Part shown: piece by piece, positions 1 to 64,000 of the stretch
Numbering within the stretch: position 1 is the stretch's first letter
How the letters are laid out: each line of letters opens with the position of its first letter
Origin: Nocardia sp. BSTN01
GTDB taxonomy: Bacteria > Actinomycetota > Actinomycetes > Mycobacteriales > Mycobacteriaceae
Assembly: GCF_015354405.1 (NCBI RefSeq)
Contig: NZ_JADKYP010000010.1
Span: forward strand, 1-64,000
DNA: 64,000 bases
Reading direction: 5' to 3'
The notes under the pieces: model-generated
Seen by the model: the letters and a program-made list of their open reading frames with translations, nothing else
Database searches by the model: none
What the model was told of the DNA's origin: nothing
Translations under genes and position numbers: made by a program

Positions 1-49
1 TCACCATCTCTCAGATTTTCATCTGTTCGATCGGCGAGGCAACTTTTCC

Positions 50-79
50 AGCTTAGCTCAACCATCGGACCCGAACCAA
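50..79 (-). promoter_or_regulatory. Promoter-like element, probable rRNA operon promoter (proximal)
   Basis: On the minus strand, a TTGGTT hexamer (74-79) lies 18 bp before TAAGCT (50-55), followed by GGAAAAGTTGCCTCG. The TAAGCTGG...GTTGCC context resembles the start region of mycobacterial rrn promoters (TAGACTGG...GTTGCCCCG), and in M. tuberculosis the single rRNA operon lies directly downstream of murA. Inference: the 16S rRNA gene begins just beyond the left edge. The rRNA itself is not in the window. Confidence 0.5.
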
Positions 80-188
80 ATCGGGGTCTCGGTCGAACCA
101 GTGTGATCGTCAGGCGCTCTCCGTACTACCGCGTTGTCCCCTTGCCTCTCGGCCCGGGGTTGGTGTCCGTGTCGCTCTGACCTGGAAT

Positions 189-217
189 AAGTTACGTGGC
201 GGTTGATTCTATGTCAA
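189..217 (-). promoter_or_regulatory. Promoter-like element downstream of murA (distal rrn promoter candidate)
   Basis: On the minus strand, TTGACA (212-217) is separated by 17 bp from TAACTT (189-194). This is a consensus -35 with a TAnnnT -10 at ideal spacing. It sits between the murA stop codon and the second promoter-like element at 50-79, as expected for tandem rrn promoters. No ORF starts on this strand between it and the window edge. Confidence 0.5.
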
Positions 218-255
218 ATCGCCTGGTCAGGAAGGTCTTTCGGATGTACGGCGGA

Positions 256-1518
256 CTACGACGGCGTTCCGACCCGCTTCACCTCGGCGCCCAGCGACCG
301 CAGGTTCTCGACGAAGTGGGGGTAGCCGCGGTCGATATGGAAGACGTCGTGCACCTCGGTGACGCCGTCGGCGACGAGACCCGCGAGCACCAGGCCGGCG
401 CCGGCGCGGATATCGGACGACCACACCGGCGCACTCGACAGCCGCGGGATGCCACGAACCACAGCGTGATGGCCGTCGGTACGGGCGTCGGCGCCGAGGC
501 GGATCATCTCCTCGACGAAGCGGAAACGCGCCTCGAAGATGTTCTCGGTGATCATGGACGTCCCGTCGGCGATGGTCGCCAGGCCGATCGCCATCGGCTG
601 CAGATCGGTGGGGAAGCCCGGGAACGGCAGGGTGGAGAAATTCACCGCTCCCGGCCGCTCCGGTTGTTCCACCCGGAAACCGTTGGGTTCGAACGTGATT
701 CGCGCGCCCGCCGAACGCAGCTTGTCCAGCACCAGCGAGAGGTGTTTGGGGTTCAGGCCGGTGACGCGGACGTCGCCCCTCGTCATCGCGGCGGCGATTC
801 CCCAGGTCGCGGCGACGATCCGGTCGCCGATCACCTGATGGGTGGTGGGGGCGAGTTTGCGCACGCCGGAGATGGTGAGCACCGAGGTGCCGGCGCCGTC
901 GATACGGGCGCCCATCCGGGTGAGCATGGTGCACAGGTCGACGATCTCGGGTTCGCGCGCGGCGTTGTCGATCACCGTCTCCCCCTCCGCGAGGACCGCG
1001 GCCATGAGGATGTTCTCGGTCGCACCGACCGAGGGGAAATCCAGCCGGATCCGCGCACCCTGCAGCTCGTCCGCGCGAGCGACCAGGCAGCCGTGCTCGA
1101 TTTCGCTGGTCGCGCCGAGCAATCTCAGGCCGGCCTGGTGCATATCGAGCGGACGGGATCCGATCGCGTCGCCGCCGGGCAGGGCGACGACGGCGCGCTT
1201 ACACCGCGCCATCAGGGGTCCGAGAACACAGACCGAGGCGCGGAACTGGGTCACGGCCGGGAAGTCGGCGTGATACTTCGGTTCGGCCGGCGTGGTGATG
1301 GCGACCACCGATCCGTCGACGGTGACATCGCAGCCCAGACCGCGCAGGACCTCCGCCATCAGCGGCACATCCAGGATGTCCGGGCAGTTGGTGATCGTCG
1401 TCGTGCCTTCGGCCAACAGGGCGGCGGCCATCAACTTGAGGACGCTGTTCTTCGCGCCACCCACTGCGACCTCGCCGACCAGCCGACTGCCCCCGGTCAC
1501 CAGAAACCGTTCACTCAC
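256..1518 (-). CDS. murA: UDP-N-acetylglucosamine 1-carboxyvinyltransferase MurA
   Basis: This enzyme transfers enolpyruvate from PEP to UDP-GlcNAc, the first committed cytoplasmic step of peptidoglycan synthesis. The product is 420 aa, close to the usual length. The Lys-Asn pair K23-N24 is present in the N-terminal [10 protein letters not shown] motif, and [15 protein letters not shown] is present near the C-terminus. The catalytic loop reads [11 protein letters not shown], with Asp117 where most bacteria have the fosfomycin-reactive Cys, as in M. tuberculosis. The GTG start at 1518 ([10 protein letters not shown]) matches the mycobacterial N-terminus. An upstream start at 1599 would overlap the adenosyltransferase gene and add 27 unrelated residues. 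It lies 10 bp downstream of the adenosyltransferase gene. Confidence 0.97.
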
Positions 1519-1528
1519 GGGGGCCAGC

Positions 1529-2137
1529 CTAACGGGAGGGCTGGTCGGTCGCGGCCGGTCCGCCGGTCTCCGATCCCCCGGGCCGCCACAGCACGTCACC
1601 GTCCGGGTTGGCCACCCGGCCGAGGATGAACAGCAGATCGGACAGCCGATTGAGGTATTTCGCGGGCAACACGCCGATGTCGTCCGGATGGGCGTCCACG
1701 GCCGCCCACGCCGCGCGTTCCGCCCGGCGCGCCACGGTGCGAGCGGTATGCAGCAACGCGGCCAACGGCGTGCCGCCGGGCAGGATGAACGAATTCAGCG
1801 GAGCGAGCTCGGCATTGAACTCGTCACACCAGCGTTCCAGGCGGTCGATATAGGACTGGGTGATCCGCAGCGGCGGATATTTCGGGTCCGGCACGACCGG
1901 GGTGGACAGATCGGCGCCGGCGTCGAACAGATCGTTCTGCACCTGGCGCAGCACCTCGGCGATGCGCGCCGGCGGCTCTCCGAGGGCGAGCGCCACGCCG
2001 AGGGCGGCGTTGGTCTCGTCGCAGTCGGCGTAGGCGACCAGTCGGGGATCGGTCTTCGGCACCCGGGAGAAGTCGCTCAGGCCGGTGGTGCCGTCGTCTC
2101 CGGTCCGGGTATAGATCTTGGTCAGATGCACACTCAT
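1529..2137 (-). CDS. Cob(I)alamin adenosyltransferase, PduO type
   Basis: It transfers the adenosyl group of ATP to cob(I)alamin to make adenosylcobalamin. The product is 202 aa. Family motifs visible are the N-terminal [16 protein letters not shown]-binding segment and the central and C-terminal [12 protein letters not shown] and [10 protein letters not shown] helices. It resembles the M. tuberculosis protein between the atp operon and murA. It sits 10 bp upstream of murA and 24 bp downstream of the DUF2550 gene on the same strand, so it is probably cotranscribed. Its product is the cofactor needed by the IcmF mutase encoded at 43,743-47,012. The ATG start gives [13 protein letters not shown]. 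Confidence 0.95.
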
Positions 2138-2161
2138 TGCTGGTGACCACCTATTTCTGGG

Positions 2162-2596
2162 TCAACGTCCCGGACGGCGCCGGATTCGTTCGGAGGGCCG
2201 TGATTCGACCCAGGACAGGAATGCCGTCAGCGCAGGGCGATCCAGGGCGAGTTCATAGCTGCCGTCACCGTCGGAGACCGCGATCACGACGATGTCGTCG
2301 GTCATGATGTCGTACTCGTCGCCCACCGGAGAACGCCGATCGACCACTTCGATGCCTAGCCGCCGGATGGTCGAATCCGGTCCCACTTTCAGGCTGGTGA
2401 GTTTGTAGAAGACGAGCCGGGATTCGCCGTAGCGAATCAGACCGTGCCGCCACCCTTGACCGCCCTGTGCCGGAAGTACGCGCAGAATCGCCGCGGTTCC
2501 ACCCCGGCGCAACATGATCAGGCGATACAGCGACACCAGCGCTACGCCGACCAGCAGCAGCACCAGAATGATCAGAAGCACCATCCCGGTCCGCAA
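2162..2596 (-). CDS. DUF2550 family membrane-anchored protein
   Basis: This 144-aa protein has one N-terminal transmembrane segment (LLIILVLLLVGVALVSLYRL, about residues 7-26), then a soluble domain rich in beta strands and a basic tail (RIRRRPGR). It matches the conserved protein encoded just downstream of atpC in mycobacteria (Rv1312, DUF2550). Its function is unknown, although the conserved position beside the ATP synthase genes is striking. The start taken is TTG at 2596 (MRTGMVLL); an ATG four codons later at 2584 is an alternative. It is unusual here in being about 510 bp from atpC. Confidence 0.85.
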   Translation of the reverse strand: MRTGMVLLIILVLLLVGVALVSLYRLIMLRRGGTAAILRVLPAQGGQGWRHGLIRYGESRLVFYKLTSLKVGPDSTIRRLGIEVVDRRSPVGDEYDIMTDDIVVIAVSDGDGSYELALDRPALTAFLSWVESRPSERIRRRPGR

Positions 2597-3106
2597 TCCA
2601 GGTCCGTCCCTTCGCTTCGCCCCTGTGCCGTCGCCAGCGCCGTGCCATCCCCGAACAAGGCCGCTCCCGCAGCGAGTCTACAAACCAGGGCGCCGCGGCA
2701 CACAGCCGGTACATCCGTTCCACAAACGAGGATATCGGCCGATTCGCCGATCCGGAGGAAGGTGATCAGAGGCACACTCGCACAAGGACATTCGACGCCC
2801 CTCACCGTTGGCTGGGCACAGGGTCCGGGCCGGCCCCGATCTTCGCGGTGACGAACGACCTCGCCTGCGCATATTCCTCCACAGCCGTTCACGGCGAACG
2901 TTTCATCGATCCACGCGACACTGGCTGCTTGATCGTCCACTTTCCAGTGCTGTCGATATGGATGCCCGGCCCGTCGACATGACCGTCCGGCAGCGGCACC
3001 ACCGTATCCGCGGCGGCCGTTCCGGACGCGGAAATGCCGTGTGGCGGCCCGGACCCCGGACCGCCACACGGTTGCGCTATTCGGTTGTCGCCCTGAGGCG
3101 TTCGCG
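2597..3106. other. Gap of about 510 bp between atpC and the DUF2550 gene
   Basis: No convincing gene is seen on either strand. The open frames here are Arg/Cys-rich, lack ribosome binding sites and resemble nothing known. The only structure found is the strong hairpin at 3037-3071. The region probably contains a promoter for the DUF2550-adenosyltransferase-murA genes, but no clear -35/-10 pair was identified. Confidence 0.6.
3037..3071 (-). terminator. Hairpin after atpC, probable atp operon terminator
   Basis: A perfect 11-bp inverted repeat (CCGTGTGGCGG / CCGCCACACGG) with a 13-nt loop lies about 36 bp beyond the atpC stop codon. There is no U-tract, which is common for actinobacterial terminators. 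Confidence 0.65.
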
Positions 3107-3481
3107 TCAGGCGCTCATCGCTTCCACCGCGCGAATTCGCGCGGTCGCCGCATTCTGTTCCTGCTCCGAGGCATTCGGATCGGCCAGTACCGCGCGGGCG
3201 GCGTCGAGATCGATATCGCCCGCGAATTCCGCCGACTCGGCGAGAATCCGGACCGCCTCACCCGTGCACGAGAAGAAGCCGCCGTGCACGGCCGCGACGA
3301 TGCGCTCGCCCTCGGTACTGTCGATGGTCACGATCCCGCCCTCGACCAGCTGGCCGAGTACGGGCTCGTGGCCGTGCAGAATACCGATCTGACCTTCCGT
3401 GGTCTGGGCACTGACGAAACTCGCCGTCCCCGACCACAGCCGCCGCTCGATGGCGACCAGATCAACTGACATATCCGCCAT
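3107..3481 (-). CDS. atpC: ATP synthase F1 subunit epsilon
   Basis: The central-stalk subunit couples rotation to catalysis and inhibits ATP hydrolysis. The product is 124 aa, with an N-terminal beta-sandwich ([33 protein letters not shown]) and a C-terminal helical part ([29 protein letters not shown]). The ATG start at 3481 gives [18 protein letters not shown], which aligns with mycobacterial AtpC. It starts 6 bp after the atpD stop and is the last gene of the atp operon; a strong hairpin follows. Confidence 0.96.
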
Positions 3482-3487
3482 GGTGGA

Positions 3488-5934
<2,447 letters not shown>

Positions 5935-5988
5935 CAGCGGTTCACACTCCCTTCGCGTATCGAATTCGTAGGCATCGTCGGACCCGGC

Positions 5989-7626
5989 TTACTTCTCGAC
6001 GTGCTTACGGGTGACCGACAGCGACTCGACCTCTTCGTGGTCCAGTTCACCGGCGTCGGCCTCGTTGACCACGCGGCTGCCGTCGGAGGCCAGGAAGCCC
6101 TGCTTGAAGCGCTCGGTCTCGGTCTTGATCGCCTCGGCGGCCTCACCCTCGAGGACCTTGCCACCGGCGATCGACTCGAAGGCCTGCGGCGCGGCGCGGT
6201 GCAGCGTCTCCAGCAGCTCGGAGTTGAAGCGGCGGACGTCGCCGACCGGGACCGAGTCGTAGAAGCCCGCGTCGACCAGGTAGATCGAGACGATCTGGTC
6301 CTCGACGGCGACCGGCGAGTACTGGTCCTGCTTGAGCAGCTCGACCCAGCGGGCACCACGCTCGAGCTGGGCCAGCGAAGCGGCGTCCAGGTCGGAGGCG
6401 AAGGCGGAGAACGCCTCCAGCTCGCGGTAGGAGGCCAGCTCCAGACGCAGCGAACCGGCGACCTTCTTCATGCCCTTGGTCTGCGCGGCGCCACCGACAC
6501 GGGAGACGGAGGTACCGACGTTGATGGCCGGGCGCACACCCTTGTTGAACAGGTCGGACTCGAGGAAGACCTGGCCGTCGGTGATGGAGATGACGTTGGT
6601 CGGAATAAACGCCGAGATGTCGTTGGCCTTGGTCTCGATGATCGGCAGACCGGTCATCGAACCGGCGCCCATCGCGTCGGACAGCTTCGCGCAACGCTCC
6701 AGCAGACGGGAGTGCAGGTAGAAGACGTCACCGGGGTACGCCTCACGGCCCGGCGGGCGACGCAGCAGCAGCGAGATGGCGCGGTAGGCCTCGGCCTGCT
6801 TGGACAGGTCGTCGAACACGATCAGGACGTGCTTGCCCTGGTACATCCAGTGCTGGCCGAGCGCGGAACCGGTGTAGGGCGCGAGCCACTTGAAACCGGC
6901 GGAGTCGGACGCGGGGGCGGCGACGATGGTGGTGTACTCCATCGCACCGTGCGCCTCGAGCGCGGACTTCACACCGGCGATGGTGGAGCCCTTCTGGCCG
7001 ATCGCGACGTAGATGCAGCGCATCTGCTTGGTCGGATCGCCGGACTCCCAGTTGGCCTTCTGGTTCAGGATGGCGTCGATGCAGACCGCGGTCTTACCGG
7101 TCTTGCGGTCGCCGATGACCAGCTGACGCTGGCCACGACCGATGGCGGTCAGCGCGTCGATGGCGGTGATGCCGGTGGCCATCGGCTCCTCGACCGGCTG
7201 GCGCTCCAGCACGGTCGCGGCCTGCAGCTCCAGCACGCGGCGCTCGTCGGCCTCGATCTCGCCCAGGCCGTCGATCGGCTGGCCGAGGGGGTTGATGACG
7301 CGGCCCAGGAACTTGTCGCCGACCGGCACCGAGAGCACGTCACCGGTGCGGCGGACCTGCTGGCCCTCTTCGATGCCGTCGAACTCACCGAGGATGACCG
7401 CACCGATCTCGTCGGGGTCGAGGTTCAACGCGACACCCAGCACACCGCCGGGGAACTCGAGGATCTCGTTGGTCATCGCCGACGGCAGGCCACTGACGTG
7501 CGCGATGCCGTCACTGGTGTCGGTGACCGTGCCGATTTCCTCGATGGAGGTTTCGGGGGTGTAGCTCTGGGTGTAGCTTTCGATCGCGCTACGGATCTCA
7601 TCGGGGGAGATCGTCAGCTCCGCCAT
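5989..7626 (-). CDS. atpA: ATP synthase F1 subunit alpha
   Basis: This is the non-catalytic nucleotide-binding subunit of F1. The product is 545 aa. The P-loop GDRKTGKT is at residues 172-179, followed by the [17 protein letters not shown] Walker B region and the [27 protein letters not shown] signature. The protein is about 30 residues longer than E. coli alpha; the excess is a charged C-terminal tail ending in [16 protein letters not shown]. Mycobacterial alpha has a comparable extension that suppresses ATP hydrolysis. The ATG start at 7626 gives [18 protein letters not shown]. Confidence 0.99.
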
Positions 7627-7689
7627 GGTTCTTCCTGCTCTCGCTGTGGTCTGGAATGTCGGGGTGGGTTGCCGGGCTCGATGGCTCGG

Positions 7690-8499
7690 CTAGGCCAGGG
7701 CCTGGCGCAGGCGCTGCAGTCGGCCGACGGCACTGCCGTCGATCACGTCGTCACCGATGCGCACGACGACACCGGCCAGCAGTGCCGGATCGACCTGCAC
7801 GTGGATGGTGACCGGCTTGTCGTAGATTCGCTGCAGCGATGCGGCGAGATGCTCCCGCTGCTGCTGCGTCAGGGCCGTCGCCGAGCGAACGTGCGCGACG
7901 ATCTGCTTGCGCAACGACGCCGCCAGATCGGACAACTGGTCGAAGGCGACGCCGACATCACCGCGCGACCGGCCGACCGCCTGCTCGGCCAGCTGCATGG
8001 TGACGTCTTCGACCTTCCCGGTGAGCAGCCGCGCCAGCAGATCGCGCTTGGCGGCCGCCGGCTTACCGCGATCGGTGAGCGCCTGCTCCAGATCCGGGTT
8101 GTCTTCGACGGTGCGGCCCAGCCGGAACAACTCGTCCTCGACGGCGTCGATACGTCCGCGGTCGGCCGCGGCGCGCAACAGCGCCTCCTGCCCGAGCAGC
8201 ACCAGGGTGTCGACCAGATCTCGGGTCCGAGACCAGTCCTGGGCGACGGCAGTGGTCAGCACGGCCTGAGTGGCCGCGCTGATCTTGCCGCCGAAAACGC
8301 GTTCGGCCAGTTCGGCACGCACCGAACTTGACACCGACTTATCCGCGAGCGCCACACGCAGCGAACGCTGGTCGTCGAGCACGGCGACTACGGCGAACAG
8401 TTCGGAGCCCGTCGTGGCGGCGACGGAGTCACTCCCGGTGAGTGCGGCCGAAAGAGCTTCCCTCGCACGGGAACTCGCCTCGCGGCTCGCTGCGTACAT
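7690..8499 (-). CDS. atpH: ATP synthase F1 subunit delta (stand-alone)
   Basis: This peripheral-stalk subunit links F1 to subunit b. The product is 269 aa from ATG 8499 ([16 protein letters not shown]), with a GGGA ribosome binding site just upstream. A longer reading from 8571 adds 24 unlike residues and is rejected. The family C-terminal part ([32 protein letters not shown]) is clear. Unlike Mycobacterium, where a second b-like domain is fused to delta in one AtpH of about 446 aa, this protein carries delta alone and atpF is separate. Confidence 0.95.
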
Positions 8500-8588
8500 G
8501 CTTCCCACTTTCACTGTGTTGAATTCCGGGGCCCGGAGTGGTCGGGCGCCGGTGACTTGCGTCACCGACAAGACCTCTCAGGCGCAGG

Positions 8589-9143
8589 TTACCTTCCGAC
8601 CCCGATGCCGGCCTTCTCATCCAGCTCGGTGAGGAACCGATCGATGGACGCTGCCTGCTTGGCTTCGTCCGCGACGGACTGCCCGATGATCTTTTCGGCC
8701 AGGTCGACCGCGGTGCGGCCGAGCTCGGACCGGAGCTCGGTCACGATCTGCTGACGCTGGGCGTCGAGCTGGGCATGACCGGCGGAGACGATGCGATCGG
8801 CTTCGGCCTGAGCCTCCGAGCGCAGCTGCGCGAGGATCTGCTGGCCCTGGGTACGCGCTTCCTCACGGATGCGCGCCGCCTCGAGCCGAGCCTCGGCCAG
8901 CTGCTGCTGGTACTGCTGCAGGGTTTCCTGCGCCTCGGCCTGCGCGACCTCGGCCTTGGCCATGCCGCCTTCGATCTTCTCCGAGCGCTCGTCGAGCACC
9001 TTCGTCAATCGAGGAACCACGTACTTGTAGAACAGGATCCCGATGACGACAACGCACACCACCGACCAGACGATGTCGTATGGCTCCGGAATCAGAGGGT
9101 TCTTGTCCTCTGCATTCTCGGCGAGCAAGTACATGCTGTTCAT
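8589..9143 (-). CDS. atpF: ATP synthase Fo subunit b
   Basis: This is the peripheral-stalk membrane subunit. The product is 184 aa, with one N-terminal transmembrane helix ([20 protein letters not shown], about residues 24-43), then a long Ala/Gln/Glu-rich coiled coil and a C-terminal delta-binding segment ([25 protein letters not shown]). The start is ATG 9143; a second ATG three codons later is possible. It lies 5 bp after atpE. Confidence 0.97.
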
Positions 9144-9148
9144 CGGAA

Positions 9149-10262
<1,114 letters not shown>

Positions 10263-10561
10263 TCTCTCCCGTGTTCGGCCACGAGACATGTTCCATCTCG
10301 CGGTTCGATCGGACATTGACGATCAGGTGGTCGACTCAGGTCGGCTCGAAGTTCGTCAGCAGCTGAGCGGGGAGACCCGCAGTGGCGTCTGTACGTCGGC
10401 GACATCGTCGACGGTGCAGGGCCGGAACTTCTCACCGAAGGACCGGCACGGCAGTAAGCATAACCTCTCGCACCGGCGACGATGCGGTCGGCCCCGTTGG
10501 TTCGGATGCTTACGGTAAAGAGTTTACCAAGCTATCTACGACAACGTGTAGGGGGTCGTGC
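10263..10561. other. 299-bp gap upstream of atpB
   Basis: No gene is seen. The region probably carries the atpB promoter or leader. It contains the 15-bp inverted repeat at 10514-10528 within a short AT-richer stretch (about 10500-10545). No clear -35/-10 pair could be fixed. Confidence 0.5.
10514..10528. promoter_or_regulatory. Inverted repeat upstream of atpB, possible operator
   Basis: GGTAAA-GAG-TTTACC is a perfect 6-bp inverted repeat with a 3-nt centre. It lies about 250 bp upstream of the atpB start and 35 bp beyond the atpI-like gene, in the most AT-rich stretch of the gap. A regulatory role is inferred only from position and symmetry. Confidence 0.35.
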
Positions 10562-11014
10562 TCACACGTTCGAACGATCTTGGTCAGCGGGCCCCGCCGA
10601 CGGGTCGATCACCGGAACACGTTGGCGCAGAAGCCCGTATGTCTCGGCTCCGAGAACAATCAGCAACGCCCCCACGACGGTCAGGAAGAGGGTGCCGGGG
10701 CTGTAGAAATCGAACTGGTGCAAGATCGCGACCACGATCATCACCACCAGAATTTTGCCGATCCAGCTCGCCAGCATCACCATGCCCTGAATGCCGGAAT
10801 CCAATTTCGCGCTGAACAGCACGAGAGCGGCCGTGGTGAGAATGAAGAAACCACCGATCGCGGATCCGATGAGCGCGCCCCAGAAACCCGCCCAGCCCGC
10901 GACGATCGAGCCGGCGACGACCGAAACCACCACCAGCACACACAATCCGGCGATGCCGTAACGCAGCGCTGCTCGTAGTGGCGCGTCGGGGTGCAATTCG
11001 GGTGCCGTGCTCAC
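10562..11014 (-). CDS. ATP synthase I-like membrane protein
   Basis: This 150-aa protein has four predicted membrane segments (YGIAGLCVLVVVSVVAGSIV, FWGALIGSAIGGFFILTTAA, GMVMLASWIGKILVVMIVVA, TLFLTVVGALLIVLGAETYG). Its position directly before atpB and its topology match the mycobacterial Rv1303/AtpI-type protein, which is thought to help c-ring assembly or cation supply. The GTG at 11014 (VSTAPELHPDAP) is chosen because upstream starts would run into wecA. It begins 22 bp after the wecA stop. Confidence 0.8.
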   Translation of the reverse strand: MSTAPELHPDAPLRAALRYGIAGLCVLVVVSVVAGSIVAGWAGFWGALIGSAIGGFFILTTAALVLFSAKLDSGIQGMVMLASWIGKILVVMIVVAILHQFDFYSPGTLFLTVVGALLIVLGAETYGLLRQRVPVIDPSAGPADQDRSNV

Positions 11015-11036
11015 ATCGAGCCACTTTACCCGTTCC

Positions 11037-12188
11037 TTACTTGCGGCGACCGCGGAGGCCGACCACTTCACGCAGCGATGGGACGGCCGTCACAACCAGG
11101 GCGAAAACCAAACCGGCCGCGAACAGCAGAACCACCACGCGGCGGTCCATCAAAGAGGTTCCCACGGCCGCGAATGCGAGCACGCCGACCCACAGATAGA
11201 TCAACAACACCACGCGCCGATGCGAATGGCCGATCTGCAACAAACGGTGATGCAAATGCATTTTGTCGGGAGTGGAGAAACTCACACCGGCGCGCACGCG
11301 GCGCACGATCGCCAGCACCAGATCCAATACCGGAATGAACATCACCGCTCCCACGAGCAACAGCGGTGACAGCAGACCCACGATGTCGCGCGGGCCGTAT
11401 CCGGTGAGCGGAATTCGGCCGGACGCGCCGGTGGAGACCGCGGCGAGCATCAGACCGATCAACATCGATCCGGAATCGCCCATGAATATTCGCGCCGGGT
11501 GGAAATTATGTGGCAGAAATCCCAGACATCCGCCCGCCAGCGCGGCAGCCAGCAAAGCCGGTGGATAGCCGTCGGTCGCGCCGCCCTGCTGATAGAGCAA
11601 ACCTACGGTGAACACGAACACGGCGGCGGCCGCGATCAGTCCCAGCCCCGCCGCAAGCCCGTCGAGGCCGTCCACGAAGTTCATCGCGTTGATCATGGTC
11701 ACGGTGATGGCGACCGTGACCACCCAGCCCTGCAGCTGGTCGAGCACGACCGTGGTGTTGCTGAACGGGTTGTAGATGGCCACCCAGCTCAGGCCCATCA
11801 CGGCCATCGCCCCGGCGGCCGAGATCTGGCCCACGAACTTCGTCAGCGCGTCCAGGCCCCAGCGGTCGTCGACGATGCCGACCAGGACGATCAGGGTGCC
11901 GGCGACCAGCACGGCCGGAATATCGCGCGGATAGTCGAAACCGCGGCGCAGCGCCGGCAGCTGATGGGCGAACAGCACCGCGGCCAGCACGCCCAGATAG
12001 ATGCCGACGCCGCCCATGCGCGGAATCGGCTCGAGATGCACATCACGATCGCGGGGCACCGCGATGGCGCCGAAACCGATGGCCAGCACCCGAATTCCGC
12101 CGGTGGACAACATCGTCACCACCGCGGACACGAGCAGCACCAGAAGCAGCTCGCGCAGCGGGACGACCGCACCCTGACTGAAAACCAT
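11037..12188 (-). CDS. wecA: Decaprenyl-phosphate GlcNAc-1-phosphate transferase (WecA/Rfe)
   Basis: This integral membrane enzyme of the MraY/WecA family transfers GlcNAc-1-phosphate to polyprenyl phosphate, the first step in building the arabinogalactan linkage unit in Corynebacteriales. The product is 383 aa with about 10-11 membrane helices. Family motifs are IPRMGGVGIY, GIVDDRWGL, NAMNFVDGLDGLAAG, FMGDSGSM and the cytoplasmic HLHHRLL histidine motif. It begins 11 bp after the Sua5/YrdC gene. Confidence 0.94.
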   Translation of the reverse strand: MVFSQGAVVPLRELLLVLLVSAVVTMLSTGGIRVLAIGFGAIAVPRDRDVHLEPIPRMGGVGIYLGVLAAVLFAHQLPALRRGFDYPRDIPAVLVAGTLIVLVGIVDDRWGLDALTKFVGQISAAGAMAVMGLSWVAIYNPFSNTTVVLDQLQGWVVTVAITVTMINAMNFVDGLDGLAAGLGLIAAAAVFVFTVGLLYQQGGATDGYPPALLAAALAGGCLGFLPHNFHPARIFMGDSGSMLIGLMLAAVSTGASGRIPLTGYGPRDIVGLLSPLLLVGAVMFIPVLDLVLAIVRRVRAGVSFSTPDKMHLHHRLLQIGHSHRRVVLLIYLWVGVLAFAAVGTSLMDRRVVVLLFAAGLVFALVVTAVPSLREVVGLRGRRK

Positions 12189-12199
12189 CTACCGGGCCG

Positions 12200-12865
12200 T
12201 CAGCGGGTGGTCTCGGGCGACAGTTCGTCCGGCGCCATACCCAGCACCTCGGCGACCTGCGCGACGGTCACCGCGCCGGCCCGCAGCACCCGCGGACGGT
12301 CGCCGGTCAGATCCACGATCGTGGAGGGCACACCGTGTTCGGCCGGGCCGCCGTCCAGATACACGCCGACCTGGTTGCCCAGCTGGTGTCGCGCCTCGGT
12401 GACCGTCGTGGCGGGCGGCTGCCCGGAGACGTTCGCACTCGACACGGCCATCGGGCCCACCTCGCGCAGCAGTTCCAGCGCGATCGGGTGCAGCGGCATG
12501 CGCAGCATCACCGTGCCGCGGGCGTCGCCGAGATCCCAGGCCAGCGAGGGCGCCTGCTGCACGACCAGGCTCAGCCCGCCCGGCCAGAAGGCGCGGATCA
12601 GGTCACGTGCCTGCGGCTGCACGGAGAAGACGAGTCCGTCGATGGTGTTCCACGAACCGACCAGCACCGGCACGGGCATGTCGCGCCCGCGCCGCTTGGC
12701 CGCCAGCAGGCCGGCCACGGCCGTGGAATCGAACGCGTCCGCGGCGATTCCGTAGACCGTATCGGTGGGGATGACGGCCAGCCGTCCGGATTTCAAGGTG
12801 GTCCGCGCGGCGGTCAATCCGGCGGCACGAGAATCGGGATCGGAGCAGTCGTAGACGGTACTCAC
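12200..12865 (-). CDS. L-threonylcarbamoyladenylate synthase (Sua5/YrdC/TsaC family)
   Basis: It makes threonylcarbamoyl-AMP from threonine, bicarbonate and ATP for the t6A37 modification of ANN-decoding tRNAs. The product is 221 aa. The YrdC fold signatures are seen: GRLAVIPTDTVYGIAADAF, AAKRRGRDMPVPVLV, GTVMLRMPLHP, and VSSANVSGQPPATT. The GTG start at 12865 gives MSTVYDCSD. It sits in the conserved prfA-prmC-sua5-wecA order, 73 bp after prmC. Confidence 0.93.
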   Translation of the reverse strand: MSTVYDCSDPDSRAAGLTAARTTLKSGRLAVIPTDTVYGIAADAFDSTAVAGLLAAKRRGRDMPVPVLVGSWNTIDGLVFSVQPQARDLIRAFWPGGLSLVVQQAPSLAWDLGDARGTVMLRMPLHPIALELLREVGPMAVSSANVSGQPPATTVTEARHQLGNQVGVYLDGGPAEHGVPSTIVDLTGDRPRVLRAGAVTVAQVAEVLGMAPDELSPETTR

Positions 12866-12938
12866 GGCGGTGAGTCTATTGAATGTGTCTCACGGCACGT
12901 TGCCCGGCTTCGCGCAAATTCTCGGCAATCGCCGAGGG

Positions 12939-13841
12939 TCAGCGCGCGCGGCGGGCGGCGACGAAGCGCGGCCGGCCGGCCAGATCCGGGTGTTCGACGA
13001 TGTCGAAGAACCGGCCGTCTCCGGCGAACAGCGCCGCGACCTGCGGACCGTGCGAATCGTCGTGTTCGACGGCGGCCACGCCCTCGGGGCGCAGCAGCCG
13101 CGCGATGGTGGCGACCATGGGGGCGATCACCTCGAGTCCGTCGGGGCCGCCGAACAGGGCCAGGTGCGGATCGTATTCGGCCACTTCGGGATCCAGCCGT
13201 GCGCCCGACGGGATGTAGGGCGGATTCGCCACGACGACGTCGACGCGGCCGTTCAGCTCGGCCAGCACCTGCGTGTCGGTGACATCGCCGGCATGCAAAA
13301 CGATCGGCGTATCTCCTTGCGCGGCTTGCCGTTCGGCATTGCGCTGCGCCCATTGCCTTGCGGTGGGGTCGATTTCGACCGCGTGCACCTCGGCGTCGGG
13401 ACGGGCGTTGGCGATCGCCAGGGCCAGGGCACCCGATCCGGTGCACAGGTCGACCACGATCGGAGGGTGCTCGTGGCCGGCAGCCTCGAGCTGGGCCAGC
13501 GCCCACGCGAAGATCAGCTCGGTCTCCGGCCGCGGGACGAACACACCCGGGCCCACCTCGAGGTCCACCTCACCCATCGACGCGGCGCCGGTCAGATGCT
13601 GGAGCGGCACCCGCTCGGCCCGGCGCGCCACCAGCTTGTGGAATCGTTCGAGTTGTTCCGGAGTGACCATCGGAATCAGGGCCAGCCGCGATCGCTCGAC
13701 CTCGAGGACGAAGGCGGCCAGAAATTCCGCATCGATCTGCGGGCTGTGCCCCCCGGCCGCCGCGAGCGTGCGCGCGGCGTCGATGATCGCGGGACGTAGC
13801 GGCACTCGGTGCTGACCCGCCTCGCCGGGGGCCTGCATCAT
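12939..13841 (-). CDS. prmC: Release factor glutamine methyltransferase PrmC (HemK)
   Basis: It N5-methylates the Gln of the GGQ motif in RF1 and RF2 with S-adenosylmethionine. The product is 300 aa, with an N-terminal helical domain, the SAM motif [16 protein letters not shown] and the catalytic NPPY motif ([11 protein letters not shown]). The ATG start overlaps the prfA stop codon by 4 nt (ATGA), indicating translational coupling with its substrate's gene. Confidence 0.97.
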
Positions 13842-14929
13842 TGCGCCGCGAGCCGGGCGGCGCGGTCGGCTTCGCCGAGAGCGTCCAGCAGCGCGTCCAG
13901 TTCTCCGTCCAGGACCGAGTCCAGATTGTGGGCCTTGAAGCCGATGCGGTGGTCGGTGATGCGGTTCTCGGGGAAGTTGTAGGTGCGAATGCGCTCGGAG
14001 CGGTCGACCGTGCGGATCTGTGAGGCACGTCCGGCGGCGGCATCGGCCTCGGCCTGTTCCTCGGCCAGGCTCTGCAACCGCGCCGAGAGCACCTGCATCG
14101 CGCGGATCTTGTTCTGCAGCTGCGAACGCTCGTTCTGGCAGGTCACGACGATGCCGGTTGGCAAGTGGGTGATCCGGACCGCGGAGTCGGTGGTGTTGAC
14201 GCCCTGGCCGCCCTTACCGGAGGAGCGGTAGACATCGATGCGCAGATCCGACTCGTCGATCTGGACCTGTTCGACCTCGTCGGGTTCGGGATAGATCAGC
14301 ACGCCGGCCGCGGAGGTGTGGATGCGGCCCTGCGATTCGGTGACCGGCACGCGTTGCACGCGATGGACACCGCCCTCGAACTTCAGCCGGGACCAGACGC
14401 CGTCGCGGCTGGGCTCGCGGCTCTTGATCGAGAGCGTCGCCTCCTTGTATCCGCCCAGGTCGGACACGTTGGCGTCGAGGACCTCAACCTTCCAGCCGTG
14501 CCGTTCGGCATAGCGGATGTACATGCGGGCCAGATCGGAGGCGAACAACGCCGACTCCTCGCCGCCCTCCCCCGACTTCACCTCGAGCACGACATCGTCG
14601 CTGTCGTGCGGATCGCGGGGGGCCAGCAGATCGGTGAGCGTCTTCTCCAGCTCGTCGACCTGCTGTTCGAGGCCGGGGACCTCGGCGGCGAAGGAGGAAT
14701 CGTCGGCGGCCAGCTCCCGGGCGGCCGACAGATCGTCGCGGGCCGCGGTGAGCTTGGTGTAGGTCGACATGATCGGCGCCAGCTCGGCGAACCGCTTACC
14801 GACGCGACGGGCCTCACCAGGATTGTTGTGCAGCGCCGGATCCGACAGCTGGATTTCCAGGCCGGCGTGCTCGGCGAGAATGTCGTCGATGGCGGATGGG
14901 GCCGTGATCTTGTCGGCCATGGCGGTCAT
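13838..14929 (-). CDS. prfA: Peptide chain release factor 1
   Basis: It terminates translation at UAA and UAG codons. The product is 363 aa. The GGQ catalytic loop ([16 protein letters not shown]), the tripeptide anticodon PVT within [15 protein letters not shown], and the C-terminal [18 protein letters not shown] are all visible. PxT identifies RF1 rather than RF2. It is followed by prmC with a 4-nt overlap and preceded by the rpmE terminator-like hairpin. Confidence 0.98.
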
Positions 14930-14966
14930 GCCTCCTGCTGGGAGCTTTCGGTCACCTGTAAACGCA

Positions 14967-15002
14967 CCAACGCCCGGCCTGCGAAGGCAGGACGGGCGTT
15001 GG
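14967..15002 (-). terminator. Hairpin between rpmE and prfA
   Basis: A 10-bp outer stem (CCAACGCCCG / CGGGCGTTGG) and a 5-bp inner stem (CCTGC / GCAGG) are separated by a single mismatch, with a 4-nt loop. On the minus strand it starts 8 bp after the rpmE stop and is followed by TGCGTTT. It probably terminates or attenuates rpmE transcription before prfA. Confidence 0.7.
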
Positions 15003-15010
15003 CGGGACAG

Positions 15011-15247
15011 CTACTTGGCTTCCGAACCCTCGGACTTCTTGGCGCGCTTGCCGTAGCGGGCCTCGAAGCGGGCGACGCGGCCACCGGTGTCGAGGATCTT
15101 CTGCTTGCCCGTGTAGAACGGGTGGCACTGCGAGCAGACCTCGACGGTGATGTGGCCCGACTCCTTGGTGCTGTGAGTCTGGAAGGTGTTGCCGCAACCG
15201 CAGACAACGGTGGTCGGCACGTATGCCGGGTGAATTCCTGCCTTCAT
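15011..15247 (-). CDS. rpmE: 50S ribosomal protein L31 (zinc-binding form)
   Basis: This 78-aa large-subunit protein contains two CxC/CxxC pairs (VVCGCGNTF and [15 protein letters not shown]). That makes it the zinc-containing L31 rather than the zinc-free paralogue induced under zinc starvation. The ATG at 15247 ([12 protein letters not shown]) matches the family start; GAGAGGA lies just upstream. It sits between rho and prfA as in mycobacteria. Confidence 0.97.
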
Positions 15248-15606
15248 GGGTGTCCTCTCGATCTGGCCCCGGGTCGCCCGAGCCCACGGCGGTATCTGCC
15301 GTGCTGCCGTAATGGACGTGAACCGGAACCGACTAGGCGGGATGGTCTGCCGATCGCAGACGCACCGACGGTCCAGTATGCCAGAACCGCCGATACGCAC
15401 TCACAACGCACCCGGTACCGCATTTGTTCCGGCATCGGCGCCCAGGAAAGCGGCACACCCCAAGGAAGTAGCGGCACGCGCATTCGCGGTTCTCGAGCCA
15501 CGCTGAAACGAGTAGTCGGCTACTCGGGAATATGAACACCTTTGTTCGTAGATTCGTTGCAGGAAGTAGACCCATGGCAATCGAAGCGACGATCCGAGGG
15601 ACAGCA
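15248..15606. other. 359-bp divergent gap between rpmE and the plus-strand membrane protein
   Basis: No gene is supported. It must hold the rpmE promoter (minus strand) and any promoter of the plus-strand gene. A GCATACT -10-like motif on the minus strand is present near 15375-15381, but no -35 element at suitable spacing was found. Confidence 0.45.
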
Positions 15607-16185
15607 GTGAATTTCCCCACCGCACGGGGGACGAGCAGGAGATCTCGAGCCCCGGACGCCGGGCATCCCCGCCTCGGAGACCGCACCATCCGCCTGTTGC
15701 CGGGAAGTGGACATACCAAGGAAATCGGCGCCGCGACGACATTGGCCGCCCTGGCGGTCCTCGTCCTCGCCGGGTGGCTCACGGCCTCCGGCACCCCGCC
15801 CCGCGCCGCCGTCATGACCCCCACCGGACCGGATCGGCCCTACGAATTCGCCGCGACCTCGGTCTCCACCGGATCCGTCACCGGTGCCACCGCACTGATT
15901 CTGATCGGGCTGATCGCCGGTGCCGCGGTCATCGGCCTCCTGTTCTACTCCCCTACCCCGCCGCGCCCCGGCAGACGGCGCGATCGTCGGCGTGCGCGTC
16001 TCCCGCAGACAGCAATGCGGCCCCGCCGAAGCGGGGCCGCATTATCGCGAGCCGAGCGGCACCCGTGGGTGCGCGCCGGGCGGACGTACTGCTCGTCGCC
16101 TATTCGTCCAAGGCGCCCGGTGCGGTCTTCGAGACCGTCATCAGGAATTCGACGTTGCTCTTCGACTTCTTCAAACGGTCGATGA
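15607..16185 (+). CDS. Hypothetical two-helix membrane protein opposite the 3' end of rho
   Basis: No family is recognised. From GTG 15607 (GGGA eight bases upstream) the product is 192 aa. Two hydrophobic segments are seen: IGAATTLAALAVLVLAGWLT and ATALILIGLIAGAAVIGLLF. Codon use is typical (G/C third positions) through the second segment and the following FYSPTPPRPGRRR. After that the frame runs through the rho terminator hairpin and 86 bp antisense to rho, giving an Arg/Ser-rich tail that looks non-coding. The true end may therefore be disturbed by a frameshift. An in-frame ATG at 15574 is an alternative start. Confidence 0.45.
   Translation: MNFPTARGTSRRSRAPDAGHPRLGDRTIRLLPGSGHTKEIGAATTLAALAVLVLAGWLTASGTPPRAAVMTPTGPDRPYEFAATSVSTGSVTGATALILIGLIAGAAVIGLLFYSPTPPRPGRRRDRRRARLPQTAMRPRRSGAALSRAERHPWVRAGRTYCSSPIRPRRPVRSSRPSSGIRRCSSTSSNGR
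16014..16043. terminator. UUCG-loop hairpin after rho
   Basis: A perfect 13-bp stem (AATGCGGCCCCGC / GCGGGGCCGCATT) encloses a tetraloop that reads TTCG on the minus strand. It lies 57 bp beyond the rho stop codon. UUCG-closed GC stems are exceptionally stable. The A/T-flanked stem gives a short T run on either strand, so it could act in both directions. Confidence 0.8.
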
Positions 16186-18202
16186 GCAGGTCGATCGCCT
16201 GCTGCGAATCGAGGCCCGAGAGCACCCGGCGCAGCTTGTGGATGACCGCCATCTCGTCGGGCGACATCAGCAGCTCGTCGTGGCGGGTGCTGGACGGGTT
16301 GATGTCGACCGCCGGGAACACGCGCCGCTCGGCGATCTTGCGATCGAGCTTGAGCTCGGCGTTACCGGTGCCCTTGAACTCCTCGAAGATCACCGTGTCA
16401 CCGGTGGAACCGGTCTCCACCATGGCGGTGGCGATGATGGTCAGCGAGCCGCCGTTCTCGATGTTGCGGGCCGCGCCGAGGAACCGCTTGGGCGGGTACA
16501 GCGCGGTGGAATCCACACCACCGGACAGGATGCGACCCGAGGCCGGCGAGGAGTTGTTGTACGCACGACCCAGCCGGGTGATCGAGTCGAGCAGCACCAC
16601 GACGTCCTGCCCCATCTCGACCAGGCGCTTGGCCCGCTCGATGGCGAGTTCGGCGACCGAGGTGTGATCGCTCGGCGGACGGTCGAACGTCGAGGCGATC
16701 ACCTCGCCGCGCACCGAGCGCTGCATATCGGTGACCTCTTCGGGACGCTCGTCCACCAGCACCACCATCAGGTAGCACTCCGGGTTGTTGGTGGCGATCG
16801 CGTTCGCGATGTCCTGCAGGATCGTGGTCTTACCCGCCTTCGGCGGCGACACGATCAGCGCACGCTGGCCCTTACCGATCGGCATGATCAGGTCGATCAC
16901 GCGGGTCGTGAGCTTGTTCGGCGTGGTCTCGAGCCGCAGCCGCTGGTTCGGGTACAGCGGGGTGAGCTTGTTGAATTCCGGCCGGCGGCGGGCGGATTCG
17001 ACATCCGAGCCGTTGACCGTGTCCAGCCGCACCAGCGGATCGAACTTCTGACGCTGGTTGCCCTGTTCGCCCTCGCGCGGAGCACGCACCGCACCGGTGA
17101 TCGCGTCACCACGGCGCAGGCCGTTCTTGCGCACCAGGTTCATCGACACGTAGACGTCGTTCTGGCCGGCCAGGTAACCCGAGGTGCGCACGAACGCGTA
17201 GTTGTCGAGCACGTCGAGGATGCCGGCGACCGGCTGCAGGACATCGTCCTCGCGGATCTCGACCTCGCGGCCGCCCTCGCCGCCCTCACGGTCACGTCCG
17301 CCACGACGGCGCTCCCGGAACCGGCGGCCGCGGCGCCCGCGCCCACCTTCCTCGTCGTCCTCACCACGCTGGTCGCGGCCACGTTCGCCACCGCGGGCGG
17401 CGCCGTTCTGGCCGGACTGGTTCTGCCCGCCGGACTGGTTGCGGTCGCGGCGACGATCGCCCGACTCCTGATCCGACTTGGCGTCGCCGCCTTCGGCCTT
17501 CGGTTCGGTCTTGGTCTCGGCGCGAGCCTCGCCACCGCGGTTCTCGCCACGGTTGTCGCCGCCCTCACCACGCTGGTCGCGGCCACGACGCTGGCGACCG
17601 CGGCCGCGCTGGCCACCGTCACGTCCGGACTCGTCACCCGAATCGGCCGGGCGCGCAGCCGAATCCGCGGTTTCCGCCTTCACGGACGCGTTCTCGGTGC
17701 CGATGCCGTCGAGAGTCTGCTGCTGACCACGCGCGGCACCGTTGCGGGTGCCCTTCGGCGCATCGTTCTTGGCGCGTCCCTTACCGGCGGACTCGGCGGC
17801 GTTCTCGGAGGTCTGAGGGGACTCGGTCTTCGAGGACTCGGCCTTCGTCGCCACACCGGATTCGGTCGCGGCATTCGACGCGGATTTCGCGGCCGGCTCG
17901 GCGCCCGCGTCCACTTCGGCGGATTTCGCATCGCCCCGGCCACCACGTGCGGACTTGCCGGAGGAGGCCTGGTTTTCCTTGATGGCGGCGATGAGATCGC
18001 CCTTACGCATTCCGGATGTGCCTCGGATACCGAGCTCTCCGGCAAGCGCACGCAACTGCGGCAACAACATTCCAGTCAGCCCCGATCGTGCGACGTCGGT
18101 GTGTTCGCTCATCTTCGAAATCTGTCCGGAGTCACTTTCGCGGCCGTCCGAGGGATTTGCAGTGTCCACCCCGGGTGTCGCGAGCAGGTCCGTATCTGTC
18201 AC
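16100..18202 (-). CDS. rho: Transcription termination factor Rho with long disordered insert
   Basis: This hexameric RNA-dependent ATPase/helicase ends transcription. The product is 700 aa, against 419 in E. coli and about 602 in M. tuberculosis. An N-terminal Rho-N helical domain (LLPQLRALAGELGIRGTSGMRKGDLIAAI, about 46-75) is followed by a roughly 240-residue Arg/Gly/Glu/Asn-rich low-complexity region (about 77-315). Then come the RNA-binding domain (DVLQPVAGILDVLDNYAFVR) and the ATPase core, with Walker A PPKAGKTT near 453-460 and Walker B VVVLLDSITR. The GTG at 18202 (VTDTDLLATP) is chosen from an AAGGA site and similarity to the mycobacterial N-terminus. Confidence 0.98.
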   Translation of the reverse strand: MTDTDLLATPGVDTANPSDGRESDSGQISKMSEHTDVARSGLTGMLLPQLRALAGELGIRGTSGMRKGDLIAAIKENQASSGKSARGGRGDAKSAEVDAGAEPAAKSASNAATESGVATKAESSKTESPQTSENAAESAGKGRAKNDAPKGTRNGAARGQQQTLDGIGTENASVKAETADSAARPADSGDESGRDGGQRGRGRQRRGRDQRGEGGDNRGENRGGEARAETKTEPKAEGGDAKSDQESGDRRRDRNQSGGQNQSGQNGAARGGERGRDQRGEDDEEGGRGRRGRRFRERRRGGRDREGGEGGREVEIREDDVLQPVAGILDVLDNYAFVRTSGYLAGQNDVYVSMNLVRKNGLRRGDAITGAVRAPREGEQGNQRQKFDPLVRLDTVNGSDVESARRRPEFNKLTPLYPNQRLRLETTPNKLTTRVIDLIMPIGKGQRALIVSPPKAGKTTILQDIANAIATNNPECYLMVVLVDERPEEVTDMQRSVRGEVIASTFDRPPSDHTSVAELAIERAKRLVEMGQDVVVLLDSITRLGRAYNNSSPASGRILSGGVDSTALYPPKRFLGAARNIENGGSLTIIATAMVETGSTGDTVIFEEFKGTGNAELKLDRKIAERRVFPAVDINPSSTRHDELLMSPDEMAVIHKLRRVLSGLDSQQAIDLLIDRLKKSKSNVEFLMTVSKTAPGALDE

Positions 18203-18545
18203 GGAGATCCTTTCCTTCCCTCGATTGCCGTGTGCATATTCGAGGGTTCGTCCCGAAGCTCGATCACTGTGCCGAGCTCGGATGCCGTATCGCCTGCCCC
18301 GCCGGACCGATGGAATCACCCACCTGGTCACGGCCACCGGTTCATTGAGTGGGAGTGATCATTCCAGTCGCTGTCCCCGACGTCGAGGTCGAAGTCCCGA
18401 GTGATTCGAGCCCCCGAGCCACCGAGCTTGAGCAAGGAGCCTGCTGGAGCGATTGCCCTGATGAAGCACCGGCGTCTGACGCGCACGATGTACGGACGTG
18501 CCCAGGATAGCTCTGTCCGACCACGTCAGCAAGGCAGCCACGCCA
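18203..18545. other. 343-bp gap, long rho leader
   Basis: No gene is supported between thrB and rho. The promoter-like element at 18504-18532 would give rho a 5' untranslated region of roughly 290 nt. Leaders of this sort are often used for rho autoregulation, but no specific structure was recognised. Confidence 0.5.
18504..18532 (-). promoter_or_regulatory. Putative rho promoter
   Basis: On the minus strand TTGCTG (18527-18532) lies 17 bp before TATCCT (18504-18509). The element begins just after the thrB stop codon (18546), about 300 bp upstream of the rho start. Spacing and hexamers fit a SigA-type promoter; no experimental support is available. Confidence 0.45.
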
Positions 18546-20696
<2,151 letters not shown>

Positions 20697-20700
<4 letters not shown>

Positions 20701-22097
20701 TCCTCGGTGCCTTCCAATCTCAAGACGCTGGTCACGGATGTGACGGATTCCAGCTCGGCAAGTGCTGCCACGGTATCGGCCAGCGCCGACTCCGGCGCGT
20801 GGTGGGTGACCACGACCAGTCGGGCGCCCTCGTCGTATCCCTCCTGGCGGACCGTCGAGATGCTGACACCGTGTTCGGCGAATTTGCCGGACACCGCCTG
20901 CAGAACCCCGGTGCGGTCGGCAACCTGCAGGTTCACGTGGTAGCGGGTCGGGATGTCGCCGATCGGCGCGATCGGCAGCTCAGCATAAACCGATTCACCC
21001 GGTGCGCGGCCACCGTAGAACTTGTTGCGGGCCGCCATCACCAGATCGCCCATCACCGCCGAGGCGGTCGGCGCGCCGCCCGCGCCCTGGCCGTAGAACA
21101 TCAGCCGGCCGGCGTTCTCGGCCTCGACGACCACCGCGTTGAAGGCGCCGTTGACCGAGGACAGCGGATGCCGCCGCGGAATCAGCGCCGGGTACACGCG
21201 CACCGACACCCGGTCCTTACCGGCGGGCGAGCTGCCCGCGTCACCCGGCGCGGCGACCGCCGATCCGTCCATCGACAGGCGCTCGCCGCCGGGCATCCGC
21301 TCACAGATGGCCAGCAGCTTCACGGTGCAGCCGACCGCCGCCGCGGTCTCCAGATCCTCGGCGGTGATCTTCGAGATGCCCTCGCGGTAGACGTCGGCGG
21401 CGGTGACGCGGGTGTGGAAGGCCAGCGAGGCCAGGATCGCGGCCTTCGCGGCGGCGTCATAGCCCTCGACATCGGCGGTGGGATCCGCTTCGGCGTAGCC
21501 GAGCCGGGTCGCCTCGGCGAGTGTGTCGGTGTAGTCGGCGCCGGTCTCGTCCATCGCCGAGAGAATGAAATTCGTTGTGCCGTTGACGATTCCGACCACC
21601 CGGTTCACCCGGTCGCCGGACATCGACTGGATCAGCGGGCGCACCACCGGAATGGCGCCGGCCACCGCGGCCTCGAAGTACAGGTCGGCGCGGCTGCCCT
21701 CGGCCGCCGCGGCCAGCTCACCGGTGTAGTCGGCCAGCAGCGCCTTGTTCGCGGTCACGACCGACTTGCCGCCGTTGAGCGCGGCCAGGATCAGCTTGCG
21801 AGCCGGATCGATACCGCCCATCACCTCGACCACCAGGTCGACGTCGTCGCGGGCGACCAGCGCTTCGGCGTCGGTGGTCAGCAACTCGGCCGGAATGCCG
21901 CGGTCGACGTCGAGGCGCCGCACCGCGACGCCACGCAGCACCACCGGGGCGCCCACCCGCGAGCGCAGGTCGTCGGCGTGGTCGCGCAGGATGCGCACCA
22001 CCTCGGTGCCGACGTTGCCCATGCCGAGCACCGCGACCCCGATGGGATGTTCGATCCCGAACGCACCGCCCCGGGCCTGGTTCGTCGCCTCGGTCAT
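20697..22097 (-). CDS. hom: Homoserine dehydrogenase with C-terminal ACT domain
   Basis: It reduces aspartate semialdehyde to homoserine with NAD(P)H. The product is 466 aa. The Rossmann motif [14 protein letters not shown] is at about 19-32. The catalytic region contains ANKALLA and [14 protein letters not shown], and the acid-rich [21 protein letters not shown] follows. A regulatory ACT domain ([25 protein letters not shown]) ends the protein, consistent with threonine feedback. There is a Gly/Ala/Ser-rich insertion of about 20 residues ([19 protein letters not shown]) before [10 protein letters not shown] that I do not recall from mycobacterial homologues. It overlaps lysA and thrC by 4 nt each. 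Confidence 0.98.
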
Positions 22098-23524
22098 GAA
22101 TGCACCTCCGTCGCTTCCAGGCTCATCAGATCCGCCACCGTCTCGCGGCGCAGCAGCAGCCGCGCCTGCCCGTCGCGGACGGCGACCACGGCCGGGCGGG
22201 TGAGCATGTTGTAGCGGCTGGCCATCGAATAGCAGTACGCGCCCGTGGCCGCGACCGCAACCAGGTCCCCCGGTCCGACGTCGGCCGGCATCCAGGTGTC
22301 GCGGATGACGATATCGCCACTCTCACAATGCTTTCCGACCACACGCGCCACCACGGGGGCGGACTCGCTGGAGCGGGAGACCAGCCGACAGTCATAGTCG
22401 GCCTGATACAGCGCGGGACGGATGTTGTCGCTCATCCCGCCGTCGACGCTGACGTAGCGGCGTTGCGCGCCGGCGTCGAGCGAGACGTCCTTGGTGGTCC
22501 CGACCTCGTAGAGGGTGACCGTGCCCGGACCGGCGATCGCGCGGCCCGGTTCCACCGCGATGGTCGGGGTGGGCAGGCCGATCTGCGCCGCCTCCACCTC
22601 GACGAGGTCGCGCACCTTCGCGGCGAAGTCGTCCAGCGGCGGCGGATCGTCGCTCGGCAGATACGAAATGCCCAGTCCCCCACCGAGATCCAGGATCGCG
22701 ATCTGTTCGGTGCGCTCGACGCCGAACTTCTCGATCGCATCGCGCAGCAGTCGCAACATGCGCCGCGCGGAGATCTCGAAACCGTCGATGTCGAAGATCT
22801 GCGATCCGATATGGCTGTGCAGGCCGACCAGGCGCAGATTGTCCGCCTCGAAGACCCGGGCCAACGCCTCCATCGCATCGCCGCCGGCGATCGAGAAGCC
22901 GAACTTCTGATCTTCGTGCGCGGTCGAAATGTATTCGTGCGTATGCGCTTCCACGCCGACCGTGACGCGGACCAGCACGTCCTGCACCACGCCCGCACGG
23001 GCGGCGACCGCCTCCAGGCGCTCGATCTCGATCAGCGAGTCGACGACGACGTGCCCGACGCCCGCCGCGACGGCCTGCTCCAGTTCGGCGACCGATTTGT
23101 TGTTGCCGTGCAACGCGATTCGCTCGGCCGGGAAACCGCCGTGTAGCGCCACCGCCAGCTCGCCGCCGGAGCACACGTCCAGATGCAGGCCCTCGTCGCG
23201 CACCCAGCGCGCGATCTCGCCGCACAGGAATGCCTTGGAGGCGTAGTGAACTCGCGCACCGGGACCGAAGGCCCGGACCATATCGCGGCAGCGGGAGCGG
23301 AAGTCGTCCTCGTCGACCACGAACAGCGGAGTGCCGAATTCGGCGGCGAGCTGCGTCACGGGCACACCGGCCAGGCGCACCACACCCGCGGCGTCGCGAG
23401 AGGCGTTGCGCGGCCACACCTTATCGGGCAGGTCGATCATCTCGCGGGGGTCCGCGGGCCGCTCCGGCAGGTTGGGGGCGTGGGGGATCTCGGCGTGCCG
23501 AGGTCCCGCCGGATGCGCACTCAC
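22094..23524 (-). CDS. lysA: Diaminopimelate decarboxylase
   Basis: This PLP fold-type III enzyme decarboxylates meso-diaminopimelate to lysine. The product is 476 aa. The PLP lysine lies in [16 protein letters not shown], the glycine loop in [11 protein letters not shown], and EPGRAI and the active-site CESGD are present. The GTG at 23524 ([17 protein letters not shown]) is chosen for the strong GGAAGGA site upstream; a longer open frame overlapping argS has no support. The stop overlaps the hom ATG by 4 nt. About 40 bp separate it from argS. Confidence 0.97.
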
Positions 23525-23564
23525 AATAATTCCTTCCTCACACGATGACCTGGCCGACGGCGGT

Positions 23565-25223
23565 TCACATGCGCTCCGGGGCGGATACGCCCAGCAGCGC
23601 CAGACCGTTGGACAGCACCTGACGGGTGGCGTCGACCAGTTGCAGGCGGGCGGCGTTGACCGGCAGGACCGGGTCGTCGTTCTGCGGCAGGATCCGCAGC
23701 GTCTTGTTGGTCTGGAAGCGGTGGTAGGCGCCCGCCAGTTCCTCCAGATAACGGGCCACGCGGTGCGGTTCGCGCAGGCTCGCCGCACTGGCCACCACGG
23801 CCGGGAACTCGCCGAGGGTGCGGATCAGCTCGCCCTCCTCGTCGGCGACCAGCAGGCCGAGATCCGGTGCGACACCGGCGAATCCGAAGTCGGTGGCATT
23901 GCGGGCGACCGCGCAGGTACGGGCGTGCGCGTACTGCACGTAGTAGACCGGGTTCTCACTGCTCTGTTTGGTCCACAGATCGAGGTCGATATCGATACTC
24001 GAGTTCACCGAACTGCGCACCAGCACGTAGCGGGCGGCGTCGACGCCGATCGCCTCGACCAGATCGTCGAGGGTGACCACCGTGCCGGCACGCTTGCTCA
24101 TCCGCACCGCCACGCCGTCACGCACCAGGTTGACCATCTGGCCGATCAGCACCTCGACGGTGTTCGGATCGTCGCCGAACGCGGCCGCCGCCGCCTTCAG
24201 CCGGCCGATGTAGCCGTGATGGTCGGCGCCGAGCATGTAGATGCAGAGGTCGAACCCGCGCGAGCGCTTGTTCTGGAAGTAGGCGATGTCGCCACCGATA
24301 TAGGCGGACTTGCCGTCGCTCTTGATGACGACGCGGTCCTTGTCGTCACCGTATTCGGTGCTGGCGATCCACCAGGCGCCGTCCTTCTCGTACAGATTGC
24401 CCGAGGCCTTGAGCTGGTCGAGCGCCTTCTCCACGGCGCCGGAGGCGAACAGCGAGCTCTCGTTGAAGTACACGTCGAAATCGGTGCCGAAATCGTGCAG
24501 CGTCTGCTTGATGTGGGCGAACATCAGCTCCACACCCTCGCGGCGGAACAGCTCGTGCCGCTCGTTCTCCGGCAGATTCACCGCGTCCGGATGCGCGGCG
24601 GTGATCTGACCCGCGATCTCCGAGATGTAGGCGCCGGCGTAGCCGTTCTCCGGAGTGGGCGCGCCGGTGGCGGCGGCGACCAGCGATTCGGCGAAGCGGT
24701 CGATCTGCGCGCCGTGGTCGTTGAAGTAGTACTCGCGGGTCACGTCGGCGCCCTGAGCGGCCAGAATGCGACCCAGCGCGTCGCCGACCGAGGCCCAGCG
24801 GGTACCGCCGAGGTGGACCGGGCCGGTCGGATTGGCGGAGACGAACTCCAGGTTGATCTTGGTGCCGGTGAGCGCCTGCGCGGTGCCGTAGGCGGCGCCC
24901 GCGGCGCGGATCTGCTCCACGATGGCGCCCTGGGCGGCCGCGGCGAGGCGGATGTTGAGGAAGCCCGGGCCGGCCACGTCGGCGGATTCGATGCCGTCGG
25001 TAGCGGCCAGCGCGGCGGCCAGCAGACCGGCCAGTTCGCGCGGATTCATTCCGGCCTTCTTACCCACCTGCATGGCCACATTCGTGGCATAGTCTCCGTG
25101 TTCCGGATTACGGGGACGCTCCACCTTGACCTCGTCGGGCAGGACCGCAGGGTCGGATCCACGTTCGACGAGCACCTTCGCCGCGGTCGCACGAAGGAGT
25201 TCTGCAAGGTCAGCTGGAGTCAC
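23565..25223 (-). CDS. argS: Arginyl-tRNA synthetase
   Basis: It charges tRNA-Arg. It is a class I synthetase of 552 aa. The HIGH-like motif is in [19 protein letters not shown] and the KMSKS-like motif is RMSKRAGT. The N-terminal additional domain ([17 protein letters not shown]) and the C-terminal DALR anticodon-binding domain ([19 protein letters not shown]-type end) are visible. The GTG start at 25223 follows a TAGGAT -10 element by only 8 nt, so the mRNA is probably leaderless. It is the first gene of the argS-lysA-hom-thrC-thrB series, and a tRNA-Arg gene lies about 570 bp away. Confidence 0.98.
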
Positions 25224-25231
25224 GAGTCTCT

Positions 25232-25237
25232 ATCCTA
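25232..25237 (-). promoter_or_regulatory. -10 element giving a leaderless argS transcript
   Basis: TAGGAT on the minus strand ends 8 nt before the argS GTG start. That spacing would place the transcription start at or within 1-2 nt of the start codon. No Shine-Dalgarno sequence is present between them. Leaderless mRNAs are common in mycobacteria and relatives. Confidence 0.5.
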
Positions 25238-25363
25238 TGGTCCGAGCGGGTGCGCGCCGTCAGCGGGCACCTGCTCGGCGCACCCGGCATCCGGCACCGG
25301 CGGCCCCGGCCGTCCTTACGACACCGCGAGAACTACCGACGCACCCGAAGAGAGCGCCAACCG

Positions 25364-25672
25364 ATGCCGAACACCAGCGCGAAATCAGCCAAGGCGATTC
25401 GTGCCGCCGCCAAATCCGCCCCCGGCGGGGCGTACAACGGCAATTCCAACCCGCCGAAGCACCGGCGTGTTCCCTGGGCGCTGGTCGGCGCGGTCGTGGT
25501 GATCGCCGTCCTGGTCGTCGCGCTGGTCGTCTACTTCGTCCCCAAGTCGCGCCACCACGCCGACAAGGAGAAGGCCGTCCCGCCCACCGGCCAGATGGAC
25601 GAACTCCCCGCCGGCATCCCCGGCATTCCCGCCATCCCCGGCATGCCGGGCGCGCCGATGCCGGCCCAGTAG
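25364..25672 (+). CDS. Small single-pass membrane protein with Pro/Gly/Ile-rich tail
   Basis: No named family is recognised. The product is 102 aa: a basic N-terminus (SAKSAKAIRAAAKSAPGG), one strong transmembrane segment (VPWALVGAVVVIAVLVVALV, about 37-56), a charged linker, and a low-complexity end built from IPG/IPA/MPG/MPA units (GIPGIPAIPGMPGAPMPAQ). Topology is probably N-in, with the repeat outside. It is divergent from argS with about 140 bp between them. It has typical codon use. Confidence 0.75.
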   Translation: MPNTSAKSAKAIRAAAKSAPGGAYNGNSNPPKHRRVPWALVGAVVVIAVLVVALVVYFVPKSRHHADKEKAVPPTGQMDELPAGIPGIPAIPGMPGAPMPAQ

Positions 25673-25794
25673 TGCCGTGACACCGAACTGAATCCCTGCT
25701 CGGACCTGTCTTTTGGCGCACGCCGTGTGATGCGATACGCTTTCCCCGCCCGATCGGACGACGTAACCACTGGTGTCGACCGGGTCCAATCCCC

Positions 25795-25867
25795 GCCCTC
25801 GTAGCTCAGGGGATAGAGCGTCTGCCTCCGGAGCAGAAGGCCGCAGGTTCGAATCCTGCCGAGGGCA
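25795..25867 (+). tRNA. tRNA-Arg (anticodon CCG)
   Basis: The cloverleaf is complete. The acceptor stem is GCCCTCG / CGAGGGC with discriminator A. The D arm is GCTC...GAGC, the anticodon arm TCTGC-CTCCGGA-GCAGA has anticodon CCG at 25828-25830, and the T arm is GCAGG-TTCGAAT-CCTGC. CCA is not encoded. A strong terminator follows 9 bp downstream. In M. tuberculosis a tRNA-Arg also lies near argS. Confidence 0.98.
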
Positions 25868-25875
25868 CAGCACAC

Positions 25876-25910
25876 AAGGTCCCGACCATTCCGGTCGGGA
25901 CCTTTTCGTT
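25876..25910 (+). terminator. Rho-independent terminator of tRNA-Arg
   Basis: A perfect 12-bp stem (AAGGTCCCGACC / GGTCGGGACCTT) has a 5-nt loop and is followed by TTCGTTTGTC. It begins 9 bp after the tRNA 3' end. Confidence 0.9.
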
Positions 25911-25989
25911 TGTCGATACGGCGGGTGCTCGTGCGTCGGAGAGGTGTATGGCCCGAACACGGGCCGCGCCGACGAACGAAGGACATGCC

Positions 25990-26394
25990 ATGACCACGAC
26001 TCGAACCGACGACTCGGCCGCCATCGCGCAGATCTTGGCCGATCAGTACAAGGCCTGGGCGGCGGGGGACGCCGACGCTTTCGTCGCGGACTATGCCGAG
26101 GACGCCACGGTGATCATGCCGGGGACCTGTCGGCGCAGCCGGGCGGAGATCCGGCGGGGTATGGCGGACAGTTTCGCGACCGTGCTCGCGAACTCGACCG
26201 TCACCGACGACATCGGAGACATCCGGTACCTCGGCCCGGACCACGCCGTCGTCGTCAGCCGGGCCGCCATTCTGTTCGCGGGCGAAACCGAGGTACCGGC
26301 CGACCGGTACGTGAACGCGACCTGGGTTGTGCACCGGCGGGACGGCAAGTGGACGGTTGCCGCGTATCACAACAGTCCCGCCGTGGCGGGCTAG
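25990..26394 (+). CDS. SnoaL-like / DUF4440-type small protein
   Basis: This 134-aa protein of the NTF2-like fold resembles the SgcJ/EcaC group. The typical pattern is seen: an N-terminal helix (AIAQILADQYKAWAAGDADAFVADYAEDATVIMPG), a cone-shaped beta sheet, and the ending WVVHRRDGKWTVAAYHNSP. Members bind small ligands or act as isomerases/hydrolases; no substrate can be assigned here. ATG 25990 is preceded by GAAGGA at good spacing. It converges with uppP, ending 11 bp away. Confidence 0.8.
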   Translation: MTTTRTDDSAAIAQILADQYKAWAAGDADAFVADYAEDATVIMPGTCRRSRAEIRRGMADSFATVLANSTVTDDIGDIRYLGPDHAVVVSRAAILFAGETEVPADRYVNATWVVHRRDGKWTVAAYHNSPAVAG

Positions 26395-26405
26395 CGGCCC
26401 GCCAC

Positions 26406-27344
26406 TCACCCGAATCGAACGATCGACACCACCCCCACGATCACGCAGTACGCCGCGAACGGCAGCAGGGTCCGGGTCCGGAAGTAGCGTTCGAGGTAGC
26501 GGACGGCGAGCCAGGACGTCACACCGGAGACGACGGCGCCGACGATGATCGGGCCCCAGATCACCTCGGCGCGTGGGGTTATCAGGTCGGGGAGGTCGAC
26601 AATTCCGGCGCCGAAAATCGCGGGGGTGGCGAGGAGGAAGGCGAATTTGGCGGCGTGTTCGTGTTCCAGACCACGCCAGAGGCCGCCGACCATGGTGAGG
26701 CCGGCCCGGCTGAAGCCGGTGAGGAGGGCACCGGCTTGGGCCAGGCCGATGCCGACCGCGTCCCGGGAGTCGAGGGCCGCCAGGCGACGGTCGGATTGCG
26801 GCAGGGAAAGCGTTGTCGCCGTGCGCATCCGGCTGCCGGCCTGGTTGAGGGCGAAGCGGCGGCCGTATTCGGCGAGGGTGGGCTCGTTGCGACGACGCAG
26901 GCCCTCGCCGACGACCAGCACCACACCGTTGACGGTCAGGAAGGCCGCGGCGCACAAGGGAGCCGCGAAGACGTCGTGCAGCGGATGTTCCAGCAGCGGG
27001 CCGAGAATCGCGACCGGCACGGTCGCGATCACGATCAACCAGGCCAGCCGTTGCGGAACGGTATCCAGCCGCCTGGTCCGCACCATCTCGACGAATCCGG
27101 CGGCGATCGCGTACCAGTCCCGCCAGTAGTAGATCACCAGCGCGACCGCCGTCGCCACGTGCAGAGCGACGACGAATGCCAGATAGGTTGCGGCCGAATC
27201 GGTTCCGCCCTGGCCCGGCAACGCTCCCCATCGACCTCCCAGCCAGGCCGCCACGAGAACCGAATGTCCGAGACTGGAGATCGGGAACAGCTCGGTGAAG
27301 CCCTGCACCGCGCCGATGACCATCGCTTGAAAATAGGTGAGCAT
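26406..27344 (-). CDS. uppP: Undecaprenyl-diphosphatase UppP (BacA family), divergent motifs
   Basis: This membrane phosphatase recycles polyprenyl diphosphate carrier lipid for wall synthesis and can raise bacitracin resistance. The product is 312 aa with about 8 membrane helices. Motif 1 reads QGFTELFPISSLGHSVL, keeping the family TE and SS-GH residues. Motif 2 reads GFSRAGLTM, where the usual form is PGTSRSGAT, so the flanking residues are altered while the Ser-Arg pair is kept. It could be a paralogue with a different lipid or phosphatase specificity. Confidence 0.88.
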   Translation of the reverse strand: MLTYFQAMVIGAVQGFTELFPISSLGHSVLVAAWLGGRWGALPGQGGTDSAATYLAFVVALHVATAVALVIYYWRDWYAIAAGFVEMVRTRRLDTVPQRLAWLIVIATVPVAILGPLLEHPLHDVFAAPLCAAAFLTVNGVVLVVGEGLRRRNEPTLAEYGRRFALNQAGSRMRTATTLSLPQSDRRLAALDSRDAVGIGLAQAGALLTGFSRAGLTMVGGLWRGLEHEHAAKFAFLLATPAIFGAGIVDLPDLITPRAEVIWGPIIVGAVVSGVTSWLAVRYLERYFRTRTLLPFAAYCVIVGVVSIVRFG

Positions 27345-27462
27345 CGCGACGAGTTTCGCACGGCAGTCATAGAGGTTGCTGTGAGCCGAATTTCGACGAA
27401 GTCCCTGTGCGACAACAGGTTTCGATTAGTCCGATATGTCCGTAGTTGATCTTGGATAGCGA

Positions 27463-27499
27463 GGACGGTGGCCCTCGGACGTTCCGAGGGCCACCGTCC
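27463..27499. terminator. 17-bp perfect hairpin after the MFS transporter
   Basis: GGACGGTGGCCCTCGGA pairs perfectly with TCCGAGGGCCACCGTCC around a 3-nt loop, starting 6 bp after the transporter stop codon. It lacks a clear T-tract. It is probably the transporter terminator and may also shield uppP's upstream region. Confidence 0.75.
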
Positions 27500-27505
27500 G
27501 GGCAC

Positions 27506-28933
27506 TCACCGCTGCGCCCGCACGCTCCGGAATGTCGACGCCACGAGCAGGGTCAGCACCGCGATCCCGGCTGCCGCGGCGAAGGCGGTCGTGATACCGG
27601 AGACGAGCACGTGCACGGCCGATCCGGAGGCGGCCCGGACGGCGGTGCCGAATACCGTGACCAGTACCGCCAACCCCAGCGCGGCGCCGGTCTGCTGCAG
27701 GGTCTGCAACGCGCCGCCGGCCGCACCGGCCTCTTCGGGCGCCACATTCGCCATGATGATCACGTTCAGTGGCGAAAAGGCCAGGCCGATACCGCATCCC
27801 ATCAACACCGTCGCCACCGCGAGCAGCGGGAAGTAACCGGTATCGGTATCGAGCAGGGTGAGCAGCGCCAGCCCGGTGATCATCGCGGATGTGCCTGCCA
27901 GCGTCACCGGTTTGGGACCGAAGCGCGGCAGCAGGCGCGGAATCAGCCGGATCATCGTGAACATCGTCACCGCGGTCGGCAGGAAGGCGAAACCCGTTGC
28001 CAGCGCGCTCATTCCCCGCACTTCCTGCAGATACTGGGTGAGGAAGAAGAACATCGAGGTGCCCGCCATCGGCCCCAGGAACATGTTGGCGTACGCGGCG
28101 GCGCGATTGCGGTCGGCGAACAGGTGCAGCGGCAGCAGCGGCTGTGCGGCCCGGCGTTCGATCAGCAGGAACGCCACCAGTGCGAGCACACCGGCCGTCA
28201 GCGACACGTCCGTTGTCACATCGTCCCAGCCGTGCGCCGCGGCGCTGATGAAGCCGTAGACCAGTGCGGCCACCGCACCCGTCGCGGTCACCGCTCCGGG
28301 AAGGTCGAGGTGGGCGCGACGGCGCGGCGCGTCGGGCAGGTACCGCGTCGCCAGCAGTGCCACGGCCAGTCCGAACGGCACGTTGATGAACAGCACCGAG
28401 CGCCAGCTCAGCCACTGGGTCAGCAGTCCGCCCAGGATCAGCCCGATCGCGAATCCCGCGCTGGACATTCCGGAGAACAGCGCGAGCACCCGGACCCGCG
28501 TCTTCGGATCGGCGAAGGTGGTGGTCAGCAGGGCGAGGGTGTTCGGGCCGGCCATCGCCCCGCCGAGGCCCTGCACGATGCGAGCGACGATCAGCCAGGC
28601 GGCCGACGGCGCCAGCCCGCCGCCGAGCGAAGCGAGGGTGAAGAGCACGGTTCCGAGGATGAACATGCGACGGCGTCCGAACAGGTCGCCGGCCCGGCCG
28701 CCGAGCAGCAGCAGCCCGCCGAAGACGAGGGTGTAGGCGTTCATCACCCAGGACAGGCCGGTCGCGCTGAAGTGCAGATCGTGCTGGATGCGCGGCAGCG
28801 CCACGTTCATCACGGTGATGTCGAGCACGATCATCAGCTGGCAGGTCAGCAGCGTGACCAGCACGATGCCGGAGCGCAGCCGCCCGGGCGGTGCGCCGAC
28901 CTGCGTGGACGAGGAAATCGTGGAGGTGGACAA
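27506..28933 (-). CDS. MFS drug exporter, DHA2/EmrB-QacA type (14 helices)
   Basis: This proton-driven multidrug efflux transporter is 475 aa with about 14 membrane helices. Family motifs are LDITVMNVALPRIQHDLHFS (motif D1), WVMNAYTL, GGRAGDLFGRRRMFILG (motif A) and the motif C-like segment PNTLALL...GFAIGLILGGLL. It is transcribed divergently from a TetR gene, and the intergenic region contains three operator-like palindromes. One of them fills the spacer of its predicted promoter, so it is probably repressed by that TetR and induced by the exported compound. The TTG at 28933 is used, with GGAG eight bases upstream. Confidence 0.93.
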   Translation of the reverse strand: MSTSTISSSTQVGAPPGRLRSGIVLVTLLTCQLMIVLDITVMNVALPRIQHDLHFSATGLSWVMNAYTLVFGGLLLLGGRAGDLFGRRRMFILGTVLFTLASLGGGLAPSAAWLIVARIVQGLGGAMAGPNTLALLTTTFADPKTRVRVLALFSGMSSAGFAIGLILGGLLTQWLSWRSVLFINVPFGLAVALLATRYLPDAPRRRAHLDLPGAVTATGAVAALVYGFISAAAHGWDDVTTDVSLTAGVLALVAFLLIERRAAQPLLPLHLFADRNRAAAYANMFLGPMAGTSMFFFLTQYLQEVRGMSALATGFAFLPTAVTMFTMIRLIPRLLPRFGPKPVTLAGTSAMITGLALLTLLDTDTGYFPLLAVATVLMGCGIGLAFSPLNVIIMANVAPEEAGAAGGALQTLQQTGAALGLAVLVTVFGTAVRAASGSAVHVLVSGITTAFAAAAGIAVLTLLVASTFRSVRAQR

Positions 28934-28957
28934 AGGGGCTCCATCGGATGCGGAACT

Positions 28958-28978
28958 AAACGGAGAATGTCTCCGTTT
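28958..28978. promoter_or_regulatory. TetR operator site 1 (perfect palindrome)
   Basis: AAACGGAGA-ATG-TCTCCGTTT: two perfect 9-bp arms around 3 nt. It lies 25 bp upstream of the transporter start codon, downstream of its predicted -10. Imperfect copies lie at 28993-29013 and 29024-29044. Confidence 0.85.
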
Positions 28979-28989
28979 CCAATGGGGAT

Positions 28990-29019
28990 AGCATATGGAG
29001 AAGATCTCCGGTTACGCAA
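28990..29019 (-). promoter_or_regulatory. Predicted MFS promoter
   Basis: On the minus strand TTGCGT (29014-29019) and TATGCT (28990-28995) are 18 bp apart. Operator site 2 (28993-29013) fills the spacer and overlaps the -10, so a bound repressor would block RNA polymerase directly. Confidence 0.5.
28993..29013. promoter_or_regulatory. TetR operator site 2
   Basis: ATATGGAGA-AGA-TCTCCGGTT: the inner GGAGA/TCTCC arms are identical to site 1, while the outer arms diverge. Its centre is 35 bp from the centre of site 1. Confidence 0.7.
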
Positions 29020-29023
29020 GATT

Positions 29024-29044
29024 AAGCGGAGAGTTCGTCCGTTT
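29024..29044. promoter_or_regulatory. TetR operator site 3
   Basis: AAGCGGAGA-GTT-CGTCCGTTT: each arm differs from site 1 by one or two bases. Its centre is 31 bp from site 2, and it ends 14 bp before the tetR start codon, consistent with autoregulation. Confidence 0.7.
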
Positions 29045-29058
29045 CCACTGGAGGAATC

Positions 29059-29652
29059 GTGAGCGCACCGTCGACACAGGGGTCCGGGCGCGCGGCGCCG
29101 CCGCGTCCGATGCGCGCGGATGCGCGGCGCAACTACGAGCGCATACTCGAGTGCGCGCGCGAGGCGTTCGCCGAACACGGCCCCGAGGCACCCCTGGACG
29201 AGGTGGCGCGCCGAGCCGCGGTGGGTCCGGGCACCCTCTATCGCCATTTCCCCAACCGGGACGCACTCATCGAGGCGGTCTATCGCTCGAGCATCGAGGC
29301 TCTGTCCGAACTCGCCGCCGAGCTGACCGAAACCCTCTCGCCCCTCGACGCTCTGGAGCAATGGTTCCGCGCCCAGGTGCGGTTCGTGATGGACAAACGC
29401 AGTCTGGCGGTGACCCTCAAGGCCGCCATCGACCGCGGATCGCAGACCTTCACGCTGTGTTCGATTCTGATCACCGACGCCGCGACCTCGGTCCTGCAAC
29501 CGGCCCAGGAAGCCGGGCTGATCCGGCCGGAGATCGAACCGCGCGATCTGTTGCGCCTGGGCCACGGCATCGGTGTCGCGTGCGAAACCTCACCCGATGC
29601 GGCAGAACGGCTGATCACGGTCACCCTCGCCGGGTTGCGGACCACCGGCTGA
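29059..29652 (+). CDS. TetR family repressor, divergent from MFS exporter
   Basis: This 197-aa regulator has an N-terminal helix-turn-helix (NYERILECAREAFAEHGPEAPLDEVARRAAVGPGTLYRHFPNRDALIEAVY, about 25-75) and a ligand-binding C-terminal domain. A GTG start at 29059 follows GGAGGA. It probably represses the divergent exporter and itself through the three 21-bp palindromes in the shared 125-bp intergenic region. Confidence 0.92.
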   Translation: MSAPSTQGSGRAAPPRPMRADARRNYERILECAREAFAEHGPEAPLDEVARRAAVGPGTLYRHFPNRDALIEAVYRSSIEALSELAAELTETLSPLDALEQWFRAQVRFVMDKRSLAVTLKAAIDRGSQTFTLCSILITDAATSVLQPAQEAGLIRPEIEPRDLLRLGHGIGVACETSPDAAERLITVTLAGLRTTG

Positions 29653-29733
29653 GCCGATATTCGATTGCCCGCCGGAACCGGTGGCCGTAGCCTCGCTCCG
29701 TTTTCCGTTCATCCATTCGGAAGGAGTGAACAC

Positions 29734-30222
29734 GTGCAACCATTGACCGAACGCGAGATCCGATCGTCGTTCGTCAACTGTTCCAAGGGTGATGCCAAAC
29801 GCATGCCGGTCCCCCGCGATCTCGATACACAACCCTGGGAGGACCTGGACTTCTTCGGCTGGAACGATCGGTCGATGCCGGGCCGCGCGTATCTGGTGAC
29901 CCCGCAGGACGATCGGCTGATCGGCGTGGCAATGCGCTACGAGACGGGCGGATCCGGCCGGGCCCAGCTCTGCTCGATCTGCCTGACCACGCACACCGGT
30001 ACCGGGGTGTCGCTGCTCACCGCGCACAAGGTCGGCGAATCCGGGCGGCGCGGTAACTCGGTCGGCATCTATATGTGCACCGATCTGGCCTGTTCGCTGT
30101 ACGCGCGCAACAAGAAGCGCCCCGCGCTGGGCAACCGCTACCGCGAGGATCTGACCGACGAGGCGAAGGCCGAACGGGTGCGCACCAACCTGCGCGCATT
30201 CGTCGAACGCCTCTACAGCTGA
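29734..30222 (+). CDS. FBP-domain protein (EF-G-binding / FusB-like zinc protein)
   Basis: This 162-aa protein matches the FBP family, whose C-terminal treble-clef zinc finger is shared with FusB/FusC-type EF-G-binding proteins. Candidate zinc ligands are CSIC (about 79-82) and CTDLAC (about 114-119). Basic residues follow (YARNKKRPALG). FusB-type proteins release EF-G from fusidic-acid-stalled ribosomes; whether this homologue protects against the drug is unknown. The GTG at 29734 is preceded by AAGGAG. A bidirectional terminator lies downstream. Confidence 0.78.
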   Translation: MQPLTEREIRSSFVNCSKGDAKRMPVPRDLDTQPWEDLDFFGWNDRSMPGRAYLVTPQDDRLIGVAMRYETGGSGRAQLCSICLTTHTGTGVSLLTAHKVGESGRRGNSVGIYMCTDLACSLYARNKKRPALGNRYREDLTDEAKAERVRTNLRAFVERLYS

Positions 30223-30300
30223 TTGAACAGGACAGCGTCCACCCGATCGAACGGAGGTAGATGCCGTGTGCCGACACTCGAGGACCGCGCCGCAGCCCTG

Positions 30301-30332
30301 ATGCCCCGAGCCCGCCGGACTCGGGGCATTTT
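30301..30332. terminator. Bidirectional terminator between convergent genes
   Basis: A perfect 10-bp stem (ATGCCCCGAG / CTCGGGGCAT) with a 9-nt loop is followed by TTT on the plus strand. It separates the FBP-domain gene from the converging TetR gene. Confidence 0.8.
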
Positions 30333-30354
30333 CATGCCTGGACCACCCGGGCCC

Positions 30355-30930
30355 TCACTTCGGCACCGACACCAGATACCGCTGCACCGTCGCGCCGATC
30401 TCCGCGACGATGTCCTCGGCCGTCAACGCCACCACCGGCGGCAGGCGCAGCACATAGCGGCACACCGCCAGTCCCAGAATCTGCGAGACCACCAACCCGG
30501 CTCGTCGCGGCGCGTCCGCGGGATCACCGACCCGGGTCACCATCGGCATCAGCTGTTCGGCGAAGACACGTTGAAACCGTTGCGCCACAGACTCGTCCGA
30601 GACCGACGAACGCAACAGGGTCAGCAGCAGTTCGTTACCCGGTGGCGTCTCCCACAGTTCCAGGAAGCGCCGGGCGACCGTCGCACCCAGCTCGTCCTCG
30701 GCCACCGCGGCCAGATCCGGCAGGGCGAGATCGACGTCGAGCGCCGCGTCGAACAAGCCGTCCTTGTTGCCGTAGTACCGCATCACCATCGACGGATCGA
30801 TGCCGGCGTCGGCGGCGATCGCCCGAATGGTCGCCTTGGCGTATCCGTCGCGGGCGAAATGCCGGCGAGCCGCCTCGAGGATCGCCGCGCGAGTGGCGTC
30901 CGAGCGGCGCGGCGCAGTCTGTTCACTCAT
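30355..30930 (-). CDS. TetR family regulator, divergent from flavin monooxygenase
   Basis: This 191-aa protein runs from ATG 30930 (MSEQTAPRRSD); a GTG two codons upstream is possible. The helix-turn-helix is RAAILEAARRHFARDGYAKATIRAIAADAGIDPSMVMRYYGNKDGLFDAAL. The C-terminal domain resembles the TetR_C group with LRSSVSDESVAQRFQRVFAEQLMP. Four related 16-bp palindromes fill the intergenic region shared with the monooxygenase gene. One abuts this start codon, so self-repression is likely. Confidence 0.92.
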   Translation of the reverse strand: MSEQTAPRRSDATRAAILEAARRHFARDGYAKATIRAIAADAGIDPSMVMRYYGNKDGLFDAALDVDLALPDLAAVAEDELGATVARRFLELWETPPGNELLLTLLRSSVSDESVAQRFQRVFAEQLMPMVTRVGDPADAPRRAGLVVSQILGLAVCRYVLRLPPVVALTAEDIVAEIGATVQRYLVSVPK

Positions 30931-30960
30931 GTCCACAACTGTAGGCCAACAACTGTTGAC
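30931..30960. promoter_or_regulatory. Operator pair 1 (two overlapping 16-bp palindromes)
   Basis: GTCCACAACTGTAGGC (30931-30946) and GCCAACAACTGTTGAC (30945-30960) follow the pattern GCCAACA-NN-TGTTGGC and overlap by 2 bp. The first is the weakest copy. The second contains the -35 (TTGACT, 30956-30961) of the predicted monooxygenase promoter. Confidence 0.75.
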
Positions 30961-30985
30961 TTTCCATCCCGGGCGGCTCTATTCT
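30956..30985 (+). promoter_or_regulatory. Predicted promoter of the flavin monooxygenase
   Basis: TTGACT (30956-30961) and TATTCT (30980-30985) are separated by 18 bp. The -35 is embedded in operator pair 1, and operator pair 2 begins 3 bp after the -10, so repressor binding would cover both ends of the promoter. Confidence 0.65.
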
Positions 30986-30988
30986 GAT

Positions 30989-31018
30989 GTCAACAGCCGT
31001 TGGCCAACATTTGTTGGC
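30989..31018. promoter_or_regulatory. Operator pair 2 (two overlapping 16-bp palindromes)
   Basis: GTCAACAGCCGTTGGC (30989-31004) and GCCAACATTTGTTGGC (31003-31018) follow the same pattern as pair 1 and again overlap by 2 bp. The second copy has perfect 7-bp arms. The pair covers the likely transcription start of the monooxygenase gene. Confidence 0.8.
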
Positions 31019-31036
31019 AAGCCTGAGGGAGTAGTC

Positions 31037-32206
31037 ATGAGCAGCACCGTTCCCGCCACCGCCGCGGTCGTCATCGTCGGCGCCGGACCCGCCGGACTGA
31101 CCGCCGCGATCGCACTCGCCGATGCCGGCGCCGACGTGGTTCTGCTGGATCGACTGGCCGCCGGGGCGAACACGTCCCGCGCCGCGGTCGTCCATGCCCG
31201 GACGTTGGAGGTCCTCGACGAATTCGGCATCGCCACGACCCTGCACGACCTGGGACTCGAGGTGCCGCGCTTCGTGATGTACGAAGGCGCCGATCGGCTG
31301 ACCACCATCGGCTTCTCCGACCTGCCGACCCCCTTCCCCTACACGCTGATGATCGGCCAGGAGACCACCGAGGCCGTCCTGCTCGACCGGCTGCATCAGG
31401 CGGGCGGAACGGTCGTGCGCCCCGTCGAGGTCACCGGGGTGATACCGGGCGAGCAATTCGTCACCGTCGAATTCACCGACGCCACAGGGCAATCCGGTTC
31501 GATCCGCGCCGAGTACGTCATCGGTGCGGACGGGATGCACAGCCGGGTCCGCGAGGCGGCGGGAATCGGCTTCACCGGCGCCACCTATCCGGAATCGTTC
31601 GTCCTGGCGGATGTGCGGATGGACTGGCCCGCGTCGCGCGAGGAGGTATCGCTTCACGTCTCGCCGGAGGGCATCGTGGTGGTCGCGCCGCTGCCGGACA
31701 CCGACCACGATCGTTTCCGCATCGTCGCCACCGTCGCCGAGGCGCCCGAACATCCCACCCGCGCGCAGGTGCAAGCACTGCTGGATGCCCGCTGCCCCGG
31801 CGCCACGGTGCGAGAGGTGCTGTGGAGCTCACGTTTTCGCGTGCACCACCGGGTGGCCGACCGCTATCGCGCCGGGCGGATCCTGCTGGCCGGCGATGCC
31901 GCACATGTGCACAGCCCGGCCGGTGGGCAGGGAATGAACACCGGGATCCAGGATGCGGCCCTGCTGGGCACGCTGCTGGCCCGGGTCGTGGGCGGCGAAC
32001 CCGACGCGCTGCTCGACGACTACGAGCGCACCCGCCGCCCCGTGGCGCTGGACGTGGTGGCCTTCACCGATCGCATGACCCGCATGGCGACGGTGCGCCC
32101 GCGACCGGCCCGCGTGCTGCGCAACACCGCGATCCGCCTCGTCACCCGCATCCCGGCCGTGCGCACGGCGCTGGCCTACCGGCTCGCCGAACTCGCCAAT
32201 CGGTGA
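31037..32206 (+). CDS. FAD-dependent monooxygenase (PHBH-like, class A)
   Basis: This single-component flavoprotein hydroxylase is 389 aa. FAD motifs are VVIVGAGPAGLTAAIALADAGADVVLLDR (N-terminal Rossmann), the central YVIGADGMHSRVREAAG (DG motif), and GRILLAGDAAHVHSPAGGQGMNTGIQDA (GD motif). It resembles enzymes acting on aromatic or polyketide substrates; the substrate here is unknown. The ATG at 31037 follows GAGGGAG. Control by the divergent TetR through four palindromes suggests induction by its substrate. Confidence 0.93.
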   Translation: MSSTVPATAAVVIVGAGPAGLTAAIALADAGADVVLLDRLAAGANTSRAAVVHARTLEVLDEFGIATTLHDLGLEVPRFVMYEGADRLTTIGFSDLPTPFPYTLMIGQETTEAVLLDRLHQAGGTVVRPVEVTGVIPGEQFVTVEFTDATGQSGSIRAEYVIGADGMHSRVREAAGIGFTGATYPESFVLADVRMDWPASREEVSLHVSPEGIVVVAPLPDTDHDRFRIVATVAEAPEHPTRAQVQALLDARCPGATVREVLWSSRFRVHHRVADRYRAGRILLAGDAAHVHSPAGGQGMNTGIQDAALLGTLLARVVGGEPDALLDDYERTRRPVALDVVAFTDRMTRMATVRPRPARVLRNTAIRLVTRIPAVRTALAYRLAELANR

Positions 32207-32213
32207 AAAACGC

Positions 32214-32624
32214 TCAGGCGCAGGCCAATCCGAACTCCGCGGTCGCGGTCCGCCCGGCCACCACATCGACCTTCTCGGCCGTGTCGGTGGCCAACCGGCA
32301 TCCCATCGGCACCGACGTCACCTGAACCTGATAGCAGTCGGCGGCGACATCCTGGTGGGCCTTGCCGTCGCGGCCGGTGGTCAGGGTGGCCAGCACGGAT
32401 CCGGCCCCACAGGTGGTGATGCCCGCGGCGAGTCCGGCGGCGGCGTACTTCTCGGGACCGTGGGTGGCCACCACCTCGATCGTGCCGTCGGTGCCGTGGT
32501 CGGCAGCCGCGGGCGCGGATACCGGCGCCGATGTCTTCGCCGGTGCACGGTCGGCCTCGGCGGAGCAGGCGAGCGCGGGTAGTACGGCGGCACACAGCGT
32601 CAACGCGAACAGTATGCGGCGCAC
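32214..32624 (-). CDS. Secreted or lipid-anchored hypothetical protein
   Basis: No family is recognised. The product is 136 aa from GTG 32624, preceded by AGAGGAGA. A signal sequence (VRRILFALTLCAAVLPALAC) ends at a cysteine that could be lipidated, although the -3 residue is Ala rather than Leu, so signal peptidase I cleavage at ALA is an alternative. The mature part has an Ala/Pro/Ser linker and then a small beta-rich domain with three Cys (TTCGAG, ADCYQV, MGCRL) and a final Cys (GLACA), possibly disulfide bonded. Confidence 0.7.
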   Translation of the reverse strand: MRRILFALTLCAAVLPALACSAEADRAPAKTSAPVSAPAAADHGTDGTIEVVATHGPEKYAAAGLAAGITTCGAGSVLATLTTGRDGKAHQDVAADCYQVQVTSVPMGCRLATDTAEKVDVVAGRTATAEFGLACA

Positions 32625-32818
32625 CTGGTCTCCTCTCACCGGATGAATGTCGCTCTCACTGTAGGCGACCGACTCGTCCGGACCGTCGCACATTCGCGGC
32701 GATCCGATATCCGATTCGGTCCCGCTGAGCGGGACGGGGTTTGGCGATTCGCGAGTGTCGCGGGGTAGACGGAATTACCGTCGTCGCAGCCGAACGCAGT
32801 TCCCCGAAAGGATCCGGC

Positions 32819-33493
32819 ATGAAATTGATGTACGCCCTCTGGGGACCGGATCTCGCGGATATCCTCCACGCACCGGATTTCCACCGGCGGCTGGCCGCCG
32901 CGGGGGCGACCGAACTGCAGGTCAACATCGGCGATGCCGACGTCGCCGCCGCACAACTGCGGGTGAGCACCTACGACGAACCGGTCGCCGCGATCGTCGG
33001 CGTCTGGAGCGAAGGGCAGAACGGGCCGATCACCGATCTGCTCAGCGGCGTCGCCGAGCGGATCAACGGCTGGATCGTGGAGGAACGCGAACCGCTCACC
33101 ACCGCGCGGCCCCCGGACGGAACCCGCTACGACGCACTGGCGAATATCGCGCTGCTGCGGGTTCCGAAGGAACTGAGCCGCGCCGAATGGCTGCACAATT
33201 GGCAGGATCGGCATACGACCGTGGCCATCGAAACCCAGGCCACCTTCGGTTATGTGCAGAACACAGTGGTCGCCGCGGTGACTCCTGGGCCGCGGGTGGA
33301 CGCGCTGGTCGAAGAACTGTTCCCGATGGACGCGATGACCGACCAGCACGCGTTCTGGGGCAGCGGTGGTGACGACGCGGAGTTGCAGCGCCGCGCCGGT
33401 CGCATGATGGCCAGCGTCGCGACCTTCGGCGCCGATCGCGACCTCGATGTCATCCCGACCAGCAGGTACCGCTACGACCTGACCGCCTCCTAG
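32819..33493 (+). CDS. EthD-like dimeric alpha/beta-barrel protein
   Basis: This 224-aa protein looks like a member of the EthD/dimeric ferredoxin-like group. It has two repeated halves, MKLMYALWGPDLADIL and LLRVPKELSRAEWLHNWQDRHTTVAIETQATFGYVQNTV. The second half carries the typical WxxxHTxxA pattern, and the ending includes TDQHAFWGSGGDDAELQRR. EthD-type proteins accompany oxygenases or dehydrases; the partner here is unknown. ATG 32819 follows AAGGA. It converges with the next gene, ending 4 bp from it. Confidence 0.65.
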   Translation: MKLMYALWGPDLADILHAPDFHRRLAAAGATELQVNIGDADVAAAQLRVSTYDEPVAAIVGVWSEGQNGPITDLLSGVAERINGWIVEEREPLTTARPPDGTRYDALANIALLRVPKELSRAEWLHNWQDRHTTVAIETQATFGYVQNTVVAAVTPGPRVDALVEELFPMDAMTDQHAFWGSGGDDAELQRRAGRMMASVATFGADRDLDVIPTSRYRYDLTAS

Positions 33494-33497
33494 CGGA

Positions 33498-34529
33498 TCA
33501 GAGCAGCCCGGCCTCGCGCATCAACGCCTCGACTCGCTCCGGGTCGAGCTCGCTCGGATTCACGCGCGGCGGGTCCAGCGAATCCAGCGGCGGCAGCGCC
33601 GGATCGGCGGGCACACCCGCGGCCACCGGATACTCCATGGCCGCACCGCCGCTGAGCAGACGCTGCCCGGCCGCGGCCGTCACGAATCGCACGAACCGCT
33701 GGGCGTCGGCGGCGTGCCGGCTCGACTTCAGCACGCCCGCACCGGAGAGCGAAAGGTATCCGCCCGGGTCCCCGCCGCGGAAATAGTGCGGCGCCGAGGG
33801 ACCGGTGATCCGCTCCGGCGCGAGCTGGTCGCGGTACCAGTCGGTGGCGAAGACCAGCGCGCCGCCGACCCCGCCCGCGCCGACCGCCTTCAGTGCCGCG
33901 AAGCCGTTGGGCGCGACGGTGGCGTTGTCCTTCACCCCGTGCAGCCACGCGCGCGTGGCGTTCTCGCCGTCGAGTGCCAGGAGCGCGGCAACGATCGCCT
34001 GGAAGTCCGCGCCGTGCGAATCGGCGGTCCAGCGGCCGTGCCACCGCGGCTGTTGCAGGTCCAGCAAGCCCGCGGGCAGTTCGGCGGACGCGATCTGCGC
34101 CGGATGGAAGACGAAAGCCGTCGACCGCGCGGCGATTCCGGTCCACTGCCCCGAACTGGGGCGGAACTGTTCGGGCACCTGAGCGAGGGTGTCGGGGTCG
34201 AGGCCGGCGAACAGACCGGCGCGCTCCATCCGGGCCATCGCCGGTGAATTCTCGGTGAGAACCACATCGGCCGGCGATCGGTCGCCCTCGGCCAGTACCT
34301 GATCGGCGACTTCGGCATCGGCGCCGTCGCGCACCGTCACCCGGATTCCGGTCTGCTCGGTGAAGGCATCGGCCCACTGCCGGGTCAGGCGCTGATCGTG
34401 TGCGTTGTAGACCACGATCTCCGGCTCGTCCGAGGACGCCGAACACGCGGTGATCATGGCCGAGGCCGCCAGCGCCACCACGCCGAGCACGAGTTTCCAC
34501 CGACGTTCGTGCTGCTGCGCCGCTGCCAT
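33498..34529 (-). CDS. Extracellular solute-binding lipoprotein, Fe(III)-type
   Basis: This ABC transporter substrate-binding protein resembles FbpA/FutA-type ferric-binding proteins. The product is 343 aa from ATG 34529 (GAAGGA upstream). The signal peptide ends in a lipobox (ASAMITAC). The mature protein starts PEIVVYNAHDQRLTRQWADAF, a typical family opening, followed by ADVVLTENSPAMARMERAGLF and the ending PALPPLDSLDPPRVNPSEL. No permease or ATPase gene is adjacent, so it is an orphan in this window. Confidence 0.85.
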   Translation of the reverse strand: MAAAQQHERRWKLVLGVVALAASAMITACSASSDEPEIVVYNAHDQRLTRQWADAFTEQTGIRVTVRDGADAEVADQVLAEGDRSPADVVLTENSPAMARMERAGLFAGLDPDTLAQVPEQFRPSSGQWTGIAARSTAFVFHPAQIASAELPAGLLDLQQPRWHGRWTADSHGADFQAIVAALLALDGENATRAWLHGVKDNATVAPNGFAALKAVGAGGVGGALVFATDWYRDQLAPERITGPSAPHYFRGGDPGGYLSLSGAGVLKSSRHAADAQRFVRFVTAAAGQRLLSGGAAMEYPVAAGVPADPALPPLDSLDPPRVNPSELDPERVEALMREAGLL

Positions 34530-34672
34530 GGACCGTCCTTCCGATGAGAAATCGCGCCGAGGCGACCGGCTAGCCAACCTACCCGGTGAGTCGGCGGCAC
34601 GACACGCGGTATGGCGTCGGTCTGGGTAGGGTCGGCCGTGGATCGGTACCGACCACCCACGAGGGAGCGACG

Positions 34673-36079
34673 ATGACCTGTTGCGGGCCGAATCGCCGCC
34701 ACCTGCTCGCGGCCCTGGCCGCCGCGGCCGCCGCACCGATCCTGCTCCCGGGTTCGGCTCGGGCACAGGCGAATTCACTGCGCGCGACTGATCTGGAGGT
34801 GGTCACGCTCACCGACACGTCGGCGATCATCACCTGGACGACGCTGGCCGATGCGTCGGGCACACTGGTCCCGGTCGAAGCGGGCACCGAAATCCGCTTG
34901 GCCCCTGCGGATTCCACCGGGCCCGCCCGGACGGTCCCCCTGGCCGGCGCCGACCGGACGGCGTATCACTACGCCCAGATCGACGGCCTGGAGCCGGGAC
35001 GGCGGTATCGATTCGAGGCGTGGTCGGACGGAGTGCGGGCGGTACCGGCCCCGGAGTTGGTCACCCATCTGCCCGGCGCACCCGAACGTAGCGGTGAATT
35101 CAGCACTCTCGTCGCTCCCCCGGGCCGGCTGCTGCGCACCCTCGCGCTCTGCAACGACGTGCACATCGGTGAGGAGACCAGCGGCATCATCGCCGCCGGC
35201 CTGCCGCCGGGCGTGCGACAGGAACCGGGACTGCCGCCGTACCCCGAGGTGATGCTGGCGGCATTGCTCGACGATCTGCGTCGGCCGGATCGCGGCGCCG
35301 ACCATCTGATCCTGGCCGGTGATCTGACCGCGGAAGCCACCCCCGAGCAAACCCGGACGGTGCGAAATCGGCTGGACGCCTGGGGAATCGAGGGCCGGGA
35401 CTGGTTCGCCGCACGCGGCAATCACGACCGTCCCCATACCGGCGCCGACTACGCCGGCTGTCCGGCGGTGACGGCCGACCACCACGACTGCTGGGGCGAA
35501 TCCTTCCTTCCCCCGGCACAATCGACAGAACACCGGCTCGGCGGGCTGCGGCTGATCGGACTCGACACCACCGAACCGGACGGCTCCGGGGGCAGTATCG
35601 GTCCCGGGCAATTCGATCGCCTGCGCGAATCGCTGCGTCGTGACCCCGATCGGCCGACGGTCGTCTTCGGACATCATCCGGTCACCGCGGAATCGGGGCT
35701 GACCAATCTCGCCGGCCCGAATTTCGTGCTGAATCGATCGGACGCGCTCACCCTGCAGCAGCTGTATCAATCGACGCCGGGGGTGTTCTTTCACCATGCG
35801 GGCCATACCCATCGCAATCGCCGCACCCGCCCCGACATCCCGCTCCGGGTGGAATTCCTGGAAGTGGGCGCGGTGAAGGAGTATCCGGGCGGGTACACCC
35901 TGCTGCGCCTCTACGAGGGCGGCTACATGGTCAATTTCTACAAAACCCGCACCCCGGACGCGCGGCGGTGGAGCACCCGCAGCCGGGCCGAATATCTCGG
36001 ACTGATGCCCGAGTACACACTGGGAAGCACCGCCGATCGCAACCATGTTGTCCTCGGTGATCTTTCGGGACTGTCCTGA
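34673..36079 (+). CDS. Tat-exported metallophosphoesterase (purple-acid-phosphatase-like)
   Basis: This 468-aa exported phosphohydrolase has a twin-arginine signal (NRRHLLAALAAAAAAPILLP, cut near ARA-QA). A fibronectin-III-like domain follows (about 40-130; ATDLEVVTLTDTSAIITWTTL), then a calcineurin-like metallophosphatase domain. The metal ligand motifs are NDVHIG, AGDLT, RGNHD, GHHP and GHTH. Substrate could be phosphomonoesters, diesters or nucleotides. ATG 34673 follows GAGGGAG. Confidence 0.92.
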   Translation: MTCCGPNRRHLLAALAAAAAAPILLPGSARAQANSLRATDLEVVTLTDTSAIITWTTLADASGTLVPVEAGTEIRLAPADSTGPARTVPLAGADRTAYHYAQIDGLEPGRRYRFEAWSDGVRAVPAPELVTHLPGAPERSGEFSTLVAPPGRLLRTLALCNDVHIGEETSGIIAAGLPPGVRQEPGLPPYPEVMLAALLDDLRRPDRGADHLILAGDLTAEATPEQTRTVRNRLDAWGIEGRDWFAARGNHDRPHTGADYAGCPAVTADHHDCWGESFLPPAQSTEHRLGGLRLIGLDTTEPDGSGGSIGPGQFDRLRESLRRDPDRPTVVFGHHPVTAESGLTNLAGPNFVLNRSDALTLQQLYQSTPGVFFHHAGHTHRNRRTRPDIPLRVEFLEVGAVKEYPGGYTLLRLYEGGYMVNFYKTRTPDARRWSTRSRAEYLGLMPEYTLGSTADRNHVVLGDLSGLS

Positions 36080-36128
36080 ATCACCGATCCGGCGACTCCG
36101 GACCGCAGCGTGGGAGCGGGCGGGCAAA

Positions 36129-36134
36129 TACACT
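36129..36134 (+). promoter_or_regulatory. -10 element for a leaderless marR transcript
   Basis: TACACT ends 7 nt before the ATG of the MarR gene, with no Shine-Dalgarno sequence between, which fits leaderless translation. Confidence 0.45.
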
Positions 36135-36141
36135 CGGCGGT

Positions 36142-36678
36142 ATGGCCGCACCCCGCCCGCTTCCGCTGGACCCGATCGAAGAGGCCCACCGCCAGTGGAC
36201 CTCGCACGGCTGGGGCGATGTCGCCGACGGCATGGCCGCGGTGACCTCTCTGGTGCGGGCCCAGCAGATCGTGATGGCCCGGGTGGACGAGGCGCTGCGC
36301 CCGTCGGGGCTGACCTTCTCCCGCTACGAATTGCTGACGCTGCTCGGCTTCAGCAAGACCGGAGCGCTGCCGATGGCGACGGCCAGCGCCCGGTTGCAGG
36401 TCCACCCGACGAGTGTCACCAATACCGTCGATCGGCTCGAAGCGGCCCAACTGGTCAAACGAGTACCACACCCCAGCGACCGCCGGGCAACCCTGATCGA
36501 GATCACGGCCGCCGGCCGCGATCTGGCGGCGGCGGCCACCCGGGAATTGAACGAGAAGGTCTTCGCCCGGCCGGGCCTACCACCGGAGCGTCTCCACCTC
36601 CTGCTGCAACTGCTCGCGGAGTTCCGGCGCGAGGCGGGTGACTTCGACAGCGGCGACACGCCGACCCGGTGGGCCTGA
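36142..36678 (+). CDS. MarR family transcriptional regulator
   Basis: This 178-aa winged-helix regulator contains the typical segments LRPSGLTFSRYELLTLL, LPMATASARLQVHPTSVTNTVDRLEAAQLVKRVPHPSDRRATLIEITAAGRDL (recognition helix and wing). The ligand is unknown. The start codon is 7 nt after a TACACT -10, so the message is probably leaderless. The Hsp70-like gene follows on the same strand. Confidence 0.93.
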   Translation: MAAPRPLPLDPIEEAHRQWTSHGWGDVADGMAAVTSLVRAQQIVMARVDEALRPSGLTFSRYELLTLLGFSKTGALPMATASARLQVHPTSVTNTVDRLEAAQLVKRVPHPSDRRATLIEITAAGRDLAAAATRELNEKVFARPGLPPERLHLLLQLLAEFRREAGDFDSGDTPTRWA

Positions 36679-36751
36679 GGGTCGACTCACCAGCATTCCG
36701 GCAGCGACATCCCGGGCCGTTGCCTTCCCATCGGCGGCCGAAAGGTTCACC

Positions 36752-37834
36752 ATGGACGCCATGGTGCTGGTCCTGGGCGTGTCGGCGGGCGCTGGTGGCG
36801 CGCGCGCCATGCTCACCCACTCCGATCAGCCGCATCTGCCGCCGATCGACCGCTGTGTGGTCGCCCGCCGCGCGGGGGCGGGGGTCGAGGAGCCGGTCTT
36901 CCAGGCCATCGACGCGATGCGGGCCTCCGCGGCCGACCGCGACGAATTCGTCACCGGCATCGCCGTCACCTCACGCTGCGCCCTGCACGCCGAGGCGATC
37001 CGGGCCGCGGCCGGGCGCAGCCGGCTCACCATCATCGACGAACCGCCGGCCCAACTGCGGTATCTGCGGTTCAGCGGGCAACTGCCCGACGAGGGGGCGG
37101 TGCTGATCTACGACCTCGGCAGTTCCGGGCTCACCCTCACCGAGGCCGATTGCCGCACCCAGGCCATCCTGGCCGCCAAGCGCAGCACTCTCCTGGGCGG
37201 CGACGGCCACGACGCCCTGCTGCGCTGGCACCTCGCACACGGCGGGGTGGAGATCGACAATGCCGCCGGGCGTGAGTACAAGGAGCAGCTCAGCGCCTTC
37301 CGGGTGGTAACGGTCGGCGATCCGCGTTCGGGCACGCGAATCGTCGTGACCCGCAGCGATTTCCGCGATCTGGTCGCGGCCGGGATCCATCATTCGGTGT
37401 CGTATGTGCGGCAACTGATCGACGACACCGGGGTCGCGCCGCGGGCGGTGGCGCTGCTGGGCGGTTGCACGCGCAGTCCGGGGGTCCGGGAGTCGCTGGA
37501 GCAACTGCTGGACCTGCCGGTGATCTACGATCCGGAGCCGGATTTCGTCTCCGCGCGCGGGGCGGTGCTGATGGCCACCGAACAACCGGCGGCGCGCCGG
37601 GTGCGCGGTATCCGATTCGCTCCGCCGCAGTGCGGGCCGGCGACGCCGGCGCCGCGACCGGCGGTATCGCGGCGCAAGGTGGTCGCCGCGCTGGCGGTGA
37701 CCGCAGCGCTCGGTGCGACGGTCACCGGCCTGCTGGTCACCGGACACGATTCGGCGCGGCCGGCGCACGACGGCACCCCGGCCCGTCCGGTGGAGGTCGC
37801 GGGCAGTAGCGCCGAACCGGTTCCCGGGAAGTAA
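36752..37834 (+). CDS. Hsp70-like ATPase-fold protein with C-terminal membrane anchor
   Basis: This 360-aa protein has a degenerate actin/Hsp70 nucleotide-binding fold. LIYDLGSSGLTLTEAD resembles the phosphate 2 motif and VALLGGCTRSPGVRESLEQLL matches the adenosine motif of Hsp70, but the N-terminal phosphate 1 motif is atypical (VLVLGVSAGAGGARAML). A single transmembrane segment near the C-terminus (KVVAALAVTAALGATVTGLL) is followed by a short polar tail. There is no peptide-binding domain. Similar proteins occur in Corynebacteriales with unknown role. ATG 36752 follows AAAGG. Confidence 0.72.
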   Translation: MDAMVLVLGVSAGAGGARAMLTHSDQPHLPPIDRCVVARRAGAGVEEPVFQAIDAMRASAADRDEFVTGIAVTSRCALHAEAIRAAAGRSRLTIIDEPPAQLRYLRFSGQLPDEGAVLIYDLGSSGLTLTEADCRTQAILAAKRSTLLGGDGHDALLRWHLAHGGVEIDNAAGREYKEQLSAFRVVTVGDPRSGTRIVVTRSDFRDLVAAGIHHSVSYVRQLIDDTGVAPRAVALLGGCTRSPGVRESLEQLLDLPVIYDPEPDFVSARGAVLMATEQPAARRVRGIRFAPPQCGPATPAPRPAVSRRKVVAALAVTAALGATVTGLLVTGHDSARPAHDGTPARPVEVAGSSAEPVPGK

Positions 37835-38060
37835 GGCCGCAGATCACCCGTCGAGTTTCACGGTGCCTTCTCGGCGTTCATCGCCGCCGCACACGGGTCC
37901 GGGTGGCGAGGCGGGAGCGGTTCTGCACCCAGTAGGTGCCGGAATCGGCGGCCGACAACCACAGCGGCCCGGCTCGCCCCGCCCGTACCGGCCGGATCGG
38001 CGAATACGGGCGGCGGCGGCCGGGCCGTCGACTATGTGCGGTGCTCGGTGACGAGACTGC

Positions 38061-38837
38061 TCAGCGGTGTTCGAAGTTCGCCGCGCGCTTCTCCACGAAG
38101 GCGGTCATGCCCTCGGTCTGATCCTCGGTGGCGAACAGGGAGTGGAACACCCGGCGCTCGAAACGCAGGCCCTCGGTGAGCGTGGTTTCGTACGAGCGGT
38201 TCACGGCCTCCTTGGCGATCATCACCGACGGCAGCGACATGCCGGCGATGGTCTCGGCGACCTCACGGGCGGTGGACAGCAGTTCCGCCGCCGGGACGAC
38301 GCGGGCCACCAGCCCTGCGCGTTCGGCCTCCTCGGCGCCCATATTGCGGCCGGTGAGAATCAGATCCATGGCCTTGGCCTTGCCGACCGCGCGGGTCAGG
38401 CGCTGTGAGCCGCCCATACCGGGGATCACGCCGAGCTTGATCTCCGGCTGGCCGAACTTCGCGGTGTCGGCGGCGATCAGGATGTCACACATCATCGCCA
38501 GCTCACAGCCGCCGCCCAGGGCGTATCCGGCCACCGCCGCGATGATCGGCTTGCGGAACGCGCCGACCCGGTCCCAGCCCTGGAAGAAATCGGCCAGGAA
38601 CATGTCCATATAGGACTTGGACTGCATCTCCTTGATATCGGCACCGGCGGCGAACGCCTTCTCCGAACCGGTCAGCACCACCGCGCCGATACCCGCATCG
38701 GCCTCCACCTCGTCGAGTGCGGCGGTGATGTCGGTGAGCACCTGCGTATTCAACGCGTTGAGTGCCTTGGGCCGATTCAGGGTGATCACCGCGACGCGTC
38801 CGGTGCGCTCCAGCAGAATGGTCTCGAAGTCGGTCAC
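38061..38837 (-). CDS. Enoyl-CoA hydratase (EchA8-like)
   Basis: This crotonase-family enzyme hydrates 2-enoyl-CoAs to 3-hydroxyacyl-CoAs. The product is 258 aa and very close to mycobacterial EchA8. The oxyanion-hole segment is [12 protein letters not shown], and the catalytic glutamates lie in [14 protein letters not shown] and [24 protein letters not shown]. The GTG at 38837 follows AAGGGAA. In this operon it could hydrate methacrylyl-CoA in valine breakdown. It is the last gene of a five-gene minus-strand operon, 16 bp after mmsB. Confidence 0.95.
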
Positions 38838-38853
38838 TGTTTCCCTTTCTCGG

Positions 38854-39771
38854 CTACTCGCCGGAATCCTGGCCCGGCTCCGCGCCGGAACGGCGACGAA
38901 TATCGGTGACGATAGCGGAGAAGTCGAGGTCCCCCGCCGACCGGTTGAACTGCTCGTAGATCTCGGCCGCCAGCAAACCGAACCGTCCCTCGACATCGTT
39001 GTCGCGCAGCGCATTCGCGGCCAGGCCGAGGTCCTTGTTCATCAGCGCGGTCGCGAATCCGGGCCGGTATTCGTTGTTGGCGGGGCTGGTCGGCACCGGG
39101 CCGGGCACCGGGCAATAGGTGGTCAGCGACCAGCATTGGCCCGAGGCCGTGGAGACCACGTCGTAGAACTTGTCGTGGGTGAGGCCCAGCTTCTCGCCCA
39201 GCACGATCGCCTCGGACAGACCGATCATCGAGATGCCCAGCATCATGTTGTTGCAGATCTTCGCGGCCTGCCCCACGCCCGCGCCGCCGCAGTGCACGAC
39301 CTTGCCGCCCATCACGTCCAGCACCGGCTGCGCCGCGGCGAAGTCCTCGGCCTCGCCGCCGACCATGAAGGTCAACGTGCCGGCGGTGGCACCGCCGACG
39401 CCGCCGGACACCGGCGCGTCCAGGGCCCGATGCCCCGCTGCCACAGCGACTTCCGCCGCGCGCTTGGCGTCGGCGACGTCGATGGTGGAACAGTCGATGA
39501 ACAGGGTGCCGGGTTTGGCGGACGGCAGCACAGCGTCGTAGACGTCGAGCACGACGCGGCCGTTGGGCAGCATGGTGATGACGATCTCGGCTTCCGTCAC
39601 GGCCGCCGCGGCGGTGTCGACGACCTCCGCCCCGTCGGCGCGGGCCTGTTCCTGCGCGGCCGGTACGGGGTCGTAGGCCAGTACCTGATATCCGGCACGC
39701 ACCAAGTTCGCGGCCATCGGACCGCCCATATGCCCGAGGCCAAGGAAGGCCACCTTCGTCACGTTCGTCAC
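38854..39771 (-). CDS. mmsB: 3-hydroxyisobutyrate dehydrogenase
   Basis: It oxidises 3-hydroxyisobutyrate to methylmalonate semialdehyde with NAD in valine catabolism. The product is 305 aa. The Rossmann motif is [16 protein letters not shown]. The substrate motif is [16 protein letters not shown]. The catalytic lysine region is [15 protein letters not shown], and [10 protein letters not shown] follows. The start is the GTG that overlaps the hydrolase stop codon by 4 nt; a second GTG lies three codons on. Confidence 0.97.
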
Positions 39772-40850
39772 TCCTGTGCTCCGCTCAGTCCGAGTTCCCG
39801 GTCGCCCAGATCGGCGAAATAGCTGTCCACCAGCGCATCCGACACCTCGGCGAGGGTGGCGGGCGCCCACTGCGGGTTGCGGTCCTTGTCGACCACCTGG
39901 GCGCGGATGCCCTCCACCAGATCGTGGGTGGTCAGCGCGGCCACCGAGACCCGGTACTCCTCGTCGAGCGCCTGTTCCAGGTTCGCCGCCCGCCGGGCGT
40001 TGCGCAGGGACCGCAACGTAACCTTCAGCGCCACCGGCGATTTCGCCAGCACATCGCCGGCCGCCTTGGCGGCCTCGGGGGCATCGTGGCGCTGCAGCCG
40101 CGCGACGATCTCCTCGACCGTGTCGGCGCTGTAGCAGGCGTCGATCCAGGACCGCTGCGCGGCGAGATCCGACACCGGCGCGGGCTGCGCGACGGCCGCG
40201 ATCGCGGCGTCGGCATCCGTGCGCCGCAACTGCGCCAGCAGATCCGGAATGCGTTCGGCCGGAACGAAATGGTCGGCGAATCCGGCCGCGATCGCATCAC
40301 CGGCGCCCATGCGGGCCGTGGTCAGGGCGACGTGGGTGCCCAGTTCCCCCGGTGTGCGCGCCAGCAGATAGGTGCCGCCCACATCGGGAATGAAGCCGAT
40401 GCCGGTCTCGGGCATGCCGACCATCGACCGCTCGGTCACGATGCGGCGATTGCCGTGTGCGGACAGCCCCACACCGCCGCCCATCACGATGCCGTCCATC
40501 ACGGCGACATACGGTTTCGGATAGTTGCCGATCAGCGCGTTGAGGATGTACTCGTCACGCCAGAACCGGCCACTCGGCGAATCGGCGCTGTCGTGGCGCG
40601 AAACACCATGCGTCACAGCGTTCTTCGCGTCGGTGTGAATCGCGACGATATCGCCGCCCGCGCACAGGCCGCGTTCCCCGGCGCCGGTCAGCACCACCGT
40701 GCGGACCTCGTCGTCGTCGGCCCACTCGCGCAGGGTCGACAGAATCGCCTGCGCCATGGAGTGATTGAGCGCGTTGATGGCCTTGGGCCGGTTGAGCGTG
40801 ATCAGGCCGACGCCGTCACGCTTGTCGAACAATACTTCTGCTTCGGTCAT
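39768..40850 (-). CDS. 3-hydroxyisobutyryl-CoA hydrolase
   Basis: It hydrolyses 3-hydroxyisobutyryl-CoA to the free acid, the step that frees CoA in valine catabolism. The product is 360 aa, a crotonase-superfamily member with the longer hydrolase C-terminal region. The motifs GLCAGGDIVAIH, VMDGIVMGGGVGLSAHGNRRIVTERS, PETGIGFIPDVGGTYLLAR and the late RAQVVDKDRNPQWAPATL signature mark the HIBCH type. The ATG at 40850 follows GGAAAG. It overlaps mmsB by 4 nt. Confidence 0.95.
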   Translation of the reverse strand: MTEAEVLFDKRDGVGLITLNRPKAINALNHSMAQAILSTLREWADDDEVRTVVLTGAGERGLCAGGDIVAIHTDAKNAVTHGVSRHDSADSPSGRFWRDEYILNALIGNYPKPYVAVMDGIVMGGGVGLSAHGNRRIVTERSMVGMPETGIGFIPDVGGTYLLARTPGELGTHVALTTARMGAGDAIAAGFADHFVPAERIPDLLAQLRRTDADAAIAAVAQPAPVSDLAAQRSWIDACYSADTVEEIVARLQRHDAPEAAKAAGDVLAKSPVALKVTLRSLRNARRAANLEQALDEEYRVSVAALTTHDLVEGIRAQVVDKDRNPQWAPATLAEVSDALVDSYFADLGDRELGLSGAQE

Positions 40851-40858
40851 ATCTTTCC

Positions 40859-41998
40859 TTATGCCGCGCCGACTACCGAGCGGGCCACCACGACCCGCAT
40901 GATCTCGTTGGTTCCCTCGAGAATCTGGTGCACGCGCAGGTCGCGCACGATCTTCTCGATTCCGTACTCGGCCAGATAGCCGTAGCCACCGTGCAATTGC
41001 AGGGCCTTGTTGGCCACCTCGAATCCGGCATCGGTGCCGAAGCGCTTGGCCATCGCGCACAGTTCCACCTTGTCGGCGGCATCGGCGTCCAGCGCGGCCG
41101 CGGCCCGCCACAGCAGGGTCCGCGCCGCCTCCAGCGAGGTGCGCATATCGGCGAGGTCGAACTGCAGCGCCGCATTGTCGAGCAACCGGGCACCGAATGC
41201 CTTGCGCTGGGCCATATACGCGACGGTCCGGTCCAGCGCGGTCTGGCCGCCGCCGAGGGAGCAGGCCGCGATGTTGAGCCGGCCGCCGTTGAGGCCGTTC
41301 ATCGCGATCCGGAAGCCGTTGCCCTCACCGCCGAGCAGATTCGCCGCCGGCACCCGGGCATCGTCGAGGATGACCTGCCGCGTCGGCTGCGCGTTCCAGC
41401 CCATCTTCTTCTCGTTGGCGCCGAAGGAGAGTCCGGGTGTATCCGCGGGCACGATGAAGGCCGAGATGCCGCGCGAACCGGCGTCGTCGGTCCGCGCCAT
41501 CAGTACGTACACATCGGTGCTGCCCGCGCCGGAGATGAACTGCTTGACCCCGGTGAGCAGATAGTCGTCGCCGTCACGAACGGCCCTGGTGCTCAGGGCC
41601 GCCGCGTCCGAGCCGACTCCCGGTTCGGTGAGCGCGTAACTGCCCAGCAGATCCATCGAGGTCAGCCCGGGTAGCCACCGATTGCGCTGGGCCTCGGTGC
41701 CGTAGCTGTCGATCATCCACGCGGCCATGTTGTGGATGGAGATGTAGGCCGCGATCGCCGGGCATCCGGTGGCGAGCTGTTCGAAGATCCGCACCGCGTC
41801 CACACGGCGCAATCCGGAGCCGCCGACATCCTCACCGACGTAGATGCCGCCCATGCCGAGCGAGCCGGCCTTGCGCAGTACATCGATCGGAAAGTGCTTG
41901 CGCTCGTCCCATTCCAAGGCGTTCGGCGCGAGCAGTTCGTCGGCGAAACCGCGCGCGGTGTCCACGATCGCCTGTTCGTCCTCGTCGAGTACGAACAT
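40859..41998 (-). CDS. Acyl-CoA dehydrogenase, probable isobutyryl-CoA dehydrogenase
   Basis: This FAD enzyme probably oxidises isobutyryl-CoA to methacrylyl-CoA. The product is 379 aa. The family signatures ALTEPGVGSDAAAL and QLHGGYGYLAEYGIEKIVRDLRVHQILEGTNEIMR are present, with the catalytic Glu in LEGTNEI. Substrate is inferred from its place between mmsA and the hydrolase gene. The ATG at 41998 is 4 bp after the mmsA stop; 8 bp separate it from the hydrolase gene. Confidence 0.93.
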   Translation of the reverse strand: MFVLDEDEQAIVDTARGFADELLAPNALEWDERKHFPIDVLRKAGSLGMGGIYVGEDVGGSGLRRVDAVRIFEQLATGCPAIAAYISIHNMAAWMIDSYGTEAQRNRWLPGLTSMDLLGSYALTEPGVGSDAAALSTRAVRDGDDYLLTGVKQFISGAGSTDVYVLMARTDDAGSRGISAFIVPADTPGLSFGANEKKMGWNAQPTRQVILDDARVPAANLLGGEGNGFRIAMNGLNGGRLNIAACSLGGGQTALDRTVAYMAQRKAFGARLLDNAALQFDLADMRTSLEAARTLLWRAAAALDADAADKVELCAMAKRFGTDAGFEVANKALQLHGGYGYLAEYGIEKIVRDLRVHQILEGTNEIMRVVVARSVVGAA

Positions 41999-42002
41999 CG
42001 CC

Positions 42003-43523
42003 TCAGTCCATCGTCGGGATGACGAAGTGATCGGCGCCCGCACCCGCGGCCGGTTCGGTCCGCAGGCCCTGCGGCCAGCGCTGGGTGACCGTCTTGGTCT
42101 TGGTGTAGAAGCGGATCGAGTCGGGACCGTGCTGGTTCAGGTCGCCGAAGCCGGACGCCTTCCAGCCGCCGAAGGTGTGGTACGCGATCGGCACCGGAAT
42201 CGGGACGTTGACGCCGACCATGCCGACCTGCACGCGCGTGGCGAAGTCGCGGGCGGTGTCCCCGTCGCGGGTGAAGATCGCGACGCCGTTGCCGAATTCG
42301 TGTTCGCTCGGCAGCCGCAGCGCCTCCTCGTAGTCGGCGGCGCGCACGATCGCGACCACCGGACCGAAGATCTCCTCCCGGTAGATCCGCATCTGCGGGG
42401 TGACGCGGTCGAACAGCGTCGCGCCGACGAAGAATCCGTCCTCGGCGCCCGCGACCTTCAGTCCCCGGCCGTCGACTACCAGCTCAGCGCCCTCGTCGAC
42501 ACCGATCTGCACATAGTTGTTCACGCGGTCCACACCGTCGCGGCCGACCAGCGGGCCGAAGTCCGCGCCGGGATCATCGGAGCGGCCGACATTCAGCTTG
42601 CCGATGCGCTCGACCAGCTTGGCGCGCAACCGATCCGCGGTCTCCTCGCCGACCGGCACCGCCACCGAGATGGCCATGCAGCGTTCGCCCGCCGAGCCGT
42701 AGCCGGCGCCGATCAGCTGATCGGCGACATCGTCGAGGTCGGCGTCCGGCATGACGATCGCGTGGTTCTTGGCGCCGCCGAAGCACTGGGCGCGCTTGCC
42801 GTTCGCGGTCGCGGTTTCGTAGATGTACTGCGCGATCGGGGTGGAACCGACGAAGCCCACGGCCTTGATCCGCTCATCGTTCAGCAGCGTGTCGACCGCC
42901 AGCTTGTCACCGTTGACGACGTTGAACACACCGGCGGGCAGCCCGGCCTCGAGGAAGAGTTCGGCCAGCCGCAGCGGCACCGAGGGATCGCGCTCGGACG
43001 GCTTGAGCACGAAGGCGTTTCCGCAGGCCAGCGCCGGCCCAGCCTTCCACAGCGGAATCATGGCAGGGAAGTTGAACGGGGTGATGCCGGCGACCACACC
43101 GAGCGGCTGCCGCATCGAATACACGTCGATGCCGGTGCCCGCGCTCTCGGTGTACTCACCCTTGAGCAGGTGCGGGATGCCGATCGCGAATTCGATCACC
43201 TCGAGTCCGCGCTGAATATCGCCCTTGGCGTCCGGGATGGTCTTGCCGTGCTCGCTCGACAGCAGCGCGGCCAGCGAATCCATCTCGTCCTGGACCAGGG
43301 CGACGAACTTCATCAGCACCCGGGCCCGCTTCTGCGGATTGAACGCGGCCCAGGTGCGCTGCGCCTCGGCCGCATTCGCGATGGTCGCCTCGACCTCGGA
43401 CACACTGGCGAGCGGCACCCGCGCCTGAACCTGCCCGGTGCTGGGGTCGTAGACGTCGCCGAAGTTGCCGGAGGTCCCGGGCACCTGCTGCCCGCCGATG
43501 AAATGAGTCAGTTCGCGAACCAT
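42003..43523 (-). CDS. mmsA: Methylmalonate-semialdehyde dehydrogenase (CoA-acylating)
   Basis: It converts methylmalonate semialdehyde and CoA to propionyl-CoA and CO2 with NAD, ending valine catabolism. The product is 506 aa. The aldehyde dehydrogenase signatures ITPFNFPAMIPLWKAGPALACGN, VGFVGSTPIAQYIYE and the catalytic cysteine in GSAGERCMAIS are present, with NHAIVMPDADLDD typical of MmsA. The ATG at 43523 follows AGGA. It is the first gene of the valine operon and diverges from icmF, with 219 bp between. Confidence 0.97.
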   Translation of the reverse strand: MVRELTHFIGGQQVPGTSGNFGDVYDPSTGQVQARVPLASVSEVEATIANAAEAQRTWAAFNPQKRARVLMKFVALVQDEMDSLAALLSSEHGKTIPDAKGDIQRGLEVIEFAIGIPHLLKGEYTESAGTGIDVYSMRQPLGVVAGITPFNFPAMIPLWKAGPALACGNAFVLKPSERDPSVPLRLAELFLEAGLPAGVFNVVNGDKLAVDTLLNDERIKAVGFVGSTPIAQYIYETATANGKRAQCFGGAKNHAIVMPDADLDDVADQLIGAGYGSAGERCMAISVAVPVGEETADRLRAKLVERIGKLNVGRSDDPGADFGPLVGRDGVDRVNNYVQIGVDEGAELVVDGRGLKVAGAEDGFFVGATLFDRVTPQMRIYREEIFGPVVAIVRAADYEEALRLPSEHEFGNGVAIFTRDGDTARDFATRVQVGMVGVNVPIPVPIAYHTFGGWKASGFGDLNQHGPDSIRFYTKTKTVTQRWPQGLRTEPAAGAGADHFVIPTMD

Positions 43524-43594
43524 GCCAGTCCTGTTCTCGATGCGGTCGATGCCTCCCACGCCGGAGCCGAAGGCAGTATGCGGCCATCCTATAG

Positions 43595-43606
43595 TTGGAC
43601 ATCCAA
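43595..43606. promoter_or_regulatory. Palindrome between mmsA and icmF, possible operator
   Basis: TTGGA-CA-TCCAA is a perfect 5-bp inverted repeat. It lies directly beside a TATAGG -10-like element for mmsA on the minus strand (about 43588-43593), about 72 bp upstream of the mmsA start. A regulator for the valine genes could bind here; none is encoded nearby. Confidence 0.35.
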
Positions 43607-43742
43607 GTATTGGAAGTCATGTGATTTACGCCACGGATGGCGCCGTGGTCCGCATCACAGTACAGTTGATTTGACGTCCTACTATCGGGACGCCAAGCGT
43701 AGGCGCCCGGCGGTCCCGCGCCGGCCTCTGGTGGAGGATTAC

Positions 43743-46700
43743 ATGGCCGACCTGCACGTTCCGGTCCATCCCGTACGTTTCGTCACCTCCGCGGCCCTGT
43801 TCGACGGCCACGACGCGGCGATCAACATCATGCGGCGCATCCTGCAGTCGCAGGGCGCCGAGGTGATCCATCTGGGCCACAACCGCGCGGTGCACGAGGT
43901 GGTCGACGCGGTGCTGACCGAGGACGTGCAGGGTGTGGCCGTCAGTTCGTATCAGGGCGGGCACGTCGAATACTTCGAATATCTGGCGAGCGCGCTGCGG
44001 GAGGCCGGGGCGGGGCACGTCGAGATCTTCGGCGGTGGCGGCGGCGTGATCGTCGCGGAGGAGATCGAGCGGCTGGCGGCGGCCGGAGTGCGCATCTTCT
44101 CCCCCGAGGACGGCCAGCGCCTGGGCCTGCCCGGCATGATCAACGAACTCGTCCGCGCCTGCGACGTCGATCTGTCGGCCGAACCGGCCGCGATCGAGGC
44201 GGTTCTCGCCGGTGAACGATACGCGTTGGCGCGCACCTTGACCTGCCTGCAGGCCGATGCGCTGCCCGCCGCGCATCTGGACGAACTGCGGGCCGCCGCG
44301 GCCGGCCGGACCGTGCCGGTGCTCGGCATCACCGGCACCGGCGGCTCCGGAAAGTCCTCGCTCACAGACGAACTCGTGCGGCGGCTGCGCACCGATCAGC
44401 AGGACAAACTGCGGGTGGCGATCCTCGCCGTCGACCCGACCCGGCGCCGCGGCGGCGGCGCACTGCTCGGTGACCGCATCCGGATGAACTCGCTCGACAG
44501 CGAACACGTCTACTTCCGCTCGCTGGCCACCCGTGGCGCACACGAATTGCCGACCAATATCGACGCGATGATCCTGGCCTGCAAGGCGGCCGGATTCGAT
44601 CTGGTGATTCTCGAAACGCCGGGTATCGGCCAGGGCGACGCCGCGATCATCGACCACGTCGACATCTCGATGTATGTGATGACGCCGGAATTCGGCGCCG
44701 CCTCCCAGCTCGAGAAGATCGACATGCTCGATTTCGCCGATGTGGTGGCGATCAACAAGTTCGAGCGCCGCGGCGCCGAGGACGCACTGCGGGACGTCTC
44801 ACGCCAGCTCGTGCGCAACCGTGAGGCGTTCGGGTCGGCACCGGAGGATATGCCGGTATTCGGCACCAGCGCGGCGACATTCAACGACGACGGGGTGACC
44901 GCGCTCTATCAGCATCTGGCCGGGCTGCTCGGTGCGCGCGGCCTGCCGCTGGAGACCGGGGTGCTGCCGCGGGTCGACACCCGGGCCTCGACCCGCTTCG
45001 CGCAGATCATCCCGCCGGGCCGAGTGCGGTATCTGGCCGAGATCGCCGAGACCGTCCGCGATTACCATGCCGAGACGCGACGGCAGGTGGTCGCGGCCCA
45101 GCGGGTGCAGCGCTTCGAACAGGTGCTGGCGGAACTGCCGGCGGGGGCCACCGACGATCCGGCCAGCGCGGAAGACGCGACGGTGGAAGGTCTTTCGGCC
45201 GCGGAACGGACCTTGTCCGGACTACTCGCGCGCGCGAGCGAGGAGCTCACCCCGGAATCCGCGGCGCTGCTGCGGGATTGGCCCGCCACCGTGGAGTCGT
45301 ATCGTGGCGAGGAACAGGTGGTCCGCGTCCGCGACCGCGAGATTCGCACTCCCCTGCGCCGAACCACGTTGTCGGACAACTCGATCCCGCGTGTGGCGCT
45401 ACCGCGCTTCACCGATCACGGCGAGCTGCTGCGCTTCCTGCGATCGGAGAATCTGCCGGGCCGATTCCCCTTCACCGGCGGCGTGTTCGCGTTCAAGCGC
45501 GACAACGAGGATCCGGCCCGCATGTTCGCCGGTGAGGGTGATCCGTTCCGCACGAACCGGCGATTCAAGGTGCTTTCGGAACATGCCGAGGCCAAACGCC
45601 TCTCGACCGCCTTCGACTCCGTGACGCTCTACGGCCACGATCCCGCACCGCGTCCCGATATCTACGGAAAGGTCGGCACCTCAGGGGTTTCCATCGCCAC
45701 CGTCGACGATATGAAGGCCCTCTACGACGGCTTCGACCTCAGTGCGCCGAGCACGTCGGTCTCGATGACCATCAACGGGCCGGCGCCGACGATTCTGGCC
45801 TTCTTCCTCAATACCGCGATAGACCAAGCGCTGCAGCGGTTTCGGGAGGCCAACGGGCGCGAGCCGAGCGGCGACGAAGCGGCCGACATCCGTGCCCGCA
45901 CCCTCGCCACGGTCCGCGGCACCGTGCAGGCCGATATCCTCAAGGAGGATCAGGGCCAGAACACCTGCATCTTCTCCACGGAATTCAGCCTGCGGATGAT
46001 GGCCGATATCCAGGAATGGTTCGTCCGCAACGGCGTGCGCAATTTCTACTCGGTGTCGATCTCCGGCTATCACATCGCCGAGGCAGGCGCGAATCCGATC
46101 AGTCAGCTGGCGTTCACGCTGGCCAACGGATTCACTTATGTCGAGGCCTATCTGGCGCGCGGCATGGCCATCGACGATTTCGCGCCGAATCTGTCGTTCT
46201 TCTTCTCCAACGGCATGGATCCGGAGTATTCGGTGATCGGGCGGGTGGCCCGGCGGATCTGGGCGGTCACCATGCGCGACAAATACGGCGCCAACGATCG
46301 CTCGCAGAAGTTGAAGTACCACATCCAGACCTCCGGGCGTTCGCTGCATGCCCAGGAAATGAACTTCAACGACATCCGCACCACCCTGCAGGCGTTGATC
46401 GCCATCTACGACAACTGCAACAGCCTGCACACCAATGCCTACGACGAGGCGGTGACCACCCCCACCGAGGAATCGGTGCGGCGCGCCCTGGCCATCCAGT
46501 TGATCATCAACAAGGAATGGGGCCTGGCGATGAACGAGAATCCGCTGCAGGGCAGTTTCGTGATCGACGAGCTGACCGATCTGGTGGAGGAGGCGGTGCT
46601 CGCCGAATTCGAGCGGATCAGCGAACGCGGCGGGGTGCTGGGCGCGATGGAGACCGGATATCAGCGTGGCCGCATCCAGGACGAATCGATGCGCTACGAA

Positions 46701-47012
46701 CACCGCAAACACGACGGCACACTGCCCATCATCGGAGTGAACACGTTCCGCAATCCGAACGGCGAAACCCATCAGGTGCTGGAACTGGCCCGCGGCACCG
46801 AGGCCGAGAAACAATCGCAGCTGCGGCGCACCGAGGAATTCGTCACCGCGCACCGCGAGCCGGCGCAGGCGGCCCTGGCCCGGCTCGAGGCCGCCGCACG
46901 CGGCGACGACAACGTCTTCGACGTGCTGATGGATGCCGCGCGGGTATGCACTCTGCAGCAGATCACCGACTGTTTCTTCACCGTCGGCGGGCAATACCGC
47001 CGCAATGTGTGA
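43743..47012 (+). CDS. icmF: Fused isobutyryl-CoA mutase IcmF (B12 domain, G-protein chaperone, mutase)
   Basis: This adenosylcobalamin enzyme interconverts isobutyryl-CoA and n-butyryl-CoA, with a built-in G-protein repair chaperone. The product is 1,089 aa, the usual IcmF length. The N-terminal cobalamin domain has the axial His23 in LFDGHDAAINIM and FGGGGGVI. The GTPase has P-loop GTGGSGKS (198-205), VDPTRRRGGGALLGDRIRM and the NKFERRG base motif. The C-terminal mutase barrel begins near TSGVSIATVDDMKALY. ATG 43743 follows GGAGG; a much longer upstream frame is only antisense to mmsA. It diverges from the valine operon. Confidence 0.97.
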   Translation: MADLHVPVHPVRFVTSAALFDGHDAAINIMRRILQSQGAEVIHLGHNRAVHEVVDAVLTEDVQGVAVSSYQGGHVEYFEYLASALREAGAGHVEIFGGGGGVIVAEEIERLAAAGVRIFSPEDGQRLGLPGMINELVRACDVDLSAEPAAIEAVLAGERYALARTLTCLQADALPAAHLDELRAAAAGRTVPVLGITGTGGSGKSSLTDELVRRLRTDQQDKLRVAILAVDPTRRRGGGALLGDRIRMNSLDSEHVYFRSLATRGAHELPTNIDAMILACKAAGFDLVILETPGIGQGDAAIIDHVDISMYVMTPEFGAASQLEKIDMLDFADVVAINKFERRGAEDALRDVSRQLVRNREAFGSAPEDMPVFGTSAATFNDDGVTALYQHLAGLLGARGLPLETGVLPRVDTRASTRFAQIIPPGRVRYLAEIAETVRDYHAETRRQVVAAQRVQRFEQVLAELPAGATDDPASAEDATVEGLSAAERTLSGLLARASEELTPESAALLRDWPATVESYRGEEQVVRVRDREIRTPLRRTTLSDNSIPRVALPRFTDHGELLRFLRSENLPGRFPFTGGVFAFKRDNEDPARMFAGEGDPFRTNRRFKVLSEHAEAKRLSTAFDSVTLYGHDPAPRPDIYGKVGTSGVSIATVDDMKALYDGFDLSAPSTSVSMTINGPAPTILAFFLNTAIDQALQRFREANGREPSGDEAADIRARTLATVRGTVQADILKEDQGQNTCIFSTEFSLRMMADIQEWFVRNGVRNFYSVSISGYHIAEAGANPISQLAFTLANGFTYVEAYLARGMAIDDFAPNLSFFFSNGMDPEYSVIGRVARRIWAVTMRDKYGANDRSQKLKYHIQTSGRSLHAQEMNFNDIRTTLQALIAIYDNCNSLHTNAYDEAVTTPTEESVRRALAIQLIINKEWGLAMNENPLQGSFVIDELTDLVEEAVLAEFERISERGGVLGAMETGYQRGRIQDESMRYEHRKHDGTLPIIGVNTFRNPNGETHQVLELARGTEAEKQSQLRRTEEFVTAHREPAQAALARLEAAARGDDNVFDVLMDAARVCTLQQITDCFFTVGGQYRRNV

Positions 47013-47096
47013 CAAGGGTTCGGATGTGGCCCGCCGGTGTGTGCGGGCGTGTGACAATGCCGGAGAGCGGACAGTCGAACGCGACGGAAGGGCGCC

Positions 47097-48182
47097 ATGG
47101 ACCTCGCCGGTATCAGCGTTGTGGACGCACATATCCATCAATGGGATCCGCTGAACACGCCGCGGGATTTCAGCATGCTGGCGAAGCTGTTCCGGTTCGT
47201 GCCGGTGCCGGTCGACAAGGCCGCCCGGCTGGCTCCCAAACGGGACCGCGATTTCGTCGGGATTCCCGATGCCTATCTGCGGCCGTATCTGCCCGCGGAT
47301 TACCGCGAGGATCTGGGCGCGGTGCCGGTGGAGGCGCTGGTGCACATCGAGGTGGAATGGGCCGGGCGGGCGCCGGACGCCAAGGCCGACGAGACGCGGT
47401 GGGTGGCCAGCCTGCCCTTCGGGGTGGACACTCCGGCCCTGGGCGCGATCATCGGCAGCGGTGATCCCGCGACGCCCGGATTCGCCGAACTCGTCGACAA
47501 GCATCAGTCCGCGTCACCGCTGTTCCGCGGCATACGCACCATGGTCGCCCACCACCCGGACGCCGGGGTGCGGTCGTTCTGCCGGGCCGACGGCGCCCTG
47601 ACCGAGTCGGCCTTCCTGGACGGCTTCGCGGTCCTGGCCGAACGCGGGCTGTCGTTCGAGGCGTGGGTCTACTCGCATCAGATCCCGCAGGTCACCGCCC
47701 TGGCCCGGCGCTATCCCGAGGTGACGATCGTGCTCAACCATCTCGGCACGCCGGCCGGAATATTCGGCCCGGTGGGCAAGAACACCGGCACCCAGCCGGG
47801 CCGGCGCCGCGAACTGTTCGTGCAGTGGCGCGACGATATCGCCACACTCGCGACACACCCCAATGTGATGGCCAAGGTCAGCGGGCTGGCCATGCCGATC
47901 CTCGGCCATCCGGTGCCGATGCGCGGCCTACCGACCCCCGTCTCCGAACTACTGGACCGCACCGCGCCGCTGTTGCACCACGCCTTCGACGTCTTCGGCG
48001 CCCAGCGTCTCATCTGGGGTTCGAATTATCCTGTGGACAAACCGATTACAAGTATCGCCAACGGCGCGCAAGCGGTGATCGACGTGCTGGCCGACCGCGG
48101 CGGCAGCGCCGAGGAACTCGACCAGGTCTTCCGCACGAACGCCCAGCGCACCTACGGCATCGACGCGGAACTGCTGGCCTGA
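47097..48182 (+). CDS. Amidohydrolase family (amidohydro_2) metal-dependent hydrolase
   Basis: This 361-aa TIM-barrel hydrolase starts with the metal-binding HxH in VVDAHIHQWDP, has TIVLNHLGTPAG (third His) and LIWGSNYPVDKP (the late Asp). Related enzymes hydrolyse lactones or decarboxylate aromatic acids; the substrate cannot be assigned. It starts at ATG 47097 with GAAGGG upstream, 84 bp after icmF, so cotranscription with icmF is possible. Confidence 0.88.
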   Translation: MDLAGISVVDAHIHQWDPLNTPRDFSMLAKLFRFVPVPVDKAARLAPKRDRDFVGIPDAYLRPYLPADYREDLGAVPVEALVHIEVEWAGRAPDAKADETRWVASLPFGVDTPALGAIIGSGDPATPGFAELVDKHQSASPLFRGIRTMVAHHPDAGVRSFCRADGALTESAFLDGFAVLAERGLSFEAWVYSHQIPQVTALARRYPEVTIVLNHLGTPAGIFGPVGKNTGTQPGRRRELFVQWRDDIATLATHPNVMAKVSGLAMPILGHPVPMRGLPTPVSELLDRTAPLLHHAFDVFGAQRLIWGSNYPVDKPITSIANGAQAVIDVLADRGGSAEELDQVFRTNAQRTYGIDAELLA

Positions 48183-48242
48183 ACACGGCGGTGCGCCAGT
48201 TGCGCTGTCTCCCAGGCGATTTTGTGCGCGGCGGCGGCGGTC

Positions 48243-48707
<465 letters not shown>

Positions 48708-48750
48708 GTGCTGACCGGGAAGTCCATCGCATTGGACGTACGATGCGAAG

Positions 48751-49380
48751 GTGACGAAGGCACCGGCCACGCGCGGACGTATCGACAAGCGCCAGGCGAT
48801 CCTGGACGTCGCCTTCGACGTCTTCGCTCGGCGGGGCTACGGGAGGGCCTGCGTCCAGGAGATCGCGAACGAGGCGGGGGTCGCCAAACCCACCGTCTAC
48901 AACCACCTCAGCGACAAGGAGACGCTGTTCCGCAGCACGGTCGAGGCGGCCGCCGACCAAGTCGGCGCGCAATGTCTCGCCGCGGTGGAGACACTGCGCG
49001 CCGCCGACGGCGACCCGGGTCCGGCGCTCACCGCGACCGCGCGCGAACTCGTACGCATCTGCGCCGGGCCGCGGTCGCACGCCTTGCGCGCATTGGCCTA
49101 TGCCGAGCTGGGCACCTTTCCCGACCTGGTGCTGACCGTGCAGGAACGCACCTCACTGCGCCTGGCGCAGACCCTGGCCGACCGGTTCGCGCGGCTGGCG
49201 CTCTCGGGCGGGCTGCGCCGATGCGATCCCGAACTCGCCGCCGAACATTTCCTCGCGCTCCTGACCGGACCGCTCGAGGCTCGCTCCCGGCTGGGCACCC
49301 GCGCCGTGGAACCGGCCGAACTGGACGAGATCGCCGACGGCGCCGCCGACGCCTTCCTGCGGGCCTACGGTCCGGCCTGA
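48751..49380 (+). CDS. TetR family regulator
   Basis: This 209-aa protein has the helix-turn-helix RQAILDVAFDVFARRGYGRACVQEIANEAGVAKPTVYNHLSDKETLF and a C-terminal domain of the AefR-like type. The GTG start at 48751 follows a TACGAT -10 (48739-48744) by 6 nt, so the transcript is probably leaderless. It diverges from the Dabb gene across an array of TGAAC/GTTCA half-sites and precedes the BVMO gene by 95 bp. Confidence 0.91.
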   Translation: MTKAPATRGRIDKRQAILDVAFDVFARRGYGRACVQEIANEAGVAKPTVYNHLSDKETLFRSTVEAAADQVGAQCLAAVETLRAADGDPGPALTATARELVRICAGPRSHALRALAYAELGTFPDLVLTVQERTSLRLAQTLADRFARLALSGGLRRCDPELAAEHFLALLTGPLEARSRLGTRAVEPAELDEIADGAADAFLRAYGPA

Positions 49381-49475
49381 GACGGCCGGGCGTTGACATC
49401 CCGGCCACCGCGCGGTTAATTGGTGGCAGGTGCGGCCAGTCAGGTGCCCTGGCCGAGGACGGCACGGGAGCAGTC

Positions 49476-50990
49476 ATGGCCATCGACCACGAAGTGATCA
49501 TCGTCGGCGCCGGATTTTCCGGTATCGGGGTGGCGATCGCCTTGCGGAAGGCCGGTTTCCGGGACTTCCTGATCGTCGACGACGCCGACGGCGTGGGCGG
49601 CACCTGGCATTGGAACACCTACCCCGGCATCGCCGTGGACATCCCCTCGTTCAGTTATCAGTATTCGTTCGAGCAGAGTTCGCGGTGGTCGCGCATCTAC
49701 GCGCCCGGCCACGAACTGAAAGACTACGCCGAACACTGCGTGGACAAATACGGGCTGCGACCGCGCATCCGGTTCAGCACAACGATCACCGCCGCGGAAT
49801 TCGACGAGGACGCCTCGGTGTGGACGCTGCGCACCGGCGACGGGGAAACCCTGACCGCGCGCTACGTCATCGGCGCGACCGGTGTGCTGACCCGGCCGAA
49901 GCTACCGGATATCCCTGGCGTGGAATCATTTTCGGGCCTCACCATGCACACCTCGCGCTGGGACCACGACCGCGACCTGCACGGAAAGCGGGTGGCGATC
50001 ATCGGAACCGGGGCATCGGCCGTGCAGGTCATTCCCTCGATCGCTCCGGATGTCGCCGAGCTGACGGTCTTCCAGCGCACGCCGATCTGGTGCCTGCCGC
50101 GGCCGGACACCACGCTGCCCACGCCCGCGCGCTGGGCGCTGCGGTATCTGCCCGGCGGACAGGCGATTTCGCGTTTGGCGAGCCAGGCGTTCGTCGAACT
50201 GACCTTCCCGCTGTCGGCGCACTACTATTCGAATCTGCCGCTGGCCAAACTCGGCGAGCGCTCCGGACTGGCCCATCTGCGGCGCCAGGTGCACGATCCG
50301 GTGGTCCGGGACAAACTCACCCCGCGGTATGCGCTCGGATGTAAGCGGCCGGGTTTCTCCAACGATTACCTGCCGACCTTCAACCGCGACAACGTGACGC
50401 TGGAAACGGATCCGATCGCCGAGATCACCCCCACCGGTGTGCGCACGGCGGCCGGCACCGAATATCCGGCCGATGTGCTGATTCTCGCGACCGGCTTCAA
50501 GGTCATGGAATCGGGCAATATGCCGACCTTCGACATGACCGGGGTCGGCGGCCGTGACCTCGAGAAATGGTGGGACGAGAACCGCCTGCAGGCCTACGAG
50601 GGCGTCAGCGTGCCGGGCTTCCCCAACTTCTTCTCGATCATCGGACCCTACGGATACAACGGCGCGTCGTATTTCACGCTGATCGAGATGCAGACCTCCC
50701 ACATCCTGCGGTTGCTCCGTCATGCGCGCGGCAAGCGCGCCCATCGCATCGAGGTCACCGCGGCCGCCAACGAGCGATACTTCCACGAGATGCTGGAACG
50801 ACGCGGAGGACAGGTCTTCTGGCAGGACAGCTGCGCGGTCTCGAACAGCTACTACTTCGATAGGCACGGCGATGTGCCGCTGAAACCGATGAGTACCGTC
50901 GAAGCGGCCTGGCGCGCAGCCCATTTCGATCTGGACGACTACAGCTTCGAACAGGTCACGGCTCAGCTGCCGACCACGCGGGCCAGCTGA
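49476..50990 (+). CDS. Baeyer-Villiger-type flavin monooxygenase
   Basis: This FAD/NADPH class B monooxygenase is 504 aa. The first Rossmann motif is IIVGAGFSGIGVAIAL. The Baeyer-Villiger fingerprint FxGxxxHxxxW is present as FSGLTMHTSRW, followed by the NADPH motif VAIIGTGASAVQVIP and ILATGFKV. It oxidises ketones or sulfur/nitrogen compounds; relatives include EthA-like activators of thioamide drugs. ATG 49476 follows GGGAG. It may be controlled by the TetR just upstream. Its 3' end overlaps the converging next gene by 28 bp. Confidence 0.93.
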   Translation: MAIDHEVIIVGAGFSGIGVAIALRKAGFRDFLIVDDADGVGGTWHWNTYPGIAVDIPSFSYQYSFEQSSRWSRIYAPGHELKDYAEHCVDKYGLRPRIRFSTTITAAEFDEDASVWTLRTGDGETLTARYVIGATGVLTRPKLPDIPGVESFSGLTMHTSRWDHDRDLHGKRVAIIGTGASAVQVIPSIAPDVAELTVFQRTPIWCLPRPDTTLPTPARWALRYLPGGQAISRLASQAFVELTFPLSAHYYSNLPLAKLGERSGLAHLRRQVHDPVVRDKLTPRYALGCKRPGFSNDYLPTFNRDNVTLETDPIAEITPTGVRTAAGTEYPADVLILATGFKVMESGNMPTFDMTGVGGRDLEKWWDENRLQAYEGVSVPGFPNFFSIIGPYGYNGASYFTLIEMQTSHILRLLRHARGKRAHRIEVTAAANERYFHEMLERRGGQVFWQDSCAVSNSYYFDRHGDVPLKPMSTVEAAWRAAHFDLDDYSFEQVTAQLPTTRAS

Positions 50991-51739
50991 GCGGTCAGCC
51001 GCTCGCGCGCCTCGACCAGCGACGGGCCGTACCAGGTGAGGTCGCGGCCGCTCACCAGCGCGACCGGGATTCCCGCGAACGCCTCCGGACCATCGGTCGC
51101 GGTGAAGACGTACGGCTCGTCCGGCAGCACCGCCAGCCGAACCCCCTGCACCAGTTCGGATCCCGTCACCGTGGGATAGCGTTCCGATCCCGTCGCGTGG
51201 ACCAGGTTCAGACCGAGGCGACCGGCGAGATCCGCGGTGAACGTGTCGCGGCCGACCACCATCCACGGCTTACGCCAGATCGGGATCACCGCATCGATCG
51301 GCGGGTGCGGCGCGGGCGCGGACCAGACCGCGCGGGCCCGGGTCAGCCAGGCCGGCACCGCACCGCCCAGGGCGATGCCGAACAGCCGCGTCATCGAGGT
51401 GAAAGCCTCGTCGACGGTGCGAATCCGGGTGACCCACACCGGAATTCCCGCCTCCCGCATCCGCTCGACATCGAGGCGGCGGTTCTCCTCCTGATTGCAC
51501 ACCACCAGATCCGGCGCCAATTCGGCGATCCGGCGCAGATTCGGGTTCTTCGTGCCCCGCACCCGTTCCACCGCCAGTTCCGGCGGATGGGTGCACCAGT
51601 CGGTGGCGGCGAGCAGCAACTCCGGGCGGCTCACCGCGATGGCCTCGGTCAGCGACGGGACCAGCGACACCACCCGGCGCACCGGACGCCGCAGCGCCAC
51701 CGCGGCATCCAGATCGTCGACGGGATCTTCGGGCACCAC
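50963..51739 (-). CDS. BtuF-like helical-backbone metal receptor without signal peptide
   Basis: This 258-aa protein is of the periplasmic-binding-protein type III fold. VRRVVSLVPSLTEAI, LVGTKNPN-like RGTKNPNLRRIAELAPDLVVCNQEENR and the ending AFAGIPVALVSGRDLTWYGPSL match BtuF/helical backbone receptors for cobalamin or haem/siderophore. It has no signal peptide from the chosen GTG start at 51739, and longer readings do not provide one, so it may be cytoplasmic. No ABC permease is adjacent. The start is uncertain by a codon because of tandem GTGs. Confidence 0.75.
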   Translation of the reverse strand: MVPEDPVDDLDAAVALRRPVRRVVSLVPSLTEAIAVSRPELLLAATDWCTHPPELAVERVRGTKNPNLRRIAELAPDLVVCNQEENRRLDVERMREAGIPVWVTRIRTVDEAFTSMTRLFGIALGGAVPAWLTRARAVWSAPAPHPPIDAVIPIWRKPWMVVGRDTFTADLAGRLGLNLVHATGSERYPTVTGSELVQGVRLAVLPDEPYVFTATDGPEAFAGIPVALVSGRDLTWYGPSLVEARERLTAQLARVVGS

Positions 51740-51752
51740 GCCAGCATATGGG

Positions 51753-52541
51753 CTAACCCGAGCCCTCGAGGGCCCGGTAGAGGGCGCGAAGTTCCCGCAT
51801 ACCGGCCTCGGCGACCGATTCGTCCTCACTGGTCATCCGCAACGCCTGCCGCAGCGGAATCGGATCGAGGTCCTCGATCGCCGCGCGGAACTGCGGCGCC
51901 GGCAGGTCGGGCAGGACCACGTTCTCGCCGTAGATGTCGTCGGAGACCGTCGGGCCGCTGTCCTCCTGCACCCCGCGAATCAGCGTGTCGAGATCGAGGC
52001 CGCGCAGGGTCAGCATGATCGCCGGGGACTCGTCGAGGCGTTCGGCCACGATGTAGCACAGTGCGGCGACGTGTTTGCAGGGCCAGCCGTCGTCCGGGCA
52101 GGTGCAGGAGAAGTCGAGTTCGGCGGCGGTTTCGGGCAACAGCAGCGGGCCGAGCTCCTGCGGCAGGGCGCCGGAGGCGAGCTGGGCGAGCATGCCGGGT
52201 GTGCCGCGGACCTGATCGACCAGTTCCTCCAATCGGTCGTCGCGCAGCACCCGCAGCGTCAGCACCGAAGTGAACGGCCGCGGTTGGCTGCCCTGGACCT
52301 CGGCGGCGACCGCGCCGGGCTCGATGTGGTAGTTCACGACCTGGCCGGAGCGGGCGTAGGTGCGCCCCCGCGAGAGTCGACCGGCGTCGGCTACCTGCTC
52401 CACGGCGTCGAGGAAGGCCCGACCCCACCAGGATCGCGCGAAAGATCCCCGGCGGCTGCGAGGTTCGACGCCGCCGCGCACCGGGCGGCGCTTGCCGTAG
52501 ACGCTGAAATCGGGAACCGGATACTCGGGCGCCGGACTCAT
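51753..52541 (-). CDS. SWIM zinc-finger protein
   Basis: This 262-aa protein has a SWIM finger CxCx(n)CxH seen as DFSCTCPDDGWPCKHVAALCYIVAE. The N-terminal segment (RSWWGRAFLDAVEQVADAGRLSRGRTYARSGQVV) is typical of the partner encoded beside HelZ-type SNF2 ATPases. The ATG overlaps the SNF2 stop codon by 4 nt (ATGA), so the two proteins are probably made together and act on nucleic acid as a pair. Confidence 0.9.
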   Translation of the reverse strand: MSPAPEYPVPDFSVYGKRRPVRGGVEPRSRRGSFARSWWGRAFLDAVEQVADAGRLSRGRTYARSGQVVNYHIEPGAVAAEVQGSQPRPFTSVLTLRVLRDDRLEELVDQVRGTPGMLAQLASGALPQELGPLLLPETAAELDFSCTCPDDGWPCKHVAALCYIVAERLDESPAIMLTLRGLDLDTLIRGVQEDSGPTVSDDIYGENVVLPDLPAPQFRAAIEDLDPIPLRQALRMTSEDESVAEAGMRELRALYRALEGSG

Positions 52542-55405
52542 TCGCCCACCGCCTCGGCGCCGAGCATGAACAGGTCGCGCAATTCGTCGGTACTCAGTTC
52601 GGTGATCCAGTTCTCCCCGGTGCCGACGGTGAGATTCGCCAATTCCTGTTTGCCGGTGAGCATATCGTCGATGCGCTCCTCGATGGTGTCGACACAGACC
52701 AGTTTGCGGACCTGCACATCGCGGCGCTGACCGATGCGGAAGGCGCGGTCGGTGGCCTGGTTCTCCACCGCCGGATTCCACCAGCGATCCAGGTGCACCA
52801 CATGATTGGCGGCGGTGAGATTGAGTCCCGTACCGCCCGCCTTCAGCGACAACACCATGATCGGCGGGCCGTCGGCCTCGGCGAAGCGCTCCACCATCCC
52901 GTCGCGGCGCTTCTTGGCGACGCCGCCGTGCAGGAACGGAATCACGGTGCCGAACCGCTCGCTCAGATACGGGGTGATCAGATCACCGAATTCGCGGAAC
53001 TGGGTGAACAGCAGAGCCCGCTCCCCCTCGGCCAGGACCGATTCGAGCACATCCTCGACCAGGGCCAGCTTGCCGGAGCGGTGGCGTCCCCGCCGCAGCA
53101 GTGCCGACCCGTCGCCGAGGAAATGCGCGGGGTGGTTGCACACCTGTTTGAGCCGGGTGAGCGCGGCCAGGACCGCACCCCGGCGCGCCATGTTCACCGC
53201 GCTGGAACCGGTGGCGCGCGAGGCCTTCAGCTGCGCGAGCATATCGTCGACGACCGCTTGATACAGCGCGGCCTGTTCGACGGTGAGGTTGGCGCGCACC
53301 GTCATCTCGAACTTCTCCGGCAGATCCGAGATGACCGAGGGATCGGTTTTCACCCGGCGCAGGACGAACGGCGCGGTGACGGCGCGCAGCCGGCTGACCG
53401 CGTTCTCGTCGTGTTCGCGTTCGATCGGCACCGCGAAGCGCGCGTGAAATTCCGACGGTTTGCCCAGCACGTTCGGCGCCGCGAAATCGAGAATCGACCG
53501 CAGTTCCTCGAGCCTGTTCTCCACCGGAGTTCCCGTCAGCGCCAGCCGATGGCGGGCCGGGATCGCGCGGGCGGCGCGGGCCTGGCGGGTGGCGGCGTTC
53601 TTGATGTGCTGCGCCTCGTCGAGGACGACGCGTTCCCAGCGCTGGCGCTTCAACTCCTCCACATCGCGCGCCAGCAGCGCGTAGGTGGTCAGCACCAGAT
53701 CGGAATCGGCCACCGCCGCATCGAATTCCGCGCCGGAGCGGCGTGCCGAACCGTGATGGACCAGCACCCGTAACCCCGGGGCGAAGCGCTCGGTTTCGCG
53801 CTGCCAGTTGCCGACCACCGACATCGGGCACACCAGCAGCGTCGGCCCCGGAACGGAATCCGTTGCGGCACTCTCGTTCTCGTGCAGCAGCAAGGCGAGC
53901 ACCTGTACCGTCTTGCCGAGGCCCATATCGTCGGCCAGGATGGCGCCGCAGCCGAGACGGTTCATCGTCGCGAGCCACGACAGTCCGCGCAGCTGGTAGG
54001 GACGCAGCTGCGCCTTCAGGCCGGCGGGCGGGTCGACCGGGTCGCCGGAGTGGATACCGTCGAACAGTTCCTGGACCCAGCCGCTCGCGGTGACCTCTTC
54101 GATCGGAACCTGGCGCACCTGAGTGGCCGCGATCTCGCCGAGCAGCTGCGTCAGTGTGGCCGGACGTTCGTCGACCTTGCCCTCCAGATAGGCGGCCGCC
54201 GCGGCCAGGCTGCGCCGGTCGGCCTGCACCCAGTGGCCGCGCAACCGCACCAGATCCGATTTGGCCTGGATCAGCCGGCCCATCTCCGCCGGTGTGAGGA
54301 CCGTATCCCCCAGGGCCAGTTCCCAGCGATAGGAGACCAATCCGCTGAGTCCGACCGCGGTTTCGGTGGCGGCCGGGGACTGCACCCGCAACCGCATACT
54401 CGGCGAGACGATGCGCCATGCCCGCGGCAGCATCAGATGTACACCCGCCGAACGCAATTCGTGCGCACCGTGGGCGACCAGCTCCTGCACGACCGGTGTC
54501 GGGAGCAGGAAATCCATCCCGTACGGGTCGCGCGGTACCTGCTGCAGTCGCGGATAGGCCTGGACCGCGGCGGCTACCTTCTCCCCGGCGAGCCGGATCA
54601 ATGCCGGGTCGCCCTGGATCGGAACCGGTTGCGGCGCTTCACCTTCCGATCGGAGGCAGACTTCCAGCCGCCACAGGGCGTCGACCGCCTGCGGATCGTC
54701 GTCGGGATCGTCGTCCGGTTCGAGCAGGCGCAGGACGAGTTCCGGCTCGCCGACGGTGAGACTCGCGCGCCACTCGTCGAGCACCGAGGCCACCCGATGC
54801 GATCCCGATTCCAGCGGAACCTCCGCGACCAGCGCGGCCGTCAGCGGATGCGACGGTTCCCGGACGCTCAGCTCGAGCCGGACGAGCGGGTCGGCGAGTT
54901 CGGTGATGAAGTCCTCGAGGATCGAGGCCGCGGATCGGGCATCCGGCACCCGCAGCGCGGGCGGCATCGCGGCCGCCAGTTCGGCCAGCCAGGCCCGCTG
55001 CCGCTGCCCGCCCACCAGCCGCCACCGCACCCACCACTCGCCGTCGGCGCGATGCAGTTCGGGCACGATCCGCCCGGCACGCACCCATCGCCGCAGTCCG
55101 CGGGCCACATGGGCGAGAAAACGCAGATCCGCCGCCACCGCCGTCTCCGGCAGGGCCTGGGTGAGCACCCGCGCGGCCACCTCCGGCGCCAAGGCATGCC
55201 CGCGCACCTCGACCACTTCCGGGCCGGCTCCCGCGGGCACTAGCACCCGCACCCGATGCCGGAACCGCGCCGACCGCGCGATCGCCCCCAGCGGATCGGG
55301 CAGCTCGCCGAATGCCTCCTCCTGCGGCCGTGCCGCCGACTCGGGCAGGCGCCACAGCACCAACCCCGACCCCGGCGACCACAAACCGTGCAGCATGTCC
55401 TCCAT
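52538..55405 (-). CDS. helZ: SNF2-family DEAD-like ATPase/helicase (HelZ type)
   Basis: This 955-aa double-stranded DNA translocase has a large N-terminal helicase-associated region (about 1-440) followed by the SNF2 motor. Motif I is LADDMGLGKTVQ near 490, motif II is LDEAQHIKN, motif III LTGTPVEN. Motifs V-VI are LSLKAGGTGLNLTAANHVVHL and WWNPAVENQATDRAFRIGQ. It resembles mycobacterial HelZ (Rv2101). ATG 55405 (MEDMLHGLWSPG) is chosen; a reading through to 56539 is antisense to the HNH gene and is rejected. It is coupled to the SWIM gene. Confidence 0.93.
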   Translation of the reverse strand: MEDMLHGLWSPGSGLVLWRLPESAARPQEEAFGELPDPLGAIARSARFRHRVRVLVPAGAGPEVVEVRGHALAPEVAARVLTQALPETAVAADLRFLAHVARGLRRWVRAGRIVPELHRADGEWWVRWRLVGGQRQRAWLAELAAAMPPALRVPDARSAASILEDFITELADPLVRLELSVREPSHPLTAALVAEVPLESGSHRVASVLDEWRASLTVGEPELVLRLLEPDDDPDDDPQAVDALWRLEVCLRSEGEAPQPVPIQGDPALIRLAGEKVAAAVQAYPRLQQVPRDPYGMDFLLPTPVVQELVAHGAHELRSAGVHLMLPRAWRIVSPSMRLRVQSPAATETAVGLSGLVSYRWELALGDTVLTPAEMGRLIQAKSDLVRLRGHWVQADRRSLAAAAAYLEGKVDERPATLTQLLGEIAATQVRQVPIEEVTASGWVQELFDGIHSGDPVDPPAGLKAQLRPYQLRGLSWLATMNRLGCGAILADDMGLGKTVQVLALLLHENESAATDSVPGPTLLVCPMSVVGNWQRETERFAPGLRVLVHHGSARRSGAEFDAAVADSDLVLTTYALLARDVEELKRQRWERVVLDEAQHIKNAATRQARAARAIPARHRLALTGTPVENRLEELRSILDFAAPNVLGKPSEFHARFAVPIEREHDENAVSRLRAVTAPFVLRRVKTDPSVISDLPEKFEMTVRANLTVEQAALYQAVVDDMLAQLKASRATGSSAVNMARRGAVLAALTRLKQVCNHPAHFLGDGSALLRRGRHRSGKLALVEDVLESVLAEGERALLFTQFREFGDLITPYLSERFGTVIPFLHGGVAKKRRDGMVERFAEADGPPIMVLSLKAGGTGLNLTAANHVVHLDRWWNPAVENQATDRAFRIGQRRDVQVRKLVCVDTIEERIDDMLTGKQELANLTVGTGENWITELSTDELRDLFMLGAEAVGE

Positions 55406-55804
55406 CCAATCAGCCCCCACCGACACGCCAGGTCGCGGCCGGTGGTGGGGTGCGGACCGTGCGCGGGTCGACACAGCGGCAGCGGCGCGTGCACCCTGTT
55501 GTCGCATCCCGGCCCACGCTGCCCTGGAGGTGCCACGCCGGGCCGGGCGCTGGTTCGTGCGCCCAGGCACTCCGAGGTCTGGGGATGCAACTGTCCATGT
55601 GATCGCTACGCGGTCGAGTCGGCCGCGCCCGCCGGTTGCGGACGCCACGAAGTCGGCGGATGCCGGGATACGACCGGCGCAGGCCGGCGCGACGGAGGCG
55701 GTGACCCGGTCGCAGCGGCGCCCGATTCGGACGTATCGAACGAACGCACCCCGTGCAGGTCTTTCGGCACCGAAGTTGTCGGGCGCGGCAGGTAGATCCG
55801 AGGT
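55406..55804. other. 399-bp divergent gap between helZ and the HNH gene
   Basis: No gene, repeat or hairpin of note is supported. Open frames here are Pro/Arg/His-rich and lack start signals. The region should contain the divergent promoters of helZ and the HNH lipoprotein gene. Confidence 0.5.
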
Positions 55805-56506
55805 ATGCGGTGGGGACGGCGGGCGGGGTGGGCAGCGGTGGTGGTCGTGGTCATGGCGGTGACGGCATGCGGAATCGTCGGCGGGCCCGACCCTGCGCCG
55901 GGCAGTCCGAGCCGGGCTCGGATCGAGCAGTTGCTGGGCGCGGTGGCCGTGGTGGCGCGGCGGCCGCATCCGGGCGGGTACGACCGGGACTGCGGGGCGG
56001 GGCACGGATGTGTGTTCGGGCCGGCGTGGTCGGATGATCAGGACGGGCCGGGTGGGCACGACGGATGCGATTCGCGCAACGGCGTGCTGGCACGGCAGTT
56101 GCGCGAGGTGAGATTCCGGCCGGGTACCCGCGACTGCGTGGTGCTCGCGGGCACACTGCGAGATCCGTACACCGGCCGCTCGATCGGCTTCGACAAGGCG
56201 CGGGCCCGGGAGGTGCAGATCGACCACGTCTATCCGCTGGCCGCCGCCTGGGATATGGGGGCGGCGAGCTGGTCGCCCGAACAGCGAGTGCGCTTCGCCA
56301 ACGACATCGAATTCAACCTGCTGGCCGTCGACGGCCCGGCCAATATGGACAAAGGCGATCGCACACCCGCGGACTGGCTTCCACCCGCCGGGGCCTATCA
56401 CTGCTTCTATGCCGGAAAGTACCTCACCACGGCAGCGCAATACCGCCTGCCCATCACCGCAGCCGACCACGCCGCACTCGCCCGCATCGCCCGGCAATGC
56501 CCCTGA
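55805..56506 (+). CDS. HNH/DUF1524-type nuclease lipoprotein
   Basis: This 233-aa protein is a predicted exported lipoprotein: signal GWAAVVVVVMAVTAC ends in a lipobox (VTAC). It carries an HNH nuclease core, VQIDHVYPLAAAWDMGAASW...FANDIEFNLLAVDGPANMDKGDRTPADWLPP. The His and Asn of the beta-beta-alpha-metal motif are visible. Four cysteines lie upstream (DCGAGHGC, DGCDSRN, RDCVV). Surface nucleases may degrade extracellular DNA for nutrition; a toxin role is also possible. ATG 55805. Confidence 0.88.
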   Translation: MRWGRRAGWAAVVVVVMAVTACGIVGGPDPAPGSPSRARIEQLLGAVAVVARRPHPGGYDRDCGAGHGCVFGPAWSDDQDGPGGHDGCDSRNGVLARQLREVRFRPGTRDCVVLAGTLRDPYTGRSIGFDKARAREVQIDHVYPLAAAWDMGAASWSPEQRVRFANDIEFNLLAVDGPANMDKGDRTPADWLPPAGAYHCFYAGKYLTTAAQYRLPITAADHAALARIARQCP

Positions 56507-56600
56507 TGCGACGACCGGCGGGCCACGGCAAGCAACCACGGTCTACTGGACCGAAGTCGGCTCAGCCGCTCCTCGCGAACCGTTTGCCGAACCGGTCGAA

Positions 56601-57269
56601 TCATTCGCCCGCGTCCAGTCGCCGGAGCAGCCGCTGGGCGGCGGCACGCAGCGCGGCCGGGTCGTCGGTGACGCCGAGTACCCGCAGCGCCGCGTCGGGG
56701 ATGGCGGTTTCCGCGTAGTCGGGGGCGGTGCCCTCGTCGGAGCGGATATTGATGACCGTTTCCACCATCCGGAAGGGCAGCACATGCGCGCCGGGGACGC
56801 CGGTGGGTGCGGCCTCGATCGCCGCGGCCGCGAGTTCCTCGTAGTGGCGGCGCAACCGGGCGCGGCGGCCGCGGAAGTCGGCGAATCGGTCGCTGCGCAG
56901 TTCGGGCAGCAGATACAGGGCACCGAGATTCCACTTGGCGGCGCACAGCTGGCGCACGTCGGCGCGGGCCAGGGCGTACAGCCGGACCGCGGCCGGCTCG
57001 GGTTCGGCGCGCAAATGCTCGGCCAATTCCAATGCGCCGGTGATGGTTTCGGCGAGCAGCGCGTCCAGGATGTCGTCCTTGGCGGCGAAGTGGTGGTAGA
57101 GCGAGGCCTGCCGGATACCCACCGCATCGGCGATACCCCGCGTGGATGTGCTGCCGTAGCCGTTGGCCGTGAACAATTCCGCTGCGGCGTCGAGTATCTC
57201 GGCGCGCGGCGTCCGCCCGCGACGGCTGCGCTGATCGACGCGAGGACGGCCCGGCCCCAGGTGTGTCAC
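56601..57269 (-). CDS. TetR family regulator of the DUF1989/allophanate operon
   Basis: This 222-aa regulator runs from GTG 57269 (VTHLGPGRPRVDQ; AGGA upstream). The helix-turn-helix is AEILDAAAELFTANGYGSTSTRGIADAVGIRQASLYHHFAAKDDILDALL. It is divergent from the APC permease gene, and the shared 217-bp region has two related palindromes, one near each gene. It probably senses the nitrogen compound imported and degraded by the operon. Confidence 0.92.
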   Translation of the reverse strand: MTHLGPGRPRVDQRSRRGRTPRAEILDAAAELFTANGYGSTSTRGIADAVGIRQASLYHHFAAKDDILDALLAETITGALELAEHLRAEPEPAAVRLYALARADVRQLCAAKWNLGALYLLPELRSDRFADFRGRRARLRRHYEELAAAAIEAAPTGVPGAHVLPFRMVETVINIRSDEGTAPDYAETAIPDAALRVLGVTDDPAALRAAAQRLLRRLDAGE

Positions 57270-57347
57270 CGCCTCATCCTGCCACCGTCCCCGCCCCGCG
57301 GACCGGCACCGGGGCACGCACCGCGTCCCACCTGCGGTTGTGAAATA

Positions 57348-57366
57348 TCTGTCACTCGACAGAAAT
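57348..57366. promoter_or_regulatory. Operator-like site 1 upstream of the TetR / permease genes
   Basis: TCTGTC-ACTC-GACAGA is a perfect 6-bp inverted repeat, followed by AAT. Aligned with site 2 (57443-57461), 14 of 19 positions match. It lies 79 bp upstream of the TetR start codon and 121 bp upstream of the permease start codon. Confidence 0.65.
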
Positions 57367-57442
57367 ACCGGCAACGCAGACGTTACGCGGGTTACCGCAA
57401 GCGATACACGGCCGTCACCGAAAGCGCGATCCGGCCCGCAAA

Positions 57443-57461
57443 ACTGTCACCTGATAGATAT
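57443..57461. promoter_or_regulatory. Operator-like site 2 next to the permease gene
   Basis: ACTGTCACCTGATAGATAT shares CTGTCAC..GA.AGA.AT with site 1. It overlaps a TAGATA -10-like element (57455-57460), 26 bp upstream of the permease ATG, a position suited to repression. Confidence 0.6.
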
Positions 57462-57486
57462 TGGCCGCCACGCCGAAGGACCGCCC

Positions 57487-59010
57487 ATGGCCATCGCACT
57501 CGATCCACCCTCGCAATCCCCGACCGGCGACAGCGCCGATCTCGAACGCTTCGGATATCAGCCGGTGCTGCATCGCAAACTCGGCCGCTACGCCTCGTTC
57601 GCAGCGGGATTCTCCTTCGTCTCGATCCTCACCACCATCTTCCAATTCTTCGGATTCGGTTACGGATTCGGCGGCGGCGCGTTCTTCTGGACCTGGCCGA
57701 TCGTGTTCGCCGGTCAGTTCCTCGTCGCGCTGAATTTCGCGGAACTCGCCGCGCGCTATCCCATTTCGGGCTGCATCTACCAGTGGTCGCGCCGGCTCGC
57801 GGGTGAGGTGGTGGGCTGGTTCGCGGGCTGGATGATGATCATCGCGCAGATCGTCACGGCCGCCGCGGCCGCCATCGCGCTACAAGTGGTCCTGCCCTCG
57901 ATCTGGAGCGGGTTCCAGCTGGTCGGCACCGATACCGCTCTCACGTCCACCGACGGCGCGGCGAACGCGGTCCTGCTGGGCAGTGTGCTGCTGGTGATCA
58001 CGACGGTGATCAATGTGATCGGCATCGATCTGATGGCCCGGATCAATTCGATCGGCGTCACCGTCGAGATCGTGGGCGTGCTCGCCGTCATCGCCCTGTT
58101 CTTCACCCATACCGAACGCGGCGCCGATGTGGTCCTGCAGACCGACCAGGCGGCGCCCGGCCCGTACTGGGCGGCGTTCCTGGTCTCCGGTTTGATGGCC
58201 GCCTATGTGATGGTCGGATTCGATTCCGCCGGAGAGCTTTCCGAGGAGACGAAGAATCCACGCCGGGTCGCGCCGCGCACCATCCTGCTGGCGCTCGCCG
58301 CCTCCGCCCTCGGCGGTGGCCTGCTCCTGCTGGGCGCGTTGATGGCAGCGCCCAGCATCAGTGACGGCCACCTGGCCACCGACGGACTGGCCTACGTGAT
58401 CACCGCCAAACTCGACAGTCCGGCCGGCACCGTGCTGCTGTGCTGTGTCGCGGTGGCGATCACGGTGTGCACCTTGGCCATTCAGACCGCGGGTTCGCGA
58501 CTGATCTTCTCGATGGCCCGCGACGGCCGCCTGCCGTTCGCGTCGCGACTGGCCGCCGTGCACCCGCGCTTCGGCACCCCGGTCCTGCCCGCGGTGATCA
58601 TCGGCGTACTCGCCGTGGCGCTGCTGGTGGTGAACCTCGGCAACGCCGCGCTGTTCGCGACGCTGGCCAGCGTGTGCATCGTGACGCTGTACGTCGCGTA
58701 TCTGCTGGTCACCGTCCCGCTGCTGATCCGGCGGCTGCGCGGACTGCCCGCCGCCGAACCCGGCCTGTTCTCACTGGGCCGCTACGGCATCGCGGTGAAC
58801 GTCGCGGCGGTGGTGTGGGGCGTCGCGATGGCGGTGAATCTGGCCTGGCCGCGCGCGGAGGTGTACACGCCGGCCGGTGGCGGATGGTGGATGCTCTGGG
58901 CCGCACCGCTGTTCCTGCTCCTGACCGTCGCGGTGGGCGCGGTGGTGCACCGCATCGTCACCCCCCGCGCCGCGGCCGCGGAAGCCCGGCCCGCCCCGCA
59001 ACCCGCCTGA
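57487..59010 (+). CDS. APC-superfamily permease of the guanidine/urea-type operon
   Basis: This 507-aa amino-acid/polyamine/organocation transporter has about 12 membrane helices. The N-terminus FGYQPVLHRKLGRYASFAAGFSFVSILTTIFQ and helices such as PIVFAGQFLVALNFAELAARYPISGCIYQWS are typical of permeases linked to urea-carboxylase-associated genes. The conserved GFDSAGELSEETKNPRRVAPR loop is clear. It probably imports guanidine or a related amide. ATG 57487 follows GAAGGA. It is the first gene of the operon and diverges from tetR. Confidence 0.92.
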   Translation: MAIALDPPSQSPTGDSADLERFGYQPVLHRKLGRYASFAAGFSFVSILTTIFQFFGFGYGFGGGAFFWTWPIVFAGQFLVALNFAELAARYPISGCIYQWSRRLAGEVVGWFAGWMMIIAQIVTAAAAAIALQVVLPSIWSGFQLVGTDTALTSTDGAANAVLLGSVLLVITTVINVIGIDLMARINSIGVTVEIVGVLAVIALFFTHTERGADVVLQTDQAAPGPYWAAFLVSGLMAAYVMVGFDSAGELSEETKNPRRVAPRTILLALAASALGGGLLLLGALMAAPSISDGHLATDGLAYVITAKLDSPAGTVLLCCVAVAITVCTLAIQTAGSRLIFSMARDGRLPFASRLAAVHPRFGTPVLPAVIIGVLAVALLVVNLGNAALFATLASVCIVTLYVAYLLVTVPLLIRRLRGLPAAEPGLFSLGRYGIAVNVAAVVWGVAMAVNLAWPRAEVYTPAGGGWWMLWAAPLFLLLTVAVGAVVHRIVTPRAAAAEARPAPQPA

Positions 59011-59044
59011 GCGACATTCCCATCCGACTCTGCGAGGAGACATC

Positions 59045-59794
59045 ATGTCCGCAACCGCCTCCACCGTCGGCGCCCGCGACCACGCGCGAGCGCAAGCCGC
59101 GGCCGCGACCGTCGCCGGTCCCGACCTGCCCGAGGGCGTCGACCCCGCGAAAGTGACTTTCGCCCAACGCGTTCCGGGCAACGGGTACACCACCGCGGTA
59201 CTCGCCCGCGGCACCCGGCTCCGGCTGGCCGATCCGGACGGCGCGGCCGGCGCCCACCTGCTGCTCCTACGGGCCGAGGCGCCGTGGGAACGGTTGAACG
59301 TCGCCGACACCATCAAGGTGCCGTGGCAGGCCTATCCGGGCCCGGGCCATCCGCTGCTGTCGGATCAGGGGCGCGTGCTCGCCACGATCGTCGCCGACAC
59401 CTCCGGCCACCACGACACGCTGTGCGGACCGACACCGCGGGTACGACAGGCACTGCGGGTCGCAGGCGCGAAACACGGTCTCTCACCGCGCGATATCGGC
59501 CCGTCGGTCGCCCTGTTCCGCGGGGTGCGCGTAGGCACGGACGGCGCCCTCACCGCCACCGGCAGCGCGGGTCCGGGACGCTCGGCGGAACTGCTGATCC
59601 ACCTGCCGCTGACCGTCCTCATCGCCAACGGCACCCATCCACTCGACGACCGGCCAGCCACGGCGCTGGACGTCGTCGCCTGGCGCGGCGCCGCGAAGCC
59701 GAACGACGCCGACGCCGACCCGGAATATCGCCGGGCCGTGGAGAACACCGAACAGGCCTGGCTGGCCGCACACGATCCGGAGGCGATCGCATGA
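59045..59794 (+). CDS. DUF1989 urea-carboxylase-associated protein (carboxyguanidine deiminase subunit candidate)
   Basis: This 249-aa protein is one of a DUF1989 pair (UAAP type). The motifs are RGTRLRLADPDGAAGAHLLLL, IVADTSGHHDTLCGPTP and NGTHPLDD. Related pairs have been shown to form a carboxyguanidine deiminase that removes ammonia from carboxyguanidine, giving allophanate. It lies 34 bp after the permease gene and overlaps the next DUF1989 gene by 4 nt (ATGA), as expected for a hetero-complex. Which subunit (A or B) it is cannot be settled here. Confidence 0.88.
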   Translation: MSATASTVGARDHARAQAAAATVAGPDLPEGVDPAKVTFAQRVPGNGYTTAVLARGTRLRLADPDGAAGAHLLLLRAEAPWERLNVADTIKVPWQAYPGPGHPLLSDQGRVLATIVADTSGHHDTLCGPTPRVRQALRVAGAKHGLSPRDIGPSVALFRGVRVGTDGALTATGSAGPGRSAELLIHLPLTVLIANGTHPLDDRPATALDVVAWRGAAKPNDADADPEYRRAVENTEQAWLAAHDPEAIA

Positions 59795-60411
59795 CCACCG
59801 TTACCGAACGCACCGTCGTCCTGGACGAGACCGTGGCCGCCTGCGCACCGTGGTCGACCGTGGTCCGGGCGGGTCAGCAGTGGCAGATCATCGACCTGTA
59901 CGGCAACCAGGCGGTGGACTGCCTGCTCTATTCGGCCGCCGATCACGCCGACCGCTACAGCGCCCAGGCGACCGTCGCCGCCCAGCGCAATATCTTCCTG
60001 ACCACCGGCAGCGTGCTCCGCGCCGAATCGGGGACGGCGCTGATGACCGTGGTCGCCGACGAGGTCGGCAATCACGACACCATCGCCGGCGCGTGCTCAC
60101 AGGAATCCAACACCCTGCGTTACGGCCACCACACCCGCCATCAGCACGCCTGCGTGGAGAACTTCCTCACCGAGGCGTTGCGCTGGGGGCTGGGCAAACG
60201 CGATCTGGTCTCGAACATCAACTGGTTCATGAACGTTCCGGTCGAGGCCGACGGCACCCTCGGGATCGTCGACGGGCTCTCCGCACCGGGTAAGTCGGTG
60301 ATGCTGCGTGCCGAGATCGACACACTCGTCCTGATCTCCAACTGCCCACAGATCAACAACCCCTGCAACGGATTCGATCCGACGCCGGTACGGATGGTGG
60401 TGACACAGTGA
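59791..60411 (+). CDS. DUF1989 urea-carboxylase-associated protein, second subunit
   Basis: This 206-aa protein is the partner of the preceding gene. [59 protein letters not shown] and [14 protein letters not shown] are family signatures, and the clustered His/Cys residues suggest a metal or catalytic site. With its partner it probably acts on carboxyguanidine. Its stop overlaps the GTG of the carboxyltransferase gene by 4 nt. Confidence 0.9.
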
Positions 60412-62429
60412 CGACGGCGATCGCAATAGATACCGGCACAACGGATCTGGAGGCGAACGCCACCGGCATCGAGGTGGTGCGGGCGGGAATGCTGACCACC
60501 GTGCAGGATTGGCCGGGCCGCGTCGGCTACTGGCACGTCGGCGTCCCGCCGTCGGGACCGATGGACGATCTGTCCTTCCGGCTCGGCAATCGGGCGCTGG
60601 GCAACGACGAGGGCGCGGCCGGACTCGAATGCACCCTCGCCGGGCCCGCGCTGCGATTCCGCACCGCGACCCGGGTGTGCGTGACCGGTGCGCCCGCGAC
60701 GGTCACCCTCGACGGCGAGCGAGTGCGCCAGTGGCGCACCGTCGAGGTCCCGGCGGGCGGCACGCTGGATGTCGGCGCCGTGCAGGGACCGGGGATGCGG
60801 ACCTACGTCCTGTTCGAGGGCGGGCTCGACCTTCCCGAATACCTCGGCAGCACAGCAACTTTCACGCTCGGCAGGTTCGGCGGCGGCACCGGCGCCGCCC
60901 TTCGCGGCGGCGACCGGTTACCCCTGGGCGAGCCGACCGGCACCGTCGGGTCCGGGGTGCCGATGGCCGAGCAGCCGGTGCTGACGCGCCGATGGGAACT
61001 CGCCGTCACCGAGGGCCCGCACGGCGCGCCGGAATTCTTCACCCGCGCCGATATCGACACCATCCTCGGCACCGACTACGAGGTGCACTTCAACTCCGAT
61101 CGGACCGGGGTCCGGCTGATCGGGCCGAAACCGCACTGGGCGCGCAGCGACGGCGGCGAGGCCGGACTGCACCCCTCGAACATCCACGACACCGCCTACT
61201 CGATCGGCGCCCTGGACTTCACCGGTGATACGCCGATCCTGCTGGGTCCGGACGGCCCCAGCCTCGGCGGATTCGTCTGTCCCGTCACGGTTGTCGCCGC
61301 GGAACGCTGGAAGCTGGGGCAGCTCTGTCCCGGTGACACCGTGCGCTTCGTCCCGGTACGCGCCGACCGCGCCGCCTCGATCCGCGCCCTGGGACCGGCC
61401 CGGCGGGCCGACTGGCCGATCGTGCTGTCCGACGGCGGTGACGGCGACGACGGCATCCTGGCCCGCGCCGAAGCCGACGACACCACCACCGTCACCTATC
61501 GCCGCGCCGGTGACGACGGTGTCCTCGTCGAATACGGCGATATGACGCTGGATCTCGCATTGCGCGCCCGCGTCCACGCCCTGCACCGGCATCTGCTCGA
61601 ACACGCCGAGCCGGCGATCACCGAACTGACACCCGGAATCCGTTCGCTCCAGGTGCGTTTCGATCCGGACCGGCTGGCCACGCCGAAACTGTTGCGACTG
61701 CTGCGCGAGGCCGAATCCGCCCTGCCCCCGGCCGCGGAACTGGTGGTGCCGAGCCGCACCGTGCACCTGCCGCTGTCGTGGGACGATCCGGCCACGCGCG
61801 AGGCCATCATCCGCTATATGCACGGCGTGCGGGCGGATGCGCCGTGGTGCCCCTGGAATATCGAGTTCATTCGCCGGATGAACGGATTGTCCACGGTGGC
61901 AGATGTTTTCGATACGGTCTTCGCCGCCGAATACCTCGTGCTCGGCCTCGGCGACGTGTACCTCGGCGCACCGGTCGCCACCCCCACCGATCCGCGCCAC
62001 CGCCTGGTCACCACCAAATACAATCCGGCCCGCACCTGGACGCCGGAGAACGCGGTCGGCATCGGCGGCGCCTATCTGTGCATCTACGGCATGGAGGGGC
62101 CCGGCGGATATCAATTCGTCGGCCGTACCACACAGGTGTGGGACCACCGCTGCACCGGCGACGCCGAGGATCCCTGGCTGCTGCGGTATTTCGATCGCAT
62201 CCGCTGGTATCCGGTGTCCGCGGAGGAACTGCTGGACCTGCGGGCCGACGTCGCCCGCGGCCGCGGCGCACTGCGCGCGGAGGAGGGCGAATTCCGGCTC
62301 GCCGAATATCGCGATTTCCTGTCCGCCAACGCCGAATCCATCGCCGACTTCCGCACCGTGCAGGCGGCAGCGTTTGCCGCCGAGCGGGATTCGTGGCGGG
62401 CGGCGGGCGAATTGCACGAACGAGGATGA
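60408..62429 (+). CDS. Carboxyltransferase part of a urea/guanidine carboxylase, lacking BC and BCCP domains
   Basis: This 673-aa protein corresponds to the middle of a full urea/guanidine carboxylase (about 1,200 aa). It starts at once with the AHS2/KipA-like half ([69 protein letters not shown]). The AHS1/KipI-like half follows ([36 protein letters not shown]). A C-terminal segment [21 protein letters not shown] and [28 protein letters not shown] is as in UCA. It has no ATP-grasp biotin carboxylase and no biotin-attachment motif, so partner subunits must be elsewhere, likely beyond 64,000. Confidence 0.9.
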
Positions 62430-62439
62430 GGGGCCCGAC

Positions 62440-64000
62440 ATGAGCATCTGGATTCATCGATCCGAAGACCCGGGTCCGCACGGCACCGGCCCGCTGGCGG
62501 GTCTGCGGGTGGCCGTCAAGGACAACGTCGATGTCGCCGGCCTGCCGACGACCGCCGGCTGCCCGGACTACTCCTTTCTGCCCGACCGCGACGCGCCCGC
62601 GGTCGCGGCCCTGCGCGCCGCGGGTGCGGTGGTCATCGGCAAGACGAATATGGATCAGTTCGCGACCGGCCTGGTCGGCACCCGCTCGCCCTACGGTCCC
62701 GTCCCGGACTCGCGGCGTCCCGCATTCATCTCCGGCGGTTCGAGTTCCGGTTCGGCCGTGGCCGTCGCGACCGGCGCGGCCGATATCGCGATCGGCACCG
62801 ATACCGCGGGGTCCGGGCGTGTTCCGGCGGCGCTGCAGGGCATCGTCGGCATCAAACCGACCGTGGGAGTCGTCTCCACCGCGGGGGTCGTCCCGGCCTG
62901 CCGTTCCTATGATTGCGTGACGATCTTCGCCGCCGACCCGGCACGCGCCGATCAAGCGATGGGGGTGATGGCCGCCGGTGCGCCCGGTCGCGCGTGGCCC
63001 GCCGATACCCGGCTGGCGGCTCCGCCACGCCCGACCGTCGCGATCTTCGCCGACCTGCCGGAACTGGATCCGGTGTGGCGGGCGGCATTCGACCGGACCG
63101 TCACCGCACTCCGGCAGCGCGGGGCGACCATCGTGGAGATCGACCCGGCGCCGTTCCTGGCAGCGGCCCGGCTGCTCTACGACGGGGCGCTGGTCGCCGA
63201 AAGGTACGCCGCGGTGGGCGAATTCATCGAGACACGACCGGATGCGGTCGATCCGGCCGTCGCGAGCATCATCCGCGCCGCGCGCGATATTCCGGCGCAT
63301 CGGCTGGTCGCCGACCGCGCCGAACTCGAGCGCTTACGCACGCTCGCGATGGACAGCCTGGGCGACGCCGACGCGCTGCTCGCGCCGACCGCCCCGATGC
63401 ATCCGACCATCGCGCAGGTCGAGGCGGATCCGATCGGGGTGAACTCCCGCATGGGCACCTACACCAATTTCTGCAATCTGTTCGATCTGTGCGCCGTGGC
63501 CGTGCCCGCCGGGATGGCGGGCGAATCCTGTTTCGGCGTCACGGTTTTCGCGCGTCCGTTCGAGGATGCGGTGGCCTCGGATATCGCCGTCTCGATCACC
63601 GGCGATGCGGAGATCACGCGGCCGTGGCCACTGGCGGTCGCGCCGGTGTGCGAGCTGATCGTGTTCGGGGCGCATCTGCGCGGCCAGCCGTTGGAACACC
63701 AGTTGCATGCGCTCGGCGCCCGCTGGGCCGGTCCGGTCCGCACGGCCGCGGCCTATCGCCTCGCCGCCCTCGACACCACGCCGCCGAAGCCCGCGGTGAC
63801 CCGCTGCGAGGGTGGTGTGTCGGTGGCGGGTGAACGCTGGTTGCTCTCCCCCGCCGCCCTCGGCCGCTTCCTCGCCGCACTGCCGGCGCCGATGCAGCTG
63901 GGTGCCGTCGAACTCGACGACGGCACCTGGCACACCGCGTTCGGATGTGACGGGACCGCCGCCGCCGAAGCCAAGGACATCAGTGAATACGGTGACTGGC
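62440..64000 (+). CDS. atzF: Allophanate hydrolase, cut by the right edge (only a few codons missing)
   Basis: This amidase-signature enzyme cleaves allophanate to ammonia and CO2. From ATG 62440, 520 codons are visible. The Ser-cisSer-Lys triad residues lie in LRVAVKDNVDVAG, SGGSSSGSAVAVATG and GTDTAGSGRVPA. A C-terminal allophanate-specific domain follows. The last codons, AAEAKDISEYGDW, resemble the family's terminal segment, so the stop should be close. It lies 10 bp after the carboxyltransferase gene and completes the nitrogen-release pathway. Confidence 0.94.
   Translation, partial: MSIWIHRSEDPGPHGTGPLAGLRVAVKDNVDVAGLPTTAGCPDYSFLPDRDAPAVAALRAAGAVVIGKTNMDQFATGLVGTRSPYGPVPDSRRPAFISGGSSSGSAVAVATGAADIAIGTDTAGSGRVPAALQGIVGIKPTVGVVSTAGVVPACRSYDCVTIFAADPARADQAMGVMAAGAPGRAWPADTRLAAPPRPTVAIFADLPELDPVWRAAFDRTVTALRQRGATIVEIDPAPFLAAARLLYDGALVAERYAAVGEFIETRPDAVDPAVASIIRAARDIPAHRLVADRAELERLRTLAMDSLGDADALLAPTAPMHPTIAQVEADPIGVNSRMGTYTNFCNLFDLCAVAVPAGMAGESCFGVTVFARPFEDAVASDIAVSITGDAEITRPWPLAVAPVCELIVFGAHLRGQPLEHQLHALGARWAGPVRTAAAYRLAALDTTPPKPAVTRCEGGVSVAGERWLLSPAALGRFLAALPAPMQLGAVELDDGTWHTAFGCDGTAAAEAKDISEYGDW

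Follow-up and report, generated by a model that had tools for sequence, protein, structure and literature searches.

A putative guanidine carboxylase reduced to its carboxyltransferase in Nocardia, with AccA3 as the likeliest biotin-bearing partner

The window analysed here, a 64,000-nucleotide stretch of the Nocardia sp. BSTN01 genome (C2:1-64000), encodes a putative guanidine carboxylase that consists of carboxyltransferase (CT) domains alone, without biotin carboxylase (BC) or biotin carboxyl carrier protein (BCCP). We consider it probable that this protein descends from an ancestral BC-CT-BCCP guanidine carboxylase and now acts in trans with a BC-BCCP chain, most likely AccA3. The gene lies among the following features of the window:

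56601..57374, minus strand: TetR-family regulator (Pfam TetR_N), divergent from the operon
57448 (putative start)..59010, plus strand: APC-type permease of a urea/guanidine carboxylase system (TIGR03428, 824 bits, cut-off 740)
59045..59794, plus strand: UAAP1, a DUF1989 protein, one subunit, of the carboxyguanidine deiminase type (TIGR03425, 210.6 bits, cut-off 205.95)
59785 (putative start)..60411, plus strand: UAAP2, a DUF1989 protein, the other subunit (TIGR03424, 332.2 bits, cut-off 284.7)
60408..62429, plus strand: CT-only putative guanidine carboxylase, 673 aa, without BC and BCCP (Pfam, TIGR02712)
62440..64000, continuing to 64032, plus strand: atzF, allophanate hydrolase (TIGR02713, 604.5 bits, cut-off 511.05)

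The GTG start of the CT gene overlaps the UAAP2 stop codon at 60409-60411 (GTGA), and the ATG of atzF, at 62440, follows the CT stop by 10 bases, with atzF ending 32 bases beyond the window. The CT is adjoined by a DUF1989 pair and an allophanate hydrolase that all score over the cut-offs of their models. Guanidine riboswitches are frequent, but not obligatory, companions of guanidine carboxylase pathway operons; no Rfam match at gathering score occurs in 52000-64000. By gene order, the operon is very probably the 'urea carboxylase' operon under AmtR/GlnR control, which excerpts of PMC4222082 describe as permease, two unknown frames, carboxylase, amidase and TetR regulator (M. smegmatis msmeg_2184-2189; N. 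farcinica nfa22220-22180). Those excerpts read the operon as serving urea use, without remark on a carboxylase lacking BC and BCCP. The divergent regulator is probably AmtR: 17 of 18 congener loci have a copy with identity >60% beside this operon, and in N. farcinica amtR (nfa22230) bears the number next to those of the permease and the urea carboxylase (PMC4222082 Table 3, seen in excerpt).

Profile searches with Pfam and TIGR02712 confirmed the original prediction that the protein at 60408-62429 is a CT without a biotin attachment motif, and the domain search that it had proposed returned carboxyltransferase domains alone: CT_A_B at residues 44-316 and CT_C_D at 363-581, with nothing else at E <= 0.001. 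Against the urea carboxylase model TIGR02712, the match begins at position 441 and runs to about 1112-1115 of 1201, with a score of 979.9 bits that lies below the cut-off of 1303.85. The BC (model positions 1-440) is absent, as is the BCCP with its biotin lysine (about 1130-1201), the chain ending at residue 673. An AF2 model built from 20 sequences (mean pLDDT 74.7, pTM 0.78) confirms the fold and nothing more. The protein aligns over its whole length with the CT of single-chain guanidine/urea carboxylases (K. lactis 3VA7 and 5I8I; bacterial Gca), being 42% identical to the K. lactis enzyme in the Foldseek alignment, and its operon partners are those of the bacterial guanidine (Gca) pathway; however, the single-chain enzymes carry BC and BCCP, which the window CT lacks in both chain and locus. 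Excerpts of PMC11410670 likewise describe guanidine carboxylase as a biotin-containing enzyme. The CT_C_D and CT_A_B folds are also those of PxpB/PxpC and MSMEG_0435/0436 (3MML, 9YX5), but these are two chains rather than one, and Foldseek alignments with MSMEG_0435/0436 give 32% identity or less. The original prediction had named a 5-oxoprolinase-type enzyme as one reading that would undo it; scores against the corresponding models fall far below their cut-offs (NF045499, 119.7 of 500; TIGR00370, 37.1 of 145.55), and a separate PxpBC-like pair, 36-37% identical, is encoded at C163 in the same genome.

The substrate of the CT-only carboxylase is likely guanidine rather than urea, a reading drawn from the sequence because of the operon context and an Asp at the specificity position. 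Specifically, hand counts on the alignment place Asp270 (GALDFTGD) at the K. lactis 1330 position, Asp rather than Asn, and the catalytic Asp516 (GLGDVYLG) at K. lactis 1584. Asp versus Asn at 1330 serves as a specificity criterion in excerpts of PMC12186494 and PMC11410670, the latter of which also uses the catalytic Asp at 1584 and interprets the DUF1989 pair as a two-subunit carboxyguanidine deiminase. The 1330 Asp occurs in 28 of 28 CT-only rows (own genome, 22 congeners and five family mates), all of which keep the catalytic Asp as well, and the 1584 equivalent is present in 42 of the 43 CT rows, whatever their kind (L083, the same gene as L046, left out of both counts). In contrast, full-length paralogues within the genus carry Asn at 1330 and are of the urea type (5/5 rows).

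The CT-only architecture is not a product of chance or artefact. By hand count on the listing, a CT of the same kind occurs in 102 of the 119 genomes of the genus, own included. Of 80 named loci, 78 (from Nocardia, Rhodococcus, Mycolicibacterium, Gordonia, Williamsia, Tsukamurella and others) have such a CT with neither BC nor BCCP in flanks of up to 6 kb. The 80 loci rank highest among 554 by similarity to a CT-only query, so 78 of 80 is not a frequency; other families of the order commonly have full-length forms, and so do Streptomyces-sized genomes. A first tree held 24 of 44 CT rows and 25 of the 80 named loci. In a 58-row tree (L077, L163, L071, L131, L160, L048, L194, L196 and L066 thinned out; L200, partial, and L201, a broken copy, also left out), 30 CT-only rows form one clade (SH-aLRT 100) nested inside full-length Asp-type rows; BC and BCCP were therefore lost from full-length guanidine carboxylases. 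A second, divergent CT-only group is also present, of unsure unity because long branches meet there, and the biotin half has apparently been lost at least twice in Actinomycetota. The CT is under purifying selection (dN/dS 0.12-0.18 in five pairs). Of 228 columns that do not vary among 11 full-length CTs, 184 are also kept by every one of the 34 CT-only rows; this test is of little help, because the divergent L080, which has lost the catalytic Asp, still keeps 188 of the 228.

No partner gene was found near the CT. The own genome was searched throughout (7.79 Mb, 206 contigs, 99.65% complete): TIGR02712 gives strong BC matches at seven places, all outside the window, and PF02786 likewise has no match inside it. 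Nor did the TIGR02712 profile search of this genome reveal a full-length urea/guanidine carboxylase, the case of an enzyme elsewhere serving the operon that had been set against the prediction. A BC-BCCP gene downstream of atzF had been the first of two proposed sources of the missing half, yet none occurs in the next 12 kb, to C2:76000, where the translations read as an opposite-strand sulfurtransferase, a permease, a regulator and a branched-chain dehydrogenase cluster; the sole BCCP-part match there (C2:69169-69345) is weak (E 1.4e-4) and lies in the dehydrogenase E2 protein, and is therefore read as a lipoyl domain. Such a gene is also absent from the scanned flanks of 22 congeners and of the 78 named CT-only loci (BLAST at E <= 1e-4, matches under 50 residues left out, one congener-flank BCCP query being exempt from this filter). 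Own genome and flanks uphold the split carboxylase of the original prediction, but not this first source. A stand-alone BC at C124 was considered as a dedicated partner and rejected, since it adjoins an AccD/AccA-type gene and a ketosynthase in an apparent polyketide cluster; that no BC frame of this size is listed for G523, G077 or G397 likewise argues against such a role.

The second proposed source, a BC-BCCP subunit recruited from an acyl-CoA carboxylase, is, we infer, the best reading, with AccA3 as the likeliest donor:

C2:104,357-106,159, minus strand: AccA3, BC-BCCP alpha subunit (TIGR02712 BC search; 40 kb beyond the window)

The genome encodes, away from the operon, a BC-BCCP alpha subunit of the kind that carboxylases with a shared alpha subunit need; its top PDB match is mycobacterial AccA3, and an AccD-type gene lies a few genes away. 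An AccA3-sized BC frame (601-677 aa) occurs in 19 of 19 CT-only genomes of the order, checked by sequence in the own genome and in G523, G077, G023 and G026. However, such frames also occur in two congeners without the CT-only gene (G022, G018), so that presence does not single AccA3 out. The BC genes of CT-only genomes resemble the usual acyl-CoA and pyruvate carboxylases, with no dedicated BC partner seen among them, and G417 (97% complete) yielded just two, one a BC-BCCP of 598 aa and the other a chain of pyruvate carboxylase size. AccA3 normally partners CT subunits of a quite different fold, AccD being crotonase-like, unlike the KipA/KipI type. In mycobacteria, one AccA3 is common to several CT subunits (excerpts of PMC11001197 and PMC4347857), as proposed here, although the AccD subunits act on acyl-CoA and the window CT is of KipA/KipI type; PDB entry 9yx5, judged by its title and chain names, holds AccA3 with the CT-like KipI/KipA pair MSMEG_0435/0436 bound, a precedent confined to a related pair. 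The CT appears to be kept by selection without the biotin half that it needs, and therefore probably borrows that of the fatty-acid machinery. The further proposal that AccA3, an essential biotin subunit, serves CTs of two unrelated folds, the AccD subunits that act in fatty-acid and mycolate synthesis and a KipA/KipI-type guanidine CT, seems to us evenly balanced.

In this reading, Nocardia, Rhodococcus, Mycolicibacterium and their relatives form a lineage that lost BC and BCCP from a single-chain BC-CT-BCCP ancestor and retained the CT under selection. A biotinylated BC-BCCP chain of another carboxylase, most likely AccA3, would carboxylate its own biotin with ATP and bicarbonate and offer the carboxybiotin to the CT, from which guanidine would receive the carboxyl group. 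The DUF1989 pair would deiminate the resulting carboxyguanidine to allophanate, and AtzF would hydrolyse this to ammonia and CO2.

The carrier could instead be a free-standing BCCP, charged by the BC of AccA3 or of another chain and serving the CT as a detached BCCP of its own:

C196:146,238-146,504, minus strand: free-standing BCCP, 88 aa (BCCP match)

Judged by its neighbours, this protein presumably resembles M. tuberculosis TB7.3/Rv3221c. TB7.3 is called a putative ACC BCCP subunit in excerpts of PMC3048393. A free BCCP frame (75-163 aa) occurs in 14 of 15 CT-only genomes tested, including G026, G159 and G417 of other families; its biotin motif was read in G000, G361, G026, G159 and G417. 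The lone exception, G141, whose CT-like protein lacks the catalytic Asp, has no BCCP match at all; the frame is found in none of six extra-family genomes with the full-length carboxylase only (G034, G062, G199, G166, G220, G328). Yet it is also present in relatives without the CT-only gene (G022, G018, G112, G188) and in 14 of 15 same-family genomes, seven of them without that gene, so the pattern may be plain ancestry, and none of the loci scanned has it beside the CT. With so many CT-less genomes among its holders, it was rejected as a dedicated partner, and we regard this carrier as unlikely.

That the CT protein is biotin-free, either ATP-dependent like the 5-oxoprolinase PxpABC or a guanidine-binding protein, appears improbable. 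KipA/KipI-type proteins without biotin partners do exist (PxpB/PxpC), and in G141, where the catalytic Asp of the CT-like protein is replaced by Glu, no BC is detectable in the genome; against this stand the retention of both marker Asp residues in the 28 rows and the upstream deiminase pair, which needs carboxyguanidine. It is quite improbable, too, that the partner is another BC-BCCP chain, at C204 or C200, or pyruvate carboxylase: the C204 and C200 chains, by their neighbours probably of the methylcrotonyl-CoA carboxylase type, do each carry a BC and a BCCP match within a single frame, and the four-gene sets of G523, G077 and G397 again include frames of 678-871 aa, but these chains have as neighbours an acyl-CoA CT gene or other genes of catabolism, and G417 has just one short BC-BCCP chain besides the pyruvate-carboxylase-sized one. 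A decaying relic or assembly artefact, suggested by broken-looking copies in two congeners (split in two in G014, interrupted by a stop in G505), can practically be discounted given the same architecture in many independent assemblies and genera and the dN/dS of 0.12-0.18.

In the literature searched, whose coverage is partial and on which we base no claim of an unreported status, a guanidine carboxylase that is split or CT-only goes unmentioned. The occurrence of the CT-only form across Nocardia and in Rhodococcus, Gordonia, Williamsia, Tsukamurella and Mycolicibacterium would change genome annotation, because the full TIGR02712 model fails its cut-off and the M. smegmatis papers speak of urea amidolyase. 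It may also explain why a supposed urea operon is induced in M. smegmatis although the species shows no growth on urea, which excerpts of PMC4222082 call puzzling, and we propose guanidine, not urea, as a candidate ligand of AmtR. The AccA3 reading predicts that nitrogen scavenging is directly tied to the machinery of acyl-CoA carboxylation: if true, the enzyme lost its own biotin half because a shared one sufficed, and guanidine scavenging in Nocardia, Rhodococcus and mycobacteria would draw on the carboxybiotin pool of lipid synthesis.

The carboxyltransferase (CT) at 60408-62429 consists of two Pfam domains, CT_A_B and CT_C_D, and aligns to positions 441-1112 of the 1201-position urea carboxylase model, with neither the biotin carboxylase (BC) part before 441 nor the biotin carrier (BCCP) part after 1112. 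The original prediction of a CT half encoded alone, without biotin attachment, is thereby borne out. The gene begins with a GTG that shares bases with the stop codon of the gene before it (GTGA), and atzF starts 10 bases past the CT stop; there is therefore no space at the locus for the lost BC and BCCP parts. The genes concerned are:

56601-57374 (-): TetR regulator gene, divergent from the operon, below every curated cut-off listed
60408-62429 (+): CT, 673 aa
beside the CT: permease of the urea carboxylase system, passes its curated cut-off
beside the CT: UAAP1, passes its curated cut-off
beside the CT: UAAP2, passes its curated cut-off
3' of the CT: atzF, passes its curated cut-off

The CT-only form is conserved across the genus. 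A match to the CT occurs in 111 of 119 genomes, own included, and none in the other 8; by hand count, 102 of the 119 hold a near-full-length CT of this kind (76-100% identity), two hold broken-looking copies (G014, G505), and seven match solely at the level of the full-length, single-chain kind (the row of G472 not being among the matches listed). Flanks were scanned in 22 CT-only congeners besides our own, up to ~10 kb per side and shorter at contig ends (just 1.6 kb upstream in L059), the remaining 79 being classed on identity alone. No BC or BCCP match occurred in any of these 22 flanks, and UAAP1 and UAAP2 were present in all of them. AtzF adjoins the CT in 7 of the first 18 congener loci, and a search of 38 genomes for AH_C, the allophanate hydrolase end domain, missed it solely in G141 (with weak matches in G022 and G480); the 37 that have it include CT-only genomes without an adjacent atzF. 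Among the best 80 of 554 named loci, ranked by likeness to the CT-only query, the closest CTs are from Nocardia aobensis (95% identity), N. nova (94%) and N. elegans (93%), which probably places the window near the N. nova group of Nocardia. Of these 80, 78 are CT-only, with no BC or BCCP match within up to 6 kb (at L168 the left flank covers 21 bases, so an upstream BC may lie beyond it); the other two, which come from Pseudarthrobacter and Arthrobacter, have the full-length form. The CT-only loci belong to Nocardia, Rhodococcus, Rhodococcoides, Prescottella, Mycobacterium/Mycolicibacterium, Gordonia, Williamsia, Tsukamurella, Skermania, Antrihabitans and one Kitasatospora record. Sampling the phylum evenly gave a match at E <= 1e-80 in 16 of 396 genomes, and sampling the order in the same way gave one in 63 of 298; in Streptomyces-sized genomes and the order's other families the forms are full-length.

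The available text of PMC11410670 states that Asp at Kluyveromyces lactis position 1584 is required and that guanidine, not urea, needs Asp at 1330; counting along the 5i8i alignment identifies them as Asp516 and Asp270 in the CT. In a survey of 43 CT rows of all kinds, Asp1584 is present in 42, and Asp1330 in our own row, 22/22 congener CT-only rows, 5/5 same-family CT-only rows and six full-length rows of other families; the five full-length rows from the genus itself carry Asn at 1330. By this residue contrast, congeners with both forms (e.g. G003, both read) would combine a urea-type full-length enzyme with a guanidine-type CT-only one. Divergent CT-only rows carry Met (L069), Ala (L080) or Ile (L081, L082) at 1330. 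The L080 protein (9379-11367, G141) also has Glu for the catalytic Asp, the one exception at 1584, and no DUF1989 match nearby; no BC, BCCP or allophanate hydrolase was detectable in G141 (94% complete), and this CT-like protein probably has another function.

A 58-row tree unites 30 CT-only rows in a single group (SH-aLRT 100) that sits inside full-length Asp-type rows from Arthrobacter, the same-family genomes G699 and G789, family f16 and Streptomyces-sized genomes; BC and BCCP were therefore lost from a one-chain ancestor. The full-length Asp-type guanidine carboxylases of G699 and G789 (L184, L185; genus g18, whose other rows read are CT-only) group with f16 and may reflect either a retained ancestor or transfer. 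L104, the Kitasatospora arboriphila record (Streptomycetaceae), is CT-only and groups with Williamsia (SH-aLRT 99), through either horizontal transfer or a mislabelled assembly. A second CT-only group of 12 rows (SH-aLRT 96, long branches, unity unsure), from five families of the order and family f56 outside it, has Met or Ile in place of Asp/Asn at 1330, and its substrate may for this reason perhaps be other than guanidine or urea. Where rows of this group were read across the entire CT, UAAP2 and AtzF adjoin it and no BC or BCCP match occurs. The CT-only carboxylases of this kind, including L194 and L196, which were thinned out of the tree, are L069, L189-L199 (G026, G558, G735, G537, G601, G634, G565, G557, G633, G675, G643, G528), L081 and L082; their loci carry the DUF1989 pair (UAAP1/UAAP2), or at minimum UAAP2, plus atzF. 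In the 58-row tree the starred branches require two or more state changes, against only one in a smaller first tree. For the window CT, dN/dS is 0.18 against G002, 0.12 against both N. nova and N. elegans, and 0.15 against both N. mexicana and G020. Eleven full-length CTs share 228 invariant columns, of which 184 stay unchanged across all 34 first-group CT-only rows, a comparison that discriminates little, as single divergent rows keep 188-208, including L080 without the catalytic Asp; one column, Ala to Asp at 231, is fixed otherwise in CT-only than in Asp-type full-length rows.

The deiminase pair and AtzF would have no purpose unless carboxyguanidine is formed, and the CT retains the residues for forming it; the missing BC and BCCP functions would thus be supplied in trans. 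A model search of the whole genome found no full-length urea or guanidine carboxylase that could serve the operon instead. The BC-BCCP gene expected downstream of atzF did not materialize: the 12 kb beyond the window hold no BC, and the only hit there to the BCCP section of the model is weak (E 1.4e-4), lies inside the E2 protein of a dehydrogenase and is taken for a lipoyl domain. Elsewhere, the genome encodes:

C2:104,357-106,159: AccA3-like BC chain, 600 aa, 40 kb past the window, with an AccD-type gene a few genes off
C124:1251-5771: lone BC (L022), adjoining a fused AccD/AccA-type gene and a ketosynthase; by appearance a polyketide cluster, probably for extender-unit supply
C196:146,238-146,504 (-) (L023:8239-8505): lone BCCP, 88 aa, between histidine kinase and oxidoreductase genes
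C204, C200, C134, C88, C110: further BC chains

The main rival as carrier is the free-standing BCCP on C196, which, going by its neighbour genes, we take to be TB7.3/Rv3221c-like. Of 15 CT-only genomes tested, 14 have such a BCCP (G141 being the exception), and none of six genomes outside the family with only a full-length carboxylase does, but it also occurs in relatives without the CT. Free-standing BCCPs of this kind are widespread in the phylum, and we know of no carboxyltransferase partner for them. AccA3 is favoured as the putative partner of the CT, because no BC or BCCP gene lies beside the CT in any CT-only locus with scanned flanks, CT-only genomes appear to carry the usual set of BC genes, AccA3 is present and shared, and PDB 9yx5 offers a precedent. 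G417 (97% complete), for instance, has two BC genes found, a 598-aa BC-BCCP and a pyruvate-carboxylase-sized chain. AccA3-sized BC frames occur in 19/19 CT-only genomes of the order surveyed, and also in G022 and G018, without a CT-only gene; identity to our own AccA3 is 91% (G023), 89% (G523), 80% (G077) and 67% (G026). AccA3 is described in the available parts of PMC11001197 and PMC4347857 as an alpha subunit common to several mycobacterial carboxylases. PDB 9yx5 is, by title, the M. smegmatis long-chain acyl-CoA carboxylase with MSMEG_0435-MSMEG_0436 bound, and structure and sequence matches place AccA3 and two CT-like chains among its chains. Going by title and chain names, a KipI/KipA-type pair can thus sit on an AccA3 complex, which suggests that docking of such proteins on this complex is a wider habit.

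By gene order, very probably the same operon belongs to the AmtR regulon in ten actinobacterial genomes, including N. farcinica, according to the accessible text of PMC4222082, which regards what the operon's genes precisely do as highly speculative and reports that urea had no effect on AmtR binding, that amino acids were likewise without effect and the effector was not found in M. smegmatis, and that this species did not grow on urea. Guanidine use would account for these results more readily than urea use. The portions seen of PMC4617892 and PMC3662644 name msmeg_2187 a urea amidolyase; judged from Mycolicibacterium relatives among the best 80 of 554 named loci, it would be CT-only. The TetR regulator at 56601-57374 (-) is probably AmtR. 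Given that no effector was found in M. smegmatis and that no guanidine riboswitch was found at the present operon, guanidine or a pathway intermediate is a candidate AmtR effector.
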